Virus record (IMG/VR): IMGVR_UViG_3300043119_000597
Coordinates: 1-32,574 of that record
Strand: one strand, 5' to 3'
DNA: 32,574 nucleotides
From: a virus
The notes under the pieces: model-generated
The model's input: the letters and a program-made list of their open reading frames with translations, nothing else
Databases searched by the model: none
Told to the model about the DNA's origin: nothing
Translations under genes and position numbers: made by a program
Shown: positions 1 to 32,574 of the stretch, one piece after another
Layout of the letters: every line of letters begins with the position of its first letter
How positions within the stretch are numbered: the first letter of the stretch is position 1

Positions 1-71
1 TCGAGATCGAACGTCCCGTCCGCCAGCTTCTCCTTGGCGATGTTGAAGACTTGCCATGCGCCCGCAGCCAT
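1..71 (-). CDS. Unknown phage protein, N-terminus only (cut by window edge)
   Basis: The start codon is present and 23 residues can be read before the window ends. The ATG shares a base with the portal stop (TGATG), so translation is probably coupled to portal. The visible N-terminus, beginning MAAGAWQVFNIAKEKLADGT, resembles the opening of short phage structural proteins that start with a similar 'AK..L.DGT.DL' pattern, but that is a weak impression. In P22-like phages the genes after portal encode scaffold and coat, so a virion role is likely from position alone. Function is not assigned. Confidence 0.6.
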   Translation of the reverse strand, partial: MAAGAWQVFNIAKEKLADGTFDL

Positions 72-2269
72 CAGCTATTCCCCTTCTTGATCCGCACGCC
101 CAGCGCCTTGCCGGTCTTGGGATCGCGAACCAGTTCCTTCTCAGCCGACAGCGCCTGCTCAAGCCGCGCTTGACCCTGCACCACGGCAACGATGCCCTCA
201 GTCAACTGGCCAATCTTCTCGTCCAGCGCCGTCAGTTGTTCGACCGCCTGCCTGTTCATCTCGTCCATCTCCGCAAGTGCCGGATCGGGTTCGGGCTTGG
301 CCCGCGCCATTGCTTCCTGTGTCCGGAAATTGTCTTCCGATGACGCCCGCTCACGATCAAAGGCCAGGCGCTGCTCGCTTTCCTGCGAACGCGTGTACAT
401 TTCCTGCGCCTTGAACGCCCGTTCCTGCTCCGAGCTTTCCCGTTCCAGCATCATCCGTTCACGCTCAAGCGCGCGGGTCTCAGCCTCGGAGCCCAGCTTC
501 TGCCGTTCCATCTCAAGCTGAAGCGGGGCCAACTGGCTATCGAGCTGCGCCTTGGACATCGTCGCCGCAGCCTGCGAGCGCTTGTACTCAACCTCGGCTT
601 CCTTGCCCGCAATCTCCGCCTCGGCAGCGCGCTTCTGCATCGCCATCGCTTCGGGGTCCTGCTGCTGGCCTTGGCCGCTCAGAAGCTCCTGCATCTTCTT
701 CTTGCGCTGCGCCGGCAGAGATGACGCCTCGATCAGCGCCAGCGCATAAGGTGGCGGCAGGGCTGCAAGCTGCGGCATGATTTGGGCTAGCTGTTCAAAT
801 TCTTCGGACTGCAACGTGACCGTGTCGGGGCCAGTCTCAAGGATCACGTCAACGTCCATCTGCGCGACGGCGTTCTGGACCTGCGGCTGGCCCGTCATCG
901 GATCAACCTGCACCTGGTTCAGCCCGAGGAACTGGACCGACTGCTCATCGTCCGTGATGCGTATCCATTTCGGGGCCTTCCAGAACTGCTTGATGCGCGC
1001 CCATGTCGCCCGATACACGCGCAGCTTGAAGTCATTGAACCGGTCATAGAGCGGCGCAAGCTCGGCAAGCCCTGCCTGCTGCTGGGCAATGATGGCGCGT
1101 CCGCTCTCGCCTTCGGTGCCCTTGCCCTGAAGCGCATTGTTGGGGCCGAGAAGGTCAATCTCGGCTTTCGCCTCCTGCAACATGTTCAGGTTGCCGGTCG
1201 TTTCCTGCGCCGTGTCGAGAACCTGAACCGCTTGCGGGTCTACAACCTCAACCCAGCCGTCGGGCCGGGCAATCTCGCGCTTGGCCTGCCCGACATCAGC
1301 CACAGCGCCCTGTTGCGCCATGACGCGGCGCGAGTGCAGGAAGTGGACGGCCTTCGAACGCCTGTGGTTGATCTCGTCTTGCGGCCCGCGCATGTCGTGG
1401 ACAACGCCATAACGGCAATTCTCGCGATCGACATAGGCCGAGAACGCCTCAATCGGGCAGACGGTCTTGCCCTTCTCGTCGCGGTAATACGATGGCCCAT
1501 CCATGACGAGCGTGGAGCCGACGACCACCGCGTAGTTATGCTCCATACCCTGCTTGTAATAGAGCTGGCAGACCTGGACACGGCGGCGCTTGCGGTCGAT
1601 CCACGTTCCTGACGATGGCTTGTCGTCTACAGACTGGTCAGCAACGAAGGCTTTCTCAGAGCCCGTAATGCCAGCCTCGATCTCCTTACCCTTGTCGGGG
1701 TACAGCGCGATGGCGTCGTCAGCGTCCATCCACTTCAGCACGCCGAGATAGCGTGCATCCGAGAAGTCATGACGGCTGCTTCTCGGGTCAAAGATGAACT
1801 CATCCCAAGGGATCAGGTTGACCTTGATATCCTCGGGGCCGTCCATGATGACTTCGGCAGCGCCAGCGCCCTCGATCATCCCGCACTCAAAAGCGCCGCT
1901 GAAGATGTTGTTCAGCCGCGTCTGGTCGGACACGAAGCGCAGCGCCTGCGTTACGATGTCGGCGCTTTGCTCGTCCTTGGGCGTTCTCGGATAGGCCTTC
2001 GGATCGGTGCGCCTGTTGCGCTCGACGCCAAGGATGCTGTCCACCTTGCGCTTGATGCGGTTGAACACAATCGGAGGCTGGCCGCGCTGCTTGAGGGTCG
2101 CAATCTCCTCTTTCGTCCACTGCTTGCCATCGTAATAGTCGCGCGAAAGCGCAGCACGGTCGCGGGCCTCTTCCATCGTATCGAGATACTCGCGCACCAT
2201 CTTCCGGATGCGCTCGGCGCCGTCCTCGCCCGTGTCGGGCTTAGGCGACATGCTGACTATGTTTGCCAA
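71..2269 (-). CDS. P22-type portal protein
   Basis: This forms the dodecameric ring at one capsid vertex through which DNA is packaged and ejected and to which the tail attaches. At 732 aa it is close to P22 gp1 (725 aa). The N-terminal half has the P22-portal-like run of 'DYYDGKQW', 'RGQPPIVFNRI' and 'PWDEFIFDP' at about residues 45-160. The C-terminal region, about residues 540-690, is a long Glu/Arg/Gln-rich coiled coil that could correspond to the P22 portal barrel. The predicted start is TTG, preceded by AAGGG six bases upstream. The in-frame ATG at 2251 has no clear ribosome binding site, so the TTG is preferred. It follows terL and a small gene, as expected for a head module. Family call is confident; the start is less so. 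Confidence 0.92.
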   Translation of the reverse strand: MANIVSMSPKPDTGEDGAERIRKMVREYLDTMEEARDRAALSRDYYDGKQWTKEEIATLKQRGQPPIVFNRIKRKVDSILGVERNRRTDPKAYPRTPKDEQSADIVTQALRFVSDQTRLNNIFSGAFECGMIEGAGAAEVIMDGPEDIKVNLIPWDEFIFDPRSSRHDFSDARYLGVLKWMDADDAIALYPDKGKEIEAGITGSEKAFVADQSVDDKPSSGTWIDRKRRRVQVCQLYYKQGMEHNYAVVVGSTLVMDGPSYYRDEKGKTVCPIEAFSAYVDRENCRYGVVHDMRGPQDEINHRRSKAVHFLHSRRVMAQQGAVADVGQAKREIARPDGWVEVVDPQAVQVLDTAQETTGNLNMLQEAKAEIDLLGPNNALQGKGTEGESGRAIIAQQQAGLAELAPLYDRFNDFKLRVYRATWARIKQFWKAPKWIRITDDEQSVQFLGLNQVQVDPMTGQPQVQNAVAQMDVDVILETGPDTVTLQSEEFEQLAQIMPQLAALPPPYALALIEASSLPAQRKKKMQELLSGQGQQQDPEAMAMQKRAAEAEIAGKEAEVEYKRSQAAATMSKAQLDSQLAPLQLEMERQKLGSEAETRALERERMMLERESSEQERAFKAQEMYTRSQESEQRLAFDRERASSEDNFRTQEAMARAKPEPDPALAEMDEMNRQAVEQLTALDEKIGQLTEGIVAVVQGQARLEQALSAEKELVRDPKTGKALGVRIKKGNS

Positions 2270-2272
2270 TGA

Positions 2273-2548
2273 TTACCCTTGCCGAGTCGGCGAGTTTGCG
2301 ATGGAGGCGATGTGCTTCTGAAGCGTTTCTTTGGCGATGCGGGCAAGCATCTTGCGCTCGCTCCGGTTCATCGGAACCGGGTTGCCGGGAAGGCCATTTC
2401 CGTTGCCGACTTTGACCTCGCCGCGCAGGCTGACAGAAAGCGTCATGCCCTTCCGAAAAACACGCTGGTCATCCAGCGAAGAATGCCAAAACCATTCGTC
2501 ATTGCGAAGCGACTCAGCGATGCGCTCTGCGGCTAATCCGATGCTCAT
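2273..2548 (-). CDS. Small unknown protein between terL and portal
   Basis: This 91-aa protein is charged and has no membrane segment, signal peptide or recognised motif. It starts at an ATG with AGGA about eight bases upstream, nine bases after the terminase stop. Its stop lies just before the portal TTG start, so the three genes are co-transcribed and probably translationally linked. The C-terminal third is basic (MNRSERKMLARIAKETLQKH). Position suggests a head-assembly or packaging accessory role, but nothing in the sequence shows one. Confidence 0.75.
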   Translation of the reverse strand: MSIGLAAERIAESLRNDEWFWHSSLDDQRVFRKGMTLSVSLRGEVKVGNGNGLPGNPVPMNRSERKMLARIAKETLQKHIASIANSPTRQG

Positions 2549-2557
2549 CTGTTCATC

Positions 2558-4012
2558 CTAAAGCACGCGCCAATTGTCCGCCTTTGGTGGGGGCCTGTAG
2601 TCGCGTGGTCGCGTCAGAGGTTCAGGCGCTCCGGGCGTAAAGCCTGGGTGCGCCATGTCGATCACCATGCCCATCAGGGCGCAGGTATCGACCAAATCGT
2701 CATGCTTGCCAGCCGGGAAGCTCAGGAGCTGGTTAAGCACCTTCTCGCCCAGATCAGTCTTGGGCAGGCTCACCTTGCCCATCGCAGCGCGAGCCTGAAA
2801 TGCTCGGGCTCTGGTAGGCTTGTCCGAGATGGACGGTATCCATTCCGTGCGCGCGAACACGCGCAGCTCGTTCATGCGCCGGGTCAGCATCGGCTTGACC
2901 GCTTTCACAATCACGCCAGCCTCTCCGAAGTAGCAGAGCGGCTTATGCTGCTTGACCAGCCGCAACAGCTCCTCGATCCACACATCCGCTGACGTTTGGC
3001 CGGTCCAGCCATCAATCAGCGTTAGCGTGTCCTCGTGATAGTTCCACACAAGGTGAGCGGTGAAATCGCCCCCATCTTCGGTCACGGCATAGTCGCTGGT
3101 GATATAAACATGCCCCTTGGCAGGGGGGTCTGTATGCCTCTTGAACCAGTCCCGGAGGAAGAACGTGCCGTCGTCAGGCGTCGGGTTCTGCTGGTAGAGG
3201 GCTTCGAAGTCCCGAGGCCCGATTGCAGCCTTGATGCGCTTCAGGGCGTCGACGTTGTAGCGTTCAGGCCAGAGCGCCTGGTTATCCTTGATCGCCGGCA
3301 GGTTGACCTTGACCCACTTGTCACCGCCGTTCTGTTCGGCTTCCAGCAAGCGCCCGCCTAGGTCGTCCTCATGCCAGCGTGTCTGGATGAGAATGACAGC
3401 CCCGCCCGGCATCAGGCGGGTGTAAGCCGTGCTGGTGTACCAATTCCAGATGGTCTCGCGCCGCAGCTCGCTCTCGGCTTCCTCGCGATCCTTCACAGGG
3501 TCGTCAATCAACAGGATGTGAGCGCCGCGACCCGTAACAGCCGTTCCGACACCAGCCGCAACGTAAGCCCCGCCCGCGTCAGTGTTCCACCTGCCGGCCG
3601 CGCGGCTGTCCTCCGCCAGCTTCACATTGAACAGGCGGGAGAATTCGTTGGTCCTGATGATGTTGCGAACCTCGCGCCCGAAGTCCGAGGCAAGGTCGCT
3701 GTTGTAGCTGGCCGCGATAATCTGCTTGTCAGGGTTCCGGCCCATGTACCAGGCGGGAAAGCGCCGCGAGGCCAGTTCGGATTTGCCGTGACGTGGCGGC
3801 ATGAAGATCATCAGGCGATCAATCTCGCCCCGTTCAACCGCTTCCAGCTTCTCGGCTATCTCCGAATGTGGCGGTGCAGGCTCGTAAGCGTGGTTCGTGT
3901 AGCTAGTGAACGGGATCAGACCCGTTCGGGCCTTCCGGCGCTTCAAAAGCTCCAACGCTGCCGCTTGTGGCGATATGTGCGAGGTCGCTATCGCTAAGTT
4001 CGCTTGGCTCAT
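2558..4012 (-). CDS. Terminase large subunit (packaging ATPase and nuclease)
   Basis: The motor protein that translocates DNA into the prohead through the portal and cuts the concatemer. Of its 484 residues, the ATPase half carries Walker A PPRHGKSE (about 72-79) and Walker B HILLIDDP (165-172). The RNase H-like nuclease half carries a first acidic motif at TSDYAVTEDGGD (305-316) and a terminal acidic pair in KHDDLVD (436-442). Length and motif order are typical of terminase large subunits with fused nuclease. The first 110 nt overlap the terS reading frame. The N-terminus up to 'ALELLKRRKAR' looks like the usual start of this family, so the overlap appears genuine. Confidence 0.95.
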   Translation of the reverse strand: MSQANLAIATSHISPQAAALELLKRRKARTGLIPFTSYTNHAYEPAPPHSEIAEKLEAVERGEIDRLMIFMPPRHGKSELASRRFPAWYMGRNPDKQIIAASYNSDLASDFGREVRNIIRTNEFSRLFNVKLAEDSRAAGRWNTDAGGAYVAAGVGTAVTGRGAHILLIDDPVKDREEAESELRRETIWNWYTSTAYTRLMPGGAVILIQTRWHEDDLGGRLLEAEQNGGDKWVKVNLPAIKDNQALWPERYNVDALKRIKAAIGPRDFEALYQQNPTPDDGTFFLRDWFKRHTDPPAKGHVYITSDYAVTEDGGDFTAHLVWNYHEDTLTLIDGWTGQTSADVWIEELLRLVKQHKPLCYFGEAGVIVKAVKPMLTRRMNELRVFARTEWIPSISDKPTRARAFQARAAMGKVSLPKTDLGEKVLNQLLSFPAGKHDDLVDTCALMGMVIDMAHPGFTPGAPEPLTRPRDYRPPPKADNWRVL

Positions 4013-4277
4013 GCTTGTGAGAGAATGTCCCTGTCACGCTGGACAGCTTCGGATGCAGGTAGGTCGCAGCAGCCGCAGCCATTGCATCCCGGCGCCGCTC
4101 GTCTGCGGTCGGGTCGCGCATCACGCGAAGCATGTATTCCAGCGGAGTTTCGCCATCTTCAGCGGCAATCATCGCCTTGCGCGTAAAGCTCTGCTTGGCG
4201 ATTAGCTGCTTCGAACCTTTTGGCCTGCCAGCGCCTGGACGCTTTCCGCCTCGTTTGCTGTCTTGGTTCTCACTCAT
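3903..4277 (-). CDS. Terminase small subunit
   Basis: Predicted DNA-recognition subunit that directs the large subunit to phage DNA. The 124-aa protein starts with a basic glycine/arginine tract (KRGGKRPGAGRPKG) that often opens small terminases. It is followed by a helical block around 'GETPLEYMLRVMRDP' and 'RRDAMAAAAATYLHP' that I recognise from alphaproteobacterial phage TerS proteins. It sits directly upstream of terL and overlaps it by 110 nt in another frame. No clear ribosome binding site precedes the ATG. Instead an AT-rich palindrome lies six bases upstream. Confidence 0.85.
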   Translation of the reverse strand: MSENQDSKRGGKRPGAGRPKGSKQLIAKQSFTRKAMIAAEDGETPLEYMLRVMRDPTADERRRDAMAAAAATYLHPKLSSVTGTFSHKHEPSELSDSDLAHIATSGSVGAFEAPEGPNGSDPVH

Positions 4278-4282
4278 TGAAT

Positions 4283-4299
4283 ATCAATAGCTTATTGAT
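4283..4299. repeat. AT-rich palindrome just upstream of terS
   Basis: Arms ATCAATA and TATTGAT are perfect 7-bp inverted repeats separated by GCT. The palindrome sits in the 43-bp gap between the first late gene and terS and ends six bases before the terS ATG. It is clearly more AT-rich than its surroundings. It could be an operator, a small mRNA hairpin affecting terS translation, or a packaging recognition element, since TerS often binds near its own gene. No T-run follows, so it is not a standard terminator. Confidence 0.5.
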
Positions 4300-4320
4300 T
4301 TTGGGCGGGGCTGTTTGAAT

Positions 4321-4695
4321 TCATGACGCATATGTCCAGCCGTAATCAGACCGCCAGTTTCCGTTCACTTCCACGTAGCGGAGCTTCTCGATGCGCACGC
4401 GTCCATCGCTGAACGTCACGGTCACGTCGGTATCGCCATAGCCCATTCCGAGGCCAGTCGTGGTCAGCGTGACCTGGCCGGATGAAACGGCAACGCTTCC
4501 GTCAATGTTGCTGTCAGTGACAGCGGCTGTGATGGTTGCGCCGTCCAGTACGTCGGTGAAGTCTAGGACAGCTTTGCCTGTCTCGTTCTCACGTTGCTGC
4601 AAGACGAACCTCCCGACACGATGGTCTTTCGTGACGCCGCGCAAGACTTCGCGGTTGTTCTCCCGGTAACGGATGATCGGATTGGGGTAAGCCAT
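4321..4695 (-). CDS. Unknown protein, first gene of the leftward late operon
   Basis: This 124-aa soluble protein has no signal peptide or membrane segment. Its middle is rich in Thr, Val, Asp and Gly (for example 'VTLTTTGLGMGYGDTDVTVTF'), suggesting a beta-sandwich fold. The C-terminus is aromatic. It starts at an ATG with a weak CAGG ribosome binding site. It lies immediately upstream of terS on the same strand, so it is likely expressed with the head genes, and a minor virion or decoration role is possible. I do not recognise a family. Confidence 0.75.
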   Translation of the reverse strand: MAYPNPIIRYRENNREVLRGVTKDHRVGRFVLQQRENETGKAVLDFTDVLDGATITAAVTDSNIDGSVAVSSGQVTLTTTGLGMGYGDTDVTVTFSDGRVRIEKLRYVEVNGNWRSDYGWTYAS

Positions 4696-4892
4696 TGCTG
4701 ATTACCTGACGAATACATGCTAACTGCGACAACATGTCGCACGCAACTCACGTATTGTGGCTTTGACAGTAAGTATTCGCGTTTAGGTTGATTGCACTGC
4801 ACAAGCGCACTTGCTTGGGGAGCAGATTGAAAATCAGCGGCCGCAGGGAGGTTTAGCCCCTCACCTACGGCCTAACGGGAAAGGACCCCGCT
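4696..4892. promoter_or_regulatory. Divergent control region with inverted repeat and TTGACA box
   Basis: This 197-bp gap separates the leftward late operon from a rightward membrane-protein gene. It holds a perfect 6-bp inverted repeat, GCGACA-ACA-TGTCGC (4726-4740), a GCTAAC hexamer at 4719-4724 matching those clustered in the immunity region, and a perfect -35-like TTGACA at 4763-4768 on the plus strand. No convincing -10 follows it; the best candidate is TAGGTT at 4784. GGAAAGGA before 4893 is a good ribosome binding site for the plus gene. The inverted repeat lies 31 bp before the leftward start and could be the operator of the late promoter. Confidence 0.5.
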
Positions 4893-5363
4893 ATGAATAC
4901 CAAATATACCGAAGACCGTCCGTTTGAAAGCCAAGCCTGCATCGCTTTTGTCGGCTTGTCGGTCGTCACCGCCACCTTGGGCTTCTGGGCCAAGGGTTGG
5001 CTCCCCGGAATGCTTCTCACCGTCGCAATGGTGGTGATCGTGTTCCTTCTGTCCCGCGCTGTGGAGCGTGTGATGGAGGCTTGGGAAACAAAGAACTACG
5101 CCACGGCAGTGATTGCCGGTGTCCTCGGCGTAGGTTTCGGCTGCATCGAGGCCGGGCTTAACCACGTAGGCCTGGAACACCTCAACGCAGAATACGCCTT
5201 GGCCCCTGATTGGGCTCTGTGGCCCGCCTGCTTCTTCATCTCACTGGTCAACGTGTTTGCCAGCTTTGGCTTCGCAAGGGCCATGAAGGATCACAGGCAG
5301 GAGCAGCCGAACCCGGCTCGCCAGCTTGCCGACCTTCGCTGGAAGGGAAAGAAAGCCGCCTAA
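4893..5363 (+). CDS. Four-helix membrane protein, lone plus-strand gene
   Basis: The 156-aa protein is predicted to cross the inner membrane four times (about residues 14-33, 37-55, 69-89 and 107-129). It has a short acidic/polar N-terminus and a basic C-terminal tail, so both ends should face the cytoplasm. A strong GGAAAGGA site precedes the ATG. The gene faces against every neighbour, has a TTGACA box 125 bp upstream, and ends in a strong terminator. That is the layout of a moron: a gene expressed independently, possibly from the prophage. Superinfection exclusion or another host-modifying role is possible, but nothing in the sequence fixes it. I do not recognise the family. Confidence 0.8.
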   Translation: MNTKYTEDRPFESQACIAFVGLSVVTATLGFWAKGWLPGMLLTVAMVVIVFLLSRAVERVMEAWETKNYATAVIAGVLGVGFGCIEAGLNHVGLEHLNAEYALAPDWALWPACFFISLVNVFASFGFARAMKDHRQEQPNPARQLADLRWKGKKAA

Positions 5364-5920
5364 CTTGAAACGCCCTCAGATTTTTCTGGGGGCGTTTTGC
5401 TTTTGAGCCAAGCCCACCCAGCTTTTCTGATCACCCTTGAAATCGTCGTCTGATCAACGCCGAACCGTTTTGCCAAAGCCGTCTGAGAAACCTTTTCTTC
5501 AGCATACGCCGTTCGGATGGCAATTACCGCTTGGTCAGTTAGCTTGGCGTGCGGGTGTCGGGTTCCGCGTATATGCGTGTCGTGCCTAACCCGATCCAAT
5601 TGATTTTCCGAGGCGGTAGCCCACCGCAGATGTTTCGGGTTCACGCAAGAAGAGATGCCGCACACATGAGCCGCTTCATGCCCTGCCGACGGCGACGGGC
5701 CATGAGCGCGCTCGCAGACCAGCCGGTGAACTAGTTTTTGAAACTCGCCAACCCGCACATGACCGTACCCACGGCCATCTTTGCCGTAGGGCCACAAGAA
5801 GCATTCCTCTTGTTGCAACGAATAAAGCTTTTCAACCAGCTTTTGAGGCTCTCCCCGCGATGCGGGTTTCCTAGTTGCATTGCCTAATGCGCATTGCTCG
5901 CTTATGCGATCAATAGTCAT
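5360..5920 (-). CDS. HNH endonuclease with C-terminal helix-turn-helix (homing type)
   Basis: Predicted site-specific DNA nuclease of the free-standing homing type. The 186-aa protein has a His-Me-finger region at about residues 65-118 with H85, C87, C92, N94 and H97 ('AHVCGISSCVNPKHLRW'). A helix-turn-helix of the resolvase type follows at about 127-170 ('VSQTALAKRFGVDQTTISRV'), presumably for target recognition. An excellent AGGGAGG site precedes the ATG. Its stop overlaps the stop of the convergent membrane gene, and its last codons contain that gene's terminator. This suggests insertion beside an existing plus-strand unit, or evolution of a longer tail. It could be a selfish element or a packaging-associated nuclease; distance from terL favours the former. 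Confidence 0.85.
   Translation of the reverse strand: MTIDRISEQCALGNATRKPASRGEPQKLVEKLYSLQQEECFLWPYGKDGRGYGHVRVGEFQKLVHRLVCERAHGPSPSAGHEAAHVCGISSCVNPKHLRWATASENQLDRVRHDTHIRGTRHPHAKLTDQAVIAIRTAYAEEKVSQTALAKRFGVDQTTISRVIRKAGWAWLKSKTPPEKSEGVSS
5368..5397. terminator. Strong rho-independent terminator, bidirectional by sequence
   Basis: Arms CGCCCTCAG and CTGGGGGCG (one G-T pair) with loop ATTTTT are extended on both sides by AAA/TTT, giving about 12 bp of stem. A T-rich tail follows on the plus strand. It starts five bases after the stop of the plus-strand membrane protein and so terminates that transcript. The same hairpin lies inside the last codons of the leftward HNH gene. Confidence 0.85.
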
Positions 5921-5950
5921 AAATGCCTCCCTAAAGGCGTTTGTGATCAG

Positions 5951-5988
5951 GCACGGGTTGAGCGCTCCAACGCTCCCCGTGCTGTTTT
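5951..5988 (+). terminator. Long hairpin with plus-strand T-run, role unclear
   Basis: Nested arms GCACGGG/CCCGTGC (5951-5957, 5976-5982) and GAGCG/CGCTC (5960-5964, 5971-5975) enclose a 6-nt loop, with a TT bulge on one side. TGTTTTAAA follows on the plus strand, so it reads as a rightward terminator. No plus-strand gene ends here. On the minus strand it lies in the leader of the HNH gene without a T-run. It may stop antisense transcription or act as a leader structure. Confidence 0.5.
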
Positions 5989-5994
5989 AAATAG

Positions 5995-6399
5995 TCATTC
6001 CTCTTTCGGAGCCGGCCCGACCCACTCGGACCGCTCTTTCAGCAGGTTCAGGCTGAACCGCCGCTTTGCTTTTCGTCGGACGTCTTCCCGAGTGATCGGC
6101 CTGTCAGACAAAACCAGATGAAACGAACACCAGCCATCATCGGGGCAATCCGCCATGAACCAGACGTAGACGTGTTTCCGGCGCGCTGCGGCCAGCTTGA
6201 AGCCTATGGCCCCAACCGCCTCGTCGCGTTCAGCTTCGAAAGCGCAACGCTCATAGATCCGTTGCAGCTCGCAGATCCCGTCCGCATCGGGAGCGGTCAA
6301 AGAAACAACGATGAACTCAAGGGTTGCGACGGTTTCGGGATCGGGGGACCAGCGCGCGGTTTCGATCTGTGTGACCATGTCCCTTGACGGTAAGATCAT
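5995..6399 (-). CDS. Unknown protein
   Basis: A 134-aa protein of no recognised family, mixed alpha/beta in appearance, with three cysteines and no membrane segment. It begins 'MILPSRDMVTQIETARW'. I chose the ATG at 6399 because GGGG lies about five bases upstream and because a longer form starting at GTG 6444 would place a strong hairpin inside the gene. A third possible start is ATG 6378. The C-terminus is basic ('REDVRRKAKRRFSLNLLKERSEW'). It lies after the terminator of the replication operon and before the HNH gene, so it may depend on readthrough. Confidence 0.65.
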   Translation of the reverse strand: MILPSRDMVTQIETARWSPDPETVATLEFIVVSLTAPDADGICELQRIYERCAFEAERDEAVGAIGFKLAAARRKHVYVWFMADCPDDGWCSFHLVLSDRPITREDVRRKAKRRFSLNLLKERSEWVGPAPKEE

Positions 6400-6414
6400 G
6401 GCGCCCCGGAACGG

Positions 6415-6442
6415 AAAATGGCGGCTCCACACAGGAACCGCC
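6415..6442 (-). terminator. Terminator of the leftward replication operon
   Basis: Read on the minus strand, arms GGCGGTTCC and GGAGCCGCC form a 9-bp stem (one G-T pair) with loop TGTGT, followed by ATTTTCC. It lies 45 bp past the stop of the last small gene of the replication operon. The T-run is short, so termination may be partial, allowing readthrough into the two genes beyond. Confidence 0.7.
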
Positions 6443-6486
6443 ACTCTGAATTTACCAAATAAAGCGATTTGTGGGCGCTGTAAAGC

Positions 6487-6594
6487 CTAGGTATTCCCGC
6501 CTGACGATTGCTGGATAGCTTTCCAGATAATCCAGCCGATCAGCGGCGCTGCCGCAATCACCCCGATCAACAGCGCGACCTGATCCGGGTTCAT
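6487..6594 (-). CDS. 35-aa single-pass membrane protein
   Basis: A tiny protein starting MNPDQVALLIGVIAAAPLIG, with one hydrophobic helix (about residues 7-27) and a short polar tail. Its ATG overlaps the upstream stop as ATGA, and a strong GGGAGG site lies five to six bases before it, which supports translation. It is the last gene before the operon terminator. Small membrane peptides in this position can be holin- or antiholin-like or affect host membranes, but it lies far from the lysis cassette. Confidence 0.7.
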   Translation of the reverse strand: MNPDQVALLIGVIAAAPLIGWIIWKAIQQSSGGNT

Positions 6595-7130
6595 GCCGCC
6601 TCCCGCTTGTACATGCCCATATGGTCCGCCAGCGCGGTCAAGCCGATGGCAAGCACGTCAAGCGAACGCGGCGGCGAGCCGTGCATGACGCGTTGCACCT
6701 CCCGTAGCGAGCGATACGAATAGCGCCGGATCGCTGTCACCACCTCGAGGTATTCGGCGACTGCGGCCTGCGCCTGGTCGAGCGTCATCCCGCCCTCGCC
6801 GCTGCCCTGCACGTAATCCCTCAACTGCCCGGCCGTCACCCGGGGGGCGCGGATGGCAACCACGTACCGGGCATAGACGGTTCGGGCGTAGCGGCCTGCG
6901 TGGTACTGTTCTTCAGTCAGTCGGGCGGCCACCCTATCGACGGGACAGACTTCCTCACGTACAGCCCTGTAATCGCCAAATAGGGCCTGTCTACGGGCGA
7001 TGGTCTCGGGCGTTGGTTCGATTGTCTCCCCTCTCGGTGTCTTGCGACGTTCAATCTCGGCTTCGGTCGGGCGCAGATCGCCCGACTTGTAGCGCGTCCC
7101 GATCTTTCTCGGCCTCCCCAAGCGCCCCAT
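6591..7130 (-). CDS. Unknown basic protein at the end of the replication operon
   Basis: This 179-aa protein has an N-terminus rich in Arg, Lys and Gly (GRLGRPRKIGTRYKSGDLRP), suggestive of nucleic-acid binding, and a helical remainder. No catalytic motif is visible. Its position, late in the early operon and just before the leftward late genes, matches where lambdoid phages keep their late-gene regulator. An antiterminator- or activator-like role is a positional guess only. It starts five bases after the previous gene and overlaps the next by ATGA. Confidence 0.7.
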   Translation of the reverse strand: MGRLGRPRKIGTRYKSGDLRPTEAEIERRKTPRGETIEPTPETIARRQALFGDYRAVREEVCPVDRVAARLTEEQYHAGRYARTVYARYVVAIRAPRVTAGQLRDYVQGSGEGGMTLDQAQAAVAEYLEVVTAIRRYSYRSLREVQRVMHGSPPRSLDVLAIGLTALADHMGMYKREAA

Positions 7131-7135
7131 GATGG

Positions 7136-7423
7136 CTACTCGCCGGAGCCGTTGAGGGTTGTTTCCACGAACGTCACGCCAGACATCAGCGGCGAGCGTG
7201 TCACGTCGATGTCTGCCGGCGTCGGCGGTTCGGCGCGTGCGGTCTGCAATGCAGCGTCAGCGGCGGCGAGGCGGACTTGCGCATCGTTGAGGTTCAGTGT
7301 GGCTTCGGCCATGCGCGTGTCTGCGAGGATCTGATCCACGCGGGCATCGTCGCGGGCGCCATAGGCGCGGCGTAGTGCGGCGCTGGCTTCGCGAAATTCA
7401 AGAATGGCTGCGGCTTCGGTCAT
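7136..7423 (-). CDS. Unknown alanine-rich helical protein
   Basis: A 95-aa protein starting MTEAAAILEFREASAALRRA. It is almost wholly helical and Ala/Arg/Asp-rich to about residue 70, with a Thr/Pro tail. The heptad-like spacing of Leu and Ala suggests a coiled coil or helical hairpin. The start is the ATG that overlaps the upstream stop as ATGA; the longer open frame upstream is a shadow of the neighbour. Family not recognised. Confidence 0.65.
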   Translation of the reverse strand: MTEAAAILEFREASAALRRAYGARDDARVDQILADTRMAEATLNLNDAQVRLAAADAALQTARAEPPTPADIDVTRSPLMSGVTFVETTLNGSGE

Positions 7424-7668
7424 AGTCTGGCTCCTTGCTGTTGGGTTTGCTGGTGTCGGCCCTTGACCGCGTAGGATGGGCAGCGGTCCTGGTAGGTGTC
7501 GCGAGGCGTGCGCCAGTTGGGCGATGTCTCGGAGACGCACATCGGGCGGGGATGGATGCGCAGGAAGGCGCAGCCCTCGCAGGTCTGCCGGGTGACGAGC
7601 TGTGCGGCTTGTGCGGCTGCGCGCTTCACGTCGTGCGGCTGGTTGGTTCGGATGTGACGGCCGCTCAT
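7420..7668 (-). CDS. Small four-cysteine protein, probable metal binder
   Basis: The 82-aa protein has C30, C33, C44 and C63 in the pattern C-x2-C-x10-C-x18-C within an otherwise polar sequence, which suggests zinc or an iron-sulphur cluster. Basic residues and prolines surround the site, so it could bind nucleic acid or a protein partner. The start is set by ATGA overlap with rusA. It lies in the replication operon between the resolvase and unknown genes. Function is not assigned. Confidence 0.65.
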   Translation of the reverse strand: MSGRHIRTNQPHDVKRAAAQAAQLVTRQTCEGCAFLRIHPRPMCVSETSPNWRTPRDTYQDRCPSYAVKGRHQQTQQQGARL

Positions 7669-8090
7669 GCTGCCCTCCGGATTTCCACGACGACACGCCC
7701 GCTCTCGATGCTGTCGGACCAGCCCGCAGAGACGCGCTCGCACATGCTGTCGTCCTCGATCACGTCGCCTTTCAGCAGGTCGAGGATGGGCTTGATCCGG
7801 TTGTCGATATCGCAGCGACGGTTGACCCTGCCGATGCTGATCAGCGCCGCGAACTTGCCAACGACGCGGCCCGGCTTCTGGAGCATCAGCTCGTCATAGG
7901 CGAGCTTGTGCCAGCGGCGATATTCAGGGCTGCGCACCCTGCCCTTACCGGGTACGTTCTGCCACGCCATGTTGACGCTGGGCGGCAGCGGGACTTCCAC
8001 GCGAACCACGTCAGCGGCAGGCTTTACCCCGCCGTTGGCGCGGATCGTGAGGCCCTTGGAGCGGATGGCGTCTTCGGTCCAGGCGGTCAT
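7665..8090 (-). CDS. rusA: RusA-type Holliday junction resolvase
   Basis: RusA enzymes are dimeric, metal-dependent nucleases that cut Holliday junctions, in phages helping to resolve replication or recombination intermediates before packaging. This 141-aa protein has the family signature: PPSVN near residues 36-40, the catalytic 'CDIDNRIKPILDLL' (D94, D96) and the following acidic pair in 'VIEDDS' (D113, D114). Length is close to E. coli RusA (about 120 aa) with a short N-terminal extension. The ATG is fixed by ATGA overlap with the preceding DnaA-like gene. It follows replication initiation genes, consistent with a role late in DNA metabolism. Confidence 0.9.
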   Translation of the reverse strand: MTAWTEDAIRSKGLTIRANGGVKPAADVVRVEVPLPPSVNMAWQNVPGKGRVRSPEYRRWHKLAYDELMLQKPGRVVGKFAALISIGRVNRRCDIDNRIKPILDLLKGDVIEDDSMCERVSAGWSDSIESGRVVVEIRRAA

Positions 8091-8566
8091 GCTGCCACCA
8101 GTTCGCCGCCGAGCGCTTGCCATGCGCGCACGTCAATGGACGCAACGACTGTGTTCGGCTTCGCAAGCTGCATCGGTGGCGGCGGGGTCCATTCCGAGGA
8201 TGAGCCCGAAGGCACAGACACCAGCTTGCCGATGCGCAGCGACACAAGCTCTGCGATCCGCGCCCGGCATTCGGTCAGGCGTGCAGCCAGCTTGGCGTCT
8301 TCCGGTTCTCGCAGAGACACCTTGCGATCCGCATAGAGAACCGTCGTGTGATCCCGGTCCCCGAAGTGACGGGCGATCTGCGGATAGCTTGCGCCGGTCA
8401 ATTCACGCGCCAGCTTCATCGCCTCTTGCCGAGGATGAGCCCAGACCCGCTTGCGGCATCCGCTTTCGAGCGCAGACACGGGAAGCCCGTGCATCTCAGC
8501 CACGACAGATTTAACCTCGTGGATCTTCGCTTTGAATGTTGTTGTTCCCAGCCCAAACATGGTCAT
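8087..8566 (-). CDS. DnaA domain IV-like DNA-binding protein
   Basis: The 159-aa protein corresponds to the DNA-binding domain of the initiator DnaA without its ATPase domain. Residues about 15-95 carry the helix-turn-helix and DnaA signature, including 'PRQEAMKLARELTGASYPQIA' near 45-65 and the DHTTV motif at 72-76. The remaining C-terminus (Pro-rich, then 'ASIDVRAWQALG') is not part of that family. It may bind origin repeats to start phage replication, or occupy host DnaA boxes. It is coupled by ATGA overlaps to genes on both sides and lies about 1.1 kb from the iteron-like repeats at 9641-9696. Confidence 0.85.
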   Translation of the reverse strand: MTMFGLGTTTFKAKIHEVKSVVAEMHGLPVSALESGCRKRVWAHPRQEAMKLARELTGASYPQIARHFGDRDHTTVLYADRKVSLREPEDAKLAARLTECRARIAELVSLRIGKLVSVPSGSSSEWTPPPPMQLAKPNTVVASIDVRAWQALGGELVAA

Positions 8567-9252
8567 GCCTCTCCTGCTGCTCGGGCGAATGTGTTCGGCC
8601 CTTCGATCTGGTAAATTTCTCTGCGGACGCGGGCGGCTTCATCGCGGATGCCGCTTATCTGGTCCTCACGATCGGCGTGCATCAGTTCGCGAATGTTGAA
8701 GGTAAAGTCTCCGCCCTCCAGCACCGCCAATTCTCGATAAAGCTGTGACAGCCTCTGTCGTTTCGCCTCGTCCATGTCCCACTCCCTCAATCCATCCCGG
8801 ATCATCCGACGCGTTTCGCTCGGTCCCCGGATGGCGTCTTCAATCTCGCCAATCGCCGGCCACCAGTGATGCGCGTCCTTTGGTTTTGGCGTGCTGGACC
8901 ACTCGGCAAGCACCGCCTCGACCATGTCTGCCGGGTAGCGTTGCAGCTTGCTGGCGTAGAGCGAGAGGACGTTGTCCAACCGGAAATCCGACATGGCCGC
9001 GGACTTCTTCGTGCTCATCCAGAGAACCGTGAGCCATGCTTTCAGCGTGTCGAAATCTGCGGGGCGACATGCGACATCAAACTCCCGAGTAAGTTCGGCT
9101 AGCGACTGCCGTGACGGGATGATCGATGATGACGGTCTCAGCTTGCCGTCCGCGAATGTTAGCGAGTGCGAGGTCAAGCGGGTCTTGAGACGGTCCTCGA
9201 CCACGATAGGCGCCGGAAGCTCCGCCAGCATTGGCAGTTGCGCGTCGTCCAT
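8563..9252 (-). CDS. Replication-associated protein, family uncertain
   Basis: A 229-aa soluble protein. Its N-terminus, with 'LRPSSS' and an 'LAELTREFDVACRP' helix, and the helical 'LSLYASKLQRYPADMVEAVLAEW' block around residues 100-125 resemble proteins that sit in the replication modules of rhizobial and related phages, where helicase-loader roles have been suggested. I cannot confirm this. The C-terminal third is a charged helix. The chosen ATG has GGAG seven bases upstream. It gives a 176-nt overlap with the preceding gene in another frame, unusually long for this operon. Confidence 0.75.
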   Translation of the reverse strand: MDDAQLPMLAELPAPIVVEDRLKTRLTSHSLTFADGKLRPSSSIIPSRQSLAELTREFDVACRPADFDTLKAWLTVLWMSTKKSAAMSDFRLDNVLSLYASKLQRYPADMVEAVLAEWSSTPKPKDAHHWWPAIGEIEDAIRGPSETRRMIRDGLREWDMDEAKRQRLSQLYRELAVLEGGDFTFNIRELMHADREDQISGIRDEAARVRREIYQIEGPNTFARAAGEA

Positions 9253-9892
9253 TCGGTTGCTCCGCTGTGGAGATGCCCGCCAGGCGGCGGTCACGGTTTT
9301 CGATTGCTATGGGGCGGACGTAGTTCCAGCTGGTCAGGCGTCCGCCTTCTGCGTGGAATTTGCTTGCTGCGGCTTGCACGGCTGGGATGATGTCCAGCTC
9401 TAGGTCACAGGGATCGCCCTTGATGGGCGCCATGAGTTCTATGAACATATCGACGCGATGCATCTTCGGCTGCGACCAGTCAGCAGAGCCGTTGACGTGA
9501 CACTTGATGGCTTCGAAGATTTCGCCTGTGCGATTTCTCAGATCGCGCTGGGCTTGGGTCCGGCCCTCGCGCGTGTCCGCCTGTGAGGTTGTAGTTGAGT
9601 AGTTTGAAAGGGGGGTCTGGGGGGAAAACTTGTTCGAGCCGTCACCAACCGTCACCGGTGACGTCACATCCGTCACAGTGACGTCACTAGCGTCACAGGC
9701 AGCACGACCACCGCCCCCCTCTGATTTCTTCGCGCGCCACTTGGCTGTGCGTTCTGCCGCCCTCGACCGAGCGGGTTTTTCTTCAGGCTGCACGACCGCA
9801 GCGCGTTCAACTTCAGCGATAGCCGTCACCAGAGCGTCACCTGTGACGCCTGCGGCCAGTAGATGCTTGAGGGTGGTTGCTATGGGACCCAT
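9077..9892 (-). CDS. Phage replication protein with internal iteron-like DNA
   Basis: The 271-aa protein has an N-terminal helical segment ('ATTLKHLLAAGVTGDALVTAIAE'), then a basic region ('RAAERTAKWRAKK'). A low-complexity Val/Thr/Asp stretch follows at about residues 66-84, then a folded middle (about 105-205) and a Gly/Arg-rich tail. This order resembles phage replication proteins that bind the origin, as in lambda O, where the origin lies within the gene. The Val-Thr stretch is encoded by phased GTCAC repeats, supporting that comparison. It is followed by further replication genes. Functional call is an inference; the last 59 codons are shared with the next frame. Confidence 0.7.
   Translation of the reverse strand: MGPIATTLKHLLAAGVTGDALVTAIAEVERAAVVQPEEKPARSRAAERTAKWRAKKSEGGGGRAACDASDVTVTDVTSPVTVGDGSNKFSPQTPLSNYSTTTSQADTREGRTQAQRDLRNRTGEIFEAIKCHVNGSADWSQPKMHRVDMFIELMAPIKGDPCDLELDIIPAVQAAASKFHAEGGRLTSWNYVRPIAIENRDRRLAGISTAEQPNGRRATANAGGASGAYRGRGPSQDPLDLALANIRGRQAETVIIDHPVTAVASRTYSGV
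9641..9696. repeat. Iteron-like GTCAC repeats, candidate replication origin
   Basis: GTCAC occurs at 9641, 9651, 9663, 9672, 9683 and 9692, spacings 10, 12, 9, 11 and 9, close to one helical turn. The inverse GTGAC joins it twice to give the palindrome GTGACGTCAC at 9658-9667 and 9678-9687, exactly 20 bp apart. A second small cluster has GTCAC at 9825 and 9836 and GTGAC at 9843. The block lies inside a replication-type gene, beside a purine-rich tract (9607-9628). The phasing suggests several protein copies bound on one DNA face. Confidence 0.6.
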
Positions 9893-10404
9893 TCCAGAGC
9901 CTCCACAACGTCGTGCTTGCCTTCAGCGCGGGCAATCGTGCGCAACAGGAAAAGCATCGCCTGGTCTGCGCACTTGGCCGCGCTCCGATGGATCTCCGAG
10001 CCAGTGAACCGCATGACCGGCCACTCTTTCTCGACAAAGTACCGATCCCGCGCCTTGTCGTGAGCAGCCTGCTCCTTTGTCTTTTCGTGGAAATCGTGGC
10101 CGTCGCATTCCACTGCCAGCCGGACTGTGTGGCCGTCTGACAGCATCACCAGCGCGAAGTCTGCGCGATACGGACCAATCTTGGCTTGCGGGACAATAAA
10201 CAGGCCGGTGTTACGCGCCTCGGGGAGATCGGACTGAACGGCCAGAAATCCGATTGAAGACAACGGGTGAGCCAAAAGCGCCAGCGCCAGCTTTTCCTCA
10301 ATCGGGCTTTGCTGGAGCGCAACGAGGCGCTTCGCCATCTCCGTGATGTAGGCGCGGCGCTCCCTCATATGCAGCTCAACGGCGTCGGACAGAAGCGTGC
10401 TCAT
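9880..10404 (-). CDS. DUF559/Vsr-like nuclease domain protein
   Basis: The 174-aa protein fits the very-short-patch-repair/DUF559 branch of the PD-(D/E)xK nucleases. An 'SPIEEKL' helix opens at residue 33, 'YRADFAL' carries D82, 'LAVECDGHDFHEKT' carries E99, D101 and H103, and 'ARDRYFVEKEWPVMRFTGSEI' closes the fold. It may nick or cut DNA in early infection or repair, or degrade host DNA. It is the second gene of the leftward operon, ATGA-coupled to the first, and overlaps the next gene by 13 nt. Family is fairly sure; the biological target is unknown. Confidence 0.8.
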   Translation of the reverse strand: MSTLLSDAVELHMRERRAYITEMAKRLVALQQSPIEEKLALALLAHPLSSIGFLAVQSDLPEARNTGLFIVPQAKIGPYRADFALVMLSDGHTVRLAVECDGHDFHEKTKEQAAHDKARDRYFVEKEWPVMRFTGSEIHRSAAKCADQAMLFLLRTIARAEGKHDVVEALEWVP

Positions 10405-10616
10405 TTGCGCTTCACCGGCTTCGGGACGGATCGCGCCTCTGTCGCCGGGCCTGCTTTCAGCTTTGCGTCAGGGAGGCCGAGGGACAGCGCCTGGTTGGCA
10501 TGGCGGGCAATCTCCATCGTCCAGCCGGTTGCCTTGGCGAAATCGTTCAGCGTTGCGCAGGCGCGGGCTACGTCGCGAAGCTCGTCGGCGCGGCGCTGGA
10601 TTTCGCTGTCGCTCAT
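10401..10616 (-). CDS. Small unknown protein, first gene of the leftward operon
   Basis: A 71-aa protein, helical and polar, with a basic tail ending 'VPKPVKRK'. The segment 'ARACATLNDFAKATGWTMEIARHANQAL' could form two helices, possibly a compact DNA-binding fold, but no family is evident. It opens the replication operon, downstream of the G-rich non-coding region, so it is probably expressed early. The ribosome binding site is weak. Confidence 0.65.
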   Translation of the reverse strand: MSDSEIQRRADELRDVARACATLNDFAKATGWTMEIARHANQALSLGLPDAKLKAGPATEARSVPKPVKRK

Positions 10617-10727
10617 GACCGCACCGCAATGCAGGGCGTCACGAACTTGACGAGATTTCGCGCATTACTAGGGGGGCTGGTCATGTGATCCGAGTTCCAT
10701 TCGGAATGATTGGCTGGCACGTCTTGG

Positions 10728-10755
10728 AGCGGCCCTCGTTTGCGCGGGGGCCGCT
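10728..10755 (+). terminator. Strong hairpin, terminator-like on the plus strand
   Basis: Arms AGCGGCCCTCG and CGGGGGCCGCT pair over 11 bp (one G-T pair) with loop TTTGCG, followed by TTGCGTTT. The tail is a weak T-tract on the plus strand only. No plus-strand gene lies upstream, so it would end a short transcript starting after about 10660, or form part of a structured RNA. Confidence 0.6.
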
Positions 10756-10784
10756 TTGCGTTTCAGGATGGTCGGAGAAGGGTC

Positions 10785-10831
10785 AGCAGCCGGGCGTTGG
10801 GGTCCGGGGGGGATTGGGACGCCCGGCTGCT
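10785..10831. repeat. Perfect 13-bp inverted repeat with G-rich loop
   Basis: Arms AGCAGCCGGGCGT (10785-10797) and ACGCCCGGCTGCT (10819-10831) are fully complementary. The 21-nt loop contains runs of four, seven and three G on the plus strand. A stem this stable with such a loop could be a structured RNA, a cruciform or a protein-binding site. Confidence 0.75.
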
Positions 10832-10832
10832 G

Positions 10833-10856
10833 TTCGCGTGGGTTGGGACACGCGAA
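10833..10856. repeat. Perfect 8-bp inverted repeat adjoining the previous hairpin
   Basis: Arms TTCGCGTG and CACGCGAA flank loop GGTTGGGA. It starts one base after the 13-bp inverted repeat ends. The two loops share a TTGGGA motif on the plus strand, suggesting a common ligand or shared origin. Confidence 0.7.
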
Positions 10857-11008
10857 ACTGAATGAAGGAGCCCGCCGCAGCAGTTGGCGTGGGGGTCGGG
10901 GGTGCGCTGCGGGGGGTGGCCGTTAGGCCGAGTGGGGATGGTCATGCCGGTTGAGGCGTGCGGATTTCGCGAGGGACGCGCAAAAACATCCCACGGAATC
11001 TGAACTTT

Positions 11009-11022
11009 TGGGGTTGACCCCA
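11009..11022. promoter_or_regulatory. Operator-like repeat over a -35-like box before 11081
   Basis: TGGGG-TTGA-CCCCA is a perfect 5-bp inverted repeat. Its centre is part of TTGACC (11014-11019), a -35-like box facing the plus-strand gene 60 bp downstream. No clear -10 is seen. A protein bound here would block that promoter. Confidence 0.4.
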
Positions 11023-11080
11023 GATTGGGTGCGACGTTTTGTACGATACCGCACATAGAGGCGGGGCAACGGGGGGCTAA

Positions 11081-11359
11081 ATGTCGGAAACCGCAAAACT
11101 GGTCAGCAAGGGCGCGCAGAGGTTCTGCCCGGTCACGAACCGCGTGATCAGCACGATCTTCGGAATGAACAAGGACGGCGAGATCGCCGTCATCGACACA
11201 TGCGTCAGCACGATCGAGGACTTCACGTACTGGATGGAACTGAACAAGCGGACGATGGAAGAGATCCAGCGGCACGAGGCCGAGCAGCACATCAAGAGCT
11301 TGCCCAAAGGGCGGCGCCGGAAGCCTAGCAACGTCATTCCGCTGAAAGCTCGCCGCTGA
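11081..11359 (+). CDS. Unknown basic protein
   Basis: The 92-aa protein begins 'MSETAKLVSKGAQRFCPV' and ends in a very basic tail ('LPKGRRRKPSNVIPLKARR'). A good G-rich ribosome binding site lies five bases before the ATG. The middle ('VIDTCVSTIEDFTYWMELNKRTMEEIQRHEAEQHI') looks helical. It converges with the small XRE regulator, whose stop is two bases away, and has its own upstream control region. A nucleic-acid-binding regulator is plausible, but no family is recognised. The antisense 199-codon frame over this region was rejected. Confidence 0.7.
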   Translation: MSETAKLVSKGAQRFCPVTNRVISTIFGMNKDGEIAVIDTCVSTIEDFTYWMELNKRTMEEIQRHEAEQHIKSLPKGRRRKPSNVIPLKARR

Positions 11360-11361
11360 CA

Positions 11362-11556
11362 TCAGGCCACCGCCGAGCGAACGAGGGTGGCAAGCTGAAC
11401 CGTGGGAAAGAGCTGGGTGATCTTCACCGCCAGCTCTAGCGACGGGCCTTTGATCCCGCGCTCGATCTCCGACAGATGACCCGGCGAAGCGCCGACAATG
11501 TCGGACACCTCTTGCAAGGTCATATTGGCTTTACGGCGTGCATCTGCTAACTTCAT
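11362..11556 (-). CDS. Small XRE/Cro-family repressor
   Basis: A 64-aa DNA-binding regulator made of little more than one lambda-repressor-like helix-turn-helix: 'MTLQEVSDIVGASPGHLSEIERGIKGPSLELAVKI' spans the five-helix core. It probably binds operators between itself and the divergent XRE gene. The ATG at 11556 is preferred to an upstream TTG at 11592, because a promoter-like element at 11598-11605 would leave no room for a leader. It shares ERGIKG after the recognition helix with its partner, so the two may read related sites. Which is the lysogeny repressor is not clear. Confidence 0.85.
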   Translation of the reverse strand: MKLADARRKANMTLQEVSDIVGASPGHLSEIERGIKGPSLELAVKITQLFPTVQLATLVRSAVA

Positions 11557-11569
11557 GACCGCATGTTCG

Positions 11570-11613
11570 CCTGAAGCTAACACGTAAGTCAATAGGAAAG
11601 TTAGCGTTCAGGC
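11570..11613. promoter_or_regulatory. Operator/promoter inverted repeat between the two XRE genes
   Basis: CCTGAAGCTAAC (11570-11581) faces GTTAGCGTTCAGG (11600-11612), a near-perfect inverted repeat (one extra base) with an 18-nt spacer. On the plus strand GCTAACAC (11576-11583) matches a GCTANAWC-type -10 at 7 of 8 positions, with ATGACCG 14 nt upstream. On the minus strand GCTAACTT lies mirror-wise. Divergent promoters and operators therefore appear to overlap. Confidence 0.65.
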
Positions 11614-11650
11614 TGACGACATGGTTTTCGCTGGGAGCGAAAATGGGGCC

Positions 11651-11971
11651 ATGCGCAAACAGCCCCATCCGTTCTTCCTGAAGCAGTGGCGCCAGCATAG
11701 GGGGCTAACGCAACAGCGTCTGGCAGACAGGGTGAGCCTATCGAAGCCCTTCATTTCCGAGATGGAGCGCGGGATAAAGGGCTACAGCCAGGAAACGCTA
11801 GAAGCCTTGGCAGAGGCCTTGATGTGCGCCCCGGCTGACCTTATCATGCGCGATCCGACATCCCCCGATCCGATTTGGTCGGTCTGGGACAAGGTGCCAG
11901 CTACTAAGCGCAATGATGCGCTTCGCGTACTGGCCGCATTTGCAGAAGATTCGGCAAAAACAGGGACGTAA
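11651..11971 (+). CDS. XRE-family transcriptional regulator
   Basis: A 106-aa regulator with a lambda-repressor-like helix-turn-helix at about residues 10-65 ('LTQQRLADRVSLSKPFISEMERGIKGYSQETLEALAEAL'). A short C-terminal extension ('IWSVWDKVPATKRNDALRVLAAF') may be for dimerisation. No peptidase domain is present, so it is not a LexA/CI-type self-cleaving repressor. The start MRKQPHPFFLKQW fits the family; an ATG ten codons upstream is possible. Divergent from the smaller XRE gene and upstream of the recombination/integration operon, it is a candidate switch protein. Confidence 0.85.
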   Translation: MRKQPHPFFLKQWRQHRGLTQQRLADRVSLSKPFISEMERGIKGYSQETLEALAEALMCAPADLIMRDPTSPDPIWSVWDKVPATKRNDALRVLAAFAEDSAKTGT

Positions 11972-11980
11972 CCGGCCCGC

Positions 11981-12067
11981 AGCTAACCCGGTAACACTTC
12001 GTTGGCAATAAATGTTAGCTGACCGCTATCTTTGTCGTTGACTGGCGTGTTCGCTCGTGGCTAACTC
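11981..12067 (+). promoter_or_regulatory. Promoter and operator of the rightward recombination operon
   Basis: AGCTAAC (11981-11987) and GTTAGCT (12014-12020) are a perfect inverted repeat. Downstream lies TTGACTG (12038-12044), then 15 nt, then GCTAACTC (12060-12067), close to the Caulobacter-type TTGACGS / GCTANAWC promoter. The same GCTAAC word occurs between the XRE genes, so one regulator may control both promoters. The first gene of the operon starts 36 bp further on. Confidence 0.6.
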
Positions 12068-12102
12068 TCCCTCAGTAGCCCACACGGGCATGGGAGCCAC
12101 CG

Positions 12103-12468
12103 ATGACCATCGAAACCGAAGCCGACGCCCTCTGCGAAGCCGGTCACAAAGCAGGCCAGTCGATCCTGAGCGCGATTGACGATGCCTATGACGGTCGCAG
12201 CATTCTTCCCGCCCGCAAGATGCGCCGCGTTTTTGACGCGATGATCGAAGGGCTGACGGACGAGATGTCCGCGATAGACGCGCCGCTGTTCACTGCGGCT
12301 GCATACGGCGCCTTCCCGATTGTGAACCTCTCCGCAGTCGAGCGCGCTGAAATCCAGAGCAACGAGTGGAGCGCTTACGACACGTTCCTTCGCGAGCGCG
12401 CCAGCGAGGCGATGTACGAGGCCGCTGATTACCGCGCCGATCTGGCTCGTGATGAGCGTGCAGCATGA
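12103..12468 (+). CDS. Unknown protein, first gene of recombination operon
   Basis: A 121-aa acidic, helical protein beginning 'MTIETEADALCEAGHKAGQ'. GGGAG lies seven bases before the ATG. There is no membrane segment or recognised motif. It is coupled to the next gene by ATGA overlap. As the first product of the operon it would be made early; small acidic early proteins often act on host targets, but nothing here shows that. Confidence 0.7.
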   Translation: MTIETEADALCEAGHKAGQSILSAIDDAYDGRSILPARKMRRVFDAMIEGLTDEMSAIDAPLFTAAAYGAFPIVNLSAVERAEIQSNEWSAYDTFLRERASEAMYEAADYRADLARDERAA

Positions 12469-12698
12469 GCAACGTTCAAGTCATGGAAGAGCGTGTCACC
12501 CACCTCCACAGCCTGCTTGACGATGCGGCCATGAAGGTCGGCCAGCAACGCCTCCGCATCAAGAAGCTGGAAGCCCTGCTCGCCGCCTGCGCCGAGTTCA
12601 TCGAGCCCTACTCCGACGTGAGCGACGGCAGCTACGGCGAGCCCGCCCCGAACGCAGCCATGAGCCTGCTCAGCGAGATCAAGGAAGAAATCACATGA
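12465..12698 (+). CDS. Small coiled-coil protein
   Basis: A 77-aa protein. Residues about 6-45 form a likely coiled coil ('MEERVTHLHSLLDDAAMKV', then 'RLRIKKLEALLAAC'), followed by an acidic loop and a terminal helix. Similar short 'hypothetical' coiled coils are common in phage early operons. Both ends overlap neighbours as ATGA. Function unknown. Confidence 0.65.
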   Translation: MSNVQVMEERVTHLHSLLDDAAMKVGQQRLRIKKLEALLAACAEFIEPYSDVSDGSYGEPAPNAAMSLLSEIKEEIT

Positions 12699-12919
12699 CC
12701 CTCGACCAACTCCGCGCCTTCGCCAACAGCGATGAGCAGCACCTTACGAAGCTCGCGCTCACGAAGGAAGCAGCCCGCGCGCTGATCCGCGAGCACGACC
12801 GCGAAGTGAACGCCGCCAGCGATGACGCTGGCTTGTTCGAAATCACCGCCCGGCACAACGCCACGCCGTACCGCATCCTTGAAGAGATCGCCATCCAGCG
12901 GATGCAGGAGCGCACATGA
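12695..12919 (+). CDS. Small unknown helical protein
   Basis: A 74-aa, charged, all-helical protein ('LTKLALTKEAARALIREHD') with no known motif. It is coupled to both neighbours by ATGA overlaps, and its codon use resembles theirs. It likely works in a complex or on a host target. Confidence 0.6.
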   Translation: MTLDQLRAFANSDEQHLTKLALTKEAARALIREHDREVNAASDDAGLFEITARHNATPYRILEEIAIQRMQERT

Positions 12920-13098
12920 GCAATGTCGTCCAACTACGCCCGCACGCTCCGCGCCCCGTCCATGACGACAGCCTGCGCGCCGACTGCGAACGCCTGATGC
13001 GCCGCCTCGTCCGCGAAAAGCGCACGCCAGAACAGGACATGCGGGCGCTGGCTGACTTCCTAGACTACGTGATTTTGCAATCTGAAAGGGGCCAGTGA
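12916..13098 (+). CDS. Small unknown protein upstream of the RecT-like gene
   Basis: A 60-aa protein with a proline/arginine-rich N-terminus ('VVQLRPHAPRPVHDD') and a helical remainder. The stop overlaps the next start as TGATG. The 'VVQLRP' opening is shared by many small phage proteins. It may be an accessory to recombination given its neighbour, but this is position only. Confidence 0.6.
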   Translation: MSNVVQLRPHAPRPVHDDSLRADCERLMRRLVREKRTPEQDMRALADFLDYVILQSERGQ

Positions 13099-13967
13099 TG
13101 GCGGGAGATGTAGTGAAGTTTGAGCACGCAGCCCCAGCGCCGCGCCGCTCGTTCGATGAAATCATGCGCATGGCTGAAACCATCGCCAAGTCTCGCCTGT
13201 TCGGCGTGACGCAGGTGGACCAGGTCGTCGCGCTGATGCTGATGGCCGAAGCCGAGGGACGCCACGTCGCCTCTGCGATGCAGGACTACAGCGTCATTCA
13301 GGGAAAACCCAGCCTCAAGGCGGAGGCAATGCTGGCGCGCTTCCAGCAGGCAGGCGGCAAGGTCAAGTGGACCTGCCTCACTGACGAGCGTGTCGCGGCT
13401 ATCTTCAGCCATGCGCAATGCGAGCCCGTCGAGATCGATTGGGACATGGCCCGCGCCAAGCAGGCCCAGCTCGCAAACCCGATGTGGAAGAAATACCCGC
13501 GTCAGATGCTTCGCGCGCGTGTCATCTCAGAAGGCGTCCGCACGGCTTACCCCGGTGTGCTGGGTGGCCTCTACGCGCCGGAAGAACAGATCGACTTCGA
13601 GCCGACGCGCCAGCCTGTGCCGGCAATCGAAGCCCCACGCGAGGAAGCCCCTGCGCCTGTCGCCTTCCACGATCAGACCAGCAACGTCCCCGGAGGCTTC
13701 AAGAGCCTCAAGACCATCGAGGTAGATGAAGAACAGCGCACGGATCACACGGCAGACCCGGAGTGGGCGACACTCAGCGCGGATCTGACGGGCAACTGCG
13801 AAAGCCGCGCCGATGTTCTGGCCTGGTGGGAGGCGCGCAAGAAAACACTGAAGCAAAGGCGTCCGCACTTCGCCAAGGCGTTCTATCAGGGCGAGGTCAT
13901 CCCGTTTGCGGCTTCGTTCTCGCAGACCGTCGAGTGGGAAGAGGAAGACGCGGGGGCTCGGGGCTGA
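13098..13967 (+). CDS. RecT-like single-strand annealing protein
   Basis: Such proteins anneal complementary single strands during phage recombination and repair. The 289-aa protein has the pattern I associate with RecT-type proteins of proteobacterial phages: 'FDEIMRMAETIAKSRLF', 'ALMLMAEAEGRHVASAMQDYSVIQGKPSLKA', then 'MWKKYPRQMLRARVISEGVRTAYP' near residues 130-155. The C-terminal third is acidic and probably flexible. An AAAGGGG site precedes the ATG. NinB follows directly, supporting a recombination module. No exonuclease partner is seen next to it. I am fairly confident of the class, less of the exact family. Confidence 0.75.
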   Translation: MAGDVVKFEHAAPAPRRSFDEIMRMAETIAKSRLFGVTQVDQVVALMLMAEAEGRHVASAMQDYSVIQGKPSLKAEAMLARFQQAGGKVKWTCLTDERVAAIFSHAQCEPVEIDWDMARAKQAQLANPMWKKYPRQMLRARVISEGVRTAYPGVLGGLYAPEEQIDFEPTRQPVPAIEAPREEAPAPVAFHDQTSNVPGGFKSLKTIEVDEEQRTDHTADPEWATLSADLTGNCESRADVLAWWEARKKTLKQRRPHFAKAFYQGEVIPFAASFSQTVEWEEEDAGARG

Positions 13968-14365
13968 TGGGTCGGGCGCTTCTGGTCCTGCACAATGACG
14001 CAATGCGCGCAAAAGCGATCGACTGGATACGTCGTGCGCCAGCGGAAACCCGCGTCACGTTCCAAGGCCCGAAGCGCACGCTGCCGCAAAATGATCGTCT
14101 GCACGCTATGATCACAGACGTTCAACAGCAAATGCTCTGGCACGGCCAGCGCCTGTCGCTCGCAGATTGGAAGCTGGTCTTCATGGCCGCGCTGAAACAG
14201 GAAATGCGCATTGTGCCGAACATCGAAGGCACGGGCTTCGTGCAGCTTGGCAGATCCACGGCGAACTTATCGACGCACGAAATGTCGGACCTGTTCGAAA
14301 TCATCGAGGCGTTCGGCGCACAGCACGGCATCAAGTTTCACGCGCGGGAGTTGGCCGATGCCTGA
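13967..14365 (+). CDS. ninB: NinB-like recombination protein
   Basis: NinB (lambda Orf) binds single-stranded DNA and SSB and helps load annealing proteins during phage recombination. This 132-aa protein matches the family in length and in the landmarks 'RTLPQNDRLHAMITDV', 'WHGQRLSLADWKLVFMAAL', 'GFVQLGRSTANLSTHEMSDL' and 'AFGAQHGIKFH'. The start is the ATG overlapping the RecT-like stop (TGATG); the longer open frame upstream is a shadow. Its position after a RecT-like gene fits well. Confidence 0.88.
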   Translation: MGRALLVLHNDAMRAKAIDWIRRAPAETRVTFQGPKRTLPQNDRLHAMITDVQQQMLWHGQRLSLADWKLVFMAALKQEMRIVPNIEGTGFVQLGRSTANLSTHEMSDLFEIIEAFGAQHGIKFHARELADA

Positions 14366-14774
14366 CACCAACACGCTCCCGAAGCCCCTCAAACGCCGCA
14401 GCTTCACAGCGCGAGAAGTGGCGTCCGTCTTCATCAAGTACGATGGACGCTGCGCCTCATGCGCGGAGAAGGTGAAGCTTGGCGAGTACGCGGTTGACCA
14501 CATCCAGGCGCTCGATCACTTGGGCGCCCATACCTTCGACAACTGGCAATTGCTCTGTGTCGGCTGTCACAAGCTTAAGACCGCAAGCGATGTGAAGGCG
14601 TCTGCAAAAGGCCGCAGAATACGCGGTGAATCGGGCGCAGGCCCGAAGAAGGCAATCCCCAGCCGAGGCTTTGGCCGACTTCCCGAGGGACGCGATCCGA
14701 AACGCTGGCAGAGCGCGGGTTTTGACCGCAGCAAGACGCGCGGGTTCAACGGCAAGGTGAGGGAGCGGACATGA
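14358..14774 (+). CDS. HNH endonuclease with zinc-binding cysteines
   Basis: A 138-aa protein with a compact HNH nuclease: C32-x2-C35, then 'VDHIQALDHLG' (D47, H48), N62, and C67-x2-C70-H71 in 'LLCVGCHKLKTA'. The four cysteines should bind a structural zinc. The C-terminus is basic and Gly/Arg-rich, presumably for DNA contact. The start overlaps the end of ninB by eight bases. In lambda a similar slot holds NinG and other junction-acting proteins, so this enzyme may process recombination intermediates rather than home. It is unrelated in sequence to the HNH gene near 5.6 kb. Confidence 0.85.
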   Translation: MPDTNTLPKPLKRRSFTAREVASVFIKYDGRCASCAEKVKLGEYAVDHIQALDHLGAHTFDNWQLLCVGCHKLKTASDVKASAKGRRIRGESGAGPKKAIPSRGFGRLPEGRDPKRWQSAGFDRSKTRGFNGKVRERT

Positions 14775-15118
14775 CCCTCGATCTGCTGACCACGGAACAG
14801 GTTGCACAGATCCTTAAGGTCAAGGATCGCAAAACCGTGCGCAAGCTCGTGAAATCGGGCAAGCTGCGCCGTGTTATCATGGGCGAGCGTAGCGTGAGGT
14901 TCCGGCCAGAAGACGTTGCAGCATACCTGCGGGAGCTACCGTGTCACTCACCAGACGAGGCCGTATCTGGCACTACGAATTTGAAATCGCTGGAGAACGT
15001 TATCGCGGGACCACGCGGCAGACGGAAAAACCCAAGGCGCGGATTGTCGAACGACGGGAATACGACCGGCGCCGTGACCAGCTTACCTTGGGTGAAACAA
15101 AAGGAACCGTCACTCTGA
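14771..15118 (+). CDS. xis: Excisionase-like helix-turn-helix protein
   Basis: Residues 1-55 form a MerR/excisionase-type winged helix ('LLTTEQVAQILKVKDRKTVRKLVKSGKL', then 'GERSVRFRPEDVAAYLRE'), which would bind the attachment site and turn integrase towards excision. The remaining 60 residues look unstructured, basic and unlike the family. They are encoded within the first 178 nt of the integrase gene in another frame. GGGAG precedes the ATG, which overlaps the HNH stop. Because the domain is complete before the overlap, the tail may be a passenger. Confidence 0.82.
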   Translation: MTLDLLTTEQVAQILKVKDRKTVRKLVKSGKLRRVIMGERSVRFRPEDVAAYLRELPCHSPDEAVSGTTNLKSLENVIAGPRGRRKNPRRGLSNDGNTTGAVTSLPWVKQKEPSL

Positions 15119-16017
15119 CGGATGCCTCGGTCGCGTGGTGGACCGCGAGGGGTCAACACCTGCGATCAGCCGGCACAGTCGCAATCCGGCTGGAAATCCT
15201 GCGGCGATGCCTAGACTTCTCCCTGCCCGCACGATCGATCGACACGCCAGACGTTGAAAAGGCCATGTCCAAGCGGCGGGGCGAGGTCACGCACAACGGC
15301 AGGCTGACAACGCCATCGACCGCCAACCGGGACATCATCGACACCCTGCGCCCGATCCTGAACTACGCTAGGCGCGTGATGAAGGTTCAGGGGATGCCAG
15401 AGATAGACTGGTCCGCGCTGCGCCTGCCAGAGCCCAAGGGCCGGGTTCGCGAGTTCACCGCGGCAGAGATGACGGCGATCCGGGCCAAGCTGGCGAGCGT
15501 CCCGCATCACCTCGCCGTGTTCGATTTCATAGCGACTTTTGGCGTCAGGCTGCGCGAAGCATGGTTCCCGCTGAACTGCCTCGACGTGGACGGGCGCCGC
15601 ATCTCCCTGCGCAAGCGGAAGGGCGGAGACTGGCATACCATCCCGATCAATGAGGCATGGGCGCGCGACCTCGCCGCACGCTCTGGACGGGCCGCTAAAG
15701 CCCGCCTGCGCTATGTCTGGTTCTGGGAGGACAATCAGGGCTCGATACACGAACTCGCGCCCAGCAGCTTCCAGCACTACATGGCCGACACGCTGGACGC
15801 CCTCGGCATCCATGACGCTCGCCCTGCCCATGATCTGCGCCACCATGCGGCAACGCAGTACGTGCGGCGCACGGGCTCCCTCGCTGGCGCAAAGCGTCTC
15901 CTAGGCCACGAGAACATCGCCACGACGGCACGCTATGCCCACGCCTCGGAAGACGACGTGCGCAGCGGCCTGTTCGGATCTGAGCCCGCCCCGGCCAAGC
16001 AGGACAAGGCGTCATGA
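14941..16017 (+). CDS. int: Tyrosine integrase
   Basis: Catalyses recombination between attP and the host attB. The 358-aa protein has an N-terminal arm-binding region beginning 'MSLTRRGRIWHYEFEIAG', a SAM-like core-binding domain (about residues 55-150) and a catalytic domain with R203 ('FGVRLREAW'), K225 or K227, H297-x2-R300 ('HDLRHH'), H323 ('LLGHENI') and nucleophile Y332 ('ARYAHA'). The start is GTG with GGGAG five bases upstream. This start lies 178 nt inside the excisionase frame, but the N-terminus is typical of the family. Its attachment site lies 100 bp downstream. Confidence 0.95.
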   Translation: MSLTRRGRIWHYEFEIAGERYRGTTRQTEKPKARIVERREYDRRRDQLTLGETKGTVTLTDASVAWWTARGQHLRSAGTVAIRLEILRRCLDFSLPARSIDTPDVEKAMSKRRGEVTHNGRLTTPSTANRDIIDTLRPILNYARRVMKVQGMPEIDWSALRLPEPKGRVREFTAAEMTAIRAKLASVPHHLAVFDFIATFGVRLREAWFPLNCLDVDGRRISLRKRKGGDWHTIPINEAWARDLAARSGRAAKARLRYVWFWEDNQGSIHELAPSSFQHYMADTLDALGIHDARPAHDLRHHAATQYVRRTGSLAGAKRLLGHENIATTARYAHASEDDVRSGLFGSEPAPAKQDKAS

Positions 16018-16061
16018 GAACAGGCGCTGAACCTATTGCGGGGGGTATTGCGTGGACCGCA

Positions 16062-16098
16062 TTCCCTGCTAATCCCCATGTTCCCCCAATATTCCCCC
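16062..16098. repeat. Phased C-tracts, candidate integrase arm sites
   Basis: TTCCC/ATCCC/TTCCC/TTCCC words begin at 16062, 16072, 16081 and 16092, about one helical turn apart. The inverse G-tract lies at 16040-16045 next to a TATTGCG repeat. They fill the space between int and the tRNA fragment, where arm-type binding sites usually lie. Another G-tract occurs on the far side of attP at 16214-16218. Confidence 0.45.
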
Positions 16099-16118
16099 TC
16101 AGAACGGGAAAACACCAT

Positions 16119-16163
16119 GCGGGTGTGGCGGAATTGGTAGACGCACTGGTTTTAGGTTCCGGT
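16119..16163 (+). other. attP: 5' half of a tRNA-Leu (anticodon UAG)
   Basis: The sequence reads as the acceptor 5' strand (GCGGGTG), D-arm (GGCGGAATTGGTAGACGC) and anticodon arm with loop TTTAGGT, i.e. anticodon UAG. It then departs from any tRNA: there is no variable arm, T-arm or acceptor 3' strand. Position 39 fails to pair with 31 (T-T), so homology probably ends near 16157. It lies 101 bp downstream of int. Phage genes on both sides indicate attP rather than a prophage end. Confidence 0.8.
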
Positions 16164-16235
16164 CAGTCTGTGTTGCAGAACAATAGCTTACGCAGCCCGA
16201 GCCACTGGATTGTGGGGGCTAATGTGCAGTTGTCG

Positions 16236-16472
16236 CTAATTTGGTTGTTTGACGTGGATGCGGATTGCCCGCTCTGGAACCCAGCGCGATCCGGCTTCGA
16301 CCAGACACGTCCCGTCCCTGTAGTGCGCGCGGAGGCCGCTGTCCTTCCACCGGCTGCTGCAATCGATGTGGAGCCCTAGCAGCCAGATACCAGACGCCAC
16401 GAGCCCCGCCACAATCACGGATAGAGCCGCGAGCGTGACAGGGCTGAGCGGGATGCGGACAGTCTTAGCCAC
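16236..16472 (-). CDS. Small single-pass membrane protein, end of lysis operon
   Basis: A 78-aa protein with one hydrophobic helix (about residues 12-33) and a polar, basic domain of 45 residues containing two cysteines (C38, C57) that could pair in the periplasm. The start is GTG, overlapping the previous gene by eight bases. It is the last gene before attP. It may assist lysis, but its family is unknown. Confidence 0.6.
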   Translation of the reverse strand: MAKTVRIPLSPVTLAALSVIVAGLVASGIWLLGLHIDCSSRWKDSGLRAHYRDGTCLVEAGSRWVPERAIRIHVKQPN

Positions 16473-16674
16473 GCCAGCGCTTGATGAGGTGATACGCGAC
16501 CACCCAGCCGGCGATGACGTAGGTGAGCATGGTCAGGCCCGCGAAATACTCGGGGATCTCGATCACGTTCAGGAAGTCCAGCAGCGCGACAGTGACGATG
16601 AAGGACCAGAACAGGAGGCGGGCATTGCGCCAGAACTCCTTGTTGTTCAGATCGGGAAGTTCAAGCGTAGCCAT
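16465..16674 (-). CDS. Two-helix membrane protein, holin candidate
   Basis: A 69-aa protein with two hydrophobic helices (about residues 17-38 and 44-62), a polar N-terminus and a basic C-terminus (IKRWRG). Size and layout match class II holins, which permeabilise the inner membrane to release endolysin. The ATG with GGAGG eight bases upstream is preferred to a GTG two codons earlier. It sits in the lysis cassette after the spanin genes. Holin is a topology-based guess. Confidence 0.65.
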   Translation of the reverse strand: MATLELPDLNNKEFWRNARLLFWSFIVTVALLDFLNVIEIPEYFAGLTMLTYVIAGWVVAYHLIKRWRG

Positions 16675-16709
16675 ATGCACGTCCTCCGAAAAGCTGCGGG
16701 TGCAGCGGG

Positions 16710-16988
16710 TTAAACCTTGCAGATGCTGGCGTCGAAGGTTGTCGGGCGCAGATGCTCACAAGCGCACCAGAGCGCATTATTGTGGTCGCCAATCTGCTCT
16801 GCGGTTTCCAAGGTCAGGATGTCGGCGCGCGAGACGAGGATTGCCTTGCCAGTCGTGCAAAGCGCCTCGCGCCATATCGCCTTGTCAGTCGCGGTAATGA
16901 GGGTCGCTGAGGGTTGCGCCGGTTTTGTTTGGCAGGACGCTAGCAGAGGTATGGCTGCGCACAGCGTCAGCCTCGCGAACGACTTCAT
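16710..16988 (-). CDS. Outer-membrane spanin lipoprotein (Rz1-like)
   Basis: A 92-aa predicted lipoprotein: a basic N-terminus, hydrophobic segment and lipobox LASC with acylated C19, then a polar periplasmic domain. It begins inside the end of the preceding membrane-anchored gene in another frame (104-nt overlap), the hallmark of nested Rz/Rz1 spanin pairs. It would join the inner-membrane partner to fuse inner and outer membranes in the last step of lysis. At 92 aa it is longer than lambda Rz1 (60), and three further cysteines are present. Confidence 0.78.
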   Translation of the reverse strand: MKSFARLTLCAAIPLLASCQTKPAQPSATLITATDKAIWREALCTTGKAILVSRADILTLETAEQIGDHNNALWCACEHLRPTTFDASICKV

Positions 16989-17190
16989 TTGTGTTTTCCG
17001 TGATCTGAGTGAGGACTTCTGACTCTACTTGCGCGGCTTCGATGTCGCGCGCGTCGTTCACTTCCCTGCGGATACGCTTGTCGTGCTGCGACAGCAGGAA
17101 CTTGCCCGTCAGCGCCATCATGAACAGCGCGCCGCACCACAGGAGCGCGGTGCGCGCCCACTGTGGGAGGCCCATCCATAGCGCAATCAT
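16885..17190 (-). CDS. Inner-membrane spanin (Rz-like)
   Basis: A 101-aa protein with one N-terminal transmembrane helix (about residues 10-33, 'ARTALLWCGALFMMALTGKFLL'). A charged helical periplasmic domain follows ('HDKRIRREVNDARDIEAAQVESEVLTQI'), the usual i-spanin layout. The start overlaps the endolysin stop as ATGA, and the o-spanin gene starts within its last third. Spanins vary greatly in sequence, so the call rests on topology, gene order and overlap. Confidence 0.75.
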   Translation of the reverse strand: MIALWMGLPQWARTALLWCGALFMMALTGKFLLSQHDKRIRREVNDARDIEAAQVESEVLTQITENTNEVVREADAVRSHTSASVLPNKTGATLSDPHYRD

Positions 17191-18332
17191 TTGAGAGGCC
17201 GCGTGGCTTTGCGTTCGCCCCAGTGCTGGACGGCTTCCCCGATCACCATGACCATGAAGCCTGAGAACATCTCCATCACGAGCGGATCAGAAACAGCCCC
17301 AAGAACCGCGTTACTGCCAGTCTTGAGCATCCAGATACGGCCCGCCACAACCAGGAGAAGGCCCCAAAATCGGCGGCTGTAAATCATCGACTTGGCAGAG
17401 GCAGACCACTCCTCCGACTTTCTCGCAGCGTCTACAGCGCCGGTCTGTTGGCCGATTGGAACGGGAGGGTCAGGCAGGCGTGGCGGCTTAACCGGTGGCG
17501 GTGGGGGCTGGGGAGCCGGGACCACCACCACCGGAGCCTGTACCGCAGGACCACTCGGCGGCACAGGAACGGGAGCAGACACCAGCGGAGGGTTGGGCTG
17601 GGGGGCTTCCTTCTCCGCTGGTTCCGCCTCGCCTGTCGCCGGCACGGCTTCAGGCTCAGCTTTCTTGACCAATTCTGACCAAGGTTTCTTCAGAATGTGC
17701 GAGGTGTCGGGCGGGCGCGACGTGTCGAGCCGCGCACGCATGAGGGTGTCCTCAAGCGACGTGCTTTCGTTCGGGTCGATCTGCCCGCCTTCGGTCACTT
17801 GCAGCTTGATTACGCTGATGCTGCACGCGTTCTCCCACGGGAGGTCGCAGAACAGGCACGCTTCAGCCAGGCGGCGCCGGTACAGGCCCTTCAGCGGGAT
17901 GCCCGCAGCGCGGCAGTTGCGCGGGAACTGCAACAGCGCCGAGCCATACGAGCCCGGCGTCATCACCTTGCCCGCATCCGTCACGCCGCCGTTCAGGCAC
18001 GCCTTCAGCGACTTCGGGATGTAGCCGAGATTGAAAGCCAGCGACGTCAGGGCGTCGAACTCGCCTTGCGTGAGCGGCACTGTGACCTGGTCACGCACAA
18101 TCTGCGCATGGCTCGCCACGTCCTCGTCAAGCAGTGCGTCGGCTTCAGCTAGCGTGATGCGCTTGCCGACGACAGCTACAGGCCCGGTCCTGCCGTATCC
18201 AATCGTGGGGATGCCAATAGGGTCCAGATATCCCGTGAGGCTCAGGCCCTCGAAGTGCCGTATGAGGTCAACCGCCGCGCGCGACGGATACAGCTCACTC
18301 GGCGGCCTTCGGCGTAGTATCTCGATTGCCAT
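17187..18332 (-). CDS. GH24 endolysin fused to C-terminal membrane helices
   Basis: Degrades peptidoglycan by cutting between N-acetylmuramic acid and N-acetylglucosamine. The N-terminal domain (about residues 14-160) is T4-lysozyme-like, with E28, D37 and T43 spaced exactly as E11/D20/T26 in T4. Then follow a Cys-containing segment, an acidic and proline-rich linker (about 220-295) and a C-terminal region with two hydrophobic stretches ('FWGLLLVVAGRIWML' and 'VMEMFSGFMVMVIGEAV'). Usual GH24 endolysins are 150-180 aa, so 381 aa is long. The ATG at 18332 has GGAGG six bases upstream; the ATG two codons earlier abuts GGAGG. The membrane part may anchor or time the enzyme. Confidence 0.88.
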   Translation of the reverse strand: MAIEILRRRPPSELYPSRAAVDLIRHFEGLSLTGYLDPIGIPTIGYGRTGPVAVVGKRITLAEADALLDEDVASHAQIVRDQVTVPLTQGEFDALTSLAFNLGYIPKSLKACLNGGVTDAGKVMTPGSYGSALLQFPRNCRAAGIPLKGLYRRRLAEACLFCDLPWENACSISVIKLQVTEGGQIDPNESTSLEDTLMRARLDTSRPPDTSHILKKPWSELVKKAEPEAVPATGEAEPAEKEAPQPNPPLVSAPVPVPPSGPAVQAPVVVVPAPQPPPPPVKPPRLPDPPVPIGQQTGAVDAARKSEEWSASAKSMIYSRRFWGLLLVVAGRIWMLKTGSNAVLGAVSDPLVMEMFSGFMVMVIGEAVQHWGERKATRPLK

Positions 18333-19332
18333 TGTCATCCTCCGAGAGATCGGCTTTTGTTTCGTTGCGGACCTTGCGAAGATCCTCGATCAAGCGGCGC
18401 CGCGATGTCGTGCGCCCCCCGCGTGATCCGTTCTCTTGCGCCTCTTTCCGCTTTGACATCGCCATCTGGACCGCGAGCAAGGCTTGCGCTCCGACAGAGC
18501 CGCACGCCTCAAGCAGGATCACCCAGAACAGCGCGAAGATGTCCCGGAAGGTGACGCCATCGAAGCCGGGGAAATAGCGCGCGGGAGCCTGGAACACCGC
18601 AGGCAAGGCCGGATCGCCAATGGCGGCTTCCGTCGCCTGCTGACGCGCGCCGAGACGGTCAGTCTCTGCGGCTGCGATCTTCGCGTCCTGCTCGTCCAGC
18701 TTGGCTTGCGCCTCGGTCTGATAGAGCGCGATGTTGCGTTCATACGTCGAGACGTCATCGTTGCGGCTGTTGCCGTCATCGAGGACAAGGTTCATCGACT
18801 GACGCGCGGCTGCTACCAACTGGTCACGGTCTGCGCGGATCGCCACCTTTTCCTTTTCAGCACGGGCAATGATCGTGTCGGCGCTTTCGGTCGATGCCGC
18901 CTCGGTTGTCGTGATGGCTGCATTCTTGCGGTAGTTGTGGTCATTGCCTTCAGTGACGAAACCCATTGCCGCAACGCCGCAAGCAATCAGCCCCATCACC
19001 CAGATGAAGCGCAGCGTGCGGCCGGCAGCGGGGTTGATCTTGTTCGTCTTGAGCCAGACAATCGCGAGGCCGCCGAAGATGACAAACGTGCGGAACACGA
19101 TGCCCGCAGCTTGGAACGTCAACTCCATTCCGGGCGGGGCGAGAGATTTATAGAAAGTTGCGTCCCATACATACAGCGTCAAACAGGCGAGCCCGACAGC
19201 GAACCAAAGCGCCGAGAACGTCACGAAGGACACGGTGAACGCGGGAGCGTGATCCCTGACCCAACGGCCAGCGGATGCCCACTCTGCTTTCGTGGGGGCT
19301 CTCAACGCCCCATCCCCTGAAACTCGGCCCAT
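18295..19332 (-). CDS. Multi-pass membrane protein with coiled-coil domain
   Basis: A 345-aa protein with three N-terminal helices (about residues 31-56, 73-94 and 107-126). A long polar, Ala/Glu/Asp-rich coiled-coil domain follows (about 145-240), then a fourth helix near 265-290 and a basic tail. The coiled coil lies between membrane segments and should face one side of the membrane, probably the periplasm. A TTG ten codons downstream, overlapping the upstream stop and with GGGG ahead, is a possible alternative start. It sits just before the endolysin. Roles in lysis control or exclusion are possible; family not recognised. Confidence 0.72.
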   Translation of the reverse strand: MGRVSGDGALRAPTKAEWASAGRWVRDHAPAFTVSFVTFSALWFAVGLACLTLYVWDATFYKSLAPPGMELTFQAAGIVFRTFVIFGGLAIVWLKTNKINPAAGRTLRFIWVMGLIACGVAAMGFVTEGNDHNYRKNAAITTTEAASTESADTIIARAEKEKVAIRADRDQLVAAARQSMNLVLDDGNSRNDDVSTYERNIALYQTEAQAKLDEQDAKIAAAETDRLGARQQATEAAIGDPALPAVFQAPARYFPGFDGVTFRDIFALFWVILLEACGSVGAQALLAVQMAMSKRKEAQENGSRGGRTTSRRRLIEDLRKVRNETKADLSEDDNGNRDTTPKAAE

Positions 19333-19709
19333 CGTTCAAGGCCAAGCTGCAACACCGCGAAGATGCCAACAGCCATCAGCACCCAACCAAAGGTCGGGAT
19401 GCGCGCCCAGACGCTGCCTTTCTGGCTGTCCTGTACCTGCGCGATTTCGCGCTTGTGCGTGGACAGGTCGGCGCGGAGATGGTCGATTGCTTCCACGAGC
19501 TTCTGGAGCCCGTGGCGCACCTCCTGGCTATCGGATTGGAGGGACGCGAACTTCGTCCGCATCTCGCTCTCGATGGCTGTCACCTTTGCTGCGATCTGTT
19601 CCACGTCTTCTCCATTTGCCTTGCGCTTCCTGAGCTGTTCGAAGTCCTCCGCAACCTCACGCAATTCACGCTTGAGCGCCTTGAAGCGCTCACTGAAATC
19701 GTCATCCAT
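19302..19709 (-). CDS. Coiled-coil protein with C-terminal membrane anchor
   Basis: The first ~95 of 135 residues are a highly charged coiled coil ('FKALKRELREVAEDFEQLRKR' onwards). One transmembrane helix follows near 108-126 ('FGWVLMAVGIFAVLQLGL'). The layout recalls XhlA-type holin accessory proteins, where a coiled coil precedes a terminal helix, but it is longer. It overlaps the next membrane gene by 31 nt, so the two may be partners. Confidence 0.7.
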   Translation of the reverse strand: MDDDFSERFKALKRELREVAEDFEQLRKRKANGEDVEQIAAKVTAIESEMRTKFASLQSDSQEVRHGLQKLVEAIDHLRADLSTHKREIAQVQDSQKGSVWARIPTFGWVLMAVGIFAVLQLGLERWAEFQGMGR

Positions 19710-19734
19710 TGTCCCAGCCTTTTAGGTTCGTGCG

Positions 19735-20337
19735 TCAGGCGTCGAGCCAACGCCCCAGCGTCTGCCGTCTCTCGAGGTCTTGCAGTTCGGCTTGCTCTTC
19801 GCCCGTGAGGCCAAGCGAGCCGTCTTCATTCACCCGGATTTCCGGGGCCATGAGGTAGTGACGCAGCTCCTTGAGACGCGCAGACAGACGCGCCTTGGCA
19901 TCGTCCAGCGTCTCGTCTGCAAGCATCAGGTCTGCGAAGTGTGTCTCTGGTTCCGGGTCTGGCGTCGGTTCCGGTATCGTCTCAAGCTCTGCAATGCGCC
20001 GCCGCAGGGCTTCGTTCTCTGCTGCAAGGTCTACCGATGGCGCGGGAGGCTCAACCGGTGCAGGCTGTTCCACTGGCGCAGGCGAGACAGGCGCAGCATT
20101 GGCGATGTTCCAGACGCGGAGGTTGTCGCCTTCCCATGCGCGGTCGAACTTGCCGAGATGGGCATAGTGGCGGAAGCGCTTGGCATCCTTGCCTTCCAGC
20201 AGGATCGACGTGCCGACAGGCTGGTTCGTCAGCTCTGCCAGCGCCCATTTGACGGGATGGAAGCCCTCGCTTGACGGGGTGTCGTCAACGCGCTGCGTCG
20301 CCTCCCGTGAGGGGGGCGGCTTATCGGTGTCAATCAT
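19735..20337 (-). CDS. Unknown protein with proline-rich centre
   Basis: A 200-aa soluble protein. The N-terminal domain (about residues 25-80) is globular ('KWALAELTNQPVGTSILLEGKD', then 'AWEGDNLRVWNI'). A Pro/Ala/Val linker follows (about 83-105), then a Glu/Arg-rich coiled coil and a helical acidic C-terminus. A good AGGA site precedes the ATG. It lies between an acetyltransferase and the membrane proteins of the lysis region. No family is recognised; a virion or fibre accessory role is possible. Confidence 0.7.
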   Translation of the reverse strand: MIDTDKPPPSREATQRVDDTPSSEGFHPVKWALAELTNQPVGTSILLEGKDAKRFRHYAHLGKFDRAWEGDNLRVWNIANAAPVSPAPVEQPAPVEPPAPSVDLAAENEALRRRIAELETIPEPTPDPEPETHFADLMLADETLDDAKARLSARLKELRHYLMAPEIRVNEDGSLGLTGEEQAELQDLERRQTLGRWLDA

Positions 20338-20346
20338 GGAGTGTTC

Positions 20347-21033
20347 CTAGTTGCCGTATTGAACAACGGTCGGGGATAGCTTCGGCATCCCCTTGGCAAT
20401 GGCTGCTTCCAGATCATCGAGGAAGCGGTTCACGTCGCTGAAGTCACGGCGCGGCATGAAGCTGAGGTCGTAGTCCCACCATGCCGTCTCCAGCAGGCGC
20501 TTGCGGATATGGCCTTCGAAACGGTAGCGGATGTGCTTGGCTGGTACGCCGCCGACAATCTCATATGCCTGCACGTCTTTCGTCACGACTGCGCCTGCAC
20601 CGATCACGGCGCCGCACTCAATCGTGACGCCTGCCTTGATGATGGCTCCCGCGCCGATCCACACGTCATTGTGGATCACCACGCCCTTGCCGGTCATGTC
20701 AGGGTGACGCTGCATCTCGGTCATGCTGACGCCACGATAGGACGCGAAGTTGCCAAGGCCGCACGAGACGCCCGAAGGATCGCCCGCAATCGGATGCGTC
20801 GTCGCGAAGTCCCACTGGTGCGCGCTGGCCCCGATCATCACGCCACGGGCTATTGAGCAGTAACGACCAATCCGCGTTGAGTGGATCTCACAGCCTGACG
20901 AGAAGTAGGTGAACGCCCCGACCTTGCATCCGCCGTTGAAGGCTGCGCATCCGAGGTTGGCCGGCGCTTCGACTTCAAGACGGTCAAACGCGCCGGGCGG
21001 GTGAATGATCTCGACTAGCTGTCCATCATGCAT
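20347..21033 (-). CDS. Hexapeptide-repeat acetyltransferase (Vat/CatB type)
   Basis: A 228-aa left-handed beta-helix acetyltransferase that would move acetyl from acetyl-CoA to a hydroxyl on a sugar or similar acceptor. Repeats of the [LIV]-G-x4 type occur throughout ('TRIGRYCSIARGVMIGA', 'VVIHNDVWIGAGAIIKAG', 'AVIGAGAVVTKDV'). The likely catalytic His is in 'SAHQWDF', and the terminal 'GVPAKHIRYRF' is typical. AGGG precedes the ATG. It lies among tail-fibre genes, so a role in modifying host surface polysaccharide is more likely than drug resistance, despite the Vat/CatB resemblance. Confidence 0.87.
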   Translation of the reverse strand: MHDGQLVEIIHPPGAFDRLEVEAPANLGCAAFNGGCKVGAFTYFSSGCEIHSTRIGRYCSIARGVMIGASAHQWDFATTHPIAGDPSGVSCGLGNFASYRGVSMTEMQRHPDMTGKGVVIHNDVWIGAGAIIKAGVTIECGAVIGAGAVVTKDVQAYEIVGGVPAKHIRYRFEGHIRKRLLETAWWDYDLSFMPRRDFSDVNRFLDDLEAAIAKGMPKLSPTVVQYGN

Positions 21034-21052
21034 GGCGAAACCCTACCACGAA

Positions 21053-22615
21053 TTATAGCGCGCCATAAGCCCGCAGCACGTAAGCCGAGCCGTTCCAGGC
21101 CACGATGCACCACGTATTTTGCACGAGGTTCTTCAGCCCGCCCACGGACAGGTTGAACGCGCCGCCTCCCGTGCGCGTAATGTGAAACATTGTGCCAAGG
21201 CCAACGCCCGTGCTGCTCAGCGTGATGGTGCGGTCTGCTGTGAGCGTGCCGGTGTGCTGGATGTTCTGGTTGGATTTCAGAGGCGTCAGCGTGAAGTCAA
21301 CATCCGTCGCAACCGTTGCGATTGCGTACTCATTGAGCCGCGACCATGTCGAGTTCTGACGCCAGACCAGCGAACGGATGCTGGTGTCGATGATGCCGAC
21401 GACTGACAAGTCCTGCGCCGTGGGGAGCTGCGCCACGGTCAGGCGGTTGTTGATGTCCAGCAGCGTAACCTCTGCCGTCAGGTCGTAAGGCGTTGTGTGA
21501 ACAGACTGATCGAACACAAAGCCGGTGACGTAGGCGTTATCCACCTGCGCGCCGACCTTCAGCACCTTGACCCCAGCGTTGGAGCCAGAGATGTGCGTCA
21601 CCACGTTGTTGGCAATGAGGACGTTCGTTCCCGAGCGGATGTCGTAATAGCTCGCTGTCGCGTTCGTCCACAGGTTGCGGTGAACGTTGTTCGTGATGCT
21701 GACCGTATCCAGCCATACGCTGCCGTAGCTCTCGATCAGGTAGTCTGCGAGGTAATCGCTGTCCGCATAGTCGATGTTGGAGAACTCGTTCCCTTGCCAC
21801 AGGAACATACTTGCATCTTCGCCATCGACCGTGCGAGCCCGCACAGCGCCAATACCCTGGTTCTCCATGTTCGTGTTGATGATGCGAACGCTGCCAGCCG
21901 GGTAATCCCTGACGCTCAGGTCCACGCCATAGGCTTGGCCGATCAGCATGTTGTCGTTGATATGGATGTATCCAACACGGGATATGACGCCCGCGCCGGT
22001 CAGGCTTCCTGATGTGCCGAACACGTACTCCTGCGAGAACCAGCCGCCTGCGCCCTCGTCGGTGCTTTCCGTCTCATAGACAGCCGCCGCGTTGACGACG
22101 TTGTCGTGATAGTTGCCGGTCATCTGCGGATAGGCCGGCAGCAGGAAGTAAGCGCTGTTGTACTTGTTCGTGAAGGCGTTGTTGCGGATCTTCGTGCCGG
22201 ACTGGTTGACGCCTGTCGGCCCCTTCATGGCGATAGCGCCGCCCGAGGTCATGGGACGGTTGGCAACCTGCGTGTTGAACTTGATGTCCTCGACCACAGA
22301 GCCGTACTGAATGGTCACGTCGATGTCGTAGTCATTGTTGTAAGCGCCGTAGATTTCGCTGTCATACGCATGAAACTGCGCAGCCGGCCCCGGCCCCGGC
22401 GATGCGTTCACGCCCCGCAGCACGATAGGCGTTGTGAGCGTCATGCCCGCGCTCAGCGAGTATCCGCCAAGCGGCACACTGACAGCCCGTCCAGCCGCTT
22501 CCGTGAACGCAGCCGTCAGCTTTGTGGCATCGTTGGTGGAGCCATCGCCCGTCGCGTTGAGCGTGACGTCCATCGGATCTTCGACAGACCGGACATGGGT
22601 TTTCAATGCAGACAT
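21053..22615 (-). CDS. Second tail fibre/spike, beta-helix type
   Basis: A 520-aa protein whose middle (about residues 75-350) is rich in short beta strands and Asn/Gly turns ('IRNNAFTNKYN', 'VLIANNVVTHISGSN'), the look of a right-handed parallel beta-helix as in pectate-lyase-like phage spikes. The N-terminus ('NATGDGSTNDATKLTAAFTEA') resembles the start of pectate-lyase-3-type domains. The C-terminal 100 residues look like a separate beta-rich tip ('RTITLSSTGVGLGTMFHITR'). It probably binds or degrades host surface glycan. It follows the main tailspike and a 76-aa gene. Confidence 0.8.
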   Translation of the reverse strand: MSALKTHVRSVEDPMDVTLNATGDGSTNDATKLTAAFTEAAGRAVSVPLGGYSLSAGMTLTTPIVLRGVNASPGPGPAAQFHAYDSEIYGAYNNDYDIDVTIQYGSVVEDIKFNTQVANRPMTSGGAIAMKGPTGVNQSGTKIRNNAFTNKYNSAYFLLPAYPQMTGNYHDNVVNAAAVYETESTDEGAGGWFSQEYVFGTSGSLTGAGVISRVGYIHINDNMLIGQAYGVDLSVRDYPAGSVRIINTNMENQGIGAVRARTVDGEDASMFLWQGNEFSNIDYADSDYLADYLIESYGSVWLDTVSITNNVHRNLWTNATASYYDIRSGTNVLIANNVVTHISGSNAGVKVLKVGAQVDNAYVTGFVFDQSVHTTPYDLTAEVTLLDINNRLTVAQLPTAQDLSVVGIIDTSIRSLVWRQNSTWSRLNEYAIATVATDVDFTLTPLKSNQNIQHTGTLTADRTITLSSTGVGLGTMFHITRTGGGAFNLSVGGLKNLVQNTWCIVAWNGSAYVLRAYGAL

Positions 22616-22620
22616 CAGCC

Positions 22621-22851
22621 CTACTCCGGCGCTTGTTCTGAGATGGTGAGGAGGCCCAGGTCACGGAACCAGAGCGCATCGAGGTAAGGCCCGGTGCCAA
22701 TGAGCGCGTGCTTCCACTCGCCGCCTGCCTTGAGCATGAAGCCTGCGCCATCGCCAAAGGCGTCAGCGGGAACGCTGTAGGCTTCGGAGTACGGGCATTG
22801 CGGGGCCACTTCGGACACCACGCCCTGATCTGTTCTGCCGCGCTGTTTCAT
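22621..22851 (-). CDS. Small unknown protein between the two spike genes
   Basis: A 76-aa protein with aromatic and Gly residues ('FMLKAGGEWKHALIGTGPYLDALWFRDLG'), no membrane segment and two acidic ends. Its GGAG ribosome binding site lies over the tailspike stop, so the two are coupled. Position suggests a fibre accessory or connector. Family not recognised. Confidence 0.7.
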   Translation of the reverse strand: MKQRGRTDQGVVSEVAPQCPYSEAYSVPADAFGDGAGFMLKAGGEWKHALIGTGPYLDALWFRDLGLLTISEQAPE

Positions 22852-22855
22852 GTGC

Positions 22856-25402
22856 TTACTCCGCGCTCAAGAGAAACAAGTCTGTCCGCAAGATGCCGGG
22901 CCGGAACGCAGTTGGCGTTGCCGACCATGTGCCACCCGGAACAATGCTGATCTCGACACCGTTCGCCTTGAGGGTTGTTCCGCTCACTGCGGTTGTGCCG
23001 CTGTCGGTGTAAACGTTGTTTCCCGGAATAGAGACAACCGCGCTGGCGCTGATGGCTGTAAGCGTCGGGTCCGCGAGCATCGGAATGTCGAAGCTCGCGC
23101 CAACAGCAAAGGATGATGTGTTGAGCGACCCGGCAAACAGGCCATTCACACCGACCCCGAACTTGCGCAGCGTGCGCGAGCATTCGATATCGTCCCATGA
23201 GGTTGGGCGCATGTCGAACACGGAGAAGCCCATGCCGAGTTCCCATTGCGGGATGAGCAGCTCAATCTCGTATGTCGTGTTGATCGGCAGGGACCAGTAG
23301 ACGTTGAGATAGTCGTTGCTGTTGCTGCCGAACGTCTTGCCCGTCACGCTTGGAAGCTGAACCAGATAGTTAAGCCCCTTCCACGTTGAAGACAGCGTTG
23401 CGCTCTGACCGCGCTGGGGAGAGGTCTGCGTGACCGCCGCTGTCGTGGAGGGCGAACCGCCCGTGCCGAAGTATTGCTCCACGCGCGTTGCCACGAGCGA
23501 CACAGCCGAACCAGCGTTCTGACGCCAGAGGCCGCTCATGGTCGTGTAGCAGCCCGTGTAGAGCCGCGCCCGGTTGGCTCGATCACGCACACGCTGGCCC
23601 ATGTAGAAATATGTGTTTCCGCTCGCCGCCGTGACCGCAATCCGCAGCTTGAACAACGGGTCGCCTTCGCTGTCCGTGAAGTAGGGATCGACCGCTTCGA
23701 GGCTCCACGTCGCCGTGATTGAGCCGTCGAAGCTGAACAGCCAGTTGTCAGGCCCGAAGCCGCCGTTCGTGATCGTCCCAGACGAGCCACGCGTTTGGCG
23801 CCCGAAGGTCGGGTTCAGCAACTTGTTGTGGAAGAACCGGCCCGTCACGGGGCCTTGCTGGTTGACCCATCCGCCATAGGGAAAGTCGCCCGGCATGATG
23901 GTCCGACCGCGAATGTACTTGCGTTCCTTGAAGCCCAACGGCACCTGCTCGTCAAACATGGTCATGTCGCCAAAGCAGTGGCCGCCGCCAGGTGCGCTTG
24001 CGCTGTCGTCCACCTCCACGGGGAGCTGCTGACCCAGATCGGTCATCGTGCTTTGGATGTTCTGGGGGAACTTGAAGCCGCCCGGAACGGTCTGAACGCC
24101 ACGGATGCGGATTGACCGCTGGTTGCCGTTGGCCGTGCCGTAGGCCGAAAAGAACAGGTTCTGGAATGTGTTCTGGTCTGCGAAGCCGATATCGAGGCCA
24201 ATACCGCCAACACGGCTGACCTGAATGAAGGAGCTGCCGAAATGCCAGCGGACCGGGTCGCCGCCGTTTTCCTCTCCCGACGTTGCAGAGCCGAGAAAGC
24301 CGTCAAGACGCATTCCAATGCCGCCGTCAGGCATGGATATCTGAAGGTCGCGGACATAGTTGTCGGTCGTCTGGTCGCCTTCCCCTGTCGTTCCAGAGAT
24401 CGTCTGCTTGTCCACCGTGTCGATATCGAACGCCACGCCGGTAAAGCCAGCGAAGGTCAGGCCGATGAGTTCGGAACGGTTGAGCGATTGAATGCGCAGG
24501 CCGGTTGCTGCATCGTTGGTATTGTCGCCGTTGAAGGCCAGGTTGCGCAGGTTGATGCCGTAGGCCGGCCCCAGCACTTCCATCATTGTGCCGCCGCCTG
24601 AGCCAGTCCACTTCAGGCGCGTGCCGATATCTTCCAGCGGCGAACCCGCGCTGTTGAGGCGCAGGAATGGCCGCGCAGGATGGCCCTCGATGGTCAGGCC
24701 GTTGAGGGTCGAGTATTGCGAGGTGGAGCCGTCGGCGATGGTGATCTTGGTCGAGATGCTGGATTCGCCCTCAAGCATCCGCACCATGGGCAGGTTGGCC
24801 GCGAATGCCTGCGTGACCGCGCTGGATACGTCGCCATTGTTGACCCACGTATATTCGGCAGAGGGAGCCGCTAGCCCCTGCGCTGCGAATGAACGCAGGT
24901 AGATGGCCGAGCCATTCGGCGGCGCGCTGGTGAACGTAATGGTTGTGTCCGTCCCGTCATTGGCGACGCTGTAGGCTCCGGTGTTCTGGAGAATGCCGTC
25001 GATGGACGCGATGACCTGATAGGGCGAGGACAGAACGACGTCCTCGATGGTGTAGGCCGTGGTCGTGCCGTTGCCGGTTGCGCTTTCCTCGAATTGCTCA
25101 ATCAGGCCATCGTTCAGGTAGGTGTAGGACACCACGCCGGAAACGACGTCGGCTTCCCACAGCACGGTTGCGCCGTCCGAGGATGTCGCGCGCCAGGAAT
25201 ACTGCACGTCATCGCGGAAGTAATAGACAACCTGCCCGAGCGAGTTTGCCACAACCGGATTTGTGGCGGGGGTCGCGCCCGCAACGTCCGTGTAAACGGG
25301 CGTGCGTGTGGTCGTGTTGCGGACATAGGTGTTGACCAGCCCGCCAGCTTCGGGCTCGCCGTCTGTTCCGAATAGCGGGGCGAGGAATGCGACATAAGCC
25401 AA
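22856..25402 (-). CDS. Tailspike/receptor-binding protein
   Basis: An 848-aa virion protein. The N-terminal domain (about residues 1-90) resembles the virion-anchoring domain of P22-type and other podovirus spikes ('GGLVNTYVRNTTTRTPVYTD', 'NPVVANSLGQVVYYFRDDVQYSW'). It is followed by a small domain common in T7-like fibres ('IASIDGILQNTGAYSV', 'TITFTSAPPNGSAIYLRSF'). A long beta-helix region comes next (about 190-440), then a C-terminal beta-rich domain. The start is a TTG with GGAG seven bases upstream, giving the usual 'MAYVAFLAPLFGTDG'; no ATG is available in frame. A strong terminator lies just upstream. Host specificity and glycan hydrolase activity are likely. Confidence 0.86.
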   Translation of the reverse strand: MAYVAFLAPLFGTDGEPEAGGLVNTYVRNTTTRTPVYTDVAGATPATNPVVANSLGQVVYYFRDDVQYSWRATSSDGATVLWEADVVSGVVSYTYLNDGLIEQFEESATGNGTTTAYTIEDVVLSSPYQVIASIDGILQNTGAYSVANDGTDTTITFTSAPPNGSAIYLRSFAAQGLAAPSAEYTWVNNGDVSSAVTQAFAANLPMVRMLEGESSISTKITIADGSTSQYSTLNGLTIEGHPARPFLRLNSAGSPLEDIGTRLKWTGSGGGTMMEVLGPAYGINLRNLAFNGDNTNDAATGLRIQSLNRSELIGLTFAGFTGVAFDIDTVDKQTISGTTGEGDQTTDNYVRDLQISMPDGGIGMRLDGFLGSATSGEENGGDPVRWHFGSSFIQVSRVGGIGLDIGFADQNTFQNLFFSAYGTANGNQRSIRIRGVQTVPGGFKFPQNIQSTMTDLGQQLPVEVDDSASAPGGGHCFGDMTMFDEQVPLGFKERKYIRGRTIMPGDFPYGGWVNQQGPVTGRFFHNKLLNPTFGRQTRGSSGTITNGGFGPDNWLFSFDGSITATWSLEAVDPYFTDSEGDPLFKLRIAVTAASGNTYFYMGQRVRDRANRARLYTGCYTTMSGLWRQNAGSAVSLVATRVEQYFGTGGSPSTTAAVTQTSPQRGQSATLSSTWKGLNYLVQLPSVTGKTFGSNSNDYLNVYWSLPINTTYEIELLIPQWELGMGFSVFDMRPTSWDDIECSRTLRKFGVGVNGLFAGSLNTSSFAVGASFDIPMLADPTLTAISASAVVSIPGNNVYTDSGTTAVSGTTLKANGVEISIVPGGTWSATPTAFRPGILRTDLFLLSAE

Positions 25403-25418
25403 GGGCAGGCTCCAATGC

Positions 25419-25442
25419 AAAAAACCCCGCTGCGAAGCGGGG
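25419..25442 (-). terminator. Terminator between ejection genes and tailspike
   Basis: On the minus strand, arms CCCCGCT/AGCGGGG (7 bp, loop TCGC) are followed by TTTTTT. It lies 26 bp past the stop of the 1420-aa gene and ends 17 bp before the tailspike start. It should reduce transcription into the tailspike and lysis genes, unless late transcription is antiterminated. Confidence 0.85.
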
Positions 25443-25468
25443 CCGGGTCGTTTGTGGTGGTGGTGGGG

Positions 25469-28400
25469 TTAGTTGGGTTTGGCGCTCTGCTTGTTCCGAA
25501 CCGCGACGTTTTTCGGATCGAACATCACGTAGTTACGCGTTCCAGACTTCGCCTCGCGTGACGCACGGTCGAGGAACTGCGCGCCCTTGATGCCGTTGGC
25601 GCTGAGTGCTTCGCTTGCCGCCTTGTCGTTGCCCATCGCCATGAGGATGTCATAGCCGCTGGCCTGCGGATCAAGCGGGGCGTCACCCTTCATGTTGCGC
25701 CATGCATCGGCAACGCGGCTTTGAACGATCTCGGTCTGACCGGACAGCGGGGCGTCGAGGTCGAACAGGTCATCACCCTGCGCGTCAAGGTCCACTTCAT
25801 AGAACGCGCCCTGCTTGGCAGACATATCCGTGGCGCGGCCCTTGTTGAGCGCATCGAGGGCGCGCTTGTATTGTGTCGGATCTGTCCTGCCCGCCTTCTT
25901 TATCTCGCCCTTCAGGAACGCGCGGACCTTCTCGACGTCGCCGCCTTCGTGGTAGAGTAGCGATCCGGCGAAATCCTCGGGCGAACCGCTGTTCTGTCCG
26001 ATGGAACGATAGAAGTTCGCAAGGTTCGGACGTTCGGCAAAGTAGAGGCCATAGCCGCGCGATTGCGTACCCTCTCCGCTGCCGACCGTGTCGTCAGTCA
26101 GCGCGAACTCGTCAAAGTCGTGCTTGCTGCCGTGGTATGCCCTGATCTTGCCCGGCGCGGGCGCATCGGCCATCGGCTTCGGGGGCCAGTTCTCGGGAGG
26201 CTTCACGATGGGAGCCCCAGGCTTAGGCGCCAGCGCATTCACAGCACCACGCACGCCACGGCCTGCAATGCCTCCGGTGAGCGCGCCGCCTGCCGCGTTG
26301 AGCATCCGGTCCGCGTCGTTGATGACGCCGTCACCGTTCGCGTCTGTGAGGTTCAGCGTGCCGCCTGCTGCGGCTCCAAGGCCCGCGCCTATCGCTTCGG
26401 GCTGGCCTCTCACACCAGCTAGAAGCTTGGAGCTTTGTGTTTCGGAGGGGTCGAAGGACGCGAACTTGGAGCGGATGTTTGCTTCATTGCCGGGGAAGAC
26501 GACAATCTCGCCGCGCCATTTTGCGCCATCGTAGCCCAGCGACTGAGCCGCCTTCGTAAAGGCTTCAGCATCCTCCGCGATGAACTCGCGCCCACGATCC
26601 TGACCAGCGCCGGGAGGATAGACTTCAAGTGGCCGACCAGTCTGCTGATCGCGTGCGATATTTTTATACCCGGCTTTCTCAAATTGCGCAGCAACTTCTG
26701 GAGAGTTCGCCAGTTCTTCCGTGAATGGCTTTTTCATGCGGATGAGAACAGGAATGTTTCGCGCGCCGTCCTTGAGTTCGCCAAGCTCTTCGCCATACTG
26801 GCCGTATGCGTAACCGGGCGAGTTCGGACGCGCGTTTGATGCTTTGAAGCGTTCGGTGGCGGGCGCGAAATAGTGACCACGCCCCATCCAGCCCGGATCG
26901 CTGCGGCCAATCTTCGTTGGATCGAATGCGTCGAAATCCGCAGACGTTGCATGAACGCCTTCAAAGACCTGATGGTCCTTGCCCCACTCTCTCGCTCTCT
27001 GCATTCGAGAGGGCTCATCCATAGGAAGGGACTTCCCTCCGAAGCCGTTCTTCACTGGAGGGGGCTTGGGGGTGGCGCTCTGCGGGGGCGCTGTTGCTGC
27101 AATCTCGTCAAGCTCACGGTTCGACCGCTCAGCCATGCGCCTGATGGCGTACTGAATGCTAACAGCGCGGTTCAGGCGGTCCTGCGCATTCGGGGCTTTG
27201 CTGTTCTTCAGTTGGTCGATGACGTACTGCTGCGCCTTGAGCGCTTTATCGACGCCGCCGTTGTAGCTCACGAGCCGCTGGGCTTCTTTCATGAAGCGCT
27301 GATCGAACGCGGGCGCGGCTTTGGGCTTAGGCGCCAGCGCGTTCATCCCGCCACGCACGCCACGGCCTGCAATGCCTCCGGTGAGCGCGCCGCCTGCCGC
27401 GTTGAGCATCCGGTCTGCGTCGTTGATGACGCCATCACCGTTCGCGTCTGTGAGGTTCAGCGTGCCGCCTGCGATGGCTCCACCGCCTGCGCCTATCGCC
27501 TCGGGCGAGCCAGACATGCCAAGGCGGTTCACAGGCGGTCCCTGCGGCGTCGGGGGCGGCTCCACGTTGAGCGCATTGCGTGGGGGGCGGTTGCCGTAGA
27601 TGCGGGCCAGGTTCTCGTCAGTCGCGCCGCCGTAGAGCATTTCGGCAATGCGATTGCGCTGGTCCTGCGTGTAGGCGCCAGAGCGTGACAGCATGGCAAG
27701 GCCAGCTTCCAGCGGGTTGCGCACGGCTCGGAATGCGTCAGCGGCCACCGCTCCCATGCCACGGTCTGCCATGCCGGCCTGCGAGGTCGCGGAGCCGAAA
27801 TCGGGGTCACGCCGCTGTGCGTTCTTCAAGATGGTCTGGTCGGCCCTGATCCGTGCAACGAGATTGTCAGCCGTTTCGCGATCAAACACCGCGCCGAACA
27901 CTTCGCGCATACGCTCGCTGGAGAGGCCATCAAGGCCGCGCGCTTTCTCGATGTCGAGAACGATCTTTTCAACGGCGCCCATCTGCAAGGCCGTCAGAGG
28001 CTTGCCGGTGAACTTGGAGGCAATGGCGCGGACTTTCTCAACCGACAGCCCGCCGCCTGCGACTTGTGCCCCTTGCTTACGGGCTTCGCGCATACGGGGC
28101 GCGTCGGCTGCGTCCCGCAAGGGTTTGTACTCTGGCATGAGCGCATCAAGCTCGTCCTTGATCGCGCCGCGCGCCTTCTCAAGTTCATACGCCGCTTGCC
28201 CGCCCGAACGCTTCTGGCTCTCGATGGTGCGATCCAGCCCGCGCTTGACCAGATCCCATATGCGCGCGTTGCTGGGGGCTTGGCCTGCGGTTGTCTGAAG
28301 GCTTTCGGACGCCTGGATTGCGCGGCGCACGTACGGGCCAACAACCGGGTCATCCGCCAACTGCATCAGGCGTTCAGAGTTGACACCTGCATTATCCGCA

Positions 28401-29731
28401 AACAGCTTTTCGTAAGCCGGGCTGATTTCTTCGGATGCCTGCTTGATGGCCGCGTCAATATCGCCCGTGACCGTCGCCGGGTCGATCTTCGTTGTCGCCT
28501 GAACGTCAGTGAACAGCCGTCCCGTGCGCGTGCGTGCAAGGTCGCCTGACTGCTCGCTTGCGAGTTCCGCCGCCCTTCCCGGCTGGCGCGACAGGCCAAC
28601 GCTGAAGTTCTGCGCGTTCTGCGTGAGGTCGGCCAGCACGGACGGCTTGTCGCCAAACTGCGCCATATCAACAGCGCGAATTTCATCAGCCGAACGGCCG
28701 GCAGGGGCCAGAGCATTGCGCGCCGCGCGCACGGCAACCGCTTCGTTAAACCCACCGCCACGGATCGCGCTGCCTGCGGCTCGGTATCCACGCGCCGCTA
28801 CCCTTGGCGCGATCATGCCCGCAAAGGCTCCCGTCACCGGGTTGATGATATCAGGGCCGCCATTGCCGTCACCGCCAGAGGCTGCGAGTGCGTCACCCGC
28901 ACCGCCCGCAAACGCACCCACGCCACCGCCAACGATCCGGTCCGCATTGTTCCGCAGGAACCCGCTCGATTTGGGCTCTGCGGGGGCGCTGAAGGGCGCT
29001 GGCTGCGGTTGGGGGGCTGCGGCTTGCGGTGCGGGCTTGCCTACAGGCGGGGCTCTCGTGGCCTGCACGGCTGCGCGTTCGAGGTCGGCCACGTTGAGCG
29101 CAAGCGTGTTTTTCGGCACGTTGAGGCCGCGCGCCGCCATCGAGCCGGGAAGCATCTGAAGGGCTGCGAAGCTGCCATCTATGGACGCTTGCTGCGCGCC
29201 TTGGGCTGCCTTGCCCATGTCGCCTTCGATGAGGCCCGCGCCCGCCTGCTTGACGCCTTGATAAGCGCGTCCGAGGTCGTCCACGGGGCTGATGAAGTCC
29301 ACAGCCTGCGTTGCGCCGAGAAGCGGGTCGGCCTGCGTCGTGCGCGCCCAGCCTTCAAGCCCGCCACCCGTCAAGCCTGCAATGGGAGCCTCTAGGCCGC
29401 GCGCAACGTCCGCGAGAAGGCTGTTCGTGTTTCCCGTGTCAGCCATGCGCGGCTGCTGGGCCTGCGGGCGGGCATAGCCAGACTTGGCGAGCGGGTCTTG
29501 CACATAGCCCATCGCCGCCATGCGCTTCGGATCGGCAGGCTTGGCATCGAACGCCGCGAAGCCGCCAGGAATGGCCGCAGCCGCTTCCTCGATGATGGCG
29601 TCAGTCTCGGAGCGGAGGGACGGTGCGGCCGCTTTCGCCTCAAGCTCGCGCAGCCGCTTCATCTTGCGCAGCCGTTCGAGTTCGGCGCGGGGGTCTGGCG
29701 CCGTCTGCATTTGTGGCTCTTGCGGGGGCAT
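25469..29731 (-). CDS. Giant ejection-type polyvalent protein with two ADP-ribosyltransferase-like domains
   Basis: A 1420-aa protein in the slot of P22 gp16-like ejection proteins, expected to enter the host with the DNA. Order: coiled coil (about 13-35); Ala/Gly-rich region; Gly-rich hydrophobic hairpin around a 'GGDGNGG' loop (263-314); helical region (about 400-690); copy 1 of a Gly-rich/EF-hand module (743-803, loop DANGDGVINDAD); ART-like domain 1 (about 918-1105, 'RGHYFAPATERF', 'FPGNEANIRSKFASFDP'); copy 2 of the module (1111-1171); ART-like domain 2 (about 1195-1420, 'AYHGSKHDFDEF', 'GYGLYFAERPNLANFYR', 'YVMFDPKNVAV'). The ART calls rest on resemblance to polyvalent-protein ART domains. 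Such effectors may modify host targets on entry. Confidence 0.85.
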   Translation of the reverse strand: MPPQEPQMQTAPDPRAELERLRKMKRLRELEAKAAAPSLRSETDAIIEEAAAAIPGGFAAFDAKPADPKRMAAMGYVQDPLAKSGYARPQAQQPRMADTGNTNSLLADVARGLEAPIAGLTGGGLEGWARTTQADPLLGATQAVDFISPVDDLGRAYQGVKQAGAGLIEGDMGKAAQGAQQASIDGSFAALQMLPGSMAARGLNVPKNTLALNVADLERAAVQATRAPPVGKPAPQAAAPQPQPAPFSAPAEPKSSGFLRNNADRIVGGGVGAFAGGAGDALAASGGDGNGGPDIINPVTGAFAGMIAPRVAARGYRAAGSAIRGGGFNEAVAVRAARNALAPAGRSADEIRAVDMAQFGDKPSVLADLTQNAQNFSVGLSRQPGRAAELASEQSGDLARTRTGRLFTDVQATTKIDPATVTGDIDAAIKQASEEISPAYEKLFADNAGVNSERLMQLADDPVVGPYVRRAIQASESLQTTAGQAPSNARIWDLVKRGLDRTIESQKRSGGQAAYELEKARGAIKDELDALMPEYKPLRDAADAPRMREARKQGAQVAGGGLSVEKVRAIASKFTGKPLTALQMGAVEKIVLDIEKARGLDGLSSERMREVFGAVFDRETADNLVARIRADQTILKNAQRRDPDFGSATSQAGMADRGMGAVAADAFRAVRNPLEAGLAMLSRSGAYTQDQRNRIAEMLYGGATDENLARIYGNRPPRNALNVEPPPTPQGPPVNRLGMSGSPEAIGAGGGAIAGGTLNLTDANGDGVINDADRMLNAAGGALTGGIAGRGVRGGMNALAPKPKAAPAFDQRFMKEAQRLVSYNGGVDKALKAQQYVIDQLKNSKAPNAQDRLNRAVSIQYAIRRMAERSNRELDEIAATAPPQSATPKPPPVKNGFGGKSLPMDEPSRMQRAREWGKDHQVFEGVHATSADFDAFDPTKIGRSDPGWMGRGHYFAPATERFKASNARPNSPGYAYGQYGEELGELKDGARNIPVLIRMKKPFTEELANSPEVAAQFEKAGYKNIARDQQTGRPLEVYPPGAGQDRGREFIAEDAEAFTKAAQSLGYDGAKWRGEIVVFPGNEANIRSKFASFDPSETQSSKLLAGVRGQPEAIGAGLGAAAGGTLNLTDANGDGVINDADRMLNAAGGALTGGIAGRGVRGAVNALAPKPGAPIVKPPENWPPKPMADAPAPGKIRAYHGSKHDFDEFALTDDTVGSGEGTQSRGYGLYFAERPNLANFYRSIGQNSGSPEDFAGSLLYHEGGDVEKVRAFLKGEIKKAGRTDPTQYKRALDALNKGRATDMSAKQGAFYEVDLDAQGDDLFDLDAPLSGQTEIVQSRVADAWRNMKGDAPLDPQASGYDILMAMGNDKAASEALSANGIKGAQFLDRASREAKSGTRNYVMFDPKNVAVRNKQSAKPN
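26221..26401. repeat. Direct repeat copy near the 3' end of the 1420-aa gene
   Basis: Matches 27325-27505 with about 14 mismatches by eye over 181 bp, offset 1104 bp (in frame, 368 codons). Longest identical run is about 60 bp. Encodes the Gly-rich hydrophobic/EF-hand module preceding ART-like domain 2. Confidence 0.9.
27325..27505. repeat. Direct repeat copy in the middle of the 1420-aa gene
   Basis: Partner of the repeat at 26221-26401. Encodes the module before ART-like domain 1. The mismatches cluster at the two ends of the block and the EF-hand coding centre is almost unchanged, which fits recent duplication, gene conversion or strong constraint. Confidence 0.9.
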
Positions 29732-31198
29732 CTATTGCATTCCCAGCTCTGCCCGCAGGGCTTCGAGTTCGGCTTGTTCTTCGGGGCTCAGGGCTCCCGC
29801 TGCTGGTGTCGGCTTGGCAAGCAGGGGCGGAACACCGACGCGCGTCCGTCTCTCAGGCGCAGGCGGCGCTGGCCGGTTTGGTAGCACGGGAGCTTTAGTC
29901 GCCTTCTCTCGCGCGACTTGGATACCCTTGCGATAGTAGCCCTGAAGCTCGTTTGCAGCTTTCAGCGCCTCACCAACAGAGATGTCCTGATTTTTGAGAC
30001 GCGTGATTGCCGCCGTCGCCGCAGCGCCCTCCACCTCGGTAATGGCGCCAGCGCCGCGAAGCTGATCGAACGCGTTGAGGAAGGCTTGGCTTGTAACCTG
30101 ATTGACCAGAGACTGAATGTCCGCGCCTTCCGTTCCGGGGATGGCGTACAGCTTGCCCTGCATCCCGAAGCGCTGGCCGATATTCCGGCTCTTGAGGTCG
30201 TCAATTGAGTTAATTGCCGTGGTGGAACGCAGCTCAATTCCGGGAAGGTCAAACGCGGCCTGACCTTGCGACCTGCCTTGCAGTCTCGCACTCTCCACGG
30301 TTGCGGCGTTACCCGCAACGTCAGCGAGCGGCGCAATCTGCTGGGTTTGCGCACCGGGTATTCTGCTGGCGAGCGTGGGCACACCGCCGACATCGACAAT
30401 CTGCGTCTGCACGGGCTGAAAGCCGAGGTCTTTGACTGATCCGTCACGCATGACAGCCGTGGCGCGGCCCGACGTCTGGTCGATGTGAACCGACTGCACG
30501 CCTTGCGCGCCGCCCTCGCCGTTTATCTTTGCCGTAGGCGCTTTGACGCCCGTGTCTTCCATCTGTCCAGTGGCGGTATTGAATGACCAGTAATTGCCGT
30601 TTCCGCCGACTTCGGTCGTCAGCTTGTCATCACCGGTTTTCGCAAGCTCCTGCTCTCTCAGCCGGATCTGTGCTTGTTCGTATGCGCTCATGGGCTCAGG
30701 CACTTCCGGCGAAATCCCCATCTGCGCGTTCAGCGCCGCGATCTGCCCGTCAAGCGCGTCGTCACTGAACTTCGTTACGTCCAGCGGCATCTGCGAAACG
30801 TCCTGCCCGATGATCTTGCTGATGGTCGGCGCGTTCTGCTGCCACCACTGGCCGCGCTGCGCTTCGGGGAGCGCGCGTTGCTGCTGCATCAGCGCAAGCG
30901 TCTGTTTCAGCTTGTCGCCTTCGGCGGCCTTGTTTGTCGCCTCGCGCTTTTCGAAGCCTGCGGGATCGAAGCCGCGCTGGAAGCCATCGAGCGCAGACGC
31001 CAGAAGCGCATTGCGTGGCGGCCCTTGCGGCGGTGAGAAGGGACTGCCTGCGGACGGCGCCATTGGCGATGCGGTCATTGGCGCAGCCGACATTGCGCCG
31101 GGCTGGTAGGCATCAGCCGAGACGTCAAAAGCGGACGCAGGAGCGGGTGCACCCGTCGGCATCGCCAGCGGGTTCTTCCTTGCGGTGTAAGCAACCAT
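29732..31198 (-). CDS. Internal virion/ejection protein
   Basis: A 488-aa protein with a Pro/Ala-rich N-terminus (about 1-60), a Gln-rich helical part ('LMQQQRALPEAQRGQWWQQNA'), a beta-rich centre and a helical domain near 310-430 ('SQAFLNAFDQLRGAGAITEVEG', 'AAITRLKNQDISVGEALKA'). The last domain is one I associate with internal virion proteins of podoviruses. The Pro-rich, acidic C-terminus ends 'EEQAELEALRAELGMQ'. Its stop is directly followed by the start of the 1420-aa gene. By order it corresponds to P22 gp20. Confidence 0.78.
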   Translation of the reverse strand: MVAYTARKNPLAMPTGAPAPASAFDVSADAYQPGAMSAAPMTASPMAPSAGSPFSPPQGPPRNALLASALDGFQRGFDPAGFEKREATNKAAEGDKLKQTLALMQQQRALPEAQRGQWWQQNAPTISKIIGQDVSQMPLDVTKFSDDALDGQIAALNAQMGISPEVPEPMSAYEQAQIRLREQELAKTGDDKLTTEVGGNGNYWSFNTATGQMEDTGVKAPTAKINGEGGAQGVQSVHIDQTSGRATAVMRDGSVKDLGFQPVQTQIVDVGGVPTLASRIPGAQTQQIAPLADVAGNAATVESARLQGRSQGQAAFDLPGIELRSTTAINSIDDLKSRNIGQRFGMQGKLYAIPGTEGADIQSLVNQVTSQAFLNAFDQLRGAGAITEVEGAAATAAITRLKNQDISVGEALKAANELQGYYRKGIQVAREKATKAPVLPNRPAPPAPERRTRVGVPPLLAKPTPAAGALSPEEQAELEALRAELGMQ

Positions 31199-32382
31199 CA
31201 GAAGGTCCCCGGATAAGCAGAGCGCGACGGATCGACATAGCCGGGCTGGCCGTAGGTCGGCGTCCCCGGTTTCTTGAAGAAGTCACCCAGCGATCCAGCC
31301 GCCGCCGAGAGGCCCTGACCGTAGCCCTGATATGCGGAGGTCAGCGCATTCGCTCGAGCATTGCCGCCCTGCATCATCGCGTTCCCAGCATTCGCGCCGT
31401 AGTTGCCGGCCGCAGTTGATGCGAGCTGTGAGTTGGTCTGGCCCATGCCTGCGAGGTTCGCCAACTGGTTCGTGTAGTCGCCAAAGGCGCCGTAAGTGTT
31501 CCCGGCCAGCGTCTTCGCATAGCGGCCTTCCGCAGCCCCGCTGATCGACTTGCCGGCCGCGCCGAGGTTGCCCTTGATCTGGTCGAATTGCTGATCGTTG
31601 ATCGTCGTCGCCAATTTGGCATAGGGCGAGGCGTAGAACTCTGCGAGCGGGTTGGACGCGCCGCCCTGCATCTGCTGCGCGCCGCCCGTGGGCATCGTGC
31701 CTTTCGTGTCGGTCATCGACGCGAGCGTGCGGCCCTCGTTCTTGCCGAACTGGTTGAAGTGCCAGTTTGCGTAGGCGTCCTGGTTGCCGCCGAACAGCGC
31801 CTTGATGTCGGGTTTTGCCCACTCGGCCTGAAGGTCAGGCTGCTGCATATAGGCGGCATAATTGAACCCGCCCGGCGCTTGCGTGGCGACCGTCTGCCAG
31901 TTGTCGCCGCCGTTGCGCACGAGCCCGCCAAGGGCGCCGCCGACAGCGCCGCCGACCGGGCCTCCGAAGAATGAGCCAGCCACGCCGCCGGCAAGCCCTG
32001 CAAGGCCGTTTGACCCACCGCCGCCTGTGTGACCCTGAACCGGCTGGCCCGCGCCGAGGTTGGGCAGCATCCCCGATGATTGACCGCCGCCCATCCCGCC
32101 GCCGCCGCCGTAGGCCGCCTGATAGTCCTGCGGCGCGATGCCGAACAGCGCCGCGAGCTTGTTGGAGGCCGCGCCGCCCGTCATGTAACCCGGCGAGGCA
32201 AGCCCGCGCTGGTCCATGTAAATCTGGCGCTGTAGCGCGGTCGTCTGGTTCGCCGCGTCCTGCTGCGCACCCGCAGCCGCTTGGCCGCCCTGTCCGCTCA
32301 GATATCCGCCCGCCAGTGACGCGCCCGCACCAATCAGCGCGCCTGCGTTATCCGTGGCGAATTTTACGACCTGATCCCACAT
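31198..32382 (-). CDS. Glycine-rich DNA ejection protein (P22 gp7-like position)
   Basis: A 394-aa protein rich in Gly, Ala, Gln and Asn. The N-terminal region ('NAGALIGAGASLAGGYLSGQ') and the middle ('GLAGGVAGSFFGGPVGGAVGGALGG', read in parts) contain GxxxG hydrophobic segments suited to membrane insertion. A short motif 'YANWHFNQFGKNEGR' (about 205-219) and a helical Ala/Gln/Asn-rich C-terminal half follow. Such proteins are ejected to form a channel across the envelope. It overlaps the next gene by one base, and a neighbouring virion gene starts upstream. Assignment rests on composition and order. Confidence 0.75.
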   Translation of the reverse strand: MWDQVVKFATDNAGALIGAGASLAGGYLSGQGGQAAAGAQQDAANQTTALQRQIYMDQRGLASPGYMTGGAASNKLAALFGIAPQDYQAAYGGGGGMGGGQSSGMLPNLGAGQPVQGHTGGGGSNGLAGLAGGVAGSFFGGPVGGAVGGALGGLVRNGGDNWQTVATQAPGGFNYAAYMQQPDLQAEWAKPDIKALFGGNQDAYANWHFNQFGKNEGRTLASMTDTKGTMPTGGAQQMQGGASNPLAEFYASPYAKLATTINDQQFDQIKGNLGAAGKSISGAAEGRYAKTLAGNTYGAFGDYTNQLANLAGMGQTNSQLASTAAGNYGANAGNAMMQGGNARANALTSAYQGYGQGLSAAAGSLGDFFKKPGTPTYGQPGYVDPSRSAYPGTF

Positions 32383-32383
32383 T

Positions 32384-32574
32384 TTATGCCGTCCACGTCA
32401 CTGACATACTGCCGGACAAGCCCGGCGCCGTTATCTCGTTCGTCCCGCTCGCGCGCTGTATCTCAAGCCTGATATCCACCTGCGCGCCCTCGTTGGCCGC
32501 GACCAGAACGTTGGTCAGCGGCAGGCCCGTAAATGACACAGCCCAGAAGGCTGGAATGTCGAAAGGGATGCCCG
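32384..32574 (-). CDS. Unknown virion protein, C-terminus only (cut by window edge)
   Basis: The last 62 residues are visible. They look beta-rich and soluble ('FDIPAFWAVSFTGLPLTNVL', then 'VDIRLEIQRASGTNEITAPG', ending 'SMSVTWTA'). The stop lies one base before the next gene's ATG, so they share an operon with the ejection genes. Position suggests a head-completion or tail protein; no family can be named. Confidence 0.65.
   Translation of the reverse strand, partial: GIPFDIPAFWAVSFTGLPLTNVLVAANEGAQVDIRLEIQRASGTNEITAPGLSGSMSVTWTA

Follow-up and report, generated by a model that had tools for sequence, protein, structure and literature searches.

A phage integrase gene flanked by the 5' half of tRNA-Leu(UAG): a likely attP in an integrase clade with 5'-half polarity

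Introduction

In the usual account of tRNA targeting, an integrating element restores the 3' end of the tRNA gene and the host promoter keeps control. The locus described here raises the question of what follows when a phage carries the 5' half instead, and from where the rebuilt tRNA would then be transcribed. It lies in a 32,574-base virus record from IMG/VR that has podovirus-like genes; the record was analysed at its full length and is called the window below. The window encodes a terminase large subunit with 60% identity to that of Pseudanabaena phage Pam1, together with a portal protein and DNA-ejection-like proteins.

Results and Discussion

Identity and extent of the half-tRNA

The stretch 16119-16163 reads GCGGGTGTGGCGGAATTGGTAGACGCACTGGTTTTAGGTTCCGGT and is the 5' half of a tRNA-Leu(UAG) gene, with its left edge at exactly tRNA nt 1 and its right edge inside the anticodon arm. 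It aligned with nt 1-45 of a rhizobial tRNA-Leu(UAG) gene at 91% identity (E 2e-10) and, over shorter lengths, with other tRNA-Leu(UAG) genes at 93-97%; the 45-base core occurred once in the window, against a chance expectation of 0. When the half-tRNA was fused to 3' halves taken from three genuine tRNA-Leu(UAG) genes, ARAGORN recognized a complete tRNA-Leu(tag). The site comprises two features:

16119..16157, + strand: attP core homology, tRNA-Leu(UAG) nt 1-39 (acceptor 5' strand, D-arm and anticodon loop); identical in five phages, with a sharp conservation edge at nt 1
16158..16163, + strand: TCCGGT, 3' side of the anticodon stem and partly phage-specific right core half-site; variable among relatives

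The 39-nt stretch is GCGGGTGTGGCGGAATTGGTAGACGCACTGGTTTTAGGT. At the equivalent of 16158..16163 the relatives carried GTAACGGT, GTTCCGCT, GTTCCGTT or GTTCCAGA, and after the same anticodon loop complete tRNAs read TACCAG, whereas the phage reads TTCCGG. Because the relatives diverge directly past the anticodon loop and complete tRNAs read TACCAG there, the host-shared part probably ends at nt 38-42 (16156-16160), and TCCGGT is probably not entirely common to the host tRNA. The span 16119-16163 given in the initial annotation was thus probably slightly too long at the right end.

Conservation of the Leu(UAG) sites

We aligned eight distinct Leu(UAG) sites of the window's integrase clade at tRNA nt 1. 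The mean pairwise identity was near random before nt 1 (0.28-0.36), rose to 0.92-0.97 over nt 1-38, and fell to 0.79 at nt 39-42, to 0.46 at nt 43-50 and to 0.29, again near random, beyond. If binding by the integrase were all that mattered, the acceptor and D-arm sequence would be dispensable, so the edge at nt 1 fits a requirement to rebuild the tRNA; conservation up to exactly nt 1 exceeds what an integrase core site needs and therefore points to selection for a functional tRNA. On this alignment, the profile appears to mark a site retained so that crossover in the anticodon loop restores a working tRNA.

The integrase cassette

The half-tRNA lies 101 bp past the end of an integrase gene on the same strand, within the following cassette:

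14771..15118, + strand: HTH_17 / excisionase-like gene, overlapping the start of int (Pfam HTH_17 1.1e-12; PHROG excisionase 1.4e-9)
14941..16017, + strand: tyrosine integrase gene, 358 aa, GTG start (Pfam Phage_integrase 1e-15; PHROG integrase 1.4e-26)
14772..16376 (right end approximate), + strand: xis-like/int/attP cassette, 91-93% identical in four phages, whose other matching regions are shorter and less similar

Four other IMG/VR phages encoded integrases 96-98% identical to that of the window and shared the 45-base core at 100%. Since the rest of the five genomes shares far less, xis-int-attP appears to travel as a cassette. An ORF at 16014-16379 spans attP; it was rejected as a coding gene, as the sites that vary among the five phages were not enriched at third codon positions. 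A Cro/CI-type HTH regulator gene (11621-11971, + strand) heads a rightward run of RecT, NinB, HNH, xis-like and int genes that ends at the half-tRNA. Elsewhere, 9880-10404 (- strand) encodes a protein matching the MTES_1575 restriction-endonuclease-like family (Pfam 7.5e-11), and 25469-29731 (- strand) a 1420-aa protein with the ADP-ribosyltransferase domain of polyvalent proteins (ART-PolyVal, Pfam 1e-7).

The alignments to tRNA genes, the adjoining integrase gene and the conservation all agree with the initial annotation, which had placed here an attP-type site holding the 5' half of tRNA-Leu(UAG). The half-tRNA might instead be a degenerate remnant without a role, acquired by imprecise excision, and such a remnant would fit our searches of the GTDB genomes scanned, in which the integrase led to no lysogen, attL or attR. 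We consider this very unlikely, however, given that the half-tRNA is identical in five phages with differing flanks, that nt 1-38 are sharply conserved across integrases down to about 40% identity, and that the half-tRNA adjoins int in all but one of the loci. The exact 45-mer was also absent from the GTDB species genomes scanned, and tRNA matches in plasmid and phage collections were not close enough to name a host group. The missing lysogens and the missing 45-mer weigh against the integration proposed below.

Polarity across the integrase family

Using an integrase alignment as the query against IMG/VR, we obtained 80 relatives, and in most of those having sequence there, a half-tRNA lay directly beyond int. 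With isotypes assigned by similarity or anticodon reading, four arrangements were distinguished:

Arrangement 1: 5' half in the direction of int (the window type); Leu UAG, Leu UAA
Arrangement 2: 5' half antisense to int; Leu UAG, Pro, Thr, Val-like
Arrangement 3: 3' half in the direction of int; Thr, Cys, Arg, Pro, Ser, Phe, Trp, Leu UAA
Arrangement 4: 3' half antisense to int; one case

A maximum-likelihood tree was built from 52 integrases, near copies included, of which 35 had 5' halves and 17 had 3' halves. All 11 members of the window's clade (support 98/94) had 5' halves, seven sense and four antisense. The 5'-half polarity is therefore the rule in this clade.

The one locus in which the half-tRNA does not adjoin int is L066, where a tRNA-Leu 5' half (4238-4279) lies 650 bp from int and points the opposite way to that in the close relatives L065 and L069, an arrangement that looks like an inversion of the att region. 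Among distant integrase relatives, antisense tRNA-Pro 5' halves were seen in L012 (3618-3664), L013 (about 3607-3633), L014 (about 3557-3598) and L006 (about 3310-3338), and promoter-like elements lay upstream. The integrase of L012 (2495-3613), that of Sphingopyxis phage VSN-002, is annotated as a 'telomere resolvase', yet it is homologous to the tyrosine integrase of the window and lies beside the half-tRNA.

Promoter-like elements in the relatives

Most antisense loci, as well as L064 and L066, carried a promoter-like element about 8-24 nt before nt 1, in forms such as TTGC-N16/17-CTAGGG, CTAAGG and CTTATG. A relaxed promoter pattern matched 20 of 32 loci of both orientations (mean of 1.0 in shuffled sequences) and a strict pattern matched 10 of 32 (0.04 in shuffles); the patterns were defined after inspection of the loci, and the comparison with shuffles is thus an effect size rather than a clean P value. 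Of 20 whole phage records, just two contained the strict 30-base form, the matched sequences being the attP-side elements of L130 and L123. The shape of the element resembles the sigma-70 consensus of S. meliloti, CTTGAC-N17-CTATAT (PMC2873474), which is alphaproteobacterial. By eye, the native tRNA-Leu(UAG) genes of Ruegeria and Paracoccus had a CTAG-type -10 at a similar distance, with the full pattern unmatched.

Far-arm repeats upstream of most antisense IMG/VR loci argue for their being attP sites rather than host junctions. L099 and L123 had no P' arm repeats and could represent junctions between an integrated prophage and its host; these two were left out as attP evidence, as were L069 and L134, which end near a contig edge. 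In VSN-002, RHph_I3_18 and Mvi-Yong1342-1 the element must be phage-borne, since these genomes are complete and circular. In most relatives with an antisense half-tRNA, the phage thus seems to supply both a housekeeping-type promoter and the 5' half.

attP arms and expression of the rebuilt tRNA in the window

A repeat search of the core flanks in the window revealed short repeats, some resembling those of relatives, which are putative arm sites:

16034..16055, + strand: putative arm-type integrase sites TATTGCGGGG / TATTGCGTGG with 12-bp spacing (direct repeat D2)
16048..16074, + strand: weak, doubtful promoter-like TTGCGT-N15-CTAATC, 44 nt before the tRNA and overlapping an arm-like repeat
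16062..16096, + strand: putative second set of arm-type repeats, TTCCC motifs with 11-bp spacing (direct repeat D1), in a region invariant in the five phages
16205..16227, + strand: putative P' arm; conservation with one of the four close relatives (G004) stops here

Tandem motifs like D2 (TTGTGGGG..TTTTGTGGGG) also occur in the attP arms of relatives. Between 15800 and 16400 we saw no terminator-like or standard promoter-like site, a sigma-70 scan included. The element at 16048..16074 was scored with a matrix built from the relatives, and 6 of 200 shuffles reached its score. Its TTGCG part is one copy of the 12-bp-spaced repeat that resembles the relatives' arm repeats. It was not accepted as the tRNA promoter of the window, as TTGCGTGG belongs to this tandem arm-like repeat.

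A promoter for the tRNA could lie within attP itself, ahead of the 5' half, which would make expression independent of int. The TTGM-N16/17-CTAGGG-like elements of most antisense 5'-half relatives, the complete circular genomes among them, and the alphaproteobacterial sigma-70-like shape of these elements speak for such a promoter; however, the sole candidate in the window has a 15-nt spacer, lies 44 nt from the tRNA, overlaps an arm-like repeat and has no counterpart in the sister lineage L060/L061. For the window we therefore regard a promoter in attP as possible but doubtful. Read-through from int is the likeliest route of expression, because the window has no convincing promoter and the half-tRNA is in the sense direction directly behind int. 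The relatives lend support to read-through as well: the close promoter was mostly absent at sense, int-adjacent sites and mostly present at antisense ones, a contrast drawn from few independent sense lineages.

Proposed integration

We are confident that the locus serves as attP for a phage that is temperate, or at least integrates, and whose integrase targets the anticodon loop of a host tRNA-Leu(UAG) gene, with the rebuilt tRNA most likely read out from xis-int. The tyrosine integrase would recombine within the anticodon loop of the host gene, of which the phage carries nt 1 to about 39-42 on the int strand, immediately behind int. At the int-side junction, int would be followed by the phage-derived 5' half and the host 3' half, forming a complete tRNA-Leu(UAG), while at the other junction the host promoter and a truncated 5' half would run into phage DNA. 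The rebuilt tRNA would be transcribed from the xis-int operon and then processed by RNase P, or would alternatively be expressed from a weak promoter of non-consensus sequence in the int-tRNA interval. We infer integration itself, the crossover point, the expression route and the host side from the observed identity, boundaries, conservation and gene order of the site, its clade-wide polarity and the lack of a spare tRNA in the contig. The expectation that phage DNA would come to lie upstream of the rebuilt tRNA is supported by a half-tRNA that runs from nt 1 and adjoins int. A complete tRNA-Leu gene at the other junction had been named as an observation that would speak against this arrangement, and none could be formed from the phage sequence.

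Neither ARAGORN nor Rfam found a complete tRNA in the 32,574-base window, and none was present on the contigs of the four close relatives (G001-G004); tRNA replacement is thus not evident, although the window's contig may be incomplete and a tRNA-Leu gene might lie beyond it. This bears on tRNA-dependent lysogeny, in which integration destroys the host tRNA and the phage supplies a substitute tRNA of its own. Other phages that target tRNA-Leu do follow this course: Rhizobium phage vTRX32-1 integrates at CAGATTTAGGTT, the same position in the tRNA-Leu anticodon loop (PMC8631192), which favours the target proposed here, and both it and a Fonsibacter phage bring a spare tRNA, unlike the window (PMC8631192, PMC6811365). 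Such systems combine a very short core, sharing about 8-12 bp (PMC10865867, PMC8631192), with a phage-encoded complete tRNA of the same isotype; the window has neither, and its long half-tRNA (core of about 39-42 bp) would rebuild the gene. We give replacement by a phage tRNA hardly any credence here.

Significance

5'-half polarity is rare but known; here it proves widespread in one phage integrase family and is a clade-level trait. The usual 3'-end rule is reversed throughout the clade, and the relatives display a visible solution in the promoter-like element carried in attP. We think it somewhat probable that the clade has settled on tRNA 5' halves, with attP sites that either captured a housekeeping promoter or, in the window type, rely on readout from the int operon. 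If so, the essential tRNA of every lysogen would be transcribed from the prophage and not from its native promoter. In the window, such prophage control of an essential host tRNA would follow from the arrangement proposed above. This is a testable route by which a prophage could take transcriptional control of an essential tRNA, and the arrangements offer a way to find and classify 5'-half att sites.

Comparison with known systems

A close parallel in gene order is found in T7-like cyanophages, whose attP corresponds to the first half of tRNA-Leu; for S-TIP37 and P-SSP7, integration has been shown (PMC8776855). We read the sequences of S-TIP37, S-CBP2 and S-SRP01, in which, like in the window, int is followed by a same-strand tRNA-Leu 5' half ending just past the anticodon loop; however, their anticodon is CAG rather than UAG and the integrase similarity is distant. 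These phages are Autographiviridae, whereas the terminase and portal of the window are of another podovirus-like kind. The shared gene order would suit a phage that, as these do, integrates transiently without stable lysogeny, so that loss of the host promoter would be of little import. This is rather unlikely for the window, whose Cro/CI-type HTH and excisionase-like genes are typical of temperate phages and whose integrase is only about 23-27% identical, locally, to the cyanophage ones.

Sphingopyxis phage VSN-002, Rhizobium phage RHph_I3_18 and Microcystis phage Mvi-Yong1342-1 have homologous integrases and a tRNA 5' half beside int; unlike in the window, the tRNA is tRNA-Pro, lies antisense to int and has a promoter-like element upstream. 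The pTN3-like integrases of archaea target the 5' half of tRNA genes, and a review describes the integrase promoter as driving the rebuilt tRNA and 5'-half use as seldom met in bacteria (PMC8371274). Judged by this description, the pTN3-like elements resemble the window in the half used but differ in being archaeal and in having a suicidal integrase, which integration splits. Of 88 tRNA-integrated elements in S. meliloti, 9 lie at the 5' end of the tRNA gene and keep its integrity (PMC11476347); by description these other elements, in other hosts, have the 5'-end polarity of the window. The reverse polarity noted in the initial annotation is real in that a 5' half is carried, but it is not a singular oddity, since cyanophages, pTN3-like elements, S. 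meliloti elements and the window's own integrase clade share it.
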